From Rhodocytophaga aerolata (GTDB taxonomy: Bacteria > Bacteroidota > Bacteroidia > Cytophagales > 172606-1): DNA of 64,000 nt. The stretch is from NCBI RefSeq assembly GCF_030503435.1, contig NZ_JAUKPO010000005.1:248001-312000 (forward strand), given 5' to 3'. Both the position numbers and the translations under genes were made by a program. The notes under the pieces are model-generated. The model was not told where the DNA came from and made no database searches. It worked only from the letters and a program-made list of their open reading frames with translations. Below, one piece after another: positions 1 through 64,000 of this stretch. Each line of letters begins with the position of its first letter. Within the stretch, counting starts at the first letter, position 1.

Positions 1-1031
1 GCATTAGAATCAGCAATGGCTATATTAAAGCACCGCTCGGCATCAACAGATATTTTCATTACCTGGCCTGCACGATAGACTTTGTTGGTGGCTGGCTCCC
101 GCATCTGTAATTTGGGCGGCATATTTTTGGGGCAGTCAATTACCATCAGCTGAAAGTCGCGCCGTACCTCGCCTATCTTTTTGCCGTCCCGGTATTCTTC
201 ACATAATACCGAAAAAACAAATAGCCCGGTACGGGAGGAAGTAAACGTAAGCTGTCCGGTGGAAGGATTTACCCGTAAGGGAGCTTTGCCAGAAATAACA
301 TTTGCCAGGTTGAATCCTTGTGCCCACCGCACTTCCGGATAAGGAGCTGTATAAAACCTGCCGGTATTATAGGGATTCCTGTTCCAGGTGGGCTGAGAAG
401 AACTATGGCCATTATAAGGGGTTACCAGTTTATAAACCAGTTGATCCCCATCCGGGTCGGTTGCGCCAAAGTCAAATACAAAGGGCTCATTTACACACGC
501 ATAATCGCCTTTAGGCACAATAAAGGAAGGAGAACTATTGTAAAGCCGGATATTATTCAGCACAACTGGAGGAAATTCCATATAGAAAGCCATACCGGCA
601 TCTTGCGGATTAATAATATTAGAAATAGTATTATTCCGGCAGCATCTTTCCCATACGACATAATAGCCTTCAGGGTCTGTATACACATTCTGCGACAGGG
701 TGATGGGGGCCGAATACCGGATCAGGCGGGTTTGTAGACGGGCTGAAGTACATTCAGGGTTGGTATAGTTTACCTGCCCATACGACACACGAGGCAACAC
801 TACTACCTGCATTTGCTGATTATTTCTTTTGCTATAAATGACTGCATACACACTTGCATCTTCCGCGCCTTTATCTCCATTAATATCGTCGAAATATAAA
901 TTCAGGGTGAGGGTATATTGGTTGCCCCTTCCGGCAGAGGTAAGCTCAAAATCTCCTCCTACTATATGGGTGGCAAAGGCGGAACAGAGCGTTAAGTAAA
1001 AAAGTATACAACAGATGTATAGGTGTTTCAT
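1..1031 (-). CDS. Secreted T9SS/gliding-type protein, N-terminal part (open at left edge)
   Basis: An open frame runs on the minus strand from an ATG at 1031 to the window edge without a stop, about 343 codons, so the C-terminus is outside the window. The start MKHLYICCILFYLTLCSAFA is a typical Sec signal peptide and is followed by THIVGGDFEL. Such THIVGG starts are common in large Bacteroidota secreted proteins that end in gliding-motility-associated or T9SS sorting domains. Further in are ATDPDGDQLVYKL, which is PKD/cadherin-like, and several Cys, including a CC pair near residue 128. The class (exported surface protein) is inferred from this N-terminus only. The sorting domain cannot be seen here and no enzyme motif was recognised. 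Confidence 0.75.
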   Translation of the reverse strand, partial: MKHLYICCILFYLTLCSAFATHIVGGDFELTSAGRGNQYTLTLNLYFDDINGDKGAEDASVYAVIYSKRNNQQMQVVVLPRVSYGQVNYTNPECTSARLQTRLIRYSAPITLSQNVYTDPEGYYVVWERCCRNNTISNIINPQDAGMAFYMEFPPVVLNNIRLYNSSPSFIVPKGDYACVNEPFVFDFGATDPDGDQLVYKLVTPYNGHSSSQPTWNRNPYNTGRFYTAPYPEVRWAQGFNLANVISGKAPLRVNPSTGQLTFTSSRTGLFVFSVLCEEYRDGKKIGEVRRDFQLMVIDCPKNMPPKLQMREPATNKVYRAGQVMKISVDAERCFNIAIADSN

Positions 1032-1278
1032 GGGATAGCAATCGAATTAAGATAACAGGTAATGGGTAAGGTAACGCTGGTACCAGACCTGGCACTGCTT
1101 TATTTAACTTTGAGAGTAAAGTAACTTTAGCGCGTCTGATTGCAATAGTTTTTAGCTAAATTACTTAAATATTTTTTTATTACAAACCTCACTTTCGATT
1201 GGATTATTTCCACAAAAGCAGGCTCCTTTTTATTTGCAGGTTGTACAGATGAGATAAAAGGCTTATCCGGCAAAAGTA

Positions 1279-1309
1279 TTGATAGGCTAGCCGCTATTTG
1301 GTATATTTG
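1279..1309 (+). promoter_or_regulatory. Bacteroidota-type promoter of rlmD, possibly leaderless
   Basis: TTG at 1279-1281 and a perfect TAnnTTTG match (TATATTTG, 1302-1309) are separated by exactly 20 nt, as expected for the Bacteroidota primary sigma factor. The predicted transcription start is about 1314-1316, only 2-4 nt before the rlmD ATG at 1318, so the mRNA would have almost no leader. The sequence TATTTGCAGG of this box also occurs at 1231-1240. Confidence 0.55.
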
Positions 1310-1317
1310 CAGGCCTC

Positions 1318-2730
1318 ATGAGAAAGAACAACAAAGAAAAATTCCCTTTACTAGAAAAAATACCCATCACCGGAATTGCTGCTGAAGGCAAATGCATTGC
1401 CCGTACCCTAGACATGGTCATATTTGTGGAAGGCGTGGCTGCTCCTGGTGATATTGCAGATCTGAGAATAACCCGTAAGAAAAAGAATTTTATAGAGGCG
1501 GTTCCAGTTCGTTTTCATCAGTATTCCTCTCAACGGGTAGAAGCTTTCTGTGAGCATTTTGGCGTATGTGGTGGTTGCAAATGGCAGCATATTCCCTACC
1601 AGGGCCAACTTGCCTATAAGCAGCAACAGGTAATTGATAACCTGGAGAGAATAGCCAAAGTACCTTTACCAGAAATACAGCCTATCCTGCCTTCTGCCCA
1701 AACCCAGTACTACCGCAATAAATTAGAATTTACCTTTTCGCCTAACCGCTGGCTCACCAATGAAGACATACAATCTGACAAACAGTTTGACAGACGTACC
1801 CTGGGATTTCATATACCCAAACGTTTCGATAAGATACTGGACATTGCTCATTGTTATTTGCAGCCTGAGCCTTCTAATCCGATCCGCCTGGCAGTAAAAG
1901 ACTATGCCCGGAAACATAATCTGTCCTTCTTTGATAATGTCAAAAATGAAGGTTTTCTGAGAAATCTCATTATCCGCACCTCTGGTACCGGAGAGATTAT
2001 GGTCATTCTGCAAGTATATCATGATGATCAGCCGGTTATCAGAGAGTTACTTAGCTACTTACTTAGCCAGTTTCCGGAAATTACCTCATTGCAGTATGTA
2101 ATTAACCCAAAAGGAAACGATACTTTTCATGATTTGGAGGTACATCTGTTTGCTGGGAAGCCTTTTATTATGGAGCAGATGGAGAATTTGCAGTTCCGGG
2201 TAGGGCCAAAATCCTTCTACCAGACGAATTCTTTACAAGCCTACGAACTATACAAAATCACCAGAGACTATGCCAGTTTGCAAGGACACGAGATTGTGTA
2301 CGACTTGTATACCGGCACAGGCACCATTGCTAATTTTGTGGCCCATCAGGCAAAAAAGGTAGTTGGATTGGAATATGTAGCCATGTCTATTGAAGATGCA
2401 AAAGTAAACTCCCAGATCAACCAGATTACAAATACTGCTTTTCTGGCCGGAGATATGAAACATTTACTTACCGAAGAGTTATTTTCACAGCATGGCAAGC
2501 CTGATGTTGTCATTACTGATCCGCCAAGGGCTGGTATGGACCCGCAAGTAATTGACATGTTGCTGCTGGCGGCTCCGGAAAAGATTGTTTATGTAAGTTG
2601 CAATCCGGCTACCCAGGCCAGAGATATTGCCTTGCTGGATGCAAAATATGCTGTAAAAGCCGTGCAGCCCGTAGATATGTTTCCGCATACCTATCATGTA
2701 GAAAATATAGCTCTGTTGGTGAAAAAGTAA
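1318..2730 (+). CDS. rlmD: 23S rRNA (uracil-5-)-methyltransferase RlmD/TrmA family
   Basis: This 470-residue class I SAM-dependent RNA m5U methyltransferase probably methylates a uridine in 23S rRNA (U1939 in E. coli). An N-terminal TRAM-like segment (residues 10-65) precedes an iron-sulfur cluster site with Cys78, Cys84 and Cys87 (CEHFGVCGGC) and a fourth Cys near 178 (AHCYLQP). The C-terminal domain has the SAM motif YDLYTGTGT, then DPPRAGMDP at about 401 and the catalytic VSCNP with Cys near 428. Length and motif order fit the family. The gene is convergent with the AAC(3)-like gene downstream. Which of the RlmD, RlmC or RumA substrates is used cannot be settled from sequence alone. Confidence 0.9.
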   Translation: MRKNNKEKFPLLEKIPITGIAAEGKCIARTLDMVIFVEGVAAPGDIADLRITRKKKNFIEAVPVRFHQYSSQRVEAFCEHFGVCGGCKWQHIPYQGQLAYKQQQVIDNLERIAKVPLPEIQPILPSAQTQYYRNKLEFTFSPNRWLTNEDIQSDKQFDRRTLGFHIPKRFDKILDIAHCYLQPEPSNPIRLAVKDYARKHNLSFFDNVKNEGFLRNLIIRTSGTGEIMVILQVYHDDQPVIRELLSYLLSQFPEITSLQYVINPKGNDTFHDLEVHLFAGKPFIMEQMENLQFRVGPKSFYQTNSLQAYELYKITRDYASLQGHEIVYDLYTGTGTIANFVAHQAKKVVGLEYVAMSIEDAKVNSQINQITNTAFLAGDMKHLLTEELFSQHGKPDVVITDPPRAGMDPQVIDMLLLAAPEKIVYVSCNPATQARDIALLDAKYAVKAVQPVDMFPHTYHVENIALLVKK

Positions 2731-2786
2731 GCCGATGTAGTATATAACTAAGCTGTGTAGTAATGGCTAAGTGGCCATGGTAAAAC

Positions 2787-3614
2787 TTATCCCTGTCTTT
2801 TGTTCAAATGCTGTTCCATCCAATGGACGGCATAGCTATTCAGCCGGGTGGCATTGAACAAATAACTGGTGGCATTACCTACTTTGTGGGGAGTAATCTG
2901 ATTTTCTAACAGGTATTGATTCATCAGGTCGAGAAAATAGTCGCCTTTGTACCCATCTACTACACCTTCTGAAGTGTCGAATTCTTCTATCCCTACCCAT
3001 TCGGTGAGCCCATTGCTGCCAAGCATAGGCATAGAATACCTTACTATTTTTTTAGCCGGAATAGCAGCTCTGTCTTCTGCATGGTGAAGCAGGGTAACGG
3101 TGGTTAGTGGCGCACCAATTAAGGCAACGTATCCCTGTAAGGCAATAAGTTTGGCTAAAGGAGAATGAATACCATATCCATACTTTAAACTATGATCTTT
3201 TGTTAAAAAAGCAGCATGCTTCCCTACTGCTGCAAACGATCCATCGGGGTGCATACTTCGCCTGGCACCGGGCCATTTCCGGAACAGTTCAGCCAGTATA
3301 CTCCAGTCTACTACTGCTCTGGCAGTTTCCGGATCATAGGGGGTACACTCCCGCAAATAAGCCGATTTCATTTCCGGACTCCATCCCTCCATGGTATAGG
3401 GGCTATCTTCCCAGCCTATATACATCATCAGCGTTCCTTCCTGGTCTAGCAATTCCAACAAAGCCCGGATAATTATTTCGGGGCCACCTACAAGCCATCC
3501 AATACTTTTTACAGAAATATGCAGCATCACCGTCTGGCCAGGGGTGATCCCTAGTTTTGAGAAATAAGCTTTTAGCTGTGATTTAGTAACCGGCCTGTCA
3601 GGTTGAATATCCAT
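2787..3614 (-). CDS. AAC(3)-family aminoglycoside N3-acetyltransferase-like protein
   Basis: A 275-residue member of the large AAC(3) fold family (Antibiotic_NAT), which transfers acetyl from acetyl-CoA, classically to the 3-amino group of 2-deoxystreptamine antibiotics. Visible signatures are TPGQTVMLHISVKSIGW near the N-terminus, EGTLMMYIGWEDSPY, RSMHPDGSFAAVGKHA with the conserved substrate-site His, GYGIHSPLAKL, VALIGAPLTTVTLLHHAEDRA, and length close to the usual 260-290. It has no signal peptide and is cytoplasmic. Family members in environmental bacteria often have unknown natural amine substrates, so real resistance is an inference. A second, structurally unrelated AAC(3)-I-like gene lies 117 bp away on the same strand. 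Confidence 0.85.
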   Translation of the reverse strand: MDIQPDRPVTKSQLKAYFSKLGITPGQTVMLHISVKSIGWLVGGPEIIIRALLELLDQEGTLMMYIGWEDSPYTMEGWSPEMKSAYLRECTPYDPETARAVVDWSILAELFRKWPGARRSMHPDGSFAAVGKHAAFLTKDHSLKYGYGIHSPLAKLIALQGYVALIGAPLTTVTLLHHAEDRAAIPAKKIVRYSMPMLGSNGLTEWVGIEEFDTSEGVVDGYKGDYFLDLMNQYLLENQITPHKVGNATSYLFNATRLNSYAVHWMEQHLNKRQG

Positions 3615-3731
3615 AGAGTAATTATATATTGCTATCCTGGCTATGCGCCAATATTAGAAAAGCTACCCATTCATGGCAGAAAACCGGAAGGGTGTGGGAT
3701 GCCAGAACTCTGTGTACATCTATTTGCTTAT

Positions 3732-4193
3732 CTATTCCTCAGAATAGGTAAAATGCACAACCTTTTCGGCCATTCCGCCAGTGGCCTGGTAAAACTCCAG
3801 TGCATGTGTATCTTCCGCATGGGCGGCTACAAATATCTCTGGTATATTCTGCTGCTGGCAATATTTTTTTAGGGCCGTAAGCAGTAGCTTTCCTATGCCC
3901 CTTCTCTGATATTCTGCTGAAACAGCTACGTCATAAATAAACATTTCTGAGGATGCCGAATAGTACATAGGAAGTTCATACGCCGTTAGGCCGCCAATCA
4001 CTTGGCTATCTTGAATAGCAGCAAAAGCAACAAAGGTATTATTCCGAAGTAACTGGGACAGGTAATTGGGTTCGGCGTCTGTTTCATCCTCCCTTTCGAA
4101 TACGTCCCGGAATAACTGAATCAGTTGTTGAGCCAAGGCAACATCTCCTGTGCCGAGGCGTTTTATTTCAATTTCAGTAGTAGGTGTGTTCAT
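3732..4193 (-). CDS. GNAT acetyltransferase resembling AAC(3)-I
   Basis: This 153-residue GNAT-fold acetyltransferase has the acetyl-CoA-binding motif A at about residues 89-103 (VSAEYQRRGIGKLLL, the QRRGIG signature). Features typical of the AAC(3)-I (gentamicin acetyltransferase) group are YLSQLLRNNTFVAFAA, the GGLTAYELPMY segment, EMFIYDVAVSAEYQRRGI and a C-terminal EFYQATGGMAEKVVHF. The length matches that group (150-180). It is upstream of the AAC(3)-family gene on the same strand (117-bp gap) and divergent from the methyltransferase at 4279. The aminoglycoside substrate is inferred from family resemblance. A general small-molecule acetyltransferase role is equally possible. Confidence 0.8.
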   Translation of the reverse strand: MNTPTTEIEIKRLGTGDVALAQQLIQLFRDVFEREDETDAEPNYLSQLLRNNTFVAFAAIQDSQVIGGLTAYELPMYYSASSEMFIYDVAVSAEYQRRGIGKLLLTALKKYCQQQNIPEIFVAAHAEDTHALEFYQATGGMAEKVVHFTYSEE

Positions 4194-4278
4194 TGTAGAG
4201 AAAAATAAGGTATATGAATATACATAAAAGAATAGATAGTGTAAACTTGTTGAGCAAACGGCTACTCTCCCCTATCGA

Positions 4279-4809
4279 ATGAAAACGAATGAACGGTTTA
4301 TATGGGCTGCTTCCTTAATGGATGTAAAACCAACCGACCAATTACTGGAAATTGGCTGCGGAGCAGGGTTATTGGTAGAGCAACTGGCGTTGAAGGCAAC
4401 GCAGGGACATATTACCGCCATAGACCAGTCGGTTCCTATGATTACAATGGCCTCCAAACGGAATCACGCCTTTATCTCTTCCGGAAAAGTAACTTTAGTA
4501 GCAGGAAATTTTGCAGATTACCAGTTTGTAGAAGCTAGTTTCGATAAAATAGTGGCTTTCAATGTATCTGTTTTCTGGAAAGCGCCTGAAAAAGAGCTTT
4601 CTTTAATTAAAAAAGCCCTTAAACCAGACGGACAGCTTTTTGTATTTTATCAAACGCCGAAAGGGGCTGACCTGAAAATTGCCGCACTCATCAAGACACA
4701 CTTACAAAATGCGTCATATCAACTTGTAGACGAACAAATCTATTATGAGGCTAGTAGTGCATCTGCATTCGGCATTATTGCTAGGCCGAAATCCTTATAT
4801 GAATACTAA
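4279..4809 (+). CDS. Class I SAM-dependent methyltransferase
   Basis: A 176-residue methyltransferase with a short Rossmann fold. Motif I is LLEIGCGAGLLVEQLA (about residues 20-35), followed by ITAIDQSVPMITMASKR (motif II, Asp binding the SAM ribose), VTLVAGNFADYQF and a motif IV/V region FDKIVAFNVSVFWKAPEKEL. ALKPDGQLFVFYQ follows. It looks like the Methyltransf_11/25 group acting on small molecules, but the substrate is unknown. It starts 85 bp from the divergent AAC(3)-I-like gene, so the two may share a control region. It is convergent with the small gene at 4851. Confidence 0.8.
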   Translation: MKTNERFIWAASLMDVKPTDQLLEIGCGAGLLVEQLALKATQGHITAIDQSVPMITMASKRNHAFISSGKVTLVAGNFADYQFVEASFDKIVAFNVSVFWKAPEKELSLIKKALKPDGQLFVFYQTPKGADLKIAALIKTHLQNASYQLVDEQIYYEASSASAFGIIARPKSLYEY

Positions 4810-4850
4810 CATTTATTTACACCATCCAGCCGCTTATACCTACTAGGATT

Positions 4851-5123
4851 TTACTCTGGCAAAATCTCTATTTTATATCCGGCAGCCGTTACCAGATCCA
4901 TTACACTTGATTTGTAGTAGTCAATATATTTCCCCTTGGCCCGAAGAATTTTATCGCAATCAGCCAGATCGAAATTAAAAGAACAATCGGGAAAGTAGGC
5001 GGTTAATAAATCCACTAACCTTGCCGCTTCCGATAATTTTACCACATTGGTTCTGAAAACTTCTACATCGGTAATGTCTGCTGAAACCTGTGGAAGAACT
5101 AAGCTTTCTGTCTGATCAATCAT
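4851..5123 (-). CDS. Small conserved-type hypothetical protein
   Basis: A 90-residue cytoplasmic protein without signal peptide or membrane segment. It is acidic, has alternating helix/strand-like patterns (VEVFRTNVVKLSEAARLVDLL and FNFDLADCDKILRAKG) and ends in VTAAGYKIEILPE. The DCDKILR segment and the size recall small heavy-metal-associated-like (HMA fold) proteins of Bacteroidota, but the CxxC metal site is absent, so no function is assigned. Codon use is similar to the neighbours. It follows the DinB-like gene on the same strand, with a terminator-like hairpin between them. Confidence 0.6.
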   Translation of the reverse strand: MIDQTESLVLPQVSADITDVEVFRTNVVKLSEAARLVDLLTAYFPDCSFNFDLADCDKILRAKGKYIDYYKSSVMDLVTAAGYKIEILPE

Positions 5124-5177
5124 AAAGTGTATGCTCTAAAATATTCAACTTACTGTACCATATTTCATACAAATAAC

Positions 5178-5216
5178 CACACGTGCAGCTACCCTAACAG
5201 ATTAGCTGCACGTGTG
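5178..5216 (-). terminator. Hairpin terminator after the DinB-family gene
   Basis: A perfect 14-bp stem (5178-5191 pairs with 5203-5216) with an 11-nt loop lies just past the stop of the DinB-like gene. The tail on the minus strand is only moderately T-rich, so termination may be partial. Confidence 0.55.
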
Positions 5217-5239
5217 CAATCTATTCAATAATTGAGTTG

Positions 5240-5746
5240 TTAATCCCGCAACCAGAAAGCTGGCGGCTCTATGCCTAATGACCGTAGGTAAACATACCCC
5301 TGGCCGCGGTGATGAATTTCATTGTCTATAAAGTAAAATATATGAGAGATAATGGTTCCTTCATAGATTCCAAAGATTACTTCTTCTTGCTGAAAGCGGT
5401 TTGCCGGAATCTGTGGCCATAAAGCATCTATTTGCTGTGTTACCTCATCCCACAACTGAAGCACTTCCGCTTTTGTGGTTGGTGCAGGGGCATCTTTATA
5501 TTCTTCCCATTGAGCAGTAACTAATCCTTTAATGCCTGGGCTAGCCATCTGGATCATTTCCATTGCCAAGGCAGCGAAGGGACGCATTCCTCCGATAGAA
5601 TAGGTAAAAAAAGCTTCTTCCGGAAATGCTTCAATTACCCGGCGGGTTAACCGGCGGTGGCCTTGCCAGTGATTTAGCAACTCTTCGCGGGTAATTACCT
5701 GGGTAGACAAATCGGTTTCGTTTAATTGCATGCTGTTGCTTGACAT
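5240..5746 (-). CDS. DinB-family metal-binding four-helix protein
   Basis: This 168-residue protein matches the DinB/YfiT four-helix-bundle family. The metal-ligand histidines appear in order: LLNHWQGHRRLT near residue 26 and DNEIHHRGQGYVYLRSLG near residue 147, the usual H-x3-H C-terminal signature. The family includes bacillithiol- or mycothiol-dependent transferases and damage-inducible proteins. Because bshB1 (48626) points to bacillithiol in this cell, a thiol-transferase role is conceivable, but this is inference. The gene stands alone with about 220 bp of upstream AT-rich sequence as its own control region. TTTCTTTG on the minus strand just upstream is a 7/8 match to the -7 box. Confidence 0.8.
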   Translation of the reverse strand: MSSNSMQLNETDLSTQVITREELLNHWQGHRRLTRRVIEAFPEEAFFTYSIGGMRPFAALAMEMIQMASPGIKGLVTAQWEEYKDAPAPTTKAEVLQLWDEVTQQIDALWPQIPANRFQQEEVIFGIYEGTIISHIFYFIDNEIHHRGQGYVYLRSLGIEPPAFWLRD

Positions 5747-5968
5747 AAGTAAAAAGTTTTGGTTGTTGAATTTGTTTTACTTTACAAAGAAACAACCACC
5801 AGGTGACAGCCTTATGTCAGTAGGGTATGGAAAATTTCATTCTTTTTTAACTACCTATATACATCAGATACTTAAGTGAATTTAATAAATAAACCATGAT
5901 ACCATACCAATCACTTAATATACTAAAAATCAGTAATTTATATAGCAATTAGTATAATTTGAGGCAGG

Positions 5969-6949
5969 TTATTTTTGTTTAGACAGATGCTTATTATGTA
6001 GTACTAAGCCGTCTATAAACCTGGCTATTGCATTCGGATTTACCTCAGGTTTAATTTTAATATATTCATGGTTGCTGTCTTTATCTGAAAGCCATTGATT
6101 ACTGCCATCTTTGCTTACATAACAATACCCGTTGGTTACCCTGTCAAAATAGGTAGAGGCTTTTTCTGTTAACAGAAGTACGGCTATCTGATCCCAGCTG
6201 GGCCTGCCAGCAAAACCATTATATAATTCATACGCCCGGTATACTGGATTGTTAGTAGGGAGTGACTTTTTCAGGTATTGTCCTCCGGTAATTACCTCTT
6301 TTCCTACTTCCCATCCGCAAAAAATCACCTGCTTATCCCAGGCTTTCAAACAATACACCGTAGAAAGTGGATCGGGCCGGTAAAAATTAGCTTCTTTCCC
6401 TTCAGGAAACATCCCGCCCATACAAATCCATCTGGCTACTTTTTTAGAAGCAAGTGCTTTTCCATCAAGAGGCGAATAGGTATCCGCACCAGATTGGAGC
6501 AACTGTTGAAAGCTGGTTAAGTGCCCGATTGTGATAATAACTACCGAAGAGTCGGGGCTGTTGCTTAATATTTTTCTGTATAAAGCAGTGGATTCCTGTG
6601 CATTTTCTAAAGATCGTAAGCGGTGCGGAAATTCTTCGCTGATCTGCCTGGTATATTTTGAATGGTTTTTAAGTTCCTTCTGTGACTTCAGAAACCCTAC
6701 CGGTAGGTTAGGTCTTCCAAAATAGGTGTTAACGGCATCTACACAGAGTGGCGCATATGGGTCGTCGCTAGTCACAATTACTCCTGCAAAATCTACCTTC
6801 TTTTCATCGGCAAGGGTATGTAGCATAGCTAAGGCTGCCACATCGTCTACATCAGAATCTATGTCGGCATCCAAAATAACCCGGAATTGTGCAGAAAGTA
6901 TAGGCACAGAAAACAGTAGTAAGCAAAAGCAGATCAACATTACCTTCAT
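5969..6949 (-). CDS. Exported nucleoside hydrolase, variant metal site (paralog A)
   Basis: A 326-residue inosine-uridine nucleoside hydrolase-like protein with a Sec signal peptide (MKVMLICFCLLLFSVPILSA), so it acts in the periplasm, splitting nucleosides into base and ribose. The Ca-binding N-terminal motif reads DADIDSDVDD: the usual Gly of the DTDxGxDD pattern is Asp here and the Thr is Ala. VVIITIGHLTS, the WICMGGMFPEG segment and RPSWDQIAVL (Asp ligand) follow the family order. It is the last gene of the rbsK operon, 55 bp after its paralog, and has no obvious terminator. The altered metal motif suggests changed specificity or activity compared with the copy at 7005. Confidence 0.85.
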   Translation of the reverse strand: MKVMLICFCLLLFSVPILSAQFRVILDADIDSDVDDVAALAMLHTLADEKKVDFAGVIVTSDDPYAPLCVDAVNTYFGRPNLPVGFLKSQKELKNHSKYTRQISEEFPHRLRSLENAQESTALYRKILSNSPDSSVVIITIGHLTSFQQLLQSGADTYSPLDGKALASKKVARWICMGGMFPEGKEANFYRPDPLSTVYCLKAWDKQVIFCGWEVGKEVITGGQYLKKSLPTNNPVYRAYELYNGFAGRPSWDQIAVLLLTEKASTYFDRVTNGYCYVSKDGSNQWLSDKDSNHEYIKIKPEVNPNAIARFIDGLVLHNKHLSKQK

Positions 6950-7004
6950 GAATGATGCATGGTGATTTGATTAATTAAAATTTGAGTAACTCTTTTGGAC
7001 TAGG

Positions 7005-8009
7005 CTATTTCCTAACAGATTTTCCAGGTTGGTGCATCATCAACTGGTTAATAATGTCTGTAACCTGTGCTACGGGCATTTTCTCCACCAGATAAAAGTG
7101 TCCTTTTTTACTGGCGTCCCAGCGGTTATTGCCGCTTGTCAATGTAACCATCCGGCCCGGTTTGAGTGTATAATAAGGCTCCACTCCTTTTATAGCCACC
7201 AGTACCGCCGTTTGGTCCCAGCTCATACGTCCATCTTTGTCTTCCTGAGCCTTAGGAATACTAATGCGGAATACATCTTTAACCGGACTATTCTGAATAC
7301 TAGTGTTTTGAATCAAAGGCAAGCCTGTTTTCACTTTCTGGCCAATTTCAAACCCGGAAAAGATAATTTCGGTAGGCCAGTTTGCAAAAGCGTTTACAGA
7401 AGCCGTAGAATCTCTGTGTACATTGTATTCCCTTCCTTCCGGAAACTTTCCAGCCATGCTTACAAGTCTGTTCACTTTTTTGCTTACCAGTTCTTTACCG
7501 GTAAGGTTGGAGTATTTATCGGGCTTAGACTCCAGTAAGTTTGCCAGATTCGTTATAAAACCAACGGTTACAATGGTTACACTTTTGTCCGGTTGTTTGG
7601 CTAGTATCTGCCTGTATACCTCAACGGACTCTGGTACACTGGCATTAGAGGTAATCTTATGCGGATATTTTGCAATTACGGTATCTGACCAGCCTTGTGT
7701 GTCACGGTCGGTAACGGCATTGCCTTTCGGTACGCCAATGGGTATATCTGGCCTGCCAAAATAGGTATTGAATACGCTTAGCACAGGAGCTACTCCAGCA
7801 TATTTACTACTGGCTATGGTAGCTAATATAGTAGCTTGTCCGCTGTCAGCCAGGGCATGCAGCATAGCAATGGCGCCTACATCATCGTAGTCAGGCCCTA
7901 TATCGGTATCAAAAATAATATTGACTGGTGCTGACTTTTTTTGAGCATAGCTACCTGACAAGGTAAACATTAGAAGAGCAGAAATAAGCAAAAAAGGTAA
8001 ATTTTTCAT
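7005..8009 (-). CDS. Exported nucleoside hydrolase (paralog B)
   Basis: A 334-residue paralog of the neighbouring hydrolase with signal peptide MKNLPFLLISALLMFTLSGSYA. The metal site is canonical (FDTDIGPDYDD), with VTIVTVGFITNLANLL, the VSMAGKFPEGREYNVH segment and GRMSWDQTAVLVA further on. The protein would hydrolyse ribonucleosides (or related glycosides) in the periplasm to free base and ribose. It sits 26 bp after the transporter gene and 55 bp before paralog A, in one transcription unit with ribokinase. Exported members are common in Bacteroidota. Substrate preference cannot be read from the sequence. Confidence 0.87.
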   Translation of the reverse strand: MKNLPFLLISALLMFTLSGSYAQKKSAPVNIIFDTDIGPDYDDVGAIAMLHALADSGQATILATIASSKYAGVAPVLSVFNTYFGRPDIPIGVPKGNAVTDRDTQGWSDTVIAKYPHKITSNASVPESVEVYRQILAKQPDKSVTIVTVGFITNLANLLESKPDKYSNLTGKELVSKKVNRLVSMAGKFPEGREYNVHRDSTASVNAFANWPTEIIFSGFEIGQKVKTGLPLIQNTSIQNSPVKDVFRISIPKAQEDKDGRMSWDQTAVLVAIKGVEPYYTLKPGRMVTLTSGNNRWDASKKGHFYLVEKMPVAQVTDIINQLMMHQPGKSVRK

Positions 8010-8035
8010 TTATGGTATGGTTCATTATTCACTAA

Positions 8036-9031
8036 TTAACGGGCGGCAATAATAAAGCTCAGGCCTATCAGGTAACAGAGGATCATACTGCCCAGAATTA
8101 CACCTGTACCTTTAGGTGCCTGGGCAAATTCTTTCCAGATAAATATACCCCAGATGGCTGCAATAACGGTAGCTCCCTGGCCTAAGCCATACGAAATAGC
8201 AGGACCTGCGGCTCCGGAGGCAATAATATTGAACGACATGCCAATGCACCAGATGATGCCTCCCAATACACCCATTAAATGGTTGCGTATATGCCCTTCA
8301 AAGTAATTTCTATAACTAACCGGCGGGCCATTGAAGGGGCGCTTCATCAGTAAGGTATTAAAAAGTAAATTACTTACTACTATTCCTACAGCAAAAAAGA
8401 ATACAGCGGTATAGGGACTCAACTTTCCTGTCTCCGGAATTTTAAAATTTGTATACATAGAAGCCGCTACATATTTATAAAAATAGCCCATTAATATTCC
8501 GGCCGTTACCGATAACAGGAGTCCTTTAGTAGAAATGCCTTGACTGGAAGAAGCTGCCCGGCGGTAGGCAAACGCATTCAATAGAATGGCTGCGACAACC
8601 AAGGCTACTCCGGTAAACAACAACCCCGAATTTCCGACCGGATTATCGGCATAGTTCACCAGCACACCCAGTACCAGGGCAAGACCAATGCCCACCGGAA
8701 AAGCTACCGACATCCCTGCAATGGAAATAGCTGCGCCTAATAATATGTTTGCTGCATTAAATATAATGCCTCCCAGCAAAGCTGAACCGATATTATTTAT
8801 TGAAGCCTGGCTAATATCCTCTATAAATCCTCTCCCCTCTTCTCCACTACTTCCCAGAGTGAAGGCAAACATCGTAGCCGTTAAAAGAATACCTATGACA
8901 TAATCCCAATAGAAAAGCTCGAACCGCCAATTGGAAGCGGCCAGTTTCTGTGTATTGGCCCATGATCCCCAGCAAAGCATCGTTACAAAACAGAAAATAA
9001 CTGCGTTAGCATACGTATCAATAATAAACAT
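8036..9031 (-). CDS. GRP/RhaT-type sugar (ribose) transporter
   Basis: A 331-residue integral membrane protein with about ten hydrophobic segments, arranged as two five-helix DMT-like repeats. MLCWGSWANTQKLAASNWRFELFYWDY near the N-terminus is characteristic of the GRP (glucose/ribose uptake) transporter family. The second half has GVLGGIIWCIGMSFNIIASG, then GPAISYGLGQGATVIAAIWG. It lies between ribokinase (75 bp) and the nucleoside hydrolases (26 bp), so the inferred job is to import ribose released in the periplasm. A nucleobase or other sugar substrate cannot be excluded. Confidence 0.82.
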   Translation of the reverse strand: MFIIDTYANAVIFCFVTMLCWGSWANTQKLAASNWRFELFYWDYVIGILLTATMFAFTLGSSGEEGRGFIEDISQASINNIGSALLGGIIFNAANILLGAAISIAGMSVAFPVGIGLALVLGVLVNYADNPVGNSGLLFTGVALVVAAILLNAFAYRRAASSSQGISTKGLLLSVTAGILMGYFYKYVAASMYTNFKIPETGKLSPYTAVFFFAVGIVVSNLLFNTLLMKRPFNGPPVSYRNYFEGHIRNHLMGVLGGIIWCIGMSFNIIASGAAGPAISYGLGQGATVIAAIWGIFIWKEFAQAPKGTGVILGSMILCYLIGLSFIIAAR

Positions 9032-9105
9032 AGATAGAGGGAAAGGTTAAAAATTCTTGTTTAAATAGCTACCTGCCAGGCTTTACAAATTGGATGGCTA
9101 TTCAG

Positions 9106-10014
9106 TTATACCTGCTTCAATTCCTGCAAATAAGGAGCAGAAGCCTGGGCACCCAACCGAGTTACAGAAATAGCCGCCGCCCGGCAGGCAAAATTTACAG
9201 CATCTTCTAAAGACTGGCCCTGGGCAATAGCCACTACTAACGCTCCATTAAAAATATCGCCGGCAGCGGTTGTATCTATAGCTTGTACTTTGGGTGCGGC
9301 TATGAGTTTATTGCAGGAATCTGTCAGTACGAAAGCCCCTCTGGGACCAAGCGTGATTACTACTTGCTTTACACCTTTTTCCCGCAAAGCAGTGGCCGCT
9401 TTGGCAGCCGTCTCTTCTTCTGTTACCCGGATACCAGTTAGTATTTCGGCCTCCGTTTCGTTGGGTGTAATAAGATACAGGTGCTTAAATAGTTCTTCTG
9501 GCAATGCCTGGGCAGGAGCCGGGTTTAGCACTACTTTTTTTCCCAATTCTCCAAGCTTCTTTATGGCATAATGTACGGTTGAAAGGGGTATTTCCAGTTG
9601 CAGCAAGACTATATCCACTGTCTCCATCTCCCGCATTGCCTCGTCTATATCTTCTTGTTTCAGCTGTGCATTCGCCCCTGGCGCTACGGCTATTATATTT
9701 TCACCAGCTTCATCTACCATAATAAGCGCCACTCCGGATGGATGATCTGGGTCGGTGTGTATATACCTGGTGTGGATGCCTTCTTTAGTAAATTGTTCGA
9801 TGGCTTGTTTGCCAAACACATCGTTGCCGGTGCGGGCTACAAAAAACACCTCACCTCCCAAACGGGCGGCCGCCACTGCCTGATTAGCCCCCTTACCTCC
9901 GGGAAACAGATGAAATTCTCCACCAAGGATGGTTTCGCCCGGAGAAGGAAGCTTTTGGGCTTTAATAACCATGTCCGTATTGGAACTGCCGATTACCATA
10001 ATTTTTCCTGGCAT
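9106..10014 (-). CDS. rbsK: Ribokinase
   Basis: A 302-residue PfkB-family kinase that phosphorylates D-ribose to ribose-5-phosphate in the cytoplasm. The PfkB-1 signature is GGKGANQAVAAARLGG (about residues 39-54). Substrate-binding NTDMVIKAQKLPSPGET is at the N-terminus. The C-terminal ATP/anion-hole motif is DTTAAGDIFNGALVVA, with catalytic Asp in AAGD. Length and both signatures match RbsK well. It is the first gene of the minus-strand operon rbsK-transporter-two nucleoside hydrolases, which supports ribose rather than another sugar as substrate. Confidence 0.9.
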   Translation of the reverse strand: MPGKIMVIGSSNTDMVIKAQKLPSPGETILGGEFHLFPGGKGANQAVAAARLGGEVFFVARTGNDVFGKQAIEQFTKEGIHTRYIHTDPDHPSGVALIMVDEAGENIIAVAPGANAQLKQEDIDEAMREMETVDIVLLQLEIPLSTVHYAIKKLGELGKKVVLNPAPAQALPEELFKHLYLITPNETEAEILTGIRVTEEETAAKAATALREKGVKQVVITLGPRGAFVLTDSCNKLIAAPKVQAIDTTAAGDIFNGALVVAIAQGQSLEDAVNFACRAAAISVTRLGAQASAPYLQELKQV

Positions 10015-10035
10015 GCGATCATTAAGTTAGAAATG

Positions 10036-10066
10036 AAAATTTATATTTTTGTATTGAATAATCCAA
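10036..10066 (-). promoter_or_regulatory. Promoter of the rbsK operon
   Basis: Read on the minus strand, TTG (10066-10064) and TAAATTTT (10043-10036, 7/8 to TAnnTTTG) are 20 nt apart. The predicted start is near 10030, leaving a 15-nt leader before the rbsK ATG at 10014. Confidence 0.4.
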
Positions 10067-10132
10067 TCGTATAGTAGCTCTGTAGTACATCTATTTTTTT
10101 CCGGGGCGAACACAGAAGTTTAGGGAATGGAG

Positions 10133-10163
10133 TTTTTACCCAAACTTATAAAAGTTACTTTCG
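10133..10163 (+). promoter_or_regulatory. Probable promoter of the heme catalase gene
   Basis: TACTTTCG at 10156-10163 (7/8 to TAnnTTTG) has TTT at 10133-10135, exactly 20 nt upstream. The predicted start is near 10168, which lies after the upstream in-frame ATG at 10127 and so favours the ATG at 10196 as the translation start. Confidence 0.35.
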
Positions 10164-10195
10164 TAAATTATCAATCACATCAACCACCAAACAGC

Positions 10196-11845
10196 ATGAA
10201 TAAAAATAATAATGGAAACCATAACGGTAAAAAAAGCAATGGAAAAGCCGTTACCGGAGCCCCATCTAACACACTTACTACACGTCAGGGGCACCCGGTG
10301 TACGACAACCAGAATATCCGGACGGTGGGTAACCGTGGCCCAGCTACCATGGAGAATTATCCGTTCATTGAAAAGATTTCACATTTTGACCGTGAACGTA
10401 TTCCGGAACGAGTCGTTCATGCCAGAGGAGCAGGTGCCCATGGTGTTTTTGAAGCGTATGGCAAAGTAGGTGACCAGCCAATAGCCAAGTATACCAGAGC
10501 CAAACTATTCCAGGAAAAAGGAAAACAAACACCTGTATTTGTACGCTTTTCTACGGTTGGCCATCCTTCCGGTTCACCTGAAACCCTCCGCGACCCACGT
10601 GGTTTTGCAGTAAAATTTTATACCGAAGACGGCAACTGGGATTTGGTAGGTAATAACCTGAAAATATTCTTTATCCGGGATGCGATGAAGTTCCCAGATT
10701 TAATTCACTCACAAAAACCAGATCCGGTAACCAATATCCAGAGTGGCGAACGTATTTTCGATTTCATTGCTAATACGCCGGAATCCACTCATATGGCTAC
10801 TTTTTTATTCTCTCCCTGGGGTATTCCGGCTAACTACCGTCAAATGCAAGGCTCAGGCGTAAATACCTATAAATGGGTGAATAAAGATGGCGAAGCAGTG
10901 CTGGTAAAATATCATTGGGAACCCATGAAGCAAGGAATACGCAACCTGACTCAGAAAGAAGCGGAAGAAATACAAGGAAAAAACTTCAACCATGCTACCC
11001 AGGATTTGTATGAAGCCATTGAAAAGGGCGACTATCCGGAATGGGAACTTTGCGTGCAGATTTTGAGTGACGACGATCACCCGGAACTAGACTTTGATCC
11101 GCTGGATGATACAAAACTTTGGCCAAAAGAGCAGTTTCCCTGGTTGCCAGTAGGCAAAATGACGCTGAACCGTAACCCGGTTGACTATTTCAATGAAGTG
11201 GAATTATCTGCTTTTGGAACAGGTGTATTAGTGGACGGGCTTGATTTCTCCGATGATAAAATGCTGCAAGGCCGTACATTCTCTTACTCCGATACCCAGC
11301 GTTACCGGATTGGTGCCAACTACCTGCAATTGCCTATTAATGCTCCAAAAATACCAGTAGCCACTAATCAGCGAGGTGGCCAGATGGCGTACAGAACAGA
11401 TTTTGCTGAAGGTCAGAATATACATATTAACTATGAACCTTCTTTCCTGGGAGGATTAAAAGAAGCACCCAAGGCAGGTAAAGATTATACTCCCCGGTAC
11501 GATGCGAATTTAGTACGCCAGAAAATTGACCGCACCAATGACTTTAAGCAAGCTGGCGAAACGTACAGAAATTTTGAAGAATGGGAACGTGAAGACCTGA
11601 TTTCAAACTTATCTAATACATTAGCCGCCTGCGATAAACGCATTCAGGATAAAATGGTTGAGCACTTTACACTTGCCGATAAAGATTACGGGCGCAGAGT
11701 AGCTGAAGGAATTAAACAGGCAATGGAAAAGATGATGCAAATGAAAGAAAAAACAGCAGGAACCGATGGCCCACTGGGCAATACCTCTTCCAAAGAAGGT
11801 GTGGAACAAGCCAAAAAAGTATCGCATCCGGCTAAGCCTTATTAA
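10196..11845 (+). CDS. katA: Monofunctional heme catalase
   Basis: A 549-residue catalase that converts hydrogen peroxide to water and oxygen. The distal His75 lies in [12 protein letters not shown], the distal Asn in [13 protein letters not shown], and the proximal heme Tyr in [32 protein letters not shown] is the conserved heme-pocket region. The ATG at 10196 is preferred over an in-frame ATG at 10127, because the -7 box at 10156 lies between them and catalases usually have a short polar Asn/Lys-rich start like [13 protein letters not shown]. No signal peptide is seen. A clear terminator follows. A manganese catalase of unrelated fold is encoded at 50828. Confidence 0.93.
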
Positions 11846-11871
11846 ATGCATACCACAAAGTAAAAAAGCTA

Positions 11872-11903
11872 AAAGAACAGCCCGTCGAAGGCTGTTCTTT
11901 TTT
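11872..11903 (+). terminator. Terminator of the heme catalase gene
   Basis: An 11-bp perfect stem (11872-11882 with 11890-11900), a 7-nt loop and a run of T make a textbook intrinsic terminator 27 nt after the stop codon. Confidence 0.85.
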
Positions 11904-12014
11904 ATTTCTGTGCTTTGACAGGGTTAGTAATAGTAACCTAACCCAGCCATAACCTCACTTATCGGATCGGAAGGTAAACTGCTGCCAGATAAGTTTAGCC
12001 GGGCGTTTGCTTCT

Positions 12015-12539
12015 TTACAACAACAAACTGGCTACTTCTTGCCAGTTATTTACCCTAGGCGTCCATTTTTCATGCACATTATGGGGTGAGGTGAATAAAA
12101 TGCCCTGCCCGGAAAATCTGGCAAAATGCTTTACATGATCGTCTATCAGATAATCGGCCTGAATGATGCTTTTATCGCCGCAGAAAACAATATGTGTCCA
12201 GGGAATAAACGGGAAGTGTATTTTCAACCATTCATATTTGTGTACAAACGAAGTAGGAAACTCCATAGCTGCCGTCGTAATAAATATCTCGTACTTCTTA
12301 GCTAATGCTTGTATTACTTCCTGGCTGCCTTCTATTACAGCCATGTCTTTAAAAAAGCCGTCCGTATGCAAGTATTGAACAATATGTTCCCGGTGCTCTG
12401 GGGTAACTGCTTCTCTAAAGTATTTTCCATGTAATTCGCTGGGTAAAATCCGTGTGGCAAAATCTCTTTCATACCATTCTGAAAACCGAAGATTTGCATC
12501 GGCTATTACCTCATCCATATCTATAGCAATTCTTTTCAT
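12015..12539 (-). CDS. 5'(3')-deoxyribonucleotidase, NT5C type
   Basis: A 174-residue HAD-superfamily phosphatase of the 5'-nucleotidase C (NT5C) type that dephosphorylates (deoxy)ribonucleoside monophosphates. Motif I is IAIDMDEVIADAN with the nucleophile and acid Asp pair DMDEV. Motif II is at ITTAAMEFP, and the Lys/Asp motifs are in WTHIVFCGDKSIIQADYLIDDHVKHFARF. The length is normal for the bacterial family. It is monocistronic and convergent with the catalase gene, and its role in nucleotide pool balance is inferred. No signal peptide is present. Confidence 0.85.
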   Translation of the reverse strand: MKRIAIDMDEVIADANLRFSEWYERDFATRILPSELHGKYFREAVTPEHREHIVQYLHTDGFFKDMAVIEGSQEVIQALAKKYEIFITTAAMEFPTSFVHKYEWLKIHFPFIPWTHIVFCGDKSIIQADYLIDDHVKHFARFSGQGILFTSPHNVHEKWTPRVNNWQEVASLLL

Positions 12540-12765
12540 AAGCTACGAGTCTTGGTATCTGTTTTAGGTATCAATAACATTGATATCCAGAAAGCTTTCC
12601 CAGTTTGCTTCCTTCTGCAAGTTTACTGGTACTAACAGATACTATAAAGTTTTCGGCTACTTATTTTATCAGACTTGGCTATATTTTTCTGCCAATTGTA
12701 TGGAATTCTATTCTGTAAAAAGCTTGTGTAAAGACTTTTTATGTGTTTACTATCAGTTACAATAG

Positions 12766-13656
12766 TTACCGATTTACAGGTTTTATAAGCTCTTCTATAA
12801 AACTCTCCGGAACTCTGGGGGTGGCCCCACGTTGGGTGGCTACATAAGCCCCGGCTGCGCAAGCATATGGCAAGGCTTCTGCCGGCGTTTTTCCCTGCAA
12901 ATATTGATGTAGAAAAGCAGCCAGAAAAGCATCGCCGCTACCAATGGTATCTTTAACCGTAACTTTAAATCCCGGATGTTCACTATAGCCGTCTTTCGTT
13001 AAACAAGAGGCACCATTTTCGCCTCTGGTGACCAATATCAGCGGTATATTTAATAGCTTCCTGATGTACTCCATATTTGCCTTTTCATCAGCGGATATTC
13101 CATACCAACCGGCTATTTCTGCTAATTCATGGTGGTTCATTTTTATGATGTCTGCAAAAGGAAGTAGCTCTTTTATCCCTTCAGCACTATAATGCGGAGA
13201 ACGCAGGTTAACGTCGAAAACTTTTAGGCTTGCCTTGGGTAGGTATTTCAACAGCGTTTGGCGGGTAGTAGGATTGCGTGAAGCCAGGCTCCCATAAATA
13301 AATACATTACTTTCTTCTATAACCTGCGCTAAGGCATCCTCATAGCGGATATAATCCCAGGCTACTGGGTCCACAATAGTGTAGATTACATGCGTGCTTT
13401 CGCTTACATCTGCCTCAACTATACCAGTTTGGTATGTGTCGTCTTGCTGTATGTAAGCAGTAGAGACACCTTTTTCCTGTAAAAATGCCAGAAGTTTAGT
13501 TCCAGCGGCATCTTTGCCAACCCGGCTAACCACTACAGGAGAATGACCATAGTAGTTCAGGTGGATAGCTACATTCATAGGGGCACCACCGGGTACAGCT
13601 CCATCCGGAAGTACATCAAACAAAGTTTCGCCAAAACAGATGATGGTAGGTTGCAT
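12766..13656 (-). CDS. PfkB-family carbohydrate kinase (fructokinase-like)
   Basis: A 296-residue PfkB-fold sugar kinase. The start IICFGETLFDVLPDGAVPGGAPMNVAIHLNYYG is typical of bacterial fructokinases, and the C-terminal DTIGSGDAFLAAFLHQYLQGK holds the catalytic GAGD-type Asp (GSGD). NLRSPHYS is the usual substrate/linker region. The most likely reaction is fructose to fructose-6-phosphate with ATP, but sugar specificity in this group is not safe from sequence. It is a single gene, 226 bp upstream (in map order) of the nucleotidase, with an inverted repeat in its upstream region. Confidence 0.82.
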   Translation of the reverse strand: MQPTIICFGETLFDVLPDGAVPGGAPMNVAIHLNYYGHSPVVVSRVGKDAAGTKLLAFLQEKGVSTAYIQQDDTYQTGIVEADVSESTHVIYTIVDPVAWDYIRYEDALAQVIEESNVFIYGSLASRNPTTRQTLLKYLPKASLKVFDVNLRSPHYSAEGIKELLPFADIIKMNHHELAEIAGWYGISADEKANMEYIRKLLNIPLILVTRGENGASCLTKDGYSEHPGFKVTVKDTIGSGDAFLAAFLHQYLQGKTPAEALPYACAAGAYVATQRGATPRVPESFIEELIKPVNR

Positions 13657-14285
13657 GGTATGAGTAATTAGTGTTCTACTGTTGACCTTTGCCTATTAAA
13701 ATTATTCAGTATAGGCAATGCTTTTGATTGGAAAATCTCTTGCACGCTTATATTCCAATAGCATAAGATAAGCAAATTCAGCCTTGTATAGCTATATATC
13801 TGGCAAAACCATTTTTGCTACCAACAAATAGCATATCTGCACAAGCCACAGTATTTTGGGCAGTAAAAGGCTAAACTGTTCATTTGCAAAGGTTAGCAAC
13901 GTAATATTTAAGCACGATGTAAGGGTTACTTTTCGCAAAAACATCGAATGAATGCTAACTTACTTAAACAATATTAATAAAATTAAAATTATTATAACTT
14001 TAATACTAAATCAATCTTCTTACAAGAATTTATAGTAAACACCCGTGTAAAAGTACTTAGCTGAATAAAGAATCATTTTTATAGTAAGATTGAGCAGATT
14101 GTACACGAGAATATTATTTATATAATTCTATTTTATCTAAAAATCGTATAAAATTTTACGTAAGTCTGCCACCTAAATATGGCTATTTTACGTATAGAGC
14201 TATACAAACTGATTAACTTCAGAAACTTGTAATAAAACCAACAAACTAAAAAATTAACCCATACAAAATTACTTTAACTTCGGAT
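13657..14285. other. AT-rich gene-free stretch with repeats
   Basis: About 630 bp without a credible gene. It contains an inverted repeat TTGCCTAT-N14-ATAGGCAA (13689-13696 and 13711-13718) just upstream of the fructokinase start. A direct repeat TTTTACGTA (14155-14163 and 14187-14195, 32 nt apart, three helical turns) lies upstream of the small ORF at 14286. Both could be protein-binding sites, but the lengths allow chance. Confidence 0.4.
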
Positions 14286-14477
14286 ATGAAACGATTAGAT
14301 TTAAATGAATCCGCCATAACTCCTATTTATACAAAGCCCACACTTGAGCTTACGATAGACAGTTATAATACACAGGTTCAGCCTTTAACAGATTTAATGG
14401 TAGAAATCATTACTTTTCAGCTGAATGAACTTGCTTTATTCTCTAACCTGGAAATCCATAAGAATTCATTAAATTAA
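14286..14477 (+). CDS. Small unknown protein (63 residues)
   Basis: An ATG-started frame beginning MKRLDLNESAITPIYTKPTL, with an acidic middle (TIDSYNTQVQPLTDLMVEIIT) and an amphipathic C-terminus; no signal peptide, Cys or membrane segment. It resembles nothing I recognise. In favour of a real gene are the isolated position, a long AT-rich upstream region with repeated TTTTACGTA elements, and a very strong terminator hairpin 44 nt after the stop. Against are the small size and no visible homology. A short peptide precursor or regulator is possible but unproven. Confidence 0.45.
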   Translation: MKRLDLNESAITPIYTKPTLELTIDSYNTQVQPLTDLMVEIITFQLNELALFSNLEIHKNSLN

Positions 14478-14520
14478 CTAAATGCTGTTTTAATTGGCTA
14501 TTAGGCAGCCTAACCACTGC

Positions 14521-14566
14521 TTAAACATAAAAAGCGTATACCTGTGTATACGCTTTTTATGTTTAA
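14521..14566 (+). terminator. 21-bp perfect hairpin terminator
   Basis: Arms 14521-14541 and 14546-14566 are perfectly complementary over 21 bp with a 4-nt loop (CTGT). A-rich and T-rich arm ends make it able to terminate in both directions. It closes the transcription unit of the small ORF at 14286. Confidence 0.8.
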
Positions 14567-14658
14567 AATTTATTTTTTTCTCCGTTAACTTCTGGACCCA
14601 AAATTGCTACTTATTCTACTATTATGGATTTGATTTCATAATGCAAAAGTGTATATTT

Positions 14659-14693
14659 ATAAAGGCCTTTATCCGTGATAGAGGCTTTTTTTA
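14659..14693 (+). terminator. Second terminator-like hairpin
   Basis: An imperfect stem (AAAGGCCT against AGAGGCTTT) followed by seven T lies about 100 nt after the 21-bp hairpin. The rest of 14567-14894 shows no gene; a 91-codon frame across it runs through the hairpin and is not believed. Confidence 0.4.
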
Positions 14694-14894
14694 TGGATTC
14701 TACCTTCTGCTTAATCATTGCTCTCCCCCCCTTTCAATCGTGCTTTCGAGTAAGTATACTAATTGCTAGCTAAAGCCCCAGGTAGGAAATAAACTAACTC
14801 ATACCAATTCGCTTGAAGAAATCCACTAACAGTTATTGATTCGCCTAAGTCTATATAGCTTGCTGATGTGTACCCCACTTCTATGAGAGCCATT

Positions 14895-16148
14895 TTATTT
14901 TAACTTCTGGCTATGATCATTAGGAAAATCCTCACCACTCCATATTTTTTGAGCACTCCATTTAACCGGGGCATCTGCCCAGAAAGGATCTGTAGCAGGT
15001 AAGCCCAGAGGCAAGAAAATAGCCGTACATAAATATAGGCTACCTTGGTTATTATATGAATCAGCAATATCCGGCTGTTCGCCATATAGGCCAATGGTGA
15101 GCCAACCGTTCCTATAAGTAGTAGGGCTCCCAAGTGTTTTTTTAATAACAGCTGTCAGCGCGCACCGCACTTGTGCTGGGGACAATTGAGCTGGCAAGGC
15201 TTTACGCCAGGCCATATCAGCCAAGTGGTGAAAAGCGGCACCGCGGTAAACCAGAGACCGGCCGATAGCCGGAAAACTGCCGTCAGAATGGATTACCCGT
15301 TCCTGAATTACTGCATAACGTTCATTACGTTTCCTGATATTAGCAGCCATTTGATTATAGCTATTGGTCTTTGTGGCAATTGTTTCGGTTATGGCTGCCA
15401 GAAAAGGATGAATAACATAGCTATTGTAGTAGTCAAAAGCAAAACTCTCCCCATCTGAGTACATCCCATCTCCTACATACCACTGTTCATGTTGTTGCAA
15501 GGCATAGTCTACCCGCATTGGGTCCCACTCGTAGCCATACTTGCAGAAGAAAGCCTCTGTCATGGCAGAAAACAGCAGCCAATTAGAAAACGCCGGCTTG
15601 AATTTCCGCGTAGCTTTTAAAGAAGCTACCAATCGGTGCTTGTCAGGTTCACTCAGGTTTTCCCACAACCAGGGTGCCCGGATGAATGCATACGCCAGAA
15701 AAGACGCATCTACCAGCTGCTGGCCGGCAATGTCAAAACGCATGTAATCCTTAGCTGTAGAATCCAGGGCATGGGTTAGCCCCTGAAGTACCCACTGCCT
15801 GTACTGATTCCGTAGGGCTACTTCCTGAGCATTGCCACCTTCCAGTTGCAGCCAGGGAGCAATGCCACTCAACACGCGGCCAATCACTTCCAGGTATTGC
15901 ACTTGGATGCGCTGCTCTCTGTTGTCAATCCTTTTAGAAGTAATCTGCGGCATTACTATCCGCAAACTATCCTGCGCCAGACTATATAAAACAGGCCTAA
16001 CCATTTTGTCCATTTCCTGCAACCACATTTCCCGGTCTTTCAGTTCTTGCTTATTGGCAGAGGTTCTTTTCCGTTGAGCATAGGTTTGCGTAAATGAAAA
16101 AGCCATGAGCAGGGAGAATAGCAGGAGCGGACGGAGCAAAGTAGCCAT
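14895..16148 (-). CDS. Exported DUF2264 domain protein
   Basis: A 417-residue protein with a Sec signal peptide (MATLLRPLLLFSLLMAFSFTQTYA) and a full DUF2264 domain. Seen are REMWLQEMDKMVRPVLYSL at the start, GRVLSGIAPWLQLEG, the SNWLLFSAMTEAFFCKYG segment and the characteristic VGDGMYSDGESFAFDYYNSYVIHPFL, then GRSLVYRGAAFHHLADMAW. The fold is an (alpha/alpha) barrel found near polysaccharide-degrading genes in Bacteroidota, so a carbohydrate-active role is likely, but the activity is not established. It is monocistronic. Gene length is normal for the single-domain members. Confidence 0.85.
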   Translation of the reverse strand: MATLLRPLLLFSLLMAFSFTQTYAQRKRTSANKQELKDREMWLQEMDKMVRPVLYSLAQDSLRIVMPQITSKRIDNREQRIQVQYLEVIGRVLSGIAPWLQLEGGNAQEVALRNQYRQWVLQGLTHALDSTAKDYMRFDIAGQQLVDASFLAYAFIRAPWLWENLSEPDKHRLVASLKATRKFKPAFSNWLLFSAMTEAFFCKYGYEWDPMRVDYALQQHEQWYVGDGMYSDGESFAFDYYNSYVIHPFLAAITETIATKTNSYNQMAANIRKRNERYAVIQERVIHSDGSFPAIGRSLVYRGAAFHHLADMAWRKALPAQLSPAQVRCALTAVIKKTLGSPTTYRNGWLTIGLYGEQPDIADSYNNQGSLYLCTAIFLPLGLPATDPFWADAPVKWSAQKIWSGEDFPNDHSQKLK

Positions 16149-16485
16149 AAAGAATCAGGAAGGTGTATACGCTGTTAAACTTGTCAAAATAAAGCAATAA
16201 AGATAAACTAGCAACTATTCTCCCGAATAGGTAACCCTCTGGGTAAAAATAGCCTTCTTTTATTCCCCTTTGTACCGATTATAAATGTATAAGTGGATAA
16301 AAATCAAGCGTTTTAGCAACATAAAAAATGGCATTTTCGAAATACATTTTGCGGTAAATTTCTATTTCTTTCTTAGTAAACCTTCATTTAATTATATTTT
16401 GTCTCATAACTATCCTATAACTTAATTCACTAAATCAGGGTATACATACCTTATTTAATTTGGTGAGGTAGATAAATAACGAACT

Positions 16486-16725
16486 ATGAGATTATTGGAG
16501 ATAGTAACCGAATTAGCTTTATGCAAAAAACGATTAAAGCAACGGACAGAGGAAGTAGGGAAACTAGACAGTAATTCTTTGAAACATGATATTTTGTTGA
16601 TGGAAATAGAAATACTGCGGATGTTGATTGATAATTTACAAGGGATGTTAAACAAACATATGCAGCTGAAAATAAACCGGAAAACCCGCAAAGCTGTTTT
16701 TGCAATTAAGCCTACGATTAATTAG
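16486..16725 (+). CDS. Small helical hypothetical protein
   Basis: A 79-residue basic protein, MRLLEIVTELALCKKRLKQR and onward, with a long heptad-like helix (residues 1-60) rich in Leu, Glu and Lys, suggesting a coiled coil, and a basic tail. No known family is recognised. GGTGAGG at 16460-16467 could serve as a ribosome-binding site, and a 7/8 -7 box (TTAATTTG) sits just upstream. It stands alone between two larger transcription units, so evidence for expression is thin. Confidence 0.45.
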   Translation: MRLLEIVTELALCKKRLKQRTEEVGKLDSNSLKHDILLMEIEILRMLIDNLQGMLNKHMQLKINRKTRKAVFAIKPTIN

Positions 16726-17709
16726 GCAAGTAGCTGGCAAGGTTAGCCAGCAGTAAACAAATTGACAAGGAGTATATCCAGGTAACTTATGTGATCTGCT
16801 GAAAAACCGTTCCGGACATATAACTCAACAGCATATTCAATAGAAAATTATTAAATAGGCTGAATGAGTGGTTTTACTACTTATTTGTCTGTAAGTGACT
16901 TCACCTATCTGGAAGGTTTGGAGTACGCGTATCCGTCCAACAAATTAGTTAAGTGAAATACCTACTTTTAGCCACAAATACCAGCATTCCTTTCAGGCAT
17001 AGTAGCCTGTGAAGGCTATCGGCTATGATACCTCACATCAATTATAGCAAATTGGCTACCTGTTGAGGCAGTAAAATACCAGGCAGAAAACTGATACATT
17101 TAGGGTGATATATTTTATCCCATCGCTTTGAAATAATAGGATATTATTGTAATTTAAAACAATCAGCTCCATCCAGCTAAATAAAATCAAAGTAAGAAAA
17201 ATCTGCTTTTTAGAGGTCGGCTCACCAAATGAGTAGCCCTCTGTAAAACAGTATCTTCTTAGTTCATACAGCAGGTAACACAAGTAAACGTGTAAAATTT
17301 CTTTACTTATTTGTATACATATTCAGTACAAATGGTTAGATATTCTCTTACTCAGTGGGCAGCACTATACTATAACTCATACACTTTTGAGACTTTTCGA
17401 GAGATAACACTAGCTATTTTTTTACAGATATCTTATTTATACAGGTATCTTGTTTATATTAATCACTGGTTACTCATCTACATGCCGGGGCATACTTTAG
17501 TTAATGAATAGGAACTGCCGCTTGTTGAAAATGCCCGTTGTCAAAACCCTAGCCGATGTAGTTGAAGTATGCCTGTATGGGTTGATTTAACCACATACGT
17601 TAGCTGGTATTATGCCCTAATTTCTGTAGATGCTGTCATGAACACAGAATTTATGCGACTGTAGTATTTGGGTTAGCCATCATTCATAAACCACTTTAAT
17701 ATCTATTAT
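16726..17709. other. Long gene-free interval
   Basis: Nearly 1 kb without a believable gene. Two frames of 66 and 75 codons are AT-driven, lack family resemblance and have biased aromatic composition. A short imperfect hairpin occurs near 16989-17015 (CCTTTCAGGC against GCCTGTGAAGG). Otherwise I see nothing beyond the likely control region of the large secreted protein gene. Confidence 0.4.
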
Positions 17710-20700
17710 ATGTTAGTACGATTACCTTCTTCTCCCTTTTTGGAAAGCAAAGTTCCCGACTTTTCAAAAGCCTTCAACTACGGTACATCTTTCATTGTAA
17801 CCCGCCCATGGAATGAGTCAAAGCAAGTACCACTGAATTCAAAAACAGACCAATGCAAATTACCGTCCGGGACTTTGTATGGATTGCTGTTGTTACTACT
17901 ATGGATACTACAAGCCCCTACTACTCTATATGCCCAGGGGTGTAACCCTTTGAGTACACTTCCCTGTGCAGACTTACAAGTAAGCTTACCTTTCTCCCTT
18001 GATTTTACTGGGAGTGAAGGCAAACTTGCCAATACAGGCTTTACAATGGTAGATCCCCCATCATCCATTGCTCCTTCCACCAGTAACCCAGTTCCTGGAT
18101 TCGATCCTGGCAAGCTCTCCTTTGAAGCAGGTAAGCTCAAAATAGTTACCTATAGTGGAATTGCCAGTTCAACTAATAATAACCAGATGAACACATTGGG
18201 TGTAAAGTTCAGCACTACTCAAAGCTTTACTATGCAAACCACCGTAGTTAATCCATTTACAGGTACTGCCTATCAGCAAGCAGGTATATGGGTTGGGTTA
18301 CATGATAAGACGTTTGTTAAGCTGGTAGTAATTAATGGAAAAGTAGAAATGCGAAAGGAGTTGAATGATGTAAGCAGTGGCCTCAGTGACACATCGAATC
18401 CCGATCAGCGAATTACAGCGGCAATCAGTGGGTTAAGCAGTTCCTCTGTCCGCTTACGCCTGGTGGTTAACACGGTAAGCAATACTGCAGAAGGCTTTTA
18501 TTCATTAGACGGCATAACCTATGTGAATGTGGGAGCGGCTTATCCTACAAAGACAATTAGCCTTTCTGGAACGGGACTAACTGGTAGCACAGCCTATGGA
18601 GGTATACTGTCTACGCACCGCAATGGAACTTCCGCGGTTAGCTACAGCTTTGATAATTTTTCTATCTCCTCTCCTGTATCCACCACCAATACAGCACCTG
18701 TATTCAGCAGCAGTGCTTATAGTTTTTTAATTGCTGAGACAGCAGGTATTGGCACGCAAGTAGGCATAGTAACAGCCACCGATGCCCAGGGCCATTCGAT
18801 CAGGTATGCCATTACCGGAGGTAACACAGCAGGTAAATTTGCAATAAATCCGACAACAGGAATACTCACATTAGCTGCCCAGCTAAGCTATGCACAAGCC
18901 TCTAAATATACTTTAACGGTAAGTGCTACAGATAATGGTTCGCCAGTGCTGTCATCTTCCAGCCAGGTAACGGTTAATGTAACGCAGACATCTGCCGTTT
19001 CCAATGCAAAACTATTCGTAGAAAATCTGGATAAGTTTCCAGACAATACCCGCGTAACCTTTTCATTAATCCGTGAACCCTGGCGTCGCAGCACCAGTAC
19101 GCCGTACAATGCCAATCATGATACAGTTACTCTTCGGCTGCACAACAAAGGCTTTGGCTCTTTACGAATAGATAACCTAATACTATCCAGGCCAACCTCT
19201 TATAAAATTCTACGCCTGACTACCCCAACAGGCATCTTTGTTATAGACCCAGCCAAACCATTGCCACTGCCCTATACACTAGCTTCGGGTAAATCCATAG
19301 ATGTCATGATAAGCTTTGTGAATGATGCAAGCCTTTCTGTGACAAGAATACGCATCCTTCAGGATAAGCTCTCTATCGTTTCAAATGATGATGCAAGTCC
19401 TGTAAAAGAAATTACGTTATTTGGCCTCTTGCAGAATAAAGGAGAAGGTGGCAACGAACCCTATGCGCAGGAAATAATAGATGCTTTTGGCTTCAAAACT
19501 AAAACAGGTTTTACTGCCAAAAATTCTACACATACGGCTCCTTTGGCTAATTCTGACGAGATTTACAGCTCTTATTTTCTAAAAGCAGACAACACTAAGC
19601 CCATAACGGTTACCCAGCTGGGAGCTTATCATGGCTGCTGTGCACAGACGGAAAGTATCCGGTGGGAAGCTAAAGATGGCTTTACAGGATCAGGCTATAT
19701 TCTCACCCATACAGCCATAGATGCCCAATCCCTGCTTCCCAGAATGAATAATTCTACCCGCTTGCCAGGTACCGCCACCTTTAACCCTACGGTACCTTTC
19801 TCTCTCAGAATCGGAGGTGATTGTACAGATCCGGCCAGAAATAGCTATAAAGGAACAGTAACGGTGAATGGCGTAGTTTATCCAATGCGGGGAGCACGCA
19901 TATGGAAAGCCCGGGATGCCAACAGCAATATCATTCCCAATGCGTACTTTATCTCGCATGATTATTTAAGTACAACTGCTAACCTGGACTATAATGATAA
20001 TCTCTACTATATAAGCAATATCAAACCAGAAGTAGGTTCAGATTTCTCCTCAGAGCTGGCGGCTAAACCCTCTGCCCTCAACTTTGATCAGCGGAATGTA
20101 GGCTCAACTACTACCTTGCCCATTACGTTGCAGAGCCTGGGTAGTGTAGCAAATGCAGACCCAAGCATCACTATTGCTTCCGTTCAGGTAGTAGGACAAC
20201 ATGCTGGTGAATTTAGTGCGGTAAAACCCTCAACGGTTACCTTGTCTCCGGGAGCTACCACCTTATGCAATGTAAGCTTTACCCCTTCCAGTATAGGTAT
20301 CAAAAATGCCACGCTGCTTGTTTATTATAACAATGCCCTATCTCCTTTGCGTATTTCCCTGTATGGCATAGGCAGAAATACAACTACAACTGTAAATGTG
20401 GTCAAGCGGATTAAGGGTGCCGCTACGTCTACAAACAGTGTAAACATCAATGGAAAAGTATTTGAATCCGATGTGAATTACCGCAAACCAACCACTTCTG
20501 TAAAACTCGATAATACGGCTGATGTAACCAGTGCAATCCAAGCAACTGAGGATGATGCCTTGTACAGATCGTATTTATCTTCTCTAAGCGACCTGCAGGA
20601 AATGCGGTATGAAATACCCCTTGCATCGGGCACTTACTTTGTGAGGCTGCATTTTGCAGAAAACTTTTTTACGGGTGCCGGCTCAAGGGTGTTCAGTGTT

Positions 20701-21177
20701 CGGATGGAAAATCAGTTAAGGGTAGCCAACCTGGATATTTACGAAGAAGCAGGGTTTAAAACGGCGCTGGTTAAAGACTTCACGGTTTCTACTACCGATG
20801 GGTTGCTCAATATTAATTTTACGCCTACGGTAAACCGCTTGGCCCTGGCTGGGGTAGAAATATTTAAGGCTACTTCTACGTCTGCCCATATAGCAACCAT
20901 GGAAAGTGAGCAACCTCAGGAGACTAAGTTCCAGATGTACGTATATCCTAATCCAACAAGTGGTAAGCTGCTAATAAGCGTAGAGAATATACGGGCTAGT
21001 CAGGTTAAAACTGCTACTATCACTAATGCAATGGGAATGGTACAAGCAGATTTGCAGCCTACTGTGGTGGATGAGCAGCATTTAGAACTAGACCTTGGTT
21101 TGCTAAAGGCAGGCACCTACTTGCTGAAGGTACAATCGGAAGACAGTTATCAGATTCTTCGGGTGGTTAAATATTAA
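17710..21177 (+). CDS. Large secreted multidomain adhesin-like protein with T9SS sorting tail
   Basis: A 1155-residue exported protein. A long N-region precedes the signal peptide core (LYGLLLLLLWILQAP, about residues 57-72). In order come a LamG/concanavalin-like part (90-320), a cadherin repeat (about 327-427, with AETAGIGTQVGIVTATDAQG and LTVSATDNGSP), a beta-sandwich (430-575), a Cys-containing unknown part (580-770, HGCCAQTESIRWEAKDG), a choice-of-anchor D domain (777-893), a malectin domain (895-1065, EMRYEIPLASGTYFVRLHFAE) and a T9SS type A C-terminal domain (from about 1078, YVYPNPTSGK, GTYLLKVQS). It should be secreted by T9SS and bound at the surface, where malectin and LamG suggest glycan binding. 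No catalytic domain is seen. No closer Met precedes the signal core. Confidence 0.88.
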   Translation: MLVRLPSSPFLESKVPDFSKAFNYGTSFIVTRPWNESKQVPLNSKTDQCKLPSGTLYGLLLLLLWILQAPTTLYAQGCNPLSTLPCADLQVSLPFSLDFTGSEGKLANTGFTMVDPPSSIAPSTSNPVPGFDPGKLSFEAGKLKIVTYSGIASSTNNNQMNTLGVKFSTTQSFTMQTTVVNPFTGTAYQQAGIWVGLHDKTFVKLVVINGKVEMRKELNDVSSGLSDTSNPDQRITAAISGLSSSSVRLRLVVNTVSNTAEGFYSLDGITYVNVGAAYPTKTISLSGTGLTGSTAYGGILSTHRNGTSAVSYSFDNFSISSPVSTTNTAPVFSSSAYSFLIAETAGIGTQVGIVTATDAQGHSIRYAITGGNTAGKFAINPTTGILTLAAQLSYAQASKYTLTVSATDNGSPVLSSSSQVTVNVTQTSAVSNAKLFVENLDKFPDNTRVTFSLIREPWRRSTSTPYNANHDTVTLRLHNKGFGSLRIDNLILSRPTSYKILRLTTPTGIFVIDPAKPLPLPYTLASGKSIDVMISFVNDASLSVTRIRILQDKLSIVSNDDASPVKEITLFGLLQNKGEGGNEPYAQEIIDAFGFKTKTGFTAKNSTHTAPLANSDEIYSSYFLKADNTKPITVTQLGAYHGCCAQTESIRWEAKDGFTGSGYILTHTAIDAQSLLPRMNNSTRLPGTATFNPTVPFSLRIGGDCTDPARNSYKGTVTVNGVVYPMRGARIWKARDANSNIIPNAYFISHDYLSTTANLDYNDNLYYISNIKPEVGSDFSSELAAKPSALNFDQRNVGSTTTLPITLQSLGSVANADPSITIASVQVVGQHAGEFSAVKPSTVTLSPGATTLCNVSFTPSSIGIKNATLLVYYNNALSPLRISLYGIGRNTTTTVNVVKRIKGAATSTNSVNINGKVFESDVNYRKPTTSVKLDNTADVTSAIQATEDDALYRSYLSSLSDLQEMRYEIPLASGTYFVRLHFAENFFTGAGSRVFSVRMENQLRVANLDIYEEAGFKTALVKDFTVSTTDGLLNINFTPTVNRLALAGVEIFKATSTSAHIATMESEQPQETKFQMYVYPNPTSGKLLISVENIRASQVKTATITNAMGMVQADLQPTVVDEQHLELDLGLLKAGTYLLKVQSEDSYQILRVVKY

Positions 21178-21185
21178 TTAGTATA

Positions 21186-21224
21186 AAGCAATCCAACTTC
21201 AAACTACTTGATGTTGGATTGCTT
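21186..21224 (+). terminator. Terminator of the secreted adhesin gene
   Basis: A 12-bp perfect stem (21186-21197 with 21213-21224) and a 15-nt loop lie directly after the stop codon. The tail is pyrimidine-rich but short in T. Confidence 0.65.
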
Positions 21225-21569
21225 CTCTACATAACAGGAAGATAAAACTGCCTGGCAGAATCGACTAGTACAGATCATTACATCATTAATTTGAAGGTCT
21301 TGACCCAATAAAGCCTCGCCAACAACAGAAAATGAATATTTTCTTCTAATGGAATTTACAAATAATTACCATTAACCAGTTTTTTATCTTAAGATGGCCA
21401 GGCCAAGAGCAATTCTTTGTTTTGAAATTAAGCAGGAAAGTCAATCACTGTAATGGTTTTGCTATGATCTCCCTTCTTAGCACAGGTTTTGTTCAAAATA
21501 ATTATTGCAATTTGCATCCTTCGTCAAAGTTACTTCTGTACAAAACAATCACTAAGCGTAAAAGCCCTA

Positions 21570-22058
21570 ATGAATGCTGTACCTACATACCGGCGTCGTA
21601 CAAAGCCTATTGCTGTTAATGCCTACATCCCGGCAGTGGTAATGATTTTAGCAGGAGTTGTTCTCCTGACAAAATTTGTATTTGCAGGGCTTTTATTTAT
21701 AGTAATTGCCCTGTTTGCCCTTACTCTTACCGAAGGCCTGGAGATAGACTTTACCAACCAACGGATTAGGATTTTCTCTGGATTCTTTGGTCTACGATTT
21801 GGAACATGGGAACCTTTACCCGTTATGGAAAGAATTACGCTTGTAGAAGTGATCCAGAAACATTCGTTGATGAGCCGGACTAACCTCACAACAGAAATTC
21901 CTGTTTCGTACGCACAAGTTCGATTATACTCGCAAGGGTCTACGGAGTATTACGTGGCTTCGTATGGTAAATTAGCTTCCAGTCGAGCCGATGCACACAT
22001 ATTATCTAAGCACTTTGGCTTAAGATACGAAGATTACACCGTTGCTCACAAGCAATAG
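21570..22058 (+). CDS. Small two-helix membrane protein, unknown
   Basis: A 162-residue protein starting at ATG 21570 (MNAVPTYRRR). An upstream TTG in the same frame at 21489 precedes a -7-like box (TACTTCTG, 21531-21538) and is less likely to be the start. Two adjacent membrane segments (about residues 20-60: AYIPAVVMILAGVVLL and AGLLFIVIALFALTL) are followed by a soluble beta-rich domain resembling bacterial PH-like domains (IDFTNQRIRIFSGFFGLRFG...). The function is unknown. It is monocistronic, between the large adhesin and elaA. Confidence 0.65.
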   Translation: MNAVPTYRRRTKPIAVNAYIPAVVMILAGVVLLTKFVFAGLLFIVIALFALTLTEGLEIDFTNQRIRIFSGFFGLRFGTWEPLPVMERITLVEVIQKHSLMSRTNLTTEIPVSYAQVRLYSQGSTEYYVASYGKLASSRADAHILSKHFGLRYEDYTVAHKQ

Positions 22059-22280
22059 GCTGTGGCTTTGCATCCATCTAATTGGTACTACAGAAACACA
22101 AATAAATAAGCTAAAAGGCTACAGCGGATTTCAGGCAGCTTGAGGTGTACATTTATGTGTATCCTCTATATACTAGTCTCATGCCTGAATAAAAGAATAA
22201 ATACACCTTGTGCATGTATTCGTCCGGTGAGCCTGTTCTTCAGGCAGTCCGGTAAACCCTTCAAAACAACCCTTCTGATA

Positions 22281-22312
22281 TTGGGGAGATACTGGTAAAG
22301 TATCTACCTTTA
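22281..22312 (+). promoter_or_regulatory. Probable promoter of elaA
   Basis: TTG at 22281-22283 and TACCTTTA at 22305-22312 (7/8 to TAnnTTTG) are 21 nt apart, giving a leader of about 30 nt before the ATG at 22349. Confidence 0.35.
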
Positions 22313-22348
22313 CAACAGCTATATATTTAACTGCTACTCTTACCCTAC

Positions 22349-22795
22349 ATGCCATTGCTTACTATTTGCCAACCCTTTGCTGACTTAACTCCTGCACAAC
22401 TTTACGATACTCTGCGCCTGCGAAGCGAGGTTTTTGTGGTCGAACAGAATTGTATTTTTCTTGATATGGACAATAAAGACGGGCAGTGTCACCACTTGCT
22501 GCTCTATGACGATAATGTACTGATTGCCTGTGCCCGCCTAGTGCCACCAGGAGTCTCATATAAAGAAATGTCTATCGGCAGAATTGTTACCAGTCTTTTG
22601 GTAAGGGGAAAGGGATTTGGCAAGACAATAGTTGCCCAGGCCATTGAATATTGCTACCAGCTATATGGCAAAGGTCCTATTAAAATTGGCGCACAATTGT
22701 ATGCCAAGGGCTTTTATGAACAATTCGGATTTCAGCAAGCCGGCGAGGTATATGATGAAGATGGTATTGATCATATACCTATGATAAAAGCCTGA
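22349..22795 (+). CDS. elaA: ElaA-family GNAT acetyltransferase
   Basis: A 148-residue GNAT protein of the ElaA family. The family hallmark LYDTLRLRSEVFVVEQNCIFLDMDNKD is complete. MSIGRIVTSLLVRGKGFGKTIVAQAIEYC contains the acetyl-CoA-binding R-G-x-G-F/L-G loop, and LYAKGFYEQFGFQQAGEVYDEDGIDH is the conserved end. Cytoplasmic and monocistronic. The acceptor substrate of ElaA proteins is not well established. Confidence 0.9.
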   Translation: MPLLTICQPFADLTPAQLYDTLRLRSEVFVVEQNCIFLDMDNKDGQCHHLLLYDDNVLIACARLVPPGVSYKEMSIGRIVTSLLVRGKGFGKTIVAQAIEYCYQLYGKGPIKIGAQLYAKGFYEQFGFQQAGEVYDEDGIDHIPMIKA

Positions 22796-23113
22796 GCTAT
22801 CCGGTTTTGGCAGATGATCTACATGTTGCTTTAGTTAATAAACAGCAGAAAATACCATAACTTATGGGTCATAAACTACTCTGCCGTTTTCGTGATATCT
22901 TCTTGAAGGTGCCACACTTGCCCAAAAGCATTTTCATTTATTGGCAAAGGCTTTGAAATTACTAAGAGAGCCCGAATAGACAAGCCGTACAATAGCCTGA
23001 TGGATACATGAGATGGTCTCTACACAAGCAAATGCCCTACGCTGCTCAGCAGTAAACTAAGAAAGGTACAGAGAACATGGCCTGAAATGACATGCAAAAG
23101 ATGTAAAGGCTGT
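22796..23113. other. Intergenic stretch, nothing recognised
   Basis: About 320 bp between the convergent elaA and GH15 genes. I see no open frame with family resemblance and no strong hairpin. Confidence 0.4.
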
Positions 23114-24982
23114 TTATTCTTTAATTTTTGTATTACGTGCATTATCCAGCTGATCATTCAAATTCAGAGCTGAACTGATCAGGCCTAAATGGGTAAAGGC
23201 CTGCGGAAAATTACCCAAATGCTCCCCTTGCATACCCAGTTGTTCGGCATACAGCCCTACGTGATTGGCATACCCTAACATCTTTTCAAAAAATAATCGG
23301 GCTTTATCCAGTTGGCCTGCCCGGGATAAGCATTCTACATACCAGAATGTGCACATAGAGAAGGTACCTTCCCCACCGGTTAAGCCATCTATTCCTTGTT
23401 CGGTCCGGTAGCGGTACACCAGAGAGTCGGAAACAAGCCGTTGTTCAATAACCTGTAAAGTAGAGAGCCATTTTGGATCTTTGGGGCTAATAAACCGGAG
23501 AAGAGGCATTAGGAGTGTAGCGGCGTCTACGGTAGTTGCCCCTTTGTATTGCATAAAGGCTTGCAGGCTTTCGTTCCAGTAGTCTGTGTGAATAGAATGA
23601 AAAATTTTATCCCTCTCTGTTTGCCAATGCTCCGGTAAAGGATAAGAATGATTCATGCCAATTTTGATACCCCGGTCTATGGCTACCCAGCAGAGCAGAC
23701 GCGAGTAGAGAAATTCTTTTTTTCCACCCCTGACTTCCCAGATGCCTTCATCCTCTAAGTGCCAGTTTTGGCATACCCAATCTACCTGCTGAGATAACTC
23801 GCGCCAGAAATCATAGGAAATAGGCTCTACATATTTGTCATACAAGTACACGGAATCGAGTAGTTCTCCGTAAATATCTAGTTGTATTTGGGTATACGCC
23901 TCGTTACCAATCCGGACTGGTTGAGAGTTTTTATAGCCTTCCAGATGCGTTAATTCCTGCTCTTCCAACGGCTCCTGGCCAGCAATGGTATACATTAAAT
24001 TCAGGTGGCCGGCACTGCCAATATCTTTACACTGCTTTTCGACCCAGCACATAAATTCCCGGGCTTCTTTGGTATAGCCAAGCCGGATAAAGGCATAAAT
24101 AGTAAAAGACGCATCCCGTATCCAGGTGTAGCGGTAGTCCCAGTTACGTACGCCGCCTATTTCTTCCGGCAATCCAAAGGTAGGAGCCGCCACCATAGAT
24201 CCATATTTGTGGGAGGTCATCAGTTTTAATACAAGGGCAGAACGGTTTATGATTTCCATCCAGCGGCCCTGGTATGTAGATTGTGCTACCCAGTCTTTCC
24301 AGTAGTTAATATTTTCATACAAACTTTTGGTAACAAAGGCTTCCAGATGGGTGGTTGTGGGATATTCCGGAAGTATCTGTTCCAGCAGGAAATCGGCTGT
24401 CTGGCCAGTATCCAGGGTAAATTGAGCGTATCCGTCTGTATCTTGTAGTTGAATAGGTACTGTACTTTTGAGTCGGATACGGATAGGTGCAGGGTCTGTA
24501 CTGGTAAAGATTATTTCATACGCACTAACTTGCTCAGTGATATGCGCTGAACGGGCATAGTTAAAGCGTGGACAACAATTCATCTGAAAAGTTAATTTTC
24601 CACGTACTGTAGTTATGCGTCTGATTAATTCTTTACAGGGATAAAGCTCTTCAACAGGCATAAAATCGGTTAACTCTCCCACGCCATCCCGGGCCAGGAA
24701 ACGGGTTAAGAGCACATTGGTATCCGGTAAATACAGTTGCTTCAGCTTAACATCTTCCTGCAAAGGATGTATCTGGAAATACCCTCCTTTGTGTTTGTCC
24801 AGTAAGGCGGCAAATATAGTAGGCGAGTCAAAATTGGGGAGACACAAAAAGTCTATAGAACCATTGAGGCCAACCAGTGCCACGGTATTGAGATCGCCTA
24901 TGATGCCATAATTCTCTATTGGTTGATAGGCTGTGTTCGTGGATGTTTCTAGTTGTTTTCCGTCTGGCTGGGTAGGCTGCAT
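23114..24982 (-). CDS. Glycoside hydrolase family 15 protein (glucoamylase/trehalase-like)
   Basis: A 622-residue cytoplasmic GH15 protein. The N-terminal beta-sandwich starts with YQPIENYGIIGDLNTVALVGLNGSIDFLCLPNFDSPTIFAALL, the usual opening of bacterial GH15 enzymes. The (alpha/alpha)6 barrel carries LPEEIGGVRNWDYRYTWIRDASF (about residues 270-290), and the C-terminal part has DGLTGGEGTFSMCTFWYVECLSRAG with the second conserved Glu. Family members hydrolyse alpha-glucosidic bonds in maltooligosaccharides, or trehalose. There is no signal peptide, so internal sugar stores are a likely substrate. Single gene. Confidence 0.9.
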   Translation of the reverse strand: MQPTQPDGKQLETSTNTAYQPIENYGIIGDLNTVALVGLNGSIDFLCLPNFDSPTIFAALLDKHKGGYFQIHPLQEDVKLKQLYLPDTNVLLTRFLARDGVGELTDFMPVEELYPCKELIRRITTVRGKLTFQMNCCPRFNYARSAHITEQVSAYEIIFTSTDPAPIRIRLKSTVPIQLQDTDGYAQFTLDTGQTADFLLEQILPEYPTTTHLEAFVTKSLYENINYWKDWVAQSTYQGRWMEIINRSALVLKLMTSHKYGSMVAAPTFGLPEEIGGVRNWDYRYTWIRDASFTIYAFIRLGYTKEAREFMCWVEKQCKDIGSAGHLNLMYTIAGQEPLEEQELTHLEGYKNSQPVRIGNEAYTQIQLDIYGELLDSVYLYDKYVEPISYDFWRELSQQVDWVCQNWHLEDEGIWEVRGGKKEFLYSRLLCWVAIDRGIKIGMNHSYPLPEHWQTERDKIFHSIHTDYWNESLQAFMQYKGATTVDAATLLMPLLRFISPKDPKWLSTLQVIEQRLVSDSLVYRYRTEQGIDGLTGGEGTFSMCTFWYVECLSRAGQLDKARLFFEKMLGYANHVGLYAEQLGMQGEHLGNFPQAFTHLGLISSALNLNDQLDNARNTKIKE

Positions 24983-25136
24983 AGCTGATTTATCTTCTTT
25001 AATCTAGTAAGCAAATACGGATTAGGTTGAGAAGAGTTTAAAGCCATGCCTTTTGAAGACGAATGCTTTCTAGATGAACTATATCCGGAAATGATGTTCA
25101 GCTTGATTTGTTCACTCTTATAGAACTTGCAAACGA

Positions 25137-25164
25137 CAACAGCGGGAGCATGCTCCCGCTGTTG
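25137..25164. repeat. Perfect 28-bp GC-rich palindrome
   Basis: The sequence from 25137 to 25164 equals its own reverse complement (arms CAACAGCGGGAGCA). It lies between the end of the TIM-barrel gene (25282) and the start of the GH15 gene (24982). It may be a terminator hairpin for the former, though it lacks a T tract, or a dimeric regulator site for the latter. Confidence 0.7.
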
Positions 25165-25281
25165 ATATATCCTTTTAATATAATAGCTGAAGCCAGAGGA
25201 GATTACTGGAACAGCCATTGGCATTGGTAACTAGTGCCTTGGGTCATCAAATTTTCCATTGCCCTAGGGTATATTGAACAA

Positions 25282-26139
25282 TTATAATGGCAGGTTCTTT
25301 AAATAAGCTATACTCTGCGGCACTTGCTGGGATACACTGGGACTTTCGTCTTCTATATAATAATGTTCAACCCCCGCTTTTTGAGCAGCTTTTAATATTG
25401 CAGGCAAATCCAACTGGCCGGTTCCTAAAGCTACATCGTTCTCGACAGGTGTTTGCCCGGAAAAATCGCCGGTTACGCCTTTTCGCAAGTCTTTCAGGTG
25501 CATCAACTTAAACCGTTTGCCATACTTGTTAAGCAATTGAGCCGGATCTTGTCCGGGATGGAACACCCACAAAATATCCATTTCAAAACTGACATACTTC
25601 GGGTCTGTCTGCTCTGCCATATAGTCGAAGAACGTGCCTTTGCCATAGGGTTGAAATTCATATCCATGGTTGTGGTAACAGAAAGTTAAGCCATGTTCCT
25701 CTTTCAATATTTTTCCTGCCCGGTTAAAGTCGTCGACTGCTTTTTTGGCTACTTCCAGGGTGAATGGAGCTTTATGCGGAATCCAGGCTACCCGTACATA
25801 TGTAGCGCCTAATGTTTTAGCATTTTTAGCCACTTCTGCCGTTTTATTTACCATCTCATCATAGCTTACCCCAAAAGAAGAGCATTTCATTTTCCGTTCG
25901 TCTAACAACTGACGGAGTTCCTGGGCTGTTTTTCCAAATAAATTAGAAAATTCCATATCGGTAATGCCCAAGGTTTTAATGGTATCCAGGGTTTTCGCTA
26001 CATCTTTCTGAAAACTGTGCCGGTAAGTATACGATACCATGCCAATTTCAGCGGAGAAGGCCTTCTTGCCTTTTTGAGCTACCGATGGCAAAATGGCGGT
26101 GCTCAGAAAAATGAATAAAAGTGCAACGGTTTTTAACAT
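25282..26139 (-). CDS. Exported sugar-phosphate isomerase/epimerase-like TIM barrel
   Basis: A 285-residue xylose-isomerase-like TIM-barrel protein with a Sec signal peptide (MLKTVALLFIFLSTAILPSVA). Divalent-metal ligands typical of the family appear in order: MEFSNLFG, FCYHNHGYEFQPYGKGTFFDY, VSFEMDILWVFHPGQDP, LMHLKDLRKG, and HYYIEDESPS near the end. Bacteroidota encode many exported members beside sugar-degrading genes. The reaction is probably isomerisation, epimerisation or redox-linked processing of a sugar, but the substrate is unknown. Monocistronic. Confidence 0.82.
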   Translation of the reverse strand: MLKTVALLFIFLSTAILPSVAQKGKKAFSAEIGMVSYTYRHSFQKDVAKTLDTIKTLGITDMEFSNLFGKTAQELRQLLDERKMKCSSFGVSYDEMVNKTAEVAKNAKTLGATYVRVAWIPHKAPFTLEVAKKAVDDFNRAGKILKEEHGLTFCYHNHGYEFQPYGKGTFFDYMAEQTDPKYVSFEMDILWVFHPGQDPAQLLNKYGKRFKLMHLKDLRKGVTGDFSGQTPVENDVALGTGQLDLPAILKAAQKAGVEHYYIEDESPSVSQQVPQSIAYLKNLPL

Positions 26140-26434
26140 GAGGAATAGGTGAAAGTAAAAAGTATCTACTAGAAAACAGATGTACTCAACTATGTTGGTA
26201 TTGAGGTTATAAATTTAGTGTAAAAAATCCAATTTTACTGGCATTCTCTTATCGTCTTTCCCCGTGCCTGGCGAATGCCAGCTGAATACGTGGCAGGTAG
26301 CGTTCGTTTTGTTTACCTTTTGTATACCACCCTTAGGCTGTCTGATAACCTTTTGATATCCCCTAAACTCAGGATCAGTGTTAGTTCCGCTATACTTTTG
26401 TGACAACACGCATCAACAACTATTCTTACAAAAA

Positions 26435-27205
26435 ATGTTTATGTTTTCATTTGCTACATTTGGTATTTGCCTGGCCATCACCATTATACTTTTAATTGTA
26501 TTGGCAGTACTTATAGGTCCATTCTTTCTATTACTTTTTGTTACGCCACCCCTCTTATTAGCGGCTCGCATCACTGGCGACAGAACCAATTTTTTTGCGC
26601 CCAATGGCGGGGGTAAACCAAAGCCCCTGACAAACTTGTTAACGGTGTTCTTTTGTATACTCATTGTACTGTTACTAACAGGTGGATTATATACTATTTA
26701 TCCACATATACACCGGGCAGCATCCTTTTTGATGGCTACTGGCCAAACTATCCGGAGGAGCCTTAACCCACTGCCAGTTCAGCAGTTAATTATTATTAAT
26801 AACATACTTTGGGTAGGGTTATGTTCTTTTATGGGAATACTGTTAAGTAGCCTATTGCGATTTTGGCAACAAGTAAAACAAATGAGTAAAGACCAGCTCT
26901 TTTCCGGGTATGTCTGGCCGGTGGTCATGCATATACTATCTCTTCTTTTTCTATGGGTTACCCGCCAATACCTGATGCATTATTCAGCCAACAACGCTTC
27001 TTTGGGTTTTGGCATTATCGCCATAGGCTTGCTTTATGGTAAGTTTTTATTTGATTCACAAACGCAACGGAGCAACGCATACAAGAATATCAAACAAACA
27101 GATAACGTAGCTTTTGGCAAGAAAAGCCACCTGATGAGAATTCTAGTGTTGCTGCATGCCTTCCTGTTCGCCTATTTTCTGGTACGTATTCTTTTATCTT
27201 TATAA
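26435..27205 (+). CDS. Integral membrane protein, unknown
   Basis: A 256-residue protein with about six hydrophobic segments (MFMFSFATFGICLAITIILL at the start, then LTVFFCILIVLLLTGGLY, NNILWVGLCSFMGILLSSLL, VVMHILSLLFLWVT, GFGIIAIGLLYGKFLF and RILVLLHAFLFAYFLV). The ATG at 26435 is chosen because a perfect -7 box (TACTTTTG, 26393-26400) lies downstream of the longer frame's GTG start at 26378. No family is recognised. Single gene. Confidence 0.6.
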   Translation: MFMFSFATFGICLAITIILLIVLAVLIGPFFLLLFVTPPLLLAARITGDRTNFFAPNGGGKPKPLTNLLTVFFCILIVLLLTGGLYTIYPHIHRAASFLMATGQTIRRSLNPLPVQQLIIINNILWVGLCSFMGILLSSLLRFWQQVKQMSKDQLFSGYVWPVVMHILSLLFLWVTRQYLMHYSANNASLGFGIIAIGLLYGKFLFDSQTQRSNAYKNIKQTDNVAFGKKSHLMRILVLLHAFLFAYFLVRILLSL

Positions 27206-27422
27206 GGCAAACACATGTTCATTCTACAAAAGTATAGCGGTGCTCCTGTTTTAGGTACATAACATTGGGAAAACTCTCCTTCAATGTTACCAGGTGAACA
27301 GAGCTTTTATTGTTTAGCTGGCATACTCATCCGGGCAATATGAATGAGACAGGGATAGATTCTCTCCCATGTTAATTTTTCCCAAGTTTTAGCCATTTAT
27401 ACAAACCGGCAGATTGTTTACA

Positions 27423-28334
27423 CTAACGAAGGCCAATAGCTTGGTTAGCCGGCAGGCTTAACAAAAATTCCCGTACAGCTTTTAATTCCACCTCAGAAAA
27501 TTCTCTCGTGCGGGGCCAAGGCATTTTGGTGCTGTCAATCTGATGGCCATCTGGGGTAACACCTGTGCGCAGGGTTTGCATAAACTCTGCTTCCGTCCAT
27601 TTACCTACTCTGCCGGTAGAAGTGATATTGGGCACTTGCGGAGCACCTGGTGCTAACGGCGGTCCTCCCTGAAAATTATCCCGGTGGCAAGCCGCACAAT
27701 TGGTTGTCAGGTACGCCCCATATTCTGCCGATACTTCTGCTTTTTGCTCAGTAATGGGTATAAGTTCATGATCAATATGCTCAGCAGGCAATAACTCCAG
27801 TTTGTTAAAAGCAATGAATGTTTTTAATACCGGACCCAGCGTTGGTTTTTTCTCCAGTTCGTTGTCTTGGGGAGGGCGGCTTTTGCAATAAGCAATAATA
27901 GCTGCCAGATCCGTATCAGCCAGTTTGGTAGTTTCATTTGCCGGCATAATTATCAGCGTTTTACCTTCCCGGGTTACGCCATGTTTCAATACGCGCAGCC
28001 AATCCTGGTCGCTGTAGTCTGCCGGAAGCCCGCCTTTGCCTTTGGTCAGGTTCTGGGCAGCTACGGTACCAAGCAGGGTTTCGTTCGCCATATAGCGGCC
28101 TTTCAGGTCTGTTCCATGGCAATCTTTGCAGCCATGTACCACAAACAGGTGGCTACCCCGTGCAATAGAAGCTGAATCGGTGGGAATGGCAACAGGCAGT
28201 ATTGCGGTGGGATATACTTTATGTAAGCGTTTTTCTATATTCCAGTAAATATATCCGTATAGAGCCAGGCCGATCAGCAGAATGCTTACGAAAGCATAGC
28301 CCATCCATTTGCCGATTTTTTTTATTGTTTTCAT
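27423..28334 (-). CDS. Membrane-anchored diheme cytochrome c
   Basis: A 303-residue c-type cytochrome with an N-terminal membrane anchor (YAFVSILLIGLALYGYIYW) and two heme-binding CxxCH motifs: CKDCH around residue 70 and CAACH around 214, in two similar cytochrome c domains. Distal Met candidates are LIIMPANETTKL in the first domain and DSTKMPWPRT in the second. It is probably a periplasm-facing electron carrier. It follows the small membrane protein at 28365 by 30 bp and is likely cotranscribed with it and with the cupin gene. The partner oxidase or dehydrogenase is not in this window. Confidence 0.88.
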   Translation of the reverse strand: MKTIKKIGKWMGYAFVSILLIGLALYGYIYWNIEKRLHKVYPTAILPVAIPTDSASIARGSHLFVVHGCKDCHGTDLKGRYMANETLLGTVAAQNLTKGKGGLPADYSDQDWLRVLKHGVTREGKTLIIMPANETTKLADTDLAAIIAYCKSRPPQDNELEKKPTLGPVLKTFIAFNKLELLPAEHIDHELIPITEQKAEVSAEYGAYLTTNCAACHRDNFQGGPPLAPGAPQVPNITSTGRVGKWTEAEFMQTLRTGVTPDGHQIDSTKMPWPRTREFSEVELKAVREFLLSLPANQAIGLR

Positions 28335-28364
28335 TTGTAGTTGAGATAAGTAGAATGAGATAAG

Positions 28365-28760
28365 TTAACCCTTTGCATTTTCTAAGCTGCTTTTAATCGT
28401 GTATCTACTTAGCTGTGCAAGGGCAAAGTAGCCAGCAAGTGCAATCAGGAAAACAAAAACGATCAGCTCGGCAAAGTCCCAGAAGGTATCGTGCCGAACC
28501 CGAAAAATAACCGGTATATAGTAGGTGAAGCCAAGTCCAAGCTGGAAACTGCAAAGGGCCACAATCGACCATAAGGTCCACCTTTTGTGAACCAACGAAA
28601 GGGATGACCAGCCAAACAAGATTGCATACCCAACTATTTCAGTAGTCGCAAAGGTGTCGTAGGCGGGGTATTGGTATACCTGGGAGCGGTAAAATTGATA
28701 CGCCATAGAAACAGCATAAGCCATAATGAGTATCCAGAATATTTTCAAATTGCTTTTCAT
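28365..28760 (-). CDS. Small four-helix membrane protein
   Basis: A 131-residue membrane protein with four predicted segments (LKIFWILIMAYAVSMAYQFY, YDTFATTEIVGYAILFGWSSLSLV, LWSIVALCSFQLGLGFTYYIPV and LIVFVFLIALAGYFALAQL). No family is recognised. It lies between the cupin gene (54 bp) and the diheme cytochrome gene (30 bp) on one strand, which suggests a redox- or membrane-linked operon. Confidence 0.65.
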   Translation of the reverse strand: MKSNLKIFWILIMAYAVSMAYQFYRSQVYQYPAYDTFATTEIVGYAILFGWSSLSLVHKRWTLWSIVALCSFQLGLGFTYYIPVIFRVRHDTFWDFAELIVFVFLIALAGYFALAQLSRYTIKSSLENAKG

Positions 28761-28814
28761 GATAATATGTAGTTGAGGCGGTTGTAGAAACTAAAGGGAA
28801 ACGTATCTTTCTCC

Positions 28815-29600
28815 TTAATTAAAAAATACTTCCAACGCTTTGTCTTCGCCTTTCCATTGGGCAATTTTGGCTAAAGAATTAATTAATGGTTCCTGGATAA
28901 AACCTGGTAATTTAGGAAGGTACGTTTCGCTGTATCCGAGCAATAGTGGTAAATGCCAAGGATTTTTAGGAAGAAAACCTTTCCCCCATTGTCCGGTATT
29001 GTGCAAGCCATATCCAACCCTGACAGATTTTTCCAGTCCTTTGGCAGGTGTAGCCTTTACCAGAATAGTAACAGTCGTATTTGTAGCATTGTGAAAGTAG
29101 TGCATAGACTTTCTGGGAGCAGTTGCTCCTTCCCCAGCTTTCAGCACAATGGTTTTTCCATTCATCCCAACCGTGAGCTCGCCGGTAAGTACTGTAAACT
29201 GTTCATCGAATGATTTATGGTAATGCCAGCTATTGCCACCTTTTGGCTCTACCTCTACCTGTATGAGTTCATAGGCACCTCCGGTATCGCGTCCGGTTTC
29301 CAGAAAGGTAGATTCATAGTTGCCTTCATTATTCCGTATGGTACGATCCTGTCGGTTGCCCACAGTCAGGTCCAGGTCAGGCAGAAAACGGGCAAACCCT
29401 ACAATGGCCATAAACGAACACAGCAGGAGTAAAATAGGTAAGCCCAGAATGGAGCAGGCTATTTTTACAAAAAATCCTAATTCCCATTGCCAGACCATAT
29501 AAAGGCCTGATAAACAAAGTAACAAGAAGAAAAAAGCCAGCCAATGTTTTGCATGAATAGCACCAGTAGGGGTTGTTTTTTTAAGTGTTGCGGTAGTCAT
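28815..29600 (-). CDS. Membrane-anchored cupin-domain protein
   Basis: The ATG at 29600 gives 261 residues: two membrane segments (about 22-65, WLAFFFLLLCLSGLYMVW and ACSILGLPILLLLCSFMAIVG), then a cupin domain with metal-ligand motif NSWHYHKSFDEQFTVLTGELTVG (HxH...E) and the second motif MHYFHNATN. A longer frame upstream of 29600 runs antisense through the AraC gene and is rejected. The gene is divergent from an AraC-family regulator 83 bp away, which probably controls it and the downstream membrane protein and cytochrome genes. The enzymatic role is unknown. Confidence 0.75.
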   Translation of the reverse strand: MTTATLKKTTPTGAIHAKHWLAFFFLLLCLSGLYMVWQWELGFFVKIACSILGLPILLLLCSFMAIVGFARFLPDLDLTVGNRQDRTIRNNEGNYESTFLETGRDTGGAYELIQVEVEPKGGNSWHYHKSFDEQFTVLTGELTVGMNGKTIVLKAGEGATAPRKSMHYFHNATNTTVTILVKATPAKGLEKSVRVGYGLHNTGQWGKGFLPKNPWHLPLLLGYSETYLPKLPGFIQEPLINSLAKIAQWKGEDKALEVFFN

Positions 29601-29682
29601 AATGTCTGTTGATTTTATGCTACAAATGTTTAACTTTATTACCCAGATCTGTTTATTCAAAACGGATAAAGATTTACGAGAT

Positions 29683-30681
29683 ATGGATAAGATAGCTCTT
29701 CCGGAATGGGCCAAGCGGTTCGGAAGTTTTGAGGCGAAGGTATTGAACAGCAATGAGCGGTATACAGCCATCCACACCCAATTTAAAGAACCTGGCCTGG
29801 CATCGGGAGAATCAGTGATTGTCCAAATGCCTGGCATGGTGTTAGGGAATATGCTGTTCAACTTGCAGGAGCCTTTAAACATGACGCACCCAAGCAATGG
29901 CGAAGGGGCGGAGTCCGTGTTTGTTCTGGAAGGCAGAGCCACTTCCCATTTTAGCCATATTTCTAAACCTGTACTTGCAGAAAACAACCGCCATACTTTT
30001 CAGTATAGTCCTGAATTTACGGCCGGGCATACCATTGAGAAGGGAAGATTTAATGTAGTACATATTGGGTTTGATATGGATTTTTTCAAATCCATTATGC
30101 AATCGGCAGAAGACAAACAGATAGATATTATCTGTAATAGTATAGAACGGAAACAGACATTTATTCCTTCCCATGAACATCTATTGATGCAACCCAGAAT
30201 GCTTGAGATCCTCCGTGCAATTAAAACCAGTCAGTTTAATGGCCTAACCCGCATGCTGTATCTGGAGGCCAAAGCCCTGGAACTGTTCTCCCTTCAGCTT
30301 GATCAGTTTTCTTCGTGGAGTGCTGGCGGCAAAAATGACATCAGCAGGGCAGATAAAGAAAAGCTCAGCGAGGTATATGCATTTATTGAAGCTAACTACT
30401 TGCTGCCTTTATCTCTGGCTAAGCTATCGGCAGGCTATGGGTTAAATGAATTTAAACTAAAGAAAGGATACAAAGCCTTATTCCATATGACTGTTTTCGG
30501 GCATATTCATAACTTGCGTATGCGGAAGGCAAAACAATTACTGGAAGAAGGGAGCTTAAACATTTCCCAGGTTTCTGATTGTATCGGCTATAGCAACATA
30601 CCTGCCTTTTCGGCTGCATTCAAAAAACACTTTGGTTACCCACCCAGTAGGTATACCGGAGCTGCCTTACTTGCTCACTAA
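29683..30681 (+). CDS. AraC-family transcriptional regulator
   Basis: A 332-residue regulator starting at MDKIALPEWAKRFGS (an upstream in-frame ATG at 29602 would crowd the divergent cupin promoter). The N-terminal part is a ligand-sensing region. The C-terminal 95 residues form a double helix-turn-helix domain: LSLAKLSAGYGLNEFKLKKGYKALF and the signature ISQVSDCIGYSNIPAFSAAFKKHFGYPPSRY. The arrangement resembles PchR-type regulators. Its 83-bp divergent gap to the cupin gene suggests that this operon is the target. Confidence 0.87.
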   Translation: MDKIALPEWAKRFGSFEAKVLNSNERYTAIHTQFKEPGLASGESVIVQMPGMVLGNMLFNLQEPLNMTHPSNGEGAESVFVLEGRATSHFSHISKPVLAENNRHTFQYSPEFTAGHTIEKGRFNVVHIGFDMDFFKSIMQSAEDKQIDIICNSIERKQTFIPSHEHLLMQPRMLEILRAIKTSQFNGLTRMLYLEAKALELFSLQLDQFSSWSAGGKNDISRADKEKLSEVYAFIEANYLLPLSLAKLSAGYGLNEFKLKKGYKALFHMTVFGHIHNLRMRKAKQLLEEGSLNISQVSDCIGYSNIPAFSAAFKKHFGYPPSRYTGAALLAH

Positions 30682-30775
30682 AAACCTGCCTGATTTGTGG
30701 ATATATTCCCCGATGATTCCTTGATCTAAAGTAGTCTCCGAACAGGATAGAAACAGTAATTTTTATTCGTATTCC

Positions 30776-32236
30776 TTATTCATACTCCCACTTGTGTATC
30801 CAGGGATCGTGGGTTTGCTGCTGAAATTGTTTGAGCTTTTGCAACAACTGATTAAATATTGCTTTGTATTGAGCATTGTCTGCCAAATTATGGATTTCAT
30901 CTGGGTCTTTTTCTATATCATAGAGTTCAAATTGAGGCCGATGCAAAAATGCCTCAATACGTCGTTTACCAAATTTGGCCGAACCTGCTTGTAAGCTGCC
31001 TTGCCAGGTAAACGACTTCACTAAATCAAGGGCCAGGGGAAAAGGAAGCTGATGAGCAATATTATAAATCAACTTATATTGCCTTGTACGCACAGCCCGC
31101 ATCGGATAATACATAGTTATTTCATGCAAGGAATGCGAAGCATATACCTCGTCCCATCCACTGACATGCTCTTCCTCCAGAAGTTTCCGGAAGGAACGGC
31201 CATGAAAAGTTGGGTTGGCCGGTATGGCTCCTGCCAGATCCAGAATAGTTGGTGTAATATCTGCCCAGGATACCATCCCATTCTGAACTATTCCTTTTCT
31301 TTTTGAGCCAGGGTTCCGAATGATGCAGGGCAGTTTAATACCTGCTTCATAAAGCGTTGTTTTTGCTCCCGGGAACGCTACCCCATTGTCGGATAAGTAA
31401 ATAATAATGGTATTTTCATACTTGCCCGCTGCCTTCAAATAGGTTATCAATTTCCCAACGCCTTGGTCTACTCGGGAAACAGCCTGGTAATATTGTGCCA
31501 GTTCAGCCCGGCTTTCTTTAGTATCTGGCAGAAATGGAGGGACAAGCACCTGGCCTGGCTGATAGGTAACCTGTTTTACACCAGGATAACCTTCCTGACG
31601 GTTACCAAATGAGTTGGGTTCGCCAGCTGTACCGAAATCGGGTTCACCATTAGGGAATACTTTATTAGACCGGTGTGGGTCATCGGTAGCAAAATACAAG
31701 AAAAATGGCTTAGTAGTAGAAGTAATGAAGTCTTTGCTGAGTTCGGCCATTTGAACAGCATTACGTCCTAAGCTAGTAGGATCATTGGCCTTTCCGCCAG
31801 ATAATACGTTTTGAAAGGCATATACTTCTTCTGGGGCTACATGAAACTTACCTATTCTGGCTGTTTGATAACCTGCCTTGGCTAACAACACAGGTAAACT
31901 CTGCACATGTGCAAATGAATTAAAATGATGATAACTGTGCTCAAGCCCATACATGCCATTTGCATGATTATGCAAACCTGATAGAATTACCGTACGGCTA
32001 GGACTACAACTGGCAGACGTACAAAAAGCATTGGTAAAGCGTACTCCCTCAGCAGCCAGCTGATCCAAATTAGGGGTTTGAATTACCGGATTTCCATAAC
32101 ACCCCAGGGCATCTGTTCCATGATCATCGGCAATCAGTAAGATAATATTAGGTTTTGCGGTATTCCCTTGTGACCATGCACTCACCATATGCAACCACAT
32201 AAATAACAGCGTAAAATAGCAGCGCTTATATATCAT
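30776..32236 (-). CDS. Exported type I sulfatase
   Basis: A 486-residue sulfatase with signal peptide MIYKRCYFTLLFMWLHMVSA (the ATG at 32236 is preferred to an upstream one at 32281, since it places the signal peptide at the start). Asp37-Asp38 in IADDHGTDALGCYGN are Ca ligands. The CSPSR motif at residues 77-81 carries Cys77, the site converted to formylglycine by an FGE-type or radical-SAM enzyme. IIIYLSDNGVAFPGAKTTLYEAG follows. It hydrolyses sulfate esters in the periplasm; heparan N-sulfatase-like members look similar. No FGE gene is in the window. Divergent from the TonB receptor gene 426 bp away. Confidence 0.92.
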   Translation of the reverse strand: MIYKRCYFTLLFMWLHMVSAWSQGNTAKPNIILLIADDHGTDALGCYGNPVIQTPNLDQLAAEGVRFTNAFCTSASCSPSRTVILSGLHNHANGMYGLEHSYHHFNSFAHVQSLPVLLAKAGYQTARIGKFHVAPEEVYAFQNVLSGGKANDPTSLGRNAVQMAELSKDFITSTTKPFFLYFATDDPHRSNKVFPNGEPDFGTAGEPNSFGNRQEGYPGVKQVTYQPGQVLVPPFLPDTKESRAELAQYYQAVSRVDQGVGKLITYLKAAGKYENTIIIYLSDNGVAFPGAKTTLYEAGIKLPCIIRNPGSKRKGIVQNGMVSWADITPTILDLAGAIPANPTFHGRSFRKLLEEEHVSGWDEVYASHSLHEITMYYPMRAVRTRQYKLIYNIAHQLPFPLALDLVKSFTWQGSLQAGSAKFGKRRIEAFLHRPQFELYDIEKDPDEIHNLADNAQYKAIFNQLLQKLKQFQQQTHDPWIHKWEYE

Positions 32237-32662
32237 AAAGTTCAAAAAGCTAAGAAGTTGATTTGTAAATAACCCACTCAAGCTAATTTATACATAGAAA
32301 TTGGTGAGACGATATTCTCTGCTAAATATAATTTTTAAAAATAGTTTGCATTGTATTTTCTAATATATAATTTTGTCTATAGATTTTATAGAGATTAAAA
32401 TACAAGCACATGATACAGCAATCTTTACTCTGTTATACTTAGCTAAATAGGCTATCTATAGTGTCAATCTTTTACTTATAAGGCTTTACACACTAAATAA
32501 GAGAAGCATTGCTACAATGAAAGGTAATTTTTAACAAAGCGTAAAATCTAGTCTAACATTCATTTACTATTTATTAGCTGCAATGCCTATCATAAAAGGC
32601 AGGGGGAACCCTTATTGAAAAATTTAAAATATACATACCATACTAAACTAACATTTGTCGCA
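32237..32662. other. Divergent control region of sulfatase and TonB-receptor genes
   Basis: A 426-bp AT-rich gap. TATATTTA (minus strand, near 32325) may be the sulfatase -7 box. On the plus strand AACATTTG at 32650-32657 is a weak box only 5 nt before the receptor ATG. A tiny frame at 32517 shares ATGAAAGGTAAT with one at 36842 in the redoxin leader; this may be chance. No Cys-run ORF with a start codon was found here. Confidence 0.35.
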
Positions 32663-35212
32663 ATGAAAAAAATAGTACAAGTTATCTTACCCATCTTATT
32701 GTTGGCTAACGTTGCACTTGCCCAAGGGGTAGTGGTGGGAAAAATTAAAGACAGGGAAGGTTTACCTGTAGTTGCTGCAACGGTTGTAATAAAAGGAACT
32801 AACACGTATACAGTTGCCGATGCTGAGGGTCAGTTCAAGATTACTGCACAAAAACAAGCCCCTTTTACATTAGCTATTAGCTCTGTCGGGTTTAAACCTC
32901 AGGAAGTCAGGCTTACGGAACTACCAAATTCACCCTTGACAATAACCCTTATCGATGATAATTTACTGAATGAGGTGGTAGTTACCGCCAGAAGACGTAG
33001 TGAAACGGTGCAGGAAGTTCCCATTCCTATTTCAGTAGTAGGAGGCACTACCGTAGAAGAAGCAGGCGCTTTTAATGTAAACCGGATAAAAGAACTCGTT
33101 CCAACCGTGCAACTTTATTCCTCTAATCCGCGCAACACCACACTTAATATCCGCGGCTTAGGTTCTACCTTCGGGCTAACAAATGATGGCATCGACCCTG
33201 GTGTAGGCTTTTATGTAGATGGAGTATACTATGCCCGTCCTGCGGCTACTACTCTGGACTTTATTGACATAGAGCAGATAGAGGTCCTGCGTGGTCCGCA
33301 AGGAACTCTTTTCGGTAAGAATACAACAGCTGGCGCCTTTAACGTTACTACCCGTGCTCCTAGCTTTACGCCAGGTGCAAATTTTGAAGTAAGTTATGGC
33401 AATTATGGCTACATACAGGCAAAAAGTTCAGTTACAGGTCCGTTAGGAAAGAAGTTTGCCGGGCGGTTATCTTTCTCTGGTACACAGCGGGACGGCGTTC
33501 TTGAAAATGTAATTACCCAAAAATCGGTGAACGATCTCAATAATTTGGGTTTGCGGGGGCAATTGCTGTTCGTGCCAACAGACAATATTAAGATTACACT
33601 CGCAGCAGACGCTTCACGCCAGCGGCCAGATGGGTATGCACAAGTGGTAGCTGGCGTTGCTCCTACCCTACGCCCAGCTTACCGCCAGTTCGAGCAAATC
33701 ATTGCCGATCTTAACTACGATTTGCCAAGCAGAAATCCTTTTGACCGCAAAATTGATCATGATACACCCTGGAGATCGGGAAATGAATTAGGGGGTGTAT
33801 CACTCAATATTGACGCCAACATTGGGCCAGGAACATTAACCTCTACTACGGCCTGGCGGTATTGGAACTGGGACCCATCCAACGACCGGGACTTCACAGG
33901 ATTACCAGTGCTCACCTTATCCCAGGCAACCTCAAAACATGCACAATGGACACAAGAGGTACGTTACGCCGGAGATATTTCCTCCCGCTTGAGTGGGGTC
34001 ATCGGCCTTTTTGCCATCGGTCAGGACTTACAGACAGATCCGGTTCATACAGAGGAATCTGGTGCAGCTCAATGGCGGTTTTCCCAGAGTTCCACTAGCC
34101 CCCTCTGGCAAACACCAGGCCTGTTTGATGGCTATGGCATTCGAACCACCTCCAGACTTCAGACTTTCGGTGCAGCTGTATTCGGGCAGGTAGATTGGGC
34201 GATTACAGAACGGTTGCATGTATTACCCGGGCTCCGGTTCAATTACGACCAGAAAAAAGTAGATTTTAACCGGCAGACCTATGGTGGTTTGCAAACAGAA
34301 GATCCTGCGTTGATTGCCCTGAAAAGAGCCGTGTATACAGATCAGGCCTTTAATGCAGAGGTAGATGAATCTAACTTGTCGGGCCAGTTAACGCTGGCTT
34401 ATAAAGCCTCAACTAGCATGAATGCATTTGCTACCTATTCCAACAGCTATAAGCCTGTTGGGGTAAATTTAGGTGGTTTACCTACCGCAAATGGTGAAAT
34501 TCTACTTGATCTGGCCAGAATCAAACCAGAATATGTAAGTCATTTTGAGGTAGGAATTAAAACCAATCCGACTCCACAATCTACCCTAAATATTGTGCTC
34601 CACAACACGGATATTAAGGATTACCAGACCAATGTACAGACAGCAGAAGTAGGCGTAAACCGGGGTTATCTGGCTAATGCTGAGCGGGTACGTGTATTGG
34701 GTATTGAACTAGATGGAAACATCCGGCTGAACAATCATCTATCTTTCAATGGGGCAGTTGCCTACACAGATGGCAAATATGTTTCCTTCAAAAATGCACC
34801 AGTTCCGCTGGAAGAGACAGGTGGAGAAGCAGCCTTCAAAGATATATCTGGTGGTGCTTTACCAGGCATATCTAAATGGGCTGGCTCATTAGGTGGTGAA
34901 TTGGTCTCTAATCCAGGCAATTTCTTTGGCCAGCATGGGAAGTTCTTTCTTGCCGTGGACAGTTATTCACGTTCTTCCTTTTCTTCAAGCCCATCGCCTT
35001 CAAAATACCTGAATATTGGCGGATATGCATTGGTAAATGCCAGACTTGGATTTAGAGCGACTGACGGATTATCTATTTTCCTATGGTCACGTAACCTACT
35101 GGACAGAGATTATTTTGAGCAATTATTACCGGCAGCCGGTAATGCCGGTCACTACGCAGGTGTACTGGGCGATCCGAGGACTTTCGGTGTCACCTTACGT
35201 TATTCGTTTTAA
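32663..35212 (+). CDS. TonB-dependent outer-membrane receptor
   Basis: An 849-residue receptor beginning at ATG 32663 (MKKIVQVILPILLLANVALA signal peptide; the longer TTG-started frame at 32615 would bury it). A carboxypeptidase-regulatory-like domain (about 22-105) precedes the plug (EVVVTARRRSETVQEVPIPISVV and IEQIEVLRGPQGTLFGKNTTAGAFN) and a 22-stranded barrel ending FGVTLRYSF with the terminal Phe. It is of the classic siderophore/small-molecule type, not a SusC type, and no SusD partner follows. The substrate is unknown. The sulfatase, porin and redox neighbours hint at an organosulfur or sulfated compound. Confidence 0.9.
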   Translation: MKKIVQVILPILLLANVALAQGVVVGKIKDREGLPVVAATVVIKGTNTYTVADAEGQFKITAQKQAPFTLAISSVGFKPQEVRLTELPNSPLTITLIDDNLLNEVVVTARRRSETVQEVPIPISVVGGTTVEEAGAFNVNRIKELVPTVQLYSSNPRNTTLNIRGLGSTFGLTNDGIDPGVGFYVDGVYYARPAATTLDFIDIEQIEVLRGPQGTLFGKNTTAGAFNVTTRAPSFTPGANFEVSYGNYGYIQAKSSVTGPLGKKFAGRLSFSGTQRDGVLENVITQKSVNDLNNLGLRGQLLFVPTDNIKITLAADASRQRPDGYAQVVAGVAPTLRPAYRQFEQIIADLNYDLPSRNPFDRKIDHDTPWRSGNELGGVSLNIDANIGPGTLTSTTAWRYWNWDPSNDRDFTGLPVLTLSQATSKHAQWTQEVRYAGDISSRLSGVIGLFAIGQDLQTDPVHTEESGAAQWRFSQSSTSPLWQTPGLFDGYGIRTTSRLQTFGAAVFGQVDWAITERLHVLPGLRFNYDQKKVDFNRQTYGGLQTEDPALIALKRAVYTDQAFNAEVDESNLSGQLTLAYKASTSMNAFATYSNSYKPVGVNLGGLPTANGEILLDLARIKPEYVSHFEVGIKTNPTPQSTLNIVLHNTDIKDYQTNVQTAEVGVNRGYLANAERVRVLGIELDGNIRLNNHLSFNGAVAYTDGKYVSFKNAPVPLEETGGEAAFKDISGGALPGISKWAGSLGGELVSNPGNFFGQHGKFFLAVDSYSRSSFSSSPSPSKYLNIGGYALVNARLGFRATDGLSIFLWSRNLLDRDYFEQLLPAAGNAGHYAGVLGDPRTFGVTLRYSF

Positions 35213-35238
35213 AATTAACAAACCTTCTTAGGTAACTT

Positions 35239-35278
35239 AAAGAAGATACGTGGGACTCATCTACCATTTATCTTCTTT
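35239..35278 (+). terminator. Terminator-like hairpin after the TonB receptor gene
   Basis: A 10-bp perfect stem (35239-35248 with 35269-35278) with a 20-nt loop lies 26 nt after the stop, followed by a weak T-rich tail. Confidence 0.5.
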
Positions 35279-35462
35279 TGCATTTTATTGATTGTTGATT
35301 GCAGCATAGTATCTCTTTTGTCAAAAACATCTTGTCACCCCATGCAATTGGGCTTGGATTTGTAAGATCCCTATACAATACCCACAATTTTTAAACATAG
35401 CTTTGAATAAAGCATAGTAACACTTCTTTTCTGATACGTATATGTTTGTCGGGCACTATGTA

Positions 35463-36772
35463 ATGATAAGGCTGTATGGAATACTAAGCTGCTCTTTATT
35501 CTATTTCAGTCTTTACTCTCAGGCAACCGATACATGGAAAGAAGAACTTAACACACACCTGGATATACGCCCCAGAGCAGAATTCAGGAATAATTTTATG
35601 TTAGCTGCCTCTGACAGCACCATGCCAGAAATATTTGCCAGCCAGCGCAACAGAGTACATCTTACGTATCAGCGTAGAAAATTAAAATTTCTTGCCTCAG
35701 CACAGGAGATCCATTTGTGGGGAAAACAAGGCAAACTGTCTAAAACTGGGAGCATTAATTTTTATGAACTTTATCTTGAACCTTCCCTAACCAAAAATCT
35801 ATCGTTTAGGATAGGCAGGCAAGGAATATCATTAGACAATGGCCGGTTATTTTCGGATGCTCCCTGGTCGCAGCAAGGCCGTGCGCATGAAGGAATACGG
35901 CTGCTATATGCTAGTTCTAGGCTGGCTGCCGATTTGATTGCTGCTTTTACCAGGAACTACGCAACCCATTTTGATGCAGCATACTCGCCAGTAACTGCCC
36001 ATACTTATACACTGCTTTTGGTACAGCATGTAAAGTATGCATTGAGCAAACAATTTAGTTTTACACTTATTAATTCTGCTGAAGCATTCAAGCGGATTGA
36101 TAAAACATCCGGACATTATTTGAGAGTTACTAATGGCGGAAGAGTGGAGTATTTGTTTAATAAACTGTATTTAACTCTTAATGGCTATTCTCAATATGGA
36201 GAGAATGCCACCAGAAAAAAATCAGTGCCTATTATCTGCAACCAGAAACAAGTTATACCATCAATAAAATCAAGTTGCGGCTAGGTGCAGAAATTTCAAG
36301 TGGAGAAAATATAGCTTTTGCCCATACTAACTCCCATTCTTTTATTCCTTTGTATGGTGTGGCTTGGAAATTTATGGGAAATATGAATTTTTTTACCAGG
36401 TTCCCTGCCGATGTAAATAATAGTGGGCTTATAAATCCTTATTTGTTTATAATTTTTACACTAACTAACAAAATATTTTTGCGGGCTGATGGAAATTTAT
36501 TTTATATGCAGTACCCACTTATTTATCCAGACAAATCTACCGCTAATAGGTATTTAGGGTTTGAAAACGATTTGTCGTACAACTACAAGATTTCACCTGC
36601 TATTGATATGCAAGGCGGTTTTTCTTACCTGCTTCCAACAGCAAGCATGGAATTGCTCAACAAAGTGAAAGATGCTCAACGAATTCCTGTGTGGAGTTAT
36701 CTTATGATATCCTTCAAACCTCGGGTATTTTCCTGGACCAGAACCCATTCTATGTTTCGGAATAATCTTTAG
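35463..36772 (+). pseudogene. Alginate-export-type porin gene with a -1 frameshift at A7
   Basis: Two open frames (from ATG 35463 to a TAG at 36284, and the other to 36772) make one outer-membrane porin-like protein of about 436 residues. The first part has signal peptide MIRLYGILSCSLFYFSLYS, then RPRAEFRNNF, the SQRNRVHLTY segment and FRIGRQGISLDNGRLF, all typical of alginate-export/OprP-like beta-barrels. At the A7 run 36215-36221 the frame changes. Reading ATC AGT GCC after the second AAA restores ISAYYLQPETSYTINKIKLR, which joins smoothly to the second part. TATGTTTG (35441-35448) is a perfect -7 box. It is either a broken gene, a sequencing error or a slippage site. The substrate is unknown. 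Confidence 0.8.
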
Positions 36773-36790
36773 CGGTCGTAATAGGTAAAA

Positions 36791-36874
36791 ATGATTCAAT
36801 ATATGCCAAACAGCGGTTTATTCTACTTTAACCTTGTAAAGATGAAAGGTAATCTTACATGCTGTATCCCATAA
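36791..36874 (+). CDS. Short ORF with Cys-Cys, possible leader peptide
   Basis: 27 codons from ATG 36791, beginning MIQYMPNSGLFYFNLVKMKG and ending TCCIP. It starts 18 nt after the porin stop and contains TGC TGT near its end. Alone it would be ignored; it is listed because two more short ORFs with longer Cys runs follow in the same leader. Confidence 0.2.
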   Translation: MIQYMPNSGLFYFNLVKMKGNLTCCIP

Positions 36875-36911
36875 ACGGTAATAAAATAAAAAATTTATTT
36901 GCTTTTGAAAC

Positions 36912-36919
36912 TAAATTTG
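36912..36919 (+). promoter_or_regulatory. Possible -7 box of the redoxin leader transcript
   Basis: TAAATTTG is a perfect TAnnTTTG match. No TTG is at the usual 20-nt distance (nearest TTTG at 36898-36901 is 10 nt away), so the call is weak. Transcription from here would give a leader of about 515 nt before the redoxin ATG at 37441. Confidence 0.3.
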
Positions 36920-36961
36920 TTCTATTTGCCTATATAATTAGTAGACTAACCAAAAAGTCAA

Positions 36962-37066
36962 ATGAATTACACAAGAACATATAAGCCGGTTATGGTTTCA
37001 GCCCCGAGTAGTGCTGATTTCATTCATTGCCTTTATGCTTCTTCTGGTTGCTGTTGTTGCCTCTAA
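36962..37066 (+). CDS. 34-codon ORF ending in four Cys codons (putative cysteine leader peptide)
   Basis: From ATG 36962 the frame starts MNYTRTYKPVMVSAPSSADF, continues with a single Cys and ends SSGCCCCL: TGC TGT TGT TGC at 37049-37060, stop TAA at 37064. It begins 43 nt after a perfect -7 box. The Cys codons are part of a potential small hairpin (GTTGTT 37053-37058 with AACAAC 37065-37070). Runs of identical rare-amino-acid codons at the end of a tiny ORF ahead of a metabolic operon are the hallmark of attenuation leader peptides; Cys-run leaders are described in mycobacteria. The role here is inference. Confidence 0.45.
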   Translation: MNYTRTYKPVMVSAPSSADFIHCLYASSGCCCCL

Positions 37067-37285
37067 CAACTGTACCTTACTTTTCCCATCTTAGGTTAGT
37101 TTTGGAACAGTAATTTGCTCAAAAGACACTATTCCTTGTCTTTAAAAATCATTTCTCTTGTTGCGTGCCTTTTTATAAAGTAATTCCTGTTTTTGAGTCT
37201 ATCTCAGGGATACTTTAGTAAAATAAATGCTGTTACTATCCGGCTTTAGCTATGCTTGGTAAACACAGCTCTGTATTCAAACTAT

Positions 37286-37423
37286 ATGGCTTCACAAATA
37301 AACATTTTGTTTGATAAACCAACTATAGCAATGCTCCAACAGGGCAACTATTATCCCTGGTATGACCGATGTTGTTGCTTACCCAGGTTTTCATTTATTG
37401 TTATGTTATTATTTCACATTTAA
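37286..37423 (+). CDS. 45-codon ORF with three Cys codons just before the redoxin gene
   Basis: From ATG 37286 the frame starts MASQINILFDKPTIAMLQQG and contains YDRCCCLPR (TGT TGT TGC at 37370-37378), then a hydrophobic end. Its stop TAA (37421-37423) lies 17 nt before the redoxin ATG at 37441, so ribosomes stalled at the Cys codons could affect initiation of the next gene by coupling. It is the second strong Cys-run ORF in the same leader. Confidence 0.4.
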   Translation: MASQINILFDKPTIAMLQQGNYYPWYDRCCCLPRFSFIVMLLFHI

Positions 37424-37440
37424 CTTATCTATTACTGATC

Positions 37441-38076
37441 ATGAATATTCAATCAACATATTTTCCTTCTAAGAACGAAACAAACTCATTTACTGCTCCT
37501 GCGCTGTTCCATGTTGAACCTGGCCAACCACTTAGTAAAGGAGATCAAGCACCTGCTTTTTCTTTGCCGGCTAATTTTGGAAAGTGGACTGGCTCTCTGG
37601 CAGAACTAGCCTCAGTTACTAAGATTACATCCAATGAATTAGTGAGCAGCCGCCCACTTGTTATCAGTTTTTACTCCCCTCAGTGGAATGACTATGGACA
37701 TCAGCACATACAAGCCTTAGTTCAGTTGTACACTGGAGTAAAAGCCCTGGGTGGAGAAATGCTAGTACTTACACCTGAGCCTCTGGCACAGATTTACCGA
37801 CTGGCTAATCACTACCAGATTCCATTTAGTATTGCCCACGATGCTGACAACCTGATTGCTTACCTGTTCGGCGTTTACGACACGCAAAATCCGGTATGGC
37901 ACCGGATAGCCGGTATTACAGCCGATGTACCTGCGCCTGCTACCTTTGTAATTGCCGGTAATGGACAGATTACGGCTGCCTTTATAGATTCCGACTTTCA
38001 AGATGCTTTACCTGCCAGGCCAGTGCTTTCAGCGGTATATGCTACCAGGGACAAGCGAATAAAAAAAGTAGCTTAA
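37441..38076 (+). CDS. Redoxin-like (AhpC/TSA fold) protein without the peroxidatic Cys
   Basis: A 211-residue thioredoxin-fold protein starting at ATG 37441 (a longer frame from 37369 adds a hydrophobic run and overlaps the Cys-run ORF). GDQAPAFSLPANFGKW is the redoxin opening. The loop that normally has the peroxidatic Cys reads FYSPQWNDYGHQHIQALVQLY, with no Cys. The cis-Pro loop is APATFVIAGNGQITAAFID. The whole protein lacks the usual Cys pair, so classical peroxidase activity is doubtful. It is followed by a CxxC-containing CMD-family protein and an SDR, suggesting one redox operon. Confidence 0.8.
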   Translation: MNIQSTYFPSKNETNSFTAPALFHVEPGQPLSKGDQAPAFSLPANFGKWTGSLAELASVTKITSNELVSSRPLVISFYSPQWNDYGHQHIQALVQLYTGVKALGGEMLVLTPEPLAQIYRLANHYQIPFSIAHDADNLIAYLFGVYDTQNPVWHRIAGITADVPAPATFVIAGNGQITAAFIDSDFQDALPARPVLSAVYATRDKRIKKVA

Positions 38077-38120
38077 GCAGCGCACGAACGTTTTATCTCG
38101 TATACTAAGCAGATTGCAGG

Positions 38121-38145
38121 AAGCCTCTTAAACGGGGCTTTTTGC
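38121..38145 (+). terminator. Terminator-like hairpin after the redoxin gene
   Basis: A 7-bp stem with one G-U pair (38121-38127 with 38134-38140), a 6-nt loop and a T run. It suggests that the two following genes are only partly cotranscribed with the redoxin. Confidence 0.6.
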
Positions 38146-38324
38146 CTTTTATAGTCTTCTATAGAAATCAGATAAAACGGCTATAGTTTACCGTTGAAAC
38201 AATGGGATAGGCCGGGTAAAAAGTGATTCTACTTTTATTCCGATTGTGCAGAAAACAGAATAATTTACTCTTTCTGCTTATCATCATTCGTGAAAAATGA
38301 ATACCTTATTTAAAATTCAAGGTT

Positions 38325-38876
38325 ATGCCACGTATCAACCCGGTGAATCCCCAGCAAGCGCCACCTGCAATACAAGCGGCTTTTGAGAAACATATTACAG
38401 ATTATCAGGCACGTATCACAAACATGAAAGCTACCTTAGGTCATTCTTTGCTTGCCTTTGAAGTATATATGCAGTGGTACCCGCTTTATGAGCAAGTAAA
38501 GCAACTTCTTGGGGAGCGACTTGCCTACTTATATGCCCATGCCATTTCATCGGGCTCCAACTGCCCCTTGTGTACCACCTTTTTCCGCCGGATTATTATT
38601 GAGCACGGTGAAGATCCGGATAAACTTTCGATCACGCCAGAGGAACAGCATGTATTGAACTTAGGGAGTGAAATGGCACGTAACCAGGGACAAATACCTG
38701 ATACTATTTATGAGCATGTTGCTCCACGTTATACTGAACAGGAAATGGTTATACTCCTTGCTTTTGCAGGCCAGATGATTGCTACAAATGTATTCAGTAA
38801 TGCCATACAAACAGAAATAGACCCTTATTTAATACCGTATACAGTCTCCACTACGCGCAAACCAGATCATCCATAA
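38325..38876 (+). CDS. Carboxymuconolactone-decarboxylase/AhpD-like protein
   Basis: A 183-residue all-helical protein of the CMD/AhpD family. The signature is YLYAHAISSGSNCPLCTTFFRRIIIEHG, with a CxxC pair (CPLC) at about residues 84-87 and the conserved downstream His. In AhpD-type members this pair is a disulfide reductase site; other members decarboxylate or act on aromatic lactones. With a redoxin-like protein next door, an AhpC/AhpD-type pairing is tempting but unproven. It is 31 bp before the SDR gene and forms a transcription unit with it. Confidence 0.82.
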   Translation: MPRINPVNPQQAPPAIQAAFEKHITDYQARITNMKATLGHSLLAFEVYMQWYPLYEQVKQLLGERLAYLYAHAISSGSNCPLCTTFFRRIIIEHGEDPDKLSITPEEQHVLNLGSEMARNQGQIPDTIYEHVAPRYTEQEMVILLAFAGQMIATNVFSNAIQTEIDPYLIPYTVSTTRKPDHP

Positions 38877-38907
38877 CTATTTTATTGCCACCTAACTCTT
38901 GACTTTT

Positions 38908-39714
38908 ATGTCTGCTTACTTAAAGGATAAAGTTGCTTTTATTACCGGTGCGGCTCATGGACAAGGCCGTGCTACGGCTTTGGCACTTGCCGCAGAGGGT
39001 GTACATATTGCTGCCTTTGATATTGCCAGGCCTCTCTCCTACCCTGGCTATACCATGGGCTCGCCAGATGATCTGGACAGTTTACAAGAAGCCTGCGAAA
39101 AATTAGGAGTAAGTTGTCTTACATTTAGAGGGGATGTCCGCTTGGATGCAGATGTTACAGGGGCCGTAGCAAAAACGGAAGAAAAATTTAAGCACATAGA
39201 TATTTTATTTAATAACGCTGGTATTTGTGCGTATGGACTGGCAGATGAACTAACGGAAGATGCCTGGGATGCCATGCTTGCTATTAATCTGAAGGGTGCC
39301 TGGCTGGTAGCCAGAAGAATAATTCCCTTAATGAAAGCCCAATCTTCAGGCGTAATTATTAATAATTCCTCTATTGCCGGCTTGAGAGGAATGAACCGGC
39401 TAAGTCATTATGCGGCTTCTAAATGGGGATTAGTTGGCCTTACCAAATCATGGGCCATTGAACTGGCTCCCTATGCTATCCGGGTCAATTCCATACACCC
39501 TACCGGCGTAGATACCCCCATGAATGATGGATTAGCTTTTCTGGAAGGCAGCACGCCACAAGAAATAGCAGAACGTTCGGCAGGCAACTTACTGGATGTT
39601 CCCTGGATTACTACCGATGATGTAGCCAGGGCAGTGCTCTATCTAGTTTCCGAATCTGGCAGATATATCACTGGTTCGCAACTGGTGCTAGATGCCGGAT
39701 TGCTGACCAGGTAA
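38908..39714 (+). CDS. SDR oxidoreductase of the mycofactocin-coupled-like subgroup
   Basis: A 268-residue short-chain dehydrogenase starting at ATG 38908 (an in-frame TTG at 38899 also exists). The NAD-binding motif is TGAAHGQGRATALALAAEG. NNAGICAYG is conserved, and catalytic Ser is in NNSSIAGLRG with Tyr-x3-Lys in SHYAASKWG. An insertion after the second strand (about residues 41-70, LSYPGYTMGSPDDLDSLQEA) is typical of carveol-dehydrogenase/mycofactocin-coupled SDRs, which hold their nicotinamide tightly. The substrate is probably an alcohol or ketone, unknown here. It ends the sulfatase-TonB-redoxin region. Confidence 0.87.
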   Translation: MSAYLKDKVAFITGAAHGQGRATALALAAEGVHIAAFDIARPLSYPGYTMGSPDDLDSLQEACEKLGVSCLTFRGDVRLDADVTGAVAKTEEKFKHIDILFNNAGICAYGLADELTEDAWDAMLAINLKGAWLVARRIIPLMKAQSSGVIINNSSIAGLRGMNRLSHYAASKWGLVGLTKSWAIELAPYAIRVNSIHPTGVDTPMNDGLAFLEGSTPQEIAERSAGNLLDVPWITTDDVARAVLYLVSESGRYITGSQLVLDAGLLTR

Positions 39715-39783
39715 AATGACTATTTCTTTTAAATTTGATAGTTTATGCAGTCTGCCTTATATCAGTAGGTAACTTTGCAATAC

Positions 39784-39996
39784 TTAATATACTGTTAGAT
39801 TGAATATAATCGCTGCAATTGCCACAGTGACAATAGCTAAAATGGATTCTGGCATTGCTTTGTATTTTCTCTGTGAGTGATGCTTAACAGAATAAAGGGA
39901 AAATATGGCAGAAAAGTAAAGAAAGTAGTCATAACAAGGCTTAAGTTCCCATAAGTAAAGCTCGTTTATAAAGTGGGCTATGCCTGCAAGTGCCAA
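39784..39996 (-). CDS. Small membrane protein, start uncertain
   Basis: The frame ends at 39784 and is open up to an in-frame stop at 40053. Within it a TTG at 39996 gives 70 residues, but coding-like sequence (KYYLTRVTTSIINTLALAG) continues upstream to an ATT at 40050. Two hydrophobic segments (around YDYFLYFSAIFSLYS and ILAIVTVAIAAIIFNLTVY) suggest a small membrane protein. The lack of an ATG or GTG start suggests a non-standard start, a decayed gene or a false frame. No family is recognised. Confidence 0.3.
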   Translation of the reverse strand: MALAGIAHFINELYLWELKPCYDYFLYFSAIFSLYSVKHHSQRKYKAMPESILAIVTVAIAAIIFNLTVY

Positions 39997-40094
39997 AGTA
40001 TTGATAATAGAAGTAGTTACGCGGGTTAAATAATATTTGTGTGCTACAATTTATCTACCCCAAACAAAAAGTGAGAAAAATATACCATTAAATA

Positions 40095-40126
40095 AAAAGC
40101 CCCCAGAAATGAATCTAAGGGCTTTT
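40095..40126 (-). terminator. Terminator of tRNA-Met
   Basis: An 8-bp perfect stem (40095-40102 with 40119-40126) directly after the tRNA 3' end, followed on the minus strand by T-rich sequence. Confidence 0.8.
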
Positions 40127-40127
40127 G

Positions 40128-40201
40128 TAGCGAGGGGGGGAATTGAACCCCCGACCTCAGGGTTATGAATCCTGCGCTCTAACCACCTGAGCTACCTCGC
40201 C
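40128..40201 (-). tRNA. tRNA-Met (anticodon CAT)
   Basis: A full cloverleaf on the minus strand. The acceptor stem is 40201-40195 with 40135-40129 (first pair G-U), the discriminator is A at 40128 and no CCA is encoded. D arm is GCTC/GAGC and T arm GGGGG-TTCAATT-CCCCC. The anticodon loop TTCATAA carries CAT, and its stem has an A-C mismatch next to the loop. CAT could also be tRNA-Ile2 (lysidine-modified); the overall sequence fits elongator-type tRNA-Met of Bacteroidota better. Confidence 0.92.
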
Positions 40202-40270
40202 AATTGTGACGCAAAGGTAGGGATATTATTTTTTTTTAAACAAATAATTTTAAAATATTTGCAGGAGTTG

Positions 40271-40303
40271 TTTTGCTGTAGAAAAACTCATACATTACCT
40301 TTT
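40271..40303 (+). promoter_or_regulatory. Promoter of the START-like/LptF-G operon
   Basis: TTTTG at 40271-40275 and TACCTTTT at 40296-40303 (7/8 to TAnnTTTG) are separated by 20 nt. The predicted start is near 40309, 14 nt before the ATG at 40323. Confidence 0.45.
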
Positions 40304-40322
40304 ACAAACACTTCTCTGACCG

Positions 40323-40718
40323 ATGGGCAAACACAAATACACGACAGAATTTGAAATCAGAGCCAATAATAAAATGCTGTTTAATTACCTGGTTACCCCA
40401 GCAGGCCTTGCCCAGTGGTTTGCAGACCAGGTAACTATTGACGATTACAAGATATTTAACTTTGTCTGGGATAACCGGCCACACTATGCCCGGATGACCG
40501 CTCAACGTTTGAACCGCTATGTAAAATTTGAATTTATTCCTGAAGACAGTCAAGCTACTTACGAGCCTTCGTATATAGAATTTAAGCTGGATATGAACGA
40601 TCTTACGCAATCTTCGTTTCTTAAAATAACCGATTTTTCCGATACCGAAAACGAAGAAGACTTACGTGAGCTATGGACACATCTGGTATCGAATTTGAGG
40701 GAAATCGTGGGCGGGTAA
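40323..40718 (+). CDS. START-like domain protein
   Basis: A 131-residue protein of the small Bacteroidota START-like (SRPBCC/AHSA1-like) family: KYTTEFEIRANNKMLFNYLVTPAGLAQWFADQV at the start, FVWDNRPHYARM in the middle, FIPEDSQATYEPSYIEFKLDMNDLTQSSFLKITDF and a C-terminal helix ELWTHLVSNLREIVGG. The helix-grip fold binds lipids or other hydrophobic ligands. It lies 11 bp upstream of the LptF/LptG-type permease in one operon, which fits a lipid-linked role but does not prove it. Confidence 0.85.
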   Translation: MGKHKYTTEFEIRANNKMLFNYLVTPAGLAQWFADQVTIDDYKIFNFVWDNRPHYARMTAQRLNRYVKFEFIPEDSQATYEPSYIEFKLDMNDLTQSSFLKITDFSDTENEEDLRELWTHLVSNLREIVGG

Positions 40719-40729
40719 GTCTAGCATAC

Positions 40730-42205
40730 ATGAAAAAAATTGATAAATTAATATTAAAATCTTTTTTAGGTCCATTCTTTTTAACATTCGTGGTAGTAGT
40801 GTTCATACTACTTACCCAAACCCTTATAAAATATTTTGATGAATTTGTAGGTAAAGACCTGGGGTTTGCTGTGTTTTCAGAGCTAATTTTTTACTTTAGC
40901 CTTACTACTACCCCGGTAGCCTTACCCCTGGCTATGCTGCTCTCCACATTGATTTGTTTTGGTAACCTGGGTGAGCATTATGAACTGACGGCCATTAAAA
41001 GTTCTGGTATTTCTCTGATCCGTGTACTTTTTCCTATTTTCATTTTTGCTATTCTGCTTACTTTCATCGCCTTCTGGTTCAATAATACGATTGTACCGCA
41101 TTCTAATCTTAATGCATATAGCCTGCTTTGGGATATACGGCAAAAAAAACCATCCCTGGATATAAAAGAGGGTGTATTTTACAATGGCCTCACCGGATTT
41201 AGCATTAAAGCAAACAAAAAAATACTTGGAAAAGACGGAAAAGAAACACTGCTGGATGTAATGCTTTATAACCATCAGGATGGCAACGGCAACAACCAGG
41301 TAATTCTGGCCGACTCCGCAAAAATGTATACAACTTTTAATGAACGCTATCTGGTGTTGGAATTATTTAGTGGCAACAGTTATGCAGTATTAGAGCCGGA
41401 CGCACGGAAATCCCAAAAAGATGAATTCCAGCGGGACGCCTTCAAACAAAGTAAATGGATTATCAGTCTGGCATCTTTTGACTTAACCCGGACTAAAAAG
41501 GAGTTATTTTCCAGTAGCAAATACATGATGAATGTAGGGCAGCTTCAACATGTGGCAGATTCTGTATATAATGACTATGCCGTGCTACGCAAGAATGCTC
41601 CTAGTTCAGCCTCGCAGTATTATTACAACCACTTTAAACCGCTTTCCGCCAAGGTTGATTCTATTCAAGGAAAGTGGATAGATTCTTTAAGCAGCCTCAA
41701 GTTAGAGCAGTATGCTGTACAGGATATATTGACTTCGGCCACCAGCCAGGCCAGAAACATGAAAAGCTTTACGCAGAGCCATGTACAACAGATTGATTAC
41801 ACCCTAAAAGAAAGCCGTACGTTCACGGTTGAAAAATATAAAAAATATACCCAGTCGGTTGCCTGCCTGATTATGTTCCTGATTGGTGCACCTTTAGGAG
41901 CTATTATTAAAAAAGGCGGATTGGGGGTTCCTGTACTGGTATCTATTACCTTCTTTATTATCTTCTATGTTTTTTCGCTGCTAGGCGAGAAATGGGCCAG
42001 AGAAGGAATAGTGGCTATCCCGCCAGGCGTATGGACGGCCAACTTTGTTTTACTACTCTGTGGCTTGTTTTTCCTTCGGCAGGCCAGAAATGACTCCCGG
42101 CTATTTGAAGCAGATATGTATAAGGTAGCGTTCAGCCGCTTACTGGAAAAATGGAAAAAAGTTTTTCCTTCCAAACAACGGAAAATAGCAAAGTTGCCCC
42201 AATAA
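40730..42205 (+). CDS. LptF/LptG-family lipopolysaccharide export permease
   Basis: A 491-residue inner-membrane protein starting at ATG 40730 (MKKIDKLILKSFLGPFFLTF; a longer in-frame start at 40673 overlaps the upstream gene). Three N-terminal membrane segments (ILKSFLGPFFLTFVVVVFILL, the ELIFYFSLTTTPVALPLAML region and VLFPIFIFAILLTFIAFWF), a large periplasmic jellyroll-like region and three C-terminal segments (VACLIMFLIGAPLGAIIKKGG, VSITFFIIFYVFSLLGEKWA and WTANFVLLLCGLFFLRQA) match LptF/G. With LptB, LptC and LptA these proteins pull LPS from the inner membrane. Bacteroidota often carry two separate copies, so F versus G is not assigned. Confidence 0.9.
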   Translation: MKKIDKLILKSFLGPFFLTFVVVVFILLTQTLIKYFDEFVGKDLGFAVFSELIFYFSLTTTPVALPLAMLLSTLICFGNLGEHYELTAIKSSGISLIRVLFPIFIFAILLTFIAFWFNNTIVPHSNLNAYSLLWDIRQKKPSLDIKEGVFYNGLTGFSIKANKKILGKDGKETLLDVMLYNHQDGNGNNQVILADSAKMYTTFNERYLVLELFSGNSYAVLEPDARKSQKDEFQRDAFKQSKWIISLASFDLTRTKKELFSSSKYMMNVGQLQHVADSVYNDYAVLRKNAPSSASQYYYNHFKPLSAKVDSIQGKWIDSLSSLKLEQYAVQDILTSATSQARNMKSFTQSHVQQIDYTLKESRTFTVEKYKKYTQSVACLIMFLIGAPLGAIIKKGGLGVPVLVSITFFIIFYVFSLLGEKWAREGIVAIPPGVWTANFVLLLCGLFFLRQARNDSRLFEADMYKVAFSRLLEKWKKVFPSKQRKIAKLPQ

Positions 42206-42415
42206 TCATCTGATCTGATTATTTCTTTATTGGTATGTGCTCACCTCCCACCAGAAGTCAACTTCTGTTATTTGCTGCGTTGACAAGGGTTAAATAAAAC
42301 CGTTTACCAGGTAAGCACTCAAAACACTGAGATGAGAAAAGCTATAGAATTGAAATAAAATATAGGGAAACTTAAGGTTTATTTGGTTTTGAGAGAACAA
42401 GACCCTAAATTTGCG

Positions 42416-42423
42416 GTTTGTAA
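42416..42423 (+). promoter_or_regulatory. -7 box of rpsO
   Basis: TAAATTTG is a perfect TAnnTTTG match 40 nt before the rpsO ATG. A TTTG lies 24 nt upstream (42388-42391), a little farther than usual. Confidence 0.45.
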
Positions 42424-42462
42424 AAAGAAGAATTAATATAAAGATTTTCAATCCATCATACG

Positions 42463-42738
42463 ATGTATCTGACTAAAGAAAAGAAACAAGAGTTATTCCA
42501 AACACACGGAACTGCTAAGAAGAAAACTGATACCGGATCTGCTGAATCCCAGATAGCTTTATTTACTTACCGAATCAATCATTTGACTGATCATTTAAAA
42601 ACCCATAAGCAAGATTTCTCGTCCCGCTTAGGCTTGCTGAAGCTGGTAGGTAAAAGAAGAAGATTGCTTGATTATTTGGTAAGCAACGATATTGAAAGAT
42701 ATAGAGCTATTGTGGCTGAATTACAACTGAGAAAATAA
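42463..42738 (+). CDS. rpsO: 30S ribosomal protein S15
   Basis: A 91-residue S15 protein of the 30S subunit. [58 protein letters not shown] covers the full four-helix fold with the 16S rRNA-binding residues of the family. It is located before pnp, the common rpsO-pnp order, with a terminator or attenuator hairpin between them. Confidence 0.97.
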
Positions 42739-42753
42739 AGCGCAGACAAGACA

Positions 42754-42787
42754 AGGGGAATCTTTCTAATAGGGTTCCCTCTTTTGT
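42754..42787 (+). terminator. Hairpin between rpsO and pnp
   Basis: A GC-rich stem (AGGGGAA near 42754 against TTCCCT at 42775-42780, with one bulge) followed by CTTTT. The rest of the 345-bp gap to pnp shows no gene. Confidence 0.55.
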
Positions 42788-43083
42788 TGCTTAAAAGAAA
42801 TAGTAATTTTACTAGTCAAAATATTGACTTTCCATTCCCCTATTGCGTACCTCTCTAGAATAAATACGCATAGATAATTTAAATGTGCAGGTTTGAATGT
42901 GTAGCCATGAATTTAAAATTGTATCATACTTTAGAGGCTAGCGTTGCATAAGCATTTGTACACACAAGTGCCTACCGGTCTATCACATTTTATACGCCTC
43001 CTTTGTACAGTTTAAATTACCACATCCCTACATTTTCAATTCCGCAAACTTCCTTTTTTTGTAGTGTTAAAGTTTAGATAGAT

Positions 43084-45225
43084 ATGTTACCAAATGTAAT
43101 CACCAAGACCATTGAATTATCAGATGGACGAAAAATAACCATTGAAACAGGCAAACTGGCAAAACAAGCTGATGGATCTGTAGTCGTACGTATGGGCGAT
43201 ACCATGCTGTTAGCCACTGTTGTTGCTACAGCAGAAGCCCGCGAAGGTGTAGATTTTATGCCTTTGTCTGTAGATTATCAGGAAAAATTTGCGGCAGCAG
43301 GTAAAATTCCCGGTGGCTTTTTACGCCGCGAAGGCAAACTTTCCGACCATGAAGTATTGGTAAGCCGGCTGGTAGACAGGGCTATGCGTCCCTTGTTTCC
43401 AGACGATTTCCATGCTGATACCCAGATAAATATATTTCTTATCTCTGCCGATAGGAATGTGCCGCCAGATGCCCTTGCTGCATTAGCCGCCTCTTCTGCC
43501 ATAGCTGTTTCTGATATACCCTTTAATGGACCTATCTCTGAAGTAAGAGTAGCTAAAATAGATGGCCAGTATGTAATCAACCCGCCTACTTCCCAATTAG
43601 ACAAAGCAAGCCTCGATCTGATTGTAGGGGCTTCCTATCAGGATATACTGATGGTAGAAGGTGAAATGAATGAAGTATCAGAAGAAGAAGTGCTGGAAGC
43701 CTTGAAAGTAGCCCATGAAGCAATCAAGGTTCACTGCCTGGTTCAAAAAGAATTAACGGAGGCAGTAGGCAAAACCCAGAAACGAGAATACTCTCATGAA
43801 ACCAATGATCTGGAATTAAAGGCAAAACTGCACGAATTGCTGTACGAAAAAGCGTATAATGCGGCTAAACAACTGATTGTTAGTAAACACCAGCGTAGCG
43901 ATGCTTTTAAAGCCATAAAGCAGGAATATTTAGACGCCCTGCCAGAAGATCATACCATAGACCTGGATCTGGTAGACAAATACTACCACGATATTCAGAA
44001 AGAAGCCGCCAGAAACCTGGTGCTCAACGAAAGAGTCCGCCTGGATGGCCGTAAACCTGATCAAATCCGCCCTATCTGGAGTGAAATTGATTACTTACCC
44101 TCTGCTCATGGTTCGGCCATCTTCACCCGTGGAGAAACACAGTCACTTACTACCGTTACGCTAGGCACCAAGCTGGATGAGCAAATGATAGACAGTGCCA
44201 TGTTATCAGGTACGAGCAAATTTATGTTGCATTACAACTTCCCTGGTTTTTCTACCGGAGAAGTAAAACCTAACCGCGGTCCTGGCCGCCGGGAAGTAGG
44301 ACATGGCAACCTGGCTCACCGGGCATTAAAGAAAGTGCTGCCGCCTGAAGATGAGAATCCGTATACCATCCGGGTAGTATCCGATATTCTGGAATCCAAC
44401 GGCTCTTCTTCCATGGCAACTGTATGTGCTGGCACACTGGCCCTGATGGATGCAGGCATTAAAATTAAGGCCCCTGTATCGGGTATAGCCATGGGTATGA
44501 TTTCTGATAGTAAAACAGGCAACTATGCAGTGCTCTCTGATATCCTAGGAGATGAAGATCATCTGGGAGACATGGATTTTAAAGTAACCGGTACAGTTAA
44601 TGGCATTACTGCCTGCCAGATGGATATGAAGGTAGAAGGTTTATCCTATGAAGTACTGGCACAAGCATTAGCACAAGCCAAACAAGGCCGGTTGCATATT
44701 CTGCAGGAAATGAACAAGACCCTGGCAGAGCCTAAGGCAGACCTTAAACCAAACGCACCCCGCTCTGTTACCATCCGCATCGAACGCGACCAGATTGGCG
44801 CAGTTATCGGGCCAGGTGGCAAAGTAGTACAAGACATTCAGAAAGAATCCGGGGCTACGATTGTGATAGAGGAAAAAGACAATGCAGGCTTTGTTAATAT
44901 TTTTGCTGTAGACAAAGATGCTATGGAAAAAGCCCTCAGACGTGTGAAAGGTATTGTAGCTATTCCTACCGTAGGCGATACCTACGAAGGCAAGGTTAAA
45001 ACCATTATGCCTTTCGGAGCATTCGTAGAATTTATGCCGGGCAAAGACGGATTGCTTCACATTTCAGAGATTAAGTGGGAACGGCTGGAAACAATGGACG
45101 GCGTACTGGAAGTAGGCGAAGAGATACGGGTAAAGTTAGTAGACATCGATAAGAAGACCGGCAAATACCGTTTATCCCGGAAAGTTTTATTACCTAAACC
45201 GGACGGAAAACCTGCAAATTCCTGA
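43084..45225 (+). CDS. pnp: Polynucleotide phosphorylase
   Basis: A 713-residue trimeric 3'-5' exoribonuclease that uses phosphate to degrade RNA. Two RNase PH-like domains are seen (the first with [31 protein letters not shown], the second with [32 protein letters not shown]), separated by a helical domain. A KH domain follows ([28 protein letters not shown]), then an S1 domain ([20 protein letters not shown]). All conserved active-site blocks ([23 protein letters not shown]) are present. Confidence 0.97.
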
Positions 45226-45372
45226 TTTTTTTTACATAAAGTTCTTGGTTACCCATTTTTGTTACTGCAAACTATTAAGTAGCTTTACACAAGTAGCAAA
45301 CTGTAATCAGGAACTTTGTGCATTATGTTGCCTTTCCAACGCAGATGAATTCCAATATAAATAATTAACTGA

Positions 45373-46236
45373 ATGAGACAGCTTAAAATCAGTAAGCAGA
45401 TTACCAACCGCGAGAGTCAGTCGTTAGACAAGTATTTGCAGGAAATTGGTAAGGTCGACTTGTTAACACCCGACGAAGAGGTGGAATTAGCAAAACGGAT
45501 TAGAGAAGGCGATCAACTGGCTCTGGAGAAGTTAACCAAAGCTAATCTTCGCTTTGTAGTGTCTGTTGCCAAGCAGTACCAGAATCAGGGCTTATCACTG
45601 GGTGATTTGATTAATGAAGGGAATCTAGGCTTAATTAAAGCTGCCCAGCGTTTTGATGAAACCAGAGGTTTTAAGTTTATTTCATATGCTGTTTGGTGGA
45701 TACGCCAATCCATTCTGCAGGCATTGGCTGAGCAATCACGTATTGTGCGCCTTCCCTTGAACAGAGTAGGCTCCCTGAACAAAATTTCTAAAACATTTTC
45801 TGAACTGGAACAAAAATACGAAAGAGAACCCTCACCGGATGAATTAGCCGAAGTATTGGAAGTAACTACTTCTGAAGTAGTAGATACGCTGAAAATCTCT
45901 GGCAGACACGTATCCATGGATGCGCCGTTTGTACAAGGGGAAGAAAACAGCTTACTGGATGTATTAGAAAACGACAGTGAAGATACGCCTGATTCTGAGT
46001 TAATTAACGACTCACTCCGCAGGGAAGTGCAACGGGCGCTGGCCACTCTTACCATGAGGGAAGCTGAAGTGATTACCTTTTATTTTGGACTTAACGGCGA
46101 ACATGCCATGACTCTGGAAGAAATCGGTGAGAAATTCAACCTGACTCGGGAACGGGTGCGGCAGATTAAAGAAAAAGCCATCAGAAGATTAAGACATACC
46201 TCTAGAAGTAAAGCATTAAAACCTTATCTTGGATAA
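45373..46236 (+). CDS. rpoD: Primary RNA polymerase sigma factor RpoD
   Basis: A 287-residue group 1 sigma-70 factor without region 1.1, typical of Bacteroidota. Region 1.2 is [32 protein letters not shown]. Region 2 has [57 protein letters not shown], with the aromatic melting residues. Region 3 follows, then region 4.2 ([30 protein letters not shown]). This factor recognises the TTG/TAnnTTTG promoters noted elsewhere in the window. Confidence 0.96.
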
Positions 46237-46257
46237 AAACTCTACAAATACATTTAT

Positions 46258-46283
46258 AAAGCCTTCTTAGGGAGGCTTTTTTT
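46258..46283 (+). terminator. Terminator of rpoD
   Basis: A 7-bp stem (46258-46264 with 46273-46279), an 8-nt loop and a T7 run make a clear intrinsic terminator 21 nt after the stop. Confidence 0.85.
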
Positions 46284-46738
46284 ATTATAAGAATGCTGTT
46301 AACTTGGGTGACCATTGCAAAAAACTATTTTTATGCCATGATCCGAAGAAACACCAGTGAACGGCAGCTAAAAACCTGGGGGCCAACGTTTGTTTAGCAA
46401 ACAAGCAATATAGTCATCTGACAGTGTAGTTGCTCCATAGAACAGCCAGTTGGCCGGTTAACAAAGGAATGGATATTTGGCAGGTGATTGATAGATAAAG
46501 CCCATGTATTGGCAGTAATGATAGAGTGCTTTACAAAATTTTGCTGAATAATACCAAGTATACAAACGAATTAATTAAATGTAACCACTAAAACCGATAT
46601 AATCTTTTTACATTTATTACATTATCAAAAGAAAAATCTACTGTAGCTATTTAGAGAATTATTGAGATAGAAAAGATACAAACCCGGCTGCCCGGACGAA
46701 GGATTTCTAGAGTAGATTTTGTTTTATTGTTTGCACCA
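46284..46738. other. Gene-free stretch after rpoD
   Basis: About 455 bp with no credible gene. A weak -7 box (TATTGTTTG near 46725-46733) lies just before the peptidase start. Nothing else was recognised. Confidence 0.35.
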
Positions 46739-47773
46739 ATGCGTATATACTGCTGTTTTTTAGTTATATTCTTTTTGCTTTGCTTTCAGGCACACGCACA
46801 AGAAGGTAAAAAATTTAAAAAACCTCTCAAAATTAAAGCTCCTGCCGAGCAACCTACCGAACAGCCTGCTCCTCCTCAGGAACCAGAGCCAGAACCGCCT
46901 CAGGAGGAAGAAGAATCTGAAATGGATGAAGGACCAGCCTTCGCCCCTGTAAAAGCTCCTTCCATGGTAAGTGAAGATACTACCACCCTTGACGAAGGTG
47001 AACTAAGTGTAGTAGAAGTAACAGAAGAAGTAAAAGTAGACTCAGTATGGGTTAAAATTGCTGAATACTATGCCATATGGGACTCCCGGTATGTAAACCC
47101 CTACAAAATAGACCCAACAAAGTTTTCCGATACGGTAGTTATTCATCTATACGACGAAGCTAAAGGCCAGATGTGGGCTGCTCCACTAGCCACTACACAC
47201 GTAACCTCTAATTTCGGATTCCGGGGATACCGCTGGCATTATGGCACAGATCTGGAACTAGATACCGGCGATACGGTAAGAGCAGCATTTGATGGCATGG
47301 TCCGTATTGTGCGCTATGACCAGAGAGGCTGGGGTAAGTATGTGGTGGTGCGTCATTATAATGGCCTGGAAACATTATACGGCCACTTGAGCCGGCAAGA
47401 TGTAGAAACCGGCCAACTAGTGAAAGCTGGCGATGTACTTGGGCTTGGTGGAAGCACAGGCCGTAGTTCCGGCCCACATTTACACATGGAAATACGTTAC
47501 CAGGGAAATGCAATTAATCCGACTACCATTTACGATTTTACCAGCAACACACTCGTACAACCAGTATTTACATTAACCCCTCAGCATTTTGCTTACTATG
47601 GTTCTGCCAAAACAGCTGTTGTACGTAAAACGATGTACCACACGGTACGTTCCGGAGACAACCTGGGGAAAATCGCCCGCAGATATGGCGTGAGTGTATC
47701 CTACCTATGTAAAATTAACCGGATTACGACCAAAACCATATTACGGACAGGACGCAGACTGCGGGTAAAATAA
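46739..47773 (+). CDS. M23 (LytM) peptidase with C-terminal LysM
   Basis: A 344-residue exported protein starting at MRIYCCFLVIFFLLCFQAHA (a TTG four codons upstream is unlikely). After an acidic Pro/Glu-rich linker (about residues 30-70) comes an M23 domain. Its zinc ligands are in WHYGTDLELDTG (HxxxD) and PHLHMEIRY (HxH), with ETLYGHLSRQ between. The C-terminal 45 residues form a LysM domain (YHTVRSGDNLGKIARRYGVSVSYLCKINRI). It cuts or regulates peptidoglycan in the periplasm. It is followed by map after 35 bp. Confidence 0.9.
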   Translation: MRIYCCFLVIFFLLCFQAHAQEGKKFKKPLKIKAPAEQPTEQPAPPQEPEPEPPQEEEESEMDEGPAFAPVKAPSMVSEDTTTLDEGELSVVEVTEEVKVDSVWVKIAEYYAIWDSRYVNPYKIDPTKFSDTVVIHLYDEAKGQMWAAPLATTHVTSNFGFRGYRWHYGTDLELDTGDTVRAAFDGMVRIVRYDQRGWGKYVVVRHYNGLETLYGHLSRQDVETGQLVKAGDVLGLGGSTGRSSGPHLHMEIRYQGNAINPTTIYDFTSNTLVQPVFTLTPQHFAYYGSAKTAVVRKTMYHTVRSGDNLGKIARRYGVSVSYLCKINRITTKTILRTGRRLRVK

Positions 47774-47808
47774 TAGTTAAAAACACCTTAACACCTCAAG
47801 AAATACCT

Positions 47809-48567
47809 ATGTCTATTGAATCTGACAATGACCTGATAGGGCTGAAACTAGCCAGTGAAGCGGTGGCTAATACTTTAAGGCTGATGCAGGAGTATGCACA
47901 CCCTGGTATGACCACTAAAGAACTGGATGAGTATGGCGGCCAACTGCTAAAACAATATGGTGCCAAATCGGCTCCCCGGGAAACATACGGCTTTCCTGGG
48001 TGGACGTGTATAAGCCTGAATAATGAAGTAGCGCATGGCATACCCGCAACAAACAAAATTCTACACGAAGGAGATCTGGTCAATATCGATGTGTCTGCCG
48101 AACTGAATGGATACTGGGCAGATAACGGTAGTTCTTTTGTGTTGGGTACAGATATACATACCCATGCACCTTTAGTAGCTGCTTCCCGCAACATCCTACA
48201 CAAAGCCATAAGTCAGATTAAAGGCGGAGTCAAAATTGCAGACATTGGCCGGTTAATTGAAACAGAAGCCAGAAAAGCAGGCTACAGAGTCATTAAAAAC
48301 CTGGTTGGCCATGGCATTGGCAGAAGTCTACACGAAGAACCCCATGAAATTCCCTGCTACTACGATCCTTTTAATAAAAAACGGTTCAAAAAAAATTCTG
48401 TAGTGGCTATAGAAACTTTTATCTCGACCAAAGCAGTGTATGCGCACGAAAAAGGAGATGGATGGACATTTGTAACCAAGGATGGCAGTTTTGTAGCTCA
48501 GCATGAACACACGATTGTTATTACCGATCATACGCCCATTATCCTGACAGCTGCAAATGGCATTTAA
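47809..48567 (+). CDS. map: Type I methionine aminopeptidase
   Basis: A 252-residue cytoplasmic enzyme that removes initiator Met. All metal ligands are seen in order: NIDVSAELNGYWADNGSSF (two Asp), the VGHGIGRSLHEEP His, AIETFIS Glu, and EHTIVIT Glu near the end. SLNNEVAHGIP is the conserved substrate-side loop. It is a single-domain type Ia protein of normal length. Confidence 0.93.
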   Translation: MSIESDNDLIGLKLASEAVANTLRLMQEYAHPGMTTKELDEYGGQLLKQYGAKSAPRETYGFPGWTCISLNNEVAHGIPATNKILHEGDLVNIDVSAELNGYWADNGSSFVLGTDIHTHAPLVAASRNILHKAISQIKGGVKIADIGRLIETEARKAGYRVIKNLVGHGIGRSLHEEPHEIPCYYDPFNKKRFKKNSVVAIETFISTKAVYAHEKGDGWTFVTKDGSFVAQHEHTIVITDHTPIILTAANGI

Positions 48568-48599
48568 TCCATCGCTTTCTGTAAAAATTATAAATTAAT

Positions 48600-48607
48600 T
48601 AGTTTTG
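48600..48607 (+). promoter_or_regulatory. -7 box of bshB1
   Basis: TAGTTTTG is a perfect TAnnTTTG match 18 nt before the bshB1 ATG (48626). The -33 element is only TTTC. Confidence 0.35.
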
Positions 48608-48625
48608 CAACCACCGTAATACTTT

Positions 48626-49342
48626 ATGAAATTAGATATATTAGCTATAGCCGCCCATCCCGACGATGTAGAGCTTTCTTGTGCAGGCACCTTGCTGTTG
48701 CATAAATCAATGGGACATAAAGTAGGCGTTATAGACCTGACACGTGGCGAACTGGGTACCAGAGGTACACCTGAAACCCGTAAAGAAGAAGCAGCCGCCG
48801 CCAGTAAAATTCTCAACCTGGATGTGCGGGAAAACATGAACTTTTCCGATGGTTTCTTCTTGAACGACCGCTTTCACCAGGTAGCGCTGATAGAAGCCAT
48901 CCGTGCTTACCAGCCAGAAGTAGTACTGCTCAATGCCATTGAAGACCGCCACCCAGACCATGGCAAAGGCGCTCAATTAGGCATAGATGCCTGCTTTCTA
49001 TCTGGCCTCTCCAAAATTATTACCTACCGCGAAAATCAGCTACAGGAAGCCTGGCGGCCCAAAGCAGTTTACCATTTCATACAAGACCGTTACATTCGCC
49101 CTGATTTTGTAGTAGATATCACGCCTTTCTGGGAAAAGAAAGCAGAAGCGATTAAAGCCTATAAAACGCAGTTTTACAATCCAGATGAAGAAGGACCAGT
49201 AACCTATATCTCTACTTCCGATTTCTTCGATTTTTTATCTTCCAGAGCACAAGAATGGGGGCATTCTATTGGCGTAAAATATGGAGAAGGTTTTACTAAA
49301 ACCCGTCAACTGGCTGTCAAAAACTTATTCCATCTAGTATAA
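48626..49342 (+). CDS. bshB1: Bacillithiol biosynthesis deacetylase BshB1
   Basis: A 238-residue zinc deacetylase of the PIG-L fold that removes acetyl from GlcNAc-malate in bacillithiol synthesis. The zinc site AAHPDDVELSCAGTLL (HPDD) and second motif EDRHPDHGKGAQLG are complete. LTRGELGTRGTPETRKEEAAAASKILNLDVR is the family signature. BshA and BshC are not in the window. The gene implies that this cell uses bacillithiol as its low-molecular-weight thiol, which matters for the cysteine-linked signals elsewhere. Confidence 0.94.
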   Translation: MKLDILAIAAHPDDVELSCAGTLLLHKSMGHKVGVIDLTRGELGTRGTPETRKEEAAAASKILNLDVRENMNFSDGFFLNDRFHQVALIEAIRAYQPEVVLLNAIEDRHPDHGKGAQLGIDACFLSGLSKIITYRENQLQEAWRPKAVYHFIQDRYIRPDFVVDITPFWEKKAEAIKAYKTQFYNPDEEGPVTYISTSDFFDFLSSRAQEWGHSIGVKYGEGFTKTRQLAVKNLFHLV

Positions 49343-49468
49343 AAACACAGTTAACACTGTTCATACAAGTTATTGGAAAGTATACTTGAAATTAAGATCT
49401 GTTAGTTGCTTCTATCTATATTCTCCTTTTTACCTATTCAATAAAAAATCAAACCAATCCTATTACTT

Positions 49469-49897
49469 ATGTTTACGAAACTCAAAAAAAGCACCACTCA
49501 TTTAATTCTATTTCTGGCTCTTGCTACGCTACATGTGCATTGTACAAAAAAACAAGTAGCCACCGCTGCCAATACGAATTCAACCAATACAACCAGTACC
49601 AGCACAACTGCTTCAAGTGAAGGCACTATAGATGCCACAGACTTACAGAAGTATATCGGACGGTATGATATTGAATCTGATGAGATAAGCTGGGCAGAAG
49701 TTACAGTTGAAAACAATAAACTATATGGGAAATCAAACGAACAGCCCAAAACTGAACTGATCAATGAATCGGGAGATAAATTCCGGGTACAAGGGCTAGA
49801 TGCTACAGTTACCTTCACCCGCGATGGCCAGCAGCAAATAACAGGCCTTGTAATCTCTTATCAGGGATACGAATTTAAAGGTGAAAAAGTGAAATAA
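49469..49897 (+). CDS. Small lipoprotein, DUF3471-like
   Basis: A 142-residue protein with a lipoprotein signal ending LATLHVHC (Cys25 as lipid site), followed by a Thr/Ser/Asn-rich linker (about 30-52) and a small beta domain: DATDLQKYIGRYDIE and onward to QITGLVISYQGYEFKGEKVK. The YIGRYDIE and LVISYQGYEF pattern recalls the DUF3471 domain found after beta-lactamase-like proteins. The function is unknown and it is likely attached to the periplasmic side of a membrane. Convergent with an SDR gene across a very long hairpin. Confidence 0.75.
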   Translation: MFTKLKKSTTHLILFLALATLHVHCTKKQVATAANTNSTNTTSTSTTASSEGTIDATDLQKYIGRYDIESDEISWAEVTVENNKLYGKSNEQPKTELINESGDKFRVQGLDATVTFTRDGQQQITGLVISYQGYEFKGEKVK

Positions 49898-49935
49898 GTG
49901 TGTTTAGCTAGCTAACTAACAGCTGCTGTAAATCA

Positions 49936-49999
49936 ATTATTATATTTCACACAAAAGGCCTGCTGAGTTCAGCAGGCCTTTTGTGTGAAATATAATAAT
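49936..49999. terminator. 31-bp perfect bidirectional hairpin terminator
   Basis: Arms 49936-49966 and 49969-49999 are perfectly complementary over 31 bp with only 2 nt between them. The stem has a GC-rich core (GGCCTGCTGA) flanked by A4/T4 and AT-rich ends, so it works in both directions for the convergent lipoprotein and SDR genes. It ends 2 nt before the SDR stop codon. Confidence 0.9.
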
Positions 50000-50001
50000 G
50001 G

Positions 50002-50703
50002 TTAAAATGGATTCGTAGCCCAAACACTCACTTCCGGAATAAATCCCCGGTTATCCATTTCCAGCGCAGCCTTTATCACGTGGGCAATTTCTGTTGCCCG
50101 CAATTTCTTTGTCTCCTCTGCCCGTTCCTTCCTCTCCGGATTACCAAAAGCCGTAGTTACTTCACTAGGATTGACCAGCATAACCCGGATATTAAATGGA
50201 CGTAATTCGTCCCGCCAGCACTCGGTCATGCCGCGCAGGGCAAACTTGGATGAGGCATAGATAGAACCATTCTTAAAACCCCGTACACCTGCTGAAGAAG
50301 CTATGTTGATGATATTACCGGATGATTGTTGTTTAAAAAGTTTCACGGCTTGCTGGGTCAGCATCGCCAACCCGAACACATTAACAGCATATACTTTATG
50401 AAATTGTTCCAGGCGTAGTTCCTCCAGGGAAGCAAACTCTCCTATACCAGCATTATTAATTAATACATCCAGGCCTCCTAGTTGCTCATGCACAGCCTGC
50501 ATCATTTTTTCAATGCCTTCAGGCTTACCTATGTCTGCAGTTACCGGGATAGCTCCTATCTCCTGAGATGCCTGTTGTAGGCGTTGTTCGTTGCGTCCGG
50601 TAATCAGTACTTTGGCACCGGCTTGTATGAGTACCCTGGCTGTTTCTTTTCCTATTCCCAGGCTTCCGCCGGTAAGTAAAATTTTGGCGTTTTTTAATTG
50701 CAT
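50002..50703 (-). CDS. SDR family oxidoreductase (FabG/YdfG-like)
   Basis: A 233-residue classical short-chain dehydrogenase. The cofactor motif is LTGGSLGIGKETARVL. LINNAGIGEF is conserved, catalytic Ser is in NIASSAGVRGF and Tyr-x3-Lys is in IYASSKFALRG. The Arg in VLITGRNEQRLQ at the end of the second strand suggests NADPH use. The substrate is unknown. Monocistronic, with a convergent neighbour. Confidence 0.87.
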   Translation of the reverse strand: MQLKNAKILLTGGSLGIGKETARVLIQAGAKVLITGRNEQRLQQASQEIGAIPVTADIGKPEGIEKMMQAVHEQLGGLDVLINNAGIGEFASLEELRLEQFHKVYAVNVFGLAMLTQQAVKLFKQQSSGNIINIASSAGVRGFKNGSIYASSKFALRGMTECWRDELRPFNIRVMLVNPSEVTTAFGNPERKERAEETKKLRATEIAHVIKAALEMDNRGFIPEVSVWATNPF

Positions 50704-50771
50704 ACTATTGGGGTTTGTTTGAAATGTGTAACTGTAACGGAAATTTTTTTTCTATAGTGCTTATAAACAAC

Positions 50772-50804
50772 AGTCCACAGCTATTTACTGGATAGCTGTG
50801 GACT
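50772..50804 (-). terminator. Terminator of the manganese catalase gene
   Basis: A 13-bp perfect stem (50772-50784 with 50792-50804) and a 7-nt loop lie 23 nt past the Mn-catalase stop on the minus strand. Confidence 0.7.
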
Positions 50805-50827
50805 ATAAGTTGCGGAAGAAAGCCCTT

Positions 50828-51736
50828 TTAACTTAGTTTATCTCTAACTTTATCTACTACCGTTTTAATTCCGGCAGCCGCCTCCCCTACTATTCCGCCT
50901 GTCATCTGTTCTGTTTGCGCATGACCTTTAGGATCTGGTGCACCTAGTTTAGGCTCCTGTCCGTGTGGTGCAGCTTTTACAAAACTAAAGTTACTTTTTC
51001 CATCTATAGAAGTACCCATTGCCCATCTGCCGGTATCAGATAAGCCTTTATCAGTGGGATCAATATTAGTGGAGATAAAAGAGTAAGCAAATTCACTATT
51101 CTCTTTGCTTTGCGGGAAACTATTAGGTATCGGATGAACATTCTTCAGTCCTCCCAATTCTTCTAATACCGCCAGCCACTGATTTTGGTGCATAGTATCG
51201 CGGGCAATTAGAAATGAGAGCATGTCTTTCATACCAGCATCATCCGTAGATTCGTACAAACGAGTAGCCAATACACGGCCAGTAGATTCAGCCATCACGT
51301 TGGCATACATGTCTGCTGCAATATTTCCGCTACCTACTACCCACGATCCATTAAAAGGAACCCCATTGCTATCTACTGCCATGGCGGCTAATCCAGATGA
51401 TAGAAAATGCCGGGGGTCCATACCACCCATTACTGCACCCAGAAGAGGGTTTTCTCCTACCAACTTGTCTTTTAAATCGTTGGTAGCGCCTTCTAGATTC
51501 AAAGCCACTGCAGTAGCCAGCATTTCAATATGGGCTATCTCTTCGGTACCTGTATCCAGTAACATATCGCGGTATTTTTCAGGACCTCGGGAACCCCAGG
51601 CTTGAAACAGATATTGCAGGCATACTCTAATCTCTCCCTCAATACCGCCAATGGCTTGCTGAAGCATGCGGGCAAATTGTGGATTGGGTTTGTCTACACG
51701 TACTTTGTACTGCAGTTTCTTATCATGATAAAACAT
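50828..51736 (-). CDS. Manganese (non-heme) catalase
   Basis: A 302-residue ferritin-like di-manganese catalase. Metal ligands are seen in GGIEGEIRVCLQYLFQ (Glu), GTEEIAHIEMLATAV (Glu and His), the AESTGRVLATRLYESTDD region and FLIARDTMHQNQW (Glu/His pair region). The C-terminus (SNFSFVKAAPHGQEPKLGAPDP and onward) is typical of bacterial Mn catalases. It disproportionates hydrogen peroxide and complements the heme catalase at 10196. Cytoplasmic and single gene. Confidence 0.9.
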   Translation of the reverse strand: MFYHDKKLQYKVRVDKPNPQFARMLQQAIGGIEGEIRVCLQYLFQAWGSRGPEKYRDMLLDTGTEEIAHIEMLATAVALNLEGATNDLKDKLVGENPLLGAVMGGMDPRHFLSSGLAAMAVDSNGVPFNGSWVVGSGNIAADMYANVMAESTGRVLATRLYESTDDAGMKDMLSFLIARDTMHQNQWLAVLEELGGLKNVHPIPNSFPQSKENSEFAYSFISTNIDPTDKGLSDTGRWAMGTSIDGKSNFSFVKAAPHGQEPKLGAPDPKGHAQTEQMTGGIVGEAAAGIKTVVDKVRDKLS

Positions 51737-52186
51737 AAGCTATTATTTTTTGGTGGTTAATGATATATATAAACCATACGCTTATATTTTTATTTTGTTT
51801 AAATCAAATCGAATTAGTCATTTAAATAATCTAACAAAATTATTTAAACATACGAATGTTACTTATAAGATAATGACTAAATACTTTATCTATTAAATAT
51901 TATTGCAAGGCAAGAAAACGATCCATAGGTTTACGATAGAATTTCTCAAAATCCATTGTTAGTAATTTTAAGTATTTTTGATCTAACTTTGGGTGCATTT
52001 TGCAAGGTTGCATGTTCAAACACATATAAATGCCTGTTACAAGTGTTCATTGAATAATGGCATTTTACGGAAAATCCCTATACAGAAACCTGATAATTAC
52101 GATACAATTTGATTCATGTTATACTATGCTCCTAACAAACGTGTAGGCAGGTATATCTATAACATGGTTTACTTAGAAAACTTTTC
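51737..52186. other. AT-rich divergent control region
   Basis: A 450-bp AT-rich gap between the Mn-catalase gene (minus) and the polysaccharide cluster (plus). It must hold both promoters. No perfect TTG-N20-TAnnTTTG was found on either strand and no gene is seen. Confidence 0.35.
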
Positions 52187-53473
52187 ATGAAAATAGGTTT
52201 TGTGGTACACTTTTTTGATTTCAGAAATGATGTTAGAAAGGTAGTAGAACAAGTTAATAAACAACATCAAGTAATTCTTTTTGCCAGAAAAGAGGATGTA
52301 GCTAACATTCAGAAACATAGCAGCAATCAGATAGAAGTGCGGATCGTAGATGAATTTATCCCTACTCCACGCAACATCGTACTTCAGAATATGTTCCGTT
52401 TCTTTGGCAAACTTCCCAAGAGCATCCAGAACTATTACTTAATGGAAGTATTTAAAATTTCCCTGAATCCACCTACCGAACAAAAAAAGGCTAAGTCTCT
52501 GCTGGATTTAGCCATGAAACTTCCTAAAACAATAAGCTATGATTATTATTTAAATAAGCTGCAATATAAAAAAGCTACTTATATAGATGACATAGACCAG
52601 TTTATCTGCTTTACCGATATCAGTGACAGCTATTTTCTGGCGAGATTAATCCGGGAAAAAAGAAATGTAAAGATATACGTATACAGTTGGGACCATCCAT
52701 GTAAACAAATGAAATACTCCCGCCAGGTGAAATATATGGTGTGGAATGAAGGGATCAAACAAGATTTAATCGAATTGCAAAATGTATCTCCCAAGCAGAT
52801 TACTGTTTCTGGTGCCTCTCAGTTTGCATATGTTCAACAATTTTTGACTACATACCTGCATCAGGCAAATAACGTATTTCCTTTTCGTTACATATATTTC
52901 GGCTGTGCCATAGGCGCTCCAGAAATTGTAAAAGAAGAAATCAAAGTAATTAAGCTCATTAGTGAAGTTATGCAGCAGGTAGTACCCGATATACGTCTGG
53001 TTGTTAGGCCTTATCCGGTAATGAAAGACTGGCAAATCTATGAGCCGTTAAAAGCTATGCCCAATATTATATTAGATGATGAGTTCAGGGCTAAAGATCT
53101 GTCGGTTGGTGAAGCTTTTATTATGGATAAATTTTCGAAAATACATTTTGCAGAAGCATTTATTCATTTAGGTACTACGCTTGGCTTTGAAGCTTGCTTT
53201 TTAGATACGCCTTCCGTTATAATTGACTTTCAATGGTTTCAAGAAAAGAAAAGCCTCCTGAGCATTTACAACTTTGTGCACCAATACCAGAATGAAAAAT
53301 ATTTATTACTATCAGACTACCCCAATGTGGTGCATTCTCAAGAAGAACTTACCAGTTTGATACAAAATCTAGTGATCAACAAAGCCCGTTACCTGAAATA
53401 TAATTATGCTGTACGGGCCACGACAGCGTTAAAAGATTTTAAGCAATTTGCTGATGCCATACTTCATACCTAA
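52187..53473 (+). CDS. Putative polysaccharide-biosynthesis glycosyltransferase
   Basis: A 428-residue protein beginning MKIGFVVHFFDFRNDVRKVV, with the Rossmann-like halves of a GT-B fold and segments typical of this group: FICFTDISDSYFLARLI, VYSWDHPCKQMKYSRQVKYMVWNEGIK and, in the C-terminal half, PDIRLVVRPYPVMKDW and FAEAFIHLGTTLGFEACFLDTPSVIIDF, the equivalent of the sugar-nucleotide site. The exact family and donor are not identified. It is the first gene of the seven-gene surface-polysaccharide cluster, ending 7 bp before the acyltransferase. Confidence 0.65.
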   Translation: MKIGFVVHFFDFRNDVRKVVEQVNKQHQVILFARKEDVANIQKHSSNQIEVRIVDEFIPTPRNIVLQNMFRFFGKLPKSIQNYYLMEVFKISLNPPTEQKKAKSLLDLAMKLPKTISYDYYLNKLQYKKATYIDDIDQFICFTDISDSYFLARLIREKRNVKIYVYSWDHPCKQMKYSRQVKYMVWNEGIKQDLIELQNVSPKQITVSGASQFAYVQQFLTTYLHQANNVFPFRYIYFGCAIGAPEIVKEEIKVIKLISEVMQQVVPDIRLVVRPYPVMKDWQIYEPLKAMPNIILDDEFRAKDLSVGEAFIMDKFSKIHFAEAFIHLGTTLGFEACFLDTPSVIIDFQWFQEKKSLLSIYNFVHQYQNEKYLLLSDYPNVVHSQEELTSLIQNLVINKARYLKYNYAVRATTALKDFKQFADAILHT

Positions 53474-53480
53474 CAGCACG

Positions 53481-54023
53481 ATGGCTACCATTAATTTATT
53501 TCTATATAGTTTATTTTTTTATGTATTTAACAGGTTCATTACCTATATTCCTTCTTACCACATACGTAGGATTTTTATAAAAAATTTAGTAGCCCACTTA
53601 GGTAAAAACAATAGTATTTTAATGGGGGTAGAACTCCGCAAACCCGCCAATATTCATATAGGTGACCATGTAATCATAAACCGTAATGTGCTTTTAGACG
53701 GACGGGGGGGGAAACTAGTCATCGGCAACAATGTAGACATTGGCCAGGAGACCAACATCTGGACACTAGAGCACGATGTCCATGATGACTTTCATAGCGA
53801 TAAAGGAGCCTATGTAATTATTGAAGAGTATGTGTGGATTGCTTCCAGATGTACCATTCTGCCAGGCGTAACTATTGGGCGTGGCGCAGTAGTAGCCACG
53901 AATGCAGTAGTAACCAAAAATGTACCTCCTATGGCGATTGTTGCCGGAGTGCCTGCCAAAATCATAGGAGAGCGAAAAAGTAATTTGATGTATACTTTAA
54001 AAAACAGACCTTGGTTTCAGTGA
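53481..54023 (+). CDS. Hexapeptide-repeat acyltransferase
   Basis: A 180-residue left-handed beta-helix acyltransferase starting at ATG 53481 (another ATG at 53454 overlaps the upstream gene). An N-terminal hydrophobic stretch (NLFLYSLFFYVFNRFITYI) is followed by hexapeptide repeats (HIGDHVIINRNVLLDGRGGKLVIGNNVDIGQETNIWTLEHDVHDD, with the catalytic-type His), and VWIASRCTILPGVTIGRGAVVATNAVVTK. It probably O-acetylates a sugar of the exopolysaccharide. The stop overlaps the next gene's GTG by 3 nt. Confidence 0.82.
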   Translation: MATINLFLYSLFFYVFNRFITYIPSYHIRRIFIKNLVAHLGKNNSILMGVELRKPANIHIGDHVIINRNVLLDGRGGKLVIGNNVDIGQETNIWTLEHDVHDDFHSDKGAYVIIEEYVWIASRCTILPGVTIGRGAVVATNAVVTKNVPPMAIVAGVPAKIIGERKSNLMYTLKNRPWFQ

Positions 54024-55093
54024 CGAAAATACTCGTTCTTCCGGACGCCGGACCTCAAAATCCTTTTCAATACCAGATGATTGACTTGCTGAAAAAAAAT
54101 GGCTATCAGGTAATAAAGGCTCCCAGGAGAAGGTTTTTTGCTACCTTGAGTGCCTTTGATAAATATCAACCTGATATCGTTTATTTTGACTGGATACAGA
54201 GTTTCATTCTGGGTAAAACTCTAGTATTGACTCTGGTAAAATGTGTATGTTTTTTTCTAGAACTTCAGTATATAAGCAGGATTAAGAAAAAACCCATTCT
54301 TCATACCCTGCACAATATGCATAACCATGCAAAAAGATGGCTATGGATAGAACGGCAAATTTATACGTACTTCTTAAAAAAGTGCTACCGTATACGTGTC
54401 TACTCACAGACTACAAAAGATAAGGTAGTGAACATCTTTAAAGTAAATCCTGATAAAATTCATATCATAGAAGATGTTCCTTTCCACTTATATTATCCCA
54501 ATACAGTTACCCGTGAAGAAAGCCGGAAATTTTTGAATATCCCCGCTCAGCAGTATGTATACTTGTTTCAAGGGATGATAAAACCTTATAAAGGCATAGA
54601 TGATTTACTTTCAGCCTTTAAGCAGATGTATTCAAAGGATGACATGCTTATTATTGCAGGTCCTACAGATAACCCAGAATATGTATCGCAATTACAAACA
54701 ATGGCAAAAGACTTGTCTGCACACATACGCTTTGTGAATGAATTCATACCTATACAGCACATTCAGTATTATTTTAATGCTGCCAATGTGGTAGTGCTTC
54801 CATTCAAAAATATTGAACATTCTAGCTCCATAGACCTAGCTATGTCTTTTGCTAAGCCAATTATTACCCTTCGAACAGAATTTCTGGCGGCACTGCTTCC
54901 ACATCAGTTTGGTCTTCTTTTTACAACAATTGATGATCTGAAAGAGAAAATGATAACTGTAAAAACCATAGATGAACAATTTGTTGGGCGAAGAAATTTT
55001 TTAATTGCCGATAACTCTAACTATAAAGAATTTTTGTCATTTTTTGATCTTAATGGTCAGTTGAAGAAGCAAAATAAATATATACTGAAGTAG
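54020..55093 (+). CDS. GT4-type glycosyltransferase
   Basis: A 357-residue glycosyltransferase starting at GTG 54020, which overlaps the upstream TGA (GTGA). The C-terminal Glycos_transf_1 domain reads VYLFQGMIKPYKGIDDLLSAFKQM, the MLIIAGPTDNPEYVSQLQ segment and AANVVVLPFKNIEHSSSIDLAMSFAKPIITL, with the E-x7-E region replaced by the IEHSSSIDLAM version. HTLHNMHNHAKRW is in the N-terminal acceptor domain. It transfers a sugar from a nucleotide donor to the growing repeat unit. Translation is probably coupled to the acyltransferase. Confidence 0.85.
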   Translation: MTKILVLPDAGPQNPFQYQMIDLLKKNGYQVIKAPRRRFFATLSAFDKYQPDIVYFDWIQSFILGKTLVLTLVKCVCFFLELQYISRIKKKPILHTLHNMHNHAKRWLWIERQIYTYFLKKCYRIRVYSQTTKDKVVNIFKVNPDKIHIIEDVPFHLYYPNTVTREESRKFLNIPAQQYVYLFQGMIKPYKGIDDLLSAFKQMYSKDDMLIIAGPTDNPEYVSQLQTMAKDLSAHIRFVNEFIPIQHIQYYFNAANVVVLPFKNIEHSSSIDLAMSFAKPIITLRTEFLAALLPHQFGLLFTTIDDLKEKMITVKTIDEQFVGRRNFLIADNSNYKEFLSFFDLNGQLKKQNKYILK

Positions 55094-55162
55094 AACGATG
55101 ATTTGTGTAAAGCTTGGTAGAAACTTTCCATTATTTTAAGAACTTTACACCTGCAAAAGATT

Positions 55163-56284
55163 ATGAAAGTTCTGACAGTATTTGGTACCCGCCCTGAAGC
55201 CATTAAAATGGCTGTTCTAGTGAAGAAACTGAGCAATGACCCTTATTTTGAACACAAATTGTGTGTAACCGGCCAACACCGCCAAATGCTTGATCAGGTA
55301 TTGGAGTTATTTGGCCTGCAACCCGATTTTGACTTGAACATTATGCAGCCCAAACAAGATCTGTCAGACATTACAAGTAATATCCTGCTTGCTATCCGGA
55401 ATGTATTTAAACAGTTCAGGCCAGAGGTAGTGTTGGTACACGGCGATACTACAACCTGCTTTGCTGCTGCGCTTGCAGGTTTCTATGCCCAGATAAAAAT
55501 AGGTCATGTGGAAGCAGGTTTACGTACAGGTAATTTGCAATCACCTTACCCGGAAGAAGCCAACCGGACTTTGGTAAGCAGGCTGGCAAATTATCATTTT
55601 GCTCCTACAACAAAGAATATTGAAAATTTGTTAAGGGAGGGGATTTCACCCGAAAGTATTATCCAGACTGGCAATACAGTTATTGATGCGCTACAGCAAA
55701 TTTCCACTACCATTCATTCCCTTTCCGGCTCACTAAAAGATAGCCCAGTAGCAAAATTAATTGAGAATAAAGAGAAAATTCTTCTGGTTACCGGACATAG
55801 ACGCGAAAATTTTGGACAAGGGTTTATTGAGATCTGCAGAGCCCTACGAACAATCTCTGAGAAATATCCCCGGCTGCATATTGTTTATCCTGTACATTTG
55901 AATCCTAATGTGCTGGAGCCTGTGCATAGCATCATAGGAAATATTGCAGCTATTCATTTGCTGGAACCCTTATCGTATACCGATTTTGTTTTCCTGATGA
56001 AAAACAGCTACCTGGTATTAACTGATTCGGGGGGAGTGCAAGAAGAGGCTCCAGGCCTGGGGAAACCCGTACTGGTAATGCGGGACACAACCGAACGTCC
56101 GGAAGCAGTAGAGGCCGGTACGGTGAAGCTAGTAGGAGCAAATGAACATAATATTGTTCAGGGTATTTCCGAGTTGCTAAACAATGAAAGTTTATATAGG
56201 CAGATGTCAACAGCAAGAAATCCGTATGGAGACGGCCTGGCCAGTGACCGGATTGTTACATTTCTAAAAAATCTCTCCTACTAA
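55163..56284 (+). CDS. wecB: UDP-N-acetylglucosamine 2-epimerase (non-hydrolysing)
   Basis: A 373-residue enzyme that interconverts UDP-GlcNAc and UDP-ManNAc, feeding ManNAc units into the surface polysaccharide. VLTVFGTRPEAIKMAVLV at the start, VLVHGDTTTCFAAALAGFY, GHVEAGLRTGNLQSPYPEEANRTLVSRLA and VTGHRRENFGQGF are all family signatures. DSGGVQEEAPGLGKPVLVMRDTTERPEAVEAGT completes the active site. Length is normal. Confidence 0.95.
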   Translation: MKVLTVFGTRPEAIKMAVLVKKLSNDPYFEHKLCVTGQHRQMLDQVLELFGLQPDFDLNIMQPKQDLSDITSNILLAIRNVFKQFRPEVVLVHGDTTTCFAAALAGFYAQIKIGHVEAGLRTGNLQSPYPEEANRTLVSRLANYHFAPTTKNIENLLREGISPESIIQTGNTVIDALQQISTTIHSLSGSLKDSPVAKLIENKEKILLVTGHRRENFGQGFIEICRALRTISEKYPRLHIVYPVHLNPNVLEPVHSIIGNIAAIHLLEPLSYTDFVFLMKNSYLVLTDSGGVQEEAPGLGKPVLVMRDTTERPEAVEAGTVKLVGANEHNIVQGISELLNNESLYRQMSTARNPYGDGLASDRIVTFLKNLSY

Positions 56285-56304
56285 TTAATTTTATCTTTTC
56301 CTTG

Positions 56305-57345
56305 ATGAGCAAACCTGCACTTTTATATATTTCTATTAATGACGGCTCAGATACAAGAATAAACAAAGAAATTCAGACATTAGCTGCCCACTTTTCTATA
56401 TACTACATTGGAATAGGAAAAAGTGAAGAAAAAGCATTTGTACAACGTTATTGTAAAAGTTTTCAAACAGTAAAAGGGCATCACAAAAGTTTACTAGCCT
56501 TACTTAAGTTTTATCTGCTTTTTTTAAAATTATACTTTACCAGGCCCTTTCAAGCAATTCATGTAATCAATGAACAACTATTACTGATTTTTTATCCGTT
56601 TCTATACGTGAGTAGAAAAAAAGTAGTGTTAGATATTTTCGATTCTATTTTCCTCCGGTCAGGCAAACAAATGGAGCTGCTCAAAAAAATCACCTACCAT
56701 TTACCCGTTGTTATTCTGGTTACGGATGATAATCGCAAAACCTTAATGCCTATTCAGTTTGGGAATAAAATAAAAGTGCTGGAAAACTATCCTTATAAAT
56801 ATGCAGGTGTAGCTGCTAAAATACCGGATCCTGGTAAACTGGTTATTTTTTACAACGGCTCTATGAGTAAGGCCAGAGGAACGGAAATACTACAACAGTT
56901 ACTACGCCTTTCTCCGGATATTTCCATAAAAATGGCAGGATGGATTTATGATGAACCTACAAAAGAATTGTCCTTGCACCCGCAAGTAACATATCTGGGA
57001 GTAATTACCCAACAGGAATCCATGCAAGTGGCCAGTACCTGCGATTATATACTTTCTTTGTACGAACCTAAAAATGAGAATAATATTAATGCAAGTCCTA
57101 ATAAAATATATGATGCCATTCAGGCCCGTACGCCGGTGATTATTAATGCAGAAGTTAAAATTGCCGGTTTTGTAAAAAAGCAAGGGATTGGCTATGTTAC
57201 AGATTCTTTTTACAACCTTAATTATCAACAGCTGCTACAAGACCTATGTAGGCTCAAGGGTACATTTGTCTTTAGCCCAGATCTACAGCATACCTATACC
57301 TGGGAAGCAATTGAACACAAATTAGTAGAGGCACATAGACAATGA
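56305..57345 (+). CDS. Glycosyltransferase, GT-B fold
   Basis: A 346-residue protein starting at ATG 56305. ALLYISINDGSDTRINKEIQTLAAHF is the N-terminal GT-B start, KVVLDIFDSIFLRSG lies mid-protein and the C-terminal half has LVIFYNGSMSKARGTEILQQLL, then VTYLGVITQQESMQVASTCDYILSLYEPKNENNINASPNKIYDAIQARTPVI, a typical nucleotide-sugar site of GT4-like enzymes. The donor is unknown. The stop overlaps the next ATG (ATGA), indicating translational coupling. Confidence 0.8.
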   Translation: MSKPALLYISINDGSDTRINKEIQTLAAHFSIYYIGIGKSEEKAFVQRYCKSFQTVKGHHKSLLALLKFYLLFLKLYFTRPFQAIHVINEQLLLIFYPFLYVSRKKVVLDIFDSIFLRSGKQMELLKKITYHLPVVILVTDDNRKTLMPIQFGNKIKVLENYPYKYAGVAAKIPDPGKLVIFYNGSMSKARGTEILQQLLRLSPDISIKMAGWIYDEPTKELSLHPQVTYLGVITQQESMQVASTCDYILSLYEPKNENNINASPNKIYDAIQARTPVIINAEVKIAGFVKKQGIGYVTDSFYNLNYQQLLQDLCRLKGTFVFSPDLQHTYTWEAIEHKLVEAHRQ

Positions 57346-58466
57346 AGATATTATTATGTACCAATGCTTTTGAAAATATTACCAATGGACCGGCAAAATT
57401 TGCCAATCTGGTATTGCAAATCAATGACCGCTATCCTCAACACCAGATCCGGATTTTAACAGAGGATGTTTCCGAAAGCAGACTAACTTCCCTAAAATAT
57501 GTATATAAAGTAACGCTGAACTATCCTGGGTTTCTACGACTATTTGGTCAGTTTCTCCGTATGTTTATCTACTATAACAAAGCTAAGCAGATACAAAAAG
57601 AATATGACTACGATGTATTAGTGTATATTAATTCATTTAATGGATTATGGGCTTCCTTGGTATCAGACAAACCTACCATAGGAATGATTAACGATGATAA
57701 TAACTTACGTACTAATTTCAAAAATTTTACTAACCAAAGGTGGGCAAAGAAGATAATATTTAAATATTTAGAGAAACTTTCTGCAAAGCATCACAAAGGC
57801 ATTATTTCAAATTCAGATTATCTAACTCAGCAAATACTTAAAGCCTATTCACTACCATCTACCAGAGTGACCCGGCTTTATAAATCTATAGATCTAGATA
57901 ATACCACTTTCCAACCTCATAGAGAATTTAAACAACCTATACGAGTTTTATTTATAAAAGCAGATTACATTAGAGGCGGCCTTACAGTATTGGCTGCTGC
58001 GCTGCAAAGCCTGCAACCCTTAACTTTTGAATTAACGATTATAGGTCCAAGCCAAGGGTTTGGCAACCATATCTCTTCTATCTTTAAAGACACCACAAAT
58101 ACCACTGTTCACTTCTTAGGTGAACAACCACAAGCAACTGTATTTACGCTCCTGACAACACAAGATATCTTTTGTGTTCCTTCTTTACAAGAAGCTTTGG
58201 GAGTTGCCAATATCGAAGCATTGGCTTATGGAATTCCAGTTGTAAGTACAAAGGCAGGAGGTATACCAGAAGTATTAGATAATGGCAACAATGGATGGAT
58301 GGCAGTCCCCGGTAATCCACTAGATCTGGCCTCTGCTTTACAAGCCTGTATACAGAACACTGAACAACGATTACAAAAATCGATAAATGGCCGCAGGTAC
58401 ATTGAAAGGTTCTCGGCTCCATACATGTTTAAAGAATTTCTTCGTATTTTAGAAGAATGCAAGTAA
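57342..58466 (+). CDS. GT4-family glycosyltransferase
   Basis: A 374-residue glycosyltransferase with a Glyco_transf_4-like N-terminal domain (ILLCTNAFENITNGPAKFANLVL) and a C-terminal Glycos_transf_1 domain: RVLFIKADYIRGGLTVLAAAL, then DIFCVPSLQEALGVANIEALAYGIPVVSTKAGGIPEVLDNGNNGWM. This includes the E-A-L-G-x3-I-E-A motif that binds the donor. It probably adds a hexose or HexNAc. The ATG overlaps the upstream stop, and its own stop overlaps the start of the polymerase gene by 10 nt. Confidence 0.9.
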   Translation: MKILLCTNAFENITNGPAKFANLVLQINDRYPQHQIRILTEDVSESRLTSLKYVYKVTLNYPGFLRLFGQFLRMFIYYNKAKQIQKEYDYDVLVYINSFNGLWASLVSDKPTIGMINDDNNLRTNFKNFTNQRWAKKIIFKYLEKLSAKHHKGIISNSDYLTQQILKAYSLPSTRVTRLYKSIDLDNTTFQPHREFKQPIRVLFIKADYIRGGLTVLAAALQSLQPLTFELTIIGPSQGFGNHISSIFKDTTNTTVHFLGEQPQATVFTLLTTQDIFCVPSLQEALGVANIEALAYGIPVVSTKAGGIPEVLDNGNNGWMAVPGNPLDLASALQACIQNTEQRLQKSINGRRYIERFSAPYMFKEFLRILEECK

Positions 58467-59776
58467 GCATCGCAGAACAAACTCAACCGGCTTCATCCGT
58501 TGCCGCGCAAACTACACCCACTAAGCGCGACTATCATCGTATACTTTTCTTTATGAATGTAGTATTAGTTGTGGTAGGTTATGGCCTTGCGCATCCAACA
58601 GGGTTTGCTTCAGTTGGGCCAATGAAAATACTCCGAATTCTAGTTTTAGGTTTTTCATTATTCTACCTTTTTAATTCTAAAAAGCATTATCAGTATATCT
58701 TCAAAGGAAGTTCATCCTGGATTCTATGGGTATTTATTACACTGAATATTTATGTTCTGCCTTTTAGCGCAAACATTTTTATAAGTTTTGAGAAATTTAT
58801 CAATCTTGTTCCATATTTTATTTATATAAATTATTTTGTTATCTATCTCTTCCGAGCTTACGATAAGGAATATGTTATTACCTTTATTTTAAGGTGTCTC
58901 AATATAACCTATTTGATCCCAGTAGCTTCATTTATTTTGTTTGGTGGCGGCTTTGCACAAGACGATATTTATGGAGAAGTAGTAGGTGGCTTCGTCTCTA
59001 ATCACTATGGGTGGGGTTGTGCCATATTCTTGGCCTCCAGCTTAGATTTACTGAGAAATAGAGTTATTGTCTCTAAAAACAAGAAAATTCTCCTCATTTT
59101 TTTATGCCTGATTGCAACCTATATATTAGCCATTAGTGGCTCTCGAAGTGGATATTTAACTTTTGCCCTCTGCTTTCTGATTTTTGTGCTTAAAAACAGT
59201 AATACTAGTTTTTATATAAAAATATTTAGCACCATTGCTGCAACGTACTTTGTGTTTCATCTCTACACAGACAATGATTCAGCTTTAAATAAAAGATTAG
59301 CAAAAACAGAAACGCAATTGGAAAAAGGAGATGCCAGAAGTGCAATTTATGAATTAGGATTTAATACAATGGCAAATCACCCCGAAAACATTCTCACCGG
59401 TTTTGGTTTTTATACATTTAGAGAAGCCATGTTTGAATTGAATTCCAATGTTGATCCAAAAGTGCTTAGAATCAACCTTCATAATTCTTATTTAGAATTG
59501 TTTTTTGGTAGCGGTTTGTTCGTTTTTACGTTTTTTTTATTATTTTTTGTAGGGAAAAGTTTATGGAATTTTGCTGTTTATCACTCGTCGCGTTATACCT
59601 TTCTTCCACCTATCCTGCTAATTCCTTTTTTTGAGAACAATTTTAATCCAGGACAATTTTTATTCTTTCCCTGGTTTGCCATCATGTTCTATTATATTCA
59701 TTACAATGAGCGGCAAATAAAAATTGAAGAGGTTATCACACCAATGCCCCCAGTTAGAAAACACCAGTTCTTATAG
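58457..59776 (+). CDS. O-antigen polymerase/ligase-family membrane protein (Wzy/WaaL-like)
   Basis: A 439-residue polytopic protein with about eleven membrane segments and the Wzy_C-type periplasmic region: ISGSRSGYLTFALCFLIFVL, the AKTETQLEKGDARSAIYELGFNTMANHPENILTGFG loop and the hallmark NLHNSYLELFFGSGLFVF (His-Asn-x-x-L-E). It polymerises or ligates the undecaprenyl-linked repeat units made by the cluster. Which of the two is not decided by sequence. It overlaps the upstream gene by 10 nt and ends the cluster. No flippase or export genes follow. Confidence 0.85.
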   Translation: MQVSIAEQTQPASSVAAQTTPTKRDYHRILFFMNVVLVVVGYGLAHPTGFASVGPMKILRILVLGFSLFYLFNSKKHYQYIFKGSSSWILWVFITLNIYVLPFSANIFISFEKFINLVPYFIYINYFVIYLFRAYDKEYVITFILRCLNITYLIPVASFILFGGGFAQDDIYGEVVGGFVSNHYGWGCAIFLASSLDLLRNRVIVSKNKKILLIFLCLIATYILAISGSRSGYLTFALCFLIFVLKNSNTSFYIKIFSTIAATYFVFHLYTDNDSALNKRLAKTETQLEKGDARSAIYELGFNTMANHPENILTGFGFYTFREAMFELNSNVDPKVLRINLHNSYLELFFGSGLFVFTFFLLFFVGKSLWNFAVYHSSRYTFLPPILLIPFFENNFNPGQFLFFPWFAIMFYYIHYNERQIKIEEVITPMPPVRKHQFL

Positions 59777-59791
59777 CCAGCTTCCTTTAGC

Positions 59792-59819
59792 GGGAGTTAA
59801 ATCTTTTTATTAACCTCCC
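59792..59819. terminator. Terminator between the polysaccharide cluster and the GH3 gene
   Basis: GGGAGTTAA (59792-59800) pairs with TTAACCTCCC (59810-59819) with one bulged base. It serves two convergent genes. Confidence 0.55.
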
Positions 59820-59826
59820 TTTCAAT

Positions 59827-62800
59827 CTATTTTCTGTCTACGTCCAGTAAGCTACTATTTACCTGGCTTTGTTGAATTACTTCATAAACAGCTTGTTGTA
59901 TGCCTGTACGTGTATTGAGCTGGCCTAACTTTGGATTATTTCTGGTAGGATATACGCGGTTAGACAGAAATACATAAAGCAGGTCATTGGCAGGGTCAAC
60001 CCAGGTGAAGGTACCGGTAAATCCTGAATGGCCGAAACTTTCTTTACTGGCACTATAGGCTGCACTCCCACTCCGTGATGGAATAATATCCGGCTTATCA
60101 AACCCGATGGCCCGCCGGTTGCCACTCTCACAAAACTGGCATTGAGTAAACTCACTAAGGGTAGCTGCATTGATAAATTGCCTTCCTCCATACATCCCCT
60201 TCTGCAAATACATCTGCATGAGTTTAGCTAGATCGTTGGCTGTACCAAACAATCCGGCATGGCCAGATAAGCCGTTTAACATGGCTGCTCCTTCGTCATG
60301 TACACGGCCATGAATCTGATTTTTCCGGAATAAAGAATCATATTCGGTGGGCACAATCCTGGAAAGAGGAAAATGTTTGTATGGATTATAGGTTAGGGTA
60401 TATGCTCCCAGTGGTTGATAAAAAGTCGTTTTCAGGTAACTTTCAAAATCCTGTCCGGTTTGCTTTTTTACCAGTTGTGGATACAGATAATAGGATAAAT
60501 CGGAATACACATAGCCTGGTTTTTCGTTCAATGGGGAATTCTTAATGGCTTTGTATAGCTTTTTATGATAATTGCGGTTCAGGTATAAGTTATCAGCAAC
60601 TTTGTAAGGAAAACGTCTGCTGGAATCTGCTTTGAAGGTAAACCACTTAAACTTCCCGTTTTTCTTAATAGTACTCTGCCAGAAGGGAATCCAGGCTTTC
60701 AGGCGGGCCTGGTGTGTGAGTATTTGCCGGAAAGAAAGATCTGCTTTGTTGGAATTTTTGTATGCCGGCAAATAGGTTCCAAGCGTAGCATCTACATTAA
60801 ATTTCCCTTCATCCTGCAATTTCATGAGGGCAGGCAATGAAGCACTGATTTTAGTTATAGAAGCCAGGTCGTATACATCAGTAGGGCTTACAGGCGTAGT
60901 ATTGTCGTACGTATGATAGCCATACGTTTTATGGAAAATCACCTTTCCTTCTTTTGCGATCAGTACCTGACACCCTGGAACGGCCTTTTCATTTAGCGCC
61001 TGCATAGCCAGTGAGTCTATCTTACGGGTTAGCAGGGCGCCATCTATACCAACTTCCTCTGGCATGGTATACTTTAGCCGCCTCAAATCATCAGACTGCA
61101 TACCCATAAACAAAGGAAAGTCGGGTTTAACAGATACCGGAAGTTTACCAGTAGCAGTAATGGCTCCAAAAATCAACTGGGCAGCCAGCTCCTGGGCATG
61201 GATACTTTCCTGATAAGCCATCACCAGTCCGGGATATTTTTGTATATTGGTTAATTTGGAGAGGGTATACACATTGCCAAACAGGCTAATCACCGCTTTT
61301 TTAGAAAGGGCTAATTGCTTTACGGCATTGATCATAGAAGGAGTAATACCAAAGTTGCGGGGCGGACGAATAGAGGGCACGTGTACGCCAACAATTACCA
61401 GATTGTAGGCCTTTAACTTTTCTTGTAAAGCCGGCAAAGCGTTCTCCTGGCTGTTGAGGGGCAAAGTAAAATGATCTACGTTGGTGTATTTTGCCAGCAT
61501 TTGCTGGTAAGGGGTAACGGCCTCTACACCTATCGAAACAGAAGCTATTTTTAAGGTGTCCAACCGGAGTAGCGGAAGAATACTTCCTTCGTTCTTCAAG
61601 ACGGTAAGCGAAGCTTCTGTTAGCTTGCGGTTAATTAATTGGGCTTCCGGCCGGTTCAGGTCTTCTACCAGATTAGCCATTTCAATGGGTGTATAGGTAT
61701 GTAAACCTGCCCAATATTTCGCAAACAGAATTTTACGGCAGCGGATATCTATTTCCTGCTGGGTAATCTGTTTATTTTTGATTGCCTTTTTAATTTCTTC
61801 TATTGCTTTGGGTACACTCTCTGTGAATTCCAACACATCATTACCGGCCAGTACAGCCTTTACATCGGCTACTCCCGGGGAGTAATAACTGGTAACCCCT
61901 TTCATATTCATGGCATCCGTAAAGATCAAGCCTTTAAAACCTAATTCATTCTTCAGCAGGTCCGTAATAATGGGTTTGGACAATGTAGAAGGAAGATTTT
62001 TAGCAGTATCCAGCTGAGGGATACTTAGATGCGCCACCATTACCCCACCTATTCCTTCATTAATAAGTGTTTGGAAAGGGTACAATTCCAGAGAATCCAG
62101 CCGCTGTCTGTCATGTTTGATGACTGGAAGGGAGTAATGCGAATCGGCATCGGTATCGCCGTGTCCCGGAAAATGTTTGGCTGTAGCTATAATTCCGTTA
62201 TCCTGCATGCCTTTCATATAAGCATAACCTTTTTCAGCTACTTTATATTTATCCTCCCCGAAGGAACGGAAGCTAATGACCGGGTTATTCGGATTGTTGT
62301 TCACATCTACTACCGGAGCAAAATTTACATGCATCCCAATCCGCTTAAATTGCCTTGCCACTTCTGACCCCATCTGGTAAATTAGCTGATTATCCTGTAT
62401 GGCGCCTAAAGTCATCTGGTAAGGAAAACGGATAGTGCTATCCAGCCGCATGCCCAGCCCCCATTCGGCGTCCATAGCTACCATTAATGGCACCTTAGAT
62501 ATCGCCTGGTAATTGTTTGTTAAATTGGCTTGCCGAACTGGCCCTCCCTGAAAAAAGATCAACCCACCAATTTTGTATTGCTGAATCAGCTTGCTAATGG
62601 TATCTGCATGCCCTGGACCTCGGTTTGAATAGGCGGCCACCATCAGCAACTGGCCTATCCGCTCATCTGGGGTGAGTTTATTCATCACTGAATCTACCCA
62701 CTGCTGGCCGCTAGGCAAAAAGGGAGGTTCTGCATGGGGATTAGCTCGCTGTTGCTGAGCAAAGGCTGCCATGGTTAAGCAGGTGAAAACAAGTAGAAAG

Positions 62801-62850
62801 AAAAACTTATATATCCGGGAAGCAAACCAAACAGGTAAATAGGTGGACAT
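59827..62850 (-). CDS. GH3 glycosidase fused to a serine beta-lactamase-like domain
   Basis: A 1007-residue exported protein (signal peptide around residues 12-31, FFFLLVFTCLTMAAFA). The N-terminal GH3 domain (about 40-390) has KHFPGHGDTDADSHYSLPVI (the His/Asp loop of NagZ-type beta-N-acetylglucosaminidases) and LIFTDAMNMKGVTSYYSPG with the catalytic Asp. A GH3 C-terminal domain follows (430-590). The last 390 residues form a class C beta-lactamase/PBP-like domain with SxxK in ASITKISAS and a Tyr motif in YVYSDLSYYL; HSGFTG near 940 may be the third motif. The fusion is common in Bacteroidota and probably works on peptidoglycan or glycans in the periplasm. Confidence 0.9.
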   Translation of the reverse strand: MSTYLPVWFASRIYKFFFLLVFTCLTMAAFAQQQRANPHAEPPFLPSGQQWVDSVMNKLTPDERIGQLLMVAAYSNRGPGHADTISKLIQQYKIGGLIFFQGGPVRQANLTNNYQAISKVPLMVAMDAEWGLGMRLDSTIRFPYQMTLGAIQDNQLIYQMGSEVARQFKRIGMHVNFAPVVDVNNNPNNPVISFRSFGEDKYKVAEKGYAYMKGMQDNGIIATAKHFPGHGDTDADSHYSLPVIKHDRQRLDSLELYPFQTLINEGIGGVMVAHLSIPQLDTAKNLPSTLSKPIITDLLKNELGFKGLIFTDAMNMKGVTSYYSPGVADVKAVLAGNDVLEFTESVPKAIEEIKKAIKNKQITQQEIDIRCRKILFAKYWAGLHTYTPIEMANLVEDLNRPEAQLINRKLTEASLTVLKNEGSILPLLRLDTLKIASVSIGVEAVTPYQQMLAKYTNVDHFTLPLNSQENALPALQEKLKAYNLVIVGVHVPSIRPPRNFGITPSMINAVKQLALSKKAVISLFGNVYTLSKLTNIQKYPGLVMAYQESIHAQELAAQLIFGAITATGKLPVSVKPDFPLFMGMQSDDLRRLKYTMPEEVGIDGALLTRKIDSLAMQALNEKAVPGCQVLIAKEGKVIFHKTYGYHTYDNTTPVSPTDVYDLASITKISASLPALMKLQDEGKFNVDATLGTYLPAYKNSNKADLSFRQILTHQARLKAWIPFWQSTIKKNGKFKWFTFKADSSRRFPYKVADNLYLNRNYHKKLYKAIKNSPLNEKPGYVYSDLSYYLYPQLVKKQTGQDFESYLKTTFYQPLGAYTLTYNPYKHFPLSRIVPTEYDSLFRKNQIHGRVHDEGAAMLNGLSGHAGLFGTANDLAKLMQMYLQKGMYGGRQFINAATLSEFTQCQFCESGNRRAIGFDKPDIIPSRSGSAAYSASKESFGHSGFTGTFTWVDPANDLLYVFLSNRVYPTRNNPKLGQLNTRTGIQQAVYEVIQQSQVNSSLLDVDRK

Positions 62851-62928
62851 TCTGGTAAGTAGGTTAAATGCTTTAAAAAAAGATTGACAGACAAAACATG
62901 CCGGGCAAGCTTCTGTAGAAAAATAAAA

Positions 62929-64000
62929 TTAATGAAAAAACAGATATGCTAATGAAATAGCTGCAATAACACCGGCTAAATCAGCTAACAATCCACAAGT
63001 AGCGGCATTACGCGTTTTGCGTATCCCTACTGATCCAAAGTAAACAGCTAATACATAAAAAGTAGTTTCAGTAGCACCATTCAAAATAGAGGCGGTTCTT
63101 CCGGCAAAAGAATCGGCACCATATGTTTTCAGGATGTCAACCATCATGCCCCGGGCGCCTCCGCCGCTCAAGGGCATCATTAAGGCTACTGGCAAGGCAG
63201 GAACAAAATCGGTGTTAAAGCCTAAGAAACCAAAAAATGCTCCTAATCCATTTACTAAAATATCCAGTGCTCCGGAAGCTCTAAACACGCCAATAGCTAC
63301 CAGAATAGCCACCAGATAGGGAATAATAGTAATGGCTACATTGAACCCTTCTTTAGCCCCCTCAATGAATGCCTCGTACACGTTAATTTTTTTCAGAAAA
63401 GCAGAAGTGATGAATGAAACAATAACAGAGAACAACAAGACATTACTGGCTACGGTAGAAATAAGGCTGATCTGCTCCTGGGTAATGGTAGAAAAATAAT
63501 AGATAAGCCCACCCAATGCTAAAATAATAGTACCCAGATATGCAAAAATTACTTTATCAAGCAAGTTTATTTTCTGGGAGATGGCAACTACAATAATCCC
63601 TGTAAGTGTGGAAAAAAAAGTAGCCAGCAGGATTGGTAAAAATACATCGGATGGGTCGGCTGCCCCTTGCTGGGCACGGTAGGTCATGATAGTTATCGGA
63701 ATTAAGGTAAGACCAGAGGTGTTCAGCACCAGAAACATGATCTGCGGATTAGAAGCGGTGTCTTTTACCGGATTCAGTTCTTGCATGCCTTGCATAGCTT
63801 TGAGTCCTAGTGGCGTAGCAGCATTATCCAGGCCCAGCATATTAGCCGCAAAATTCATGAGGATAGCTCCCATTACCGGATGGTTTTTGGGTATTTGTGG
63901 AAAAAGCCTGCTAAAAAAAGGGTTTACCAGGTGGGTCAGAAAACCAATAGCTCCTCCCTTCTCTCCCACCCTCATCAGGCCTAGCCACAGCGTCATAACG
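62929..64000 (-). CDS. SpmA/SpmB-like membrane protein, cut by the right edge
   Basis: The minus-strand frame is open to the window end; an internal Met at 63996 is not the real start, since VMTLWLGLMRVGEKGG is preceded by more coding sequence in the family. The visible part has a SpmA-like half (FAANMLGLDNAATPLGLKAMQGMQELN) and a SpmB-like half (KEGFNVAITIIPYLVAILVAIGVFRASGALD, PLSGGGARGMMVDILKTYGADSF and NGATETTFYVLAVYFGSVGIRKTR), i.e. two nucleoside-recognition (Gate) domains in one chain. In Bacillus these are separate spore-maturation proteins. In non-sporulating Bacteroidota the fused form is conserved, with unknown transport function. Confidence 0.85.
   Translation of the reverse strand, partial: VMTLWLGLMRVGEKGGAIGFLTHLVNPFFSRLFPQIPKNHPVMGAILMNFAANMLGLDNAATPLGLKAMQGMQELNPVKDTASNPQIMFLVLNTSGLTLIPITIMTYRAQQGAADPSDVFLPILLATFFSTLTGIIVVAISQKINLLDKVIFAYLGTIILALGGLIYYFSTITQEQISLISTVASNVLLFSVIVSFITSAFLKKINVYEAFIEGAKEGFNVAITIIPYLVAILVAIGVFRASGALDILVNGLGAFFGFLGFNTDFVPALPVALMMPLSGGGARGMMVDILKTYGADSFAGRTASILNGATETTFYVLAVYFGSVGIRKTRNAATCGLLADLAGVIAAISLAYLFFH

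Follow-up and report, generated by a model that had tools for sequence, protein, structure and literature searches.

A probable cysteine leader peptide behind a promoter-fused operator, ahead of a redoxin-like gene in Rhodocytophaga aerolata

We analysed a stretch of 64,000 nucleotides of the Rhodocytophaga aerolata genome (the window), in which three short open reading frames (ORFs) with runs of Cys codons precede a gene for a redoxin-like protein. The middle one, ORF2, is a real feature and the first ORF after the promoter and operator (Table 1). We consider it likely, judging from sequence comparison, that ORF2 stands at the 5' end of a sulfur-starvation operon under operator control, as its cysteine-responsive, ribosome-stalling leader peptide. 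By its anatomy it would be a poly-Cys attenuator, in a Bacteroidota form with a promoter-fused operator. The original prediction had proposed a Cys-codon leader of a sulfur operon from the letters of the window. The conserved Cys runs and a sulfur regulon speak for this core, whereas ORF1, a thiol role of the redoxin and a conserved hairpin had to be given up.

Table 1. Positions of the features in the window, counted from its first letter.
Feature	Position	Strand	Remarks
Sulfatase, divergent neighbour	30776-32281	-	PF00884, E 1.4e-54
Second operator site	32372-32392	+	2 mismatches; weak alone
10-codon ORF MIQQSLLCYT after second operator	32410-32442	+	one Cys; role: candidate
TonB-dependent receptor	32615-35212	+	PF00593, PF07715; 0 Cys, 2 Met in 865 aa
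ORF1	36791-36874	+	27 codons, end LTCCIP; 5' of promoter/operator
-33 promoter element TTTG	36898-36901	+	read in sequence; one-base shift in window
Operator fused to -7 promoter element, TTTGCCTATATAATTAGTAGA	36925-36945	+	0 mismatches to search pattern; common to G001, G006
ORF2, proposed cysteine leader peptide MNYTRTYKPVMVSAPSSADFIHCLYASSGCCCCL	36962-37066	+	34 codons, end SGCCCCL
ORF2 Cys codons TGC TGT TGT TGC, proposed stalling site	37049-37060	+	read from sequence
ORF3, possible second Cys leader	37286-37423	+	45 codons from ATG, 55 from upstream TTG
Redoxin-like (AhpC-TSA) protein, first controlled gene	37441-38076	+	PF00578, E 3e-15; 0 Cys, 2 Met in 211 aa
CMD-like protein of the original prediction	38325-38876	+	no family match
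Short-chain dehydrogenase (SDR)	38899-39714	+	PF13561, E 8e-52

When the positions were rechecked in the sequence, the three Cys-run ORFs and all coordinates given for them in the original prediction were borne out. The Cys codons of ORF3 (TGT TGT TGC) occupy positions 37370-37378, and its stop lies 17 nt before the ATG of the redoxin-like gene (37441). Averaged over dinucleotide shuffles of the 651-nt gap, there were 0.24 ATG ORFs per gap with two consecutive Cys residues (CC); at least three CC ORFs arose in 0.05% of 2000 shuffles and CCCC in 0.08% of 5000 shuffles. Four consecutive Cys codons, TGYTGYTGYTGY, occur 76 times on both strands of the 9.07-Mb genome; 30 of the 76 matches were read and led to nothing further. 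Because the gap was chosen from 64 kb for its Cys runs and there are 76 four-Cys sites genome-wide, the shuffle probabilities are a first filter only and the evidential weight lies on conservation. Cys runs recur in relatives, by which a chance origin of the Cys-rich ORFs appears rejected. What recurs is not the peptide as such: outside its own locus, the best match of ORF2 in 59 genomes had an E of 0.03 and none was convincing, and a conserved small protein was thus rejected.

The leaders of the window and of the relatives G001 and G006 have in common the palindrome-like operator pattern TTTGyCTATnnAnTTAgTAGA. Across 113 aligned sites, a TTG was located 25-27 nt upstream of the operator TTTG in 61-83% of the cases. 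The -33/-7 reading is based on the consensus of the Bacteroidota housekeeping promoter. This spacing matches the geometry of that promoter, and the operator therefore overlaps the -7 element and the transcription start. Going by this geometry, transcription in the window would start near 36935, which makes ORF2 the first ORF of the transcript and leaves ORF1 outside. The AUG of ORF2 (36962) would then lie ∼27 nt inside the transcript, so that it is not leaderless if the start is placed correctly. ORF1, a leader component in the original prediction, was rejected as a part of the device owing to its position upstream of promoter and operator, and for the same reason we discarded a cascade of three equal ORFs.

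We searched for the operator in the eight family genomes and, with at most two mismatches, obtained 31 matches compared to 19 for a reversed control pattern, so many of the family matches are due to chance. Where sites adjoin genes, these encode, among others, SusC/TonB-type receptors, sulfatases and one periplasmic protein, and three sites (L070, L077 and L081) come with new Cys-run ORFs. Across the order the contrast was clearer: with at most one mismatch there were 126 matches in 69 of 390 genomes and 22 for the reversed control (counted by hand). Genes 3' of the fetched sites, named from their sequence and not from a database, include CysD, a CysH-like reductase, O-acetylhomoserine-sulfhydrylase-like enzymes, an SLC13-like transporter, sulfatases and formylglycine-enzyme-like proteins, and the SAM riboswitch RF00162 was present in two of the 13 operator loci searched. 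We infer that the operator would bind a sulfur regulator.

The leaders of orthologous genes were read only after the redoxin-like protein (37441-38076) itself had been used as the query. It had matches in five of the eight family genomes. For G001, which belongs to the same genus (L033), we found an operator with 0 mismatches and a leader ORF of 27 aa, MIITANSQVNIFSNVNPFTLTCRCCCC, that ends in TCRCCCC and starts 36 nt after the operator start, compared to 37 nt in the window. Apart from the operator, the leaders of the window and G001 align poorly, as seen in these two sequences. The GTTGTT/AACAAC hairpin of the original prediction is present over the four Cys codons in the window, but the repeat is missing after the Cys run of G001 and we rejected a conserved hairpin. 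A second leader ORF of G001 lies nearer the gene start and ends in LSRCCSE; with this counterpart in one relative only, ORF3 may be a second Cys leader, weakly indicated as this is. The multi-ORF cascade that had been proposed has a parallel in G001, where the leader has both a CCCC ORF and an RCC ORF, whereas the other leaders read have mostly one Cys ORF. In G003 and G005 the leader ORF ends in ASYACYCCW. G006 has a perfect operator and a short leader with no Cys ORF.

In the order, redoxin-like matches with E 1e-25 or better were obtained for 38 of 390 genomes at 39 places, 30 of which were read. Four of these 30 places showed a run of three or more Cys among the last eight residues (shuffles 0.045, maximum 1) and seven a run of two or more (shuffles 1.4, maximum 5), the remainder of the 30 being negative in this test. 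The leader ORFs of L232 and L233 end in CCC; the CCC of L212 is internal and further from the stop. The comparison of related leaders which had been suggested along with the original prediction came out in its favour: Cys runs recur in orthologous leaders and most of the other residues differ between genera.

The same leader also precedes an independent gene, which encodes a periplasmic, substrate-binding-like protein with a weak PstS-like match (SBP). At E 1e-30 nothing in the window genome matched the SBP, whose protein query gave matches in 31 of the 390 genomes of the order. We read 30 loci in the order: an ATG leader ORF with CC was found in 14 of the 16 closest (L181-L196, except L187 and L193) and also in L204 and L205, and the remaining read loci had none. 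The CC ORF of L209 overlaps the gene start and was left out of the count. The named collection contributed 47 loci from Dyadobacter, Ohtaekwangia, Chryseolinea, Chryseosolibacter, Parachryseolinea, Pseudochryseolinea, Xanthocytophaga and MAGs, 37 of them with a CC ORF within 600 nt upstream; in Dyadobacter L245 and L262 no Cys ORF was found. In L281 the CC ORF lies 5' of the operator-like match.

Three of the 47 loci (L274, L278 and L282, where the match starts elsewhere in the locus) and four without an operator at up to three mismatches were set aside, which left 40 SBP leaders with operator. At least two, three and four consecutive Cys within the last eight residues were observed in 33, 28 and 15 of these leaders, with shuffle means of 0.8, 0.03 and 0 and reverse-complement counts of 1, 0 and 0, though the leaders are not independent since the loci share ancestry, for example within one genus. 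Runs of three of any residue within the last eight were formed by Cys in 28 leaders, by Ile in one and by Leu in one. The runs are encoded by 90 TGT and 33 TGC codons. Within Dyadobacter, the other recurring segments are the start region with two Ser codons and a GGTGG segment; between genera the SBP leaders share the Cys run alone, as far as they were read. In loci fetched by the operator alone there were 91 distinct sites, eight of them SBP sites, six of which have a CC ORF. The other 83, some of which are chance matches, include nine with a CC ORF (shuffles 2.1, maximum 5) and three with a CCC ORF (shuffles 0.13, maximum 2), the latter all in the family of the window. With a CC ORF at only nine of the 83 non-SBP sites, the Cys leader appears to be a module that only part of the regulon carries.

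A narrower operator pattern was found in 12 of 395 class genomes, all of them outside the order, at 13 sites compared to six control matches. Five of the 13 sites have a short Cys-rich ORF, which ends in CCCC (L297), CMCMC (L299), MCMCC (L293) and MCFCC (L294 and L300); these are raw counts, the shuffle comparison covering the leaders of the order. Three of the five ORFs start with TTG or GTG, and L289 has single Cys residues only. The leader of L293 is followed by a hexapeptide-repeat acyltransferase, read as serine-acetyltransferase-like, and by the first part of a PALP enzyme with the look of a cysteine synthase, which links this leader directly to the synthesis of cysteine. Among distant SBP homologues from the class, 17 of 17 had neither operator nor Cys leader.

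The sulfur link drawn in the original prediction became stronger, as the operator is shared with cysD, a cysH-like gene, sulfatases and SAM-riboswitch leaders and the proteins concerned are poor in sulfur. For the leader of the window the sulfur-supply context is one of association, through the operator regulon, the adjoining sulfatase and the sulfur-poor TonB receptor. Proteins that are made under sulfur starvation are expected to have a low sulfur content. Cys and Met make up 0.24% of the TonB receptor that follows the second operator (849-aa ATG form) compared to a median of 3.27%, the lowest value among the 35 window ORFs of at least 250 aa, and the 44 SBP proteins contain 0.022% Cys and 0.25% Met. 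The redoxin-like orthologues have 0 Cys in G001, G003 and G005 and one Cys in G006; the more distant relatives L232 and L233 keep two (CPC). Since the window 'redoxin' has no Cys, it cannot act by a cysteine thiol, and the thiol chemistry envisaged for it does not apply. The operator-driven sulfur-poor proteins (TonB receptors, substrate-binding-like protein, sulfatases and redoxin-like protein) probably serve sulfur scavenging. The CMD label of the gene after the redoxin-like one found no support in Pfam or NCBIfam, and the porin-like gene is spread across two reading frames. Before cysD and cysH of the window genome itself, no operator was seen within 1.5 kb upstream (at most three mismatches) and no Cys leader nearby; cysD lies behind another gene and hence its promoter may lie further up.

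No intrinsic terminator was found in the window between 36700 and 37500. A terminator-like hairpin between the Cys codons and the gene was observed in seven of 36 related regions compared to 2.35 (maximum 5) in 20 mononucleotide shuffles, and we rejected an intrinsic terminator, there being none in the window and no general occurrence in the 36 regions. In the window, the stretch between the Cys codons and the gene contains 40% T and 19% C versus 14% G. Such a T-rich stretch with more C than G would suit Rho-type termination, which the accessible part of PMC1262725 proposes for mycobacterial cys leaders. Compared to its own shuffles, the folding of the stretch gave z values of -2.55 in the window and -2.21 in G001, with a mean of -1.0 for the 36 regions; as the fold is more stable than the shuffles, a structural switch is possible in the window. 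The leader at 36700-37500 showed no covariance-model match to RF00162 at E up to 5, and a known RNA family was rejected, all matches being sub-threshold and to unrelated families.

A second RNA element became visible in the SBP leaders. Of the 40 leaders, 36 have CCACC no more than 45 nt from the operator (mononucleotide shuffles 0.8) and 36 have GGTGG later in the leader (mononucleotide shuffles 4.1). For 25 Dyadobacter leaders, the loop of a hairpin was found to hold CCACC, and another hairpin contains an AUG of the leader ORF; in Dyadobacter the distance from the end of GGTGG to the Cys run is 26-35 nt and varies in steps of three. Over the whole Dyadobacter structure we counted 21 both-side-change cells versus 6.9 and a covariation score of 0.152 versus 0.100, both above all 500 shuffles. 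The number of pairs with both-side changes (5 versus 3.5) was reached by 74 of the 500 shuffles and the pair types by 330, and all five covarying pairs belong to the first hairpin. As CCACC and GGUGG are invariant, the covariation says nothing about their pairing. In the Chryseolinea group, GGUGG lies in a hairpin loop 3' of the leader ORF (alignment of seven of nine sequences), and a SAM riboswitch lies 5' of the poly-Cys ORF in L263, L265, L267 and L271 (E 1e-14 or better) and was unmatched in L266, L268, L269 and L272. The leaders of the window and G001 are without CCACC and GGTGG. A tentative and rather doubtful extension is that sulfur status would be read up to three times per transcript, by the operator, in some genera by the SAM riboswitch and by the poly-Cys ORF, linked by the CCACC/GGUGG element, with a stalled ribosome deciding whether CCACC and GGUGG pair; the window would then be the simplest form with operator and leader only.

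The mechanism that we propose for ORF2 would run as follows. By comparison with other sites, transcription would start from a promoter of the Bacteroidota type, with its -7 element merged into the operator, where a sulfur regulator would bind, and the first ORF of the transcript would end in Cys codons near its stop, a run that is kept between genera. If charged tRNA-Cys is scarce, the ribosome would stall on the Cys codons and downstream expression would continue; if cysteine is plentiful, it would finish ORF2 and expression would be cut short. In the least certain step, the cut might be brought about by Rho-type termination within the untranslated stretch, which is T-rich and G-poor, or by a translational block, two options that we propose because no conserved intrinsic terminator was found.

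There are several other possible explanations for the Cys runs. Adjacent Cys residues can bind metals and the ORFs have normal starts and stops, so the product might be a functional Cys-rich micropeptide that binds metals or thiols and works in trans. We regard this as unlikely, given that only the Cys run recurs between genera, that ORF2 reached a best E of 0.03 in 58 other genomes and that the ORF lies between operator and gene at every place called. The uORFs of the CutF/CcaF type also carry Cys, and a similar uORF could sense a metal such as copper instead of the cysteine supply. However, sulfur is indicated by the genes downstream and by the shared operator, and the Cys runs and the Met-Cys alternation of L299 fit codons of sulfur amino acids. 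Copper-handling genes were not found downstream of the window leader, where AhpC-TSA-like, CMD-like (without family match) and SDR proteins are encoded; a copper sensor is very improbable.

Two further readings do without cysteine sensing by the ORF. RNA pairing of the TGTTGTTGC stretch could be what is conserved, with the Cys codons as a by-product, and indeed the stretch can fold into a hairpin in the window and related leaders contain structured elements. Against this, the run is in frame with an upstream start, sits near a stop and uses both TGT and TGC, it is replaced by CMCMC or MCFCC elsewhere, and the window hairpin is absent in G001, which leaves pairing with very little probability. 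Control by the operator alone, with the Cys ORF of the window as a relic or chance occurrence, agrees with G006, which has the operator and no leader ORF, and with the 74 of 83 non-SBP sites without a CC ORF. It is hard to reconcile with the enrichment in the SBP leaders and with the counterpart in G001, and we think it highly unlikely as well.

Compared to known systems, a ribosome-stalling ORF2 would resemble the trp- and his-type attenuators, in which ribosomes stall at specific codons of a leader ORF; here, however, no terminator/antiterminator pair was found. Mycobacterial poly-Cys uORFs have reportedly been tested as cysteine-responsive attenuators by Canestrari in 2020. As far as the available part of PMC1262725 goes, short ORFs in which a Cys run lies close to the stop were predicted ahead of cys operons in Mycobacterium and Propionibacterium and ahead of cbs in Bifidobacterium, with no conserved terminators; the mycobacterial uORFs described there are like ours in the short ORF, the Cys run near the stop, the sulfur genes and the lack of a conserved terminator. 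They are leaderless according to a study cited in the consulted portion of PMC13236596, whereas here the AUG would lie ∼27 nt inside the transcript. Our leaders further differ in the phylum, in the promoter-fused operator and in the SAM riboswitch of some members. Other members of this operator regulon have RF00162 in their leaders, before some of the poly-Cys ORFs; the window leader lacks it. From the sections of PMC8632094 at hand, uORFC-8-2 before cysS in Rhodobacterales is similar in its tandem Cys codons and presumed ribosome stalling, but it has two Cys codons, cysS as its target and an intrinsic terminator in all cases, whereas the window leader has no terminator. For Flavobacterium psychrophilum, leader-peptide attenuation of amino-acid operons is mentioned in PMC9723704, without cysteine in the passage available.

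Cysteine leader peptides are already on record for Actinobacteria and, ahead of cysS, for alpha-proteobacteria; none in Bacteroidota was among the literature matches listed, a search whose coverage leaves out most subscription journals. If our reading is true, it gives the outline of a regulon for sulfur starvation that a group of environmental bacteria possesses, for which operator plus Cys-run ORF would be a marker of membership. TonB receptors and sulfatases of unknown substrate would be linked to sulfur supply, and the combination of SAM riboswitch and Cys leader would be available as a natural tandem. The case also illustrates how tiny Cys-ending ORFs, which are often missed by annotation, can be recognised.

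In the leaders of the SBP genes (operator-driven genes for a periplasmic substrate-binding-like protein; loci L236-L272) we observed a conserved hairpin with the loop CCACC no more than 45 nt past the operator; the complementary GGUGG follows later in the leader. Both this hairpin loop and GGUGG are absent from the window leader. For L263-L272 there is also a long hairpin with the loop UUGGUGG between the leader ORF and the SBP gene, flanked by CCACCAA or CCGCCAA; among the loci searched it showed no Rfam match at E values up to 1. Four of these loci carry a SAM riboswitch (RF00162) and, downstream in the same leader, a poly-Cys ORF, which is a tandem of two sulfur signals.

Coordinates of the additional features
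Feature	Locus	Position	Downstream gene
Second, weaker operator site and short ORF	window	32372-32442	TonB receptor
Porin-like gene, first frame	window	35442-36284	
Porin-like gene, second frame	window	36275-36772	
RF00162, upstream of a poly-Cys ORF	L263, L265, L267, L271	about 2530-2740	
Cys-rich ORF	L022	from about 1489	
Leader ORF	L299	28-154 nt after operator start	TonB receptor

Within the window, the ORF following the second operator site has 10 codons, with one Cys close to its end. The coding sequence of the porin-like gene is broken into two overlapping frames, which looks like a frameshift or a sequence error; the frames were searched as two separate pieces and the first gave a weak match to Alginate_exp.

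The Cys-rich ORF of locus L022 (...GCCNCCCNCCCCWGAEEAVIAK) is unrelated to the Cys-leader finding and perhaps encodes a modified-peptide precursor. At L299, an operator locus outside the order, the leader ORF ends in MCMCMC, with alternating Met and Cys codons.
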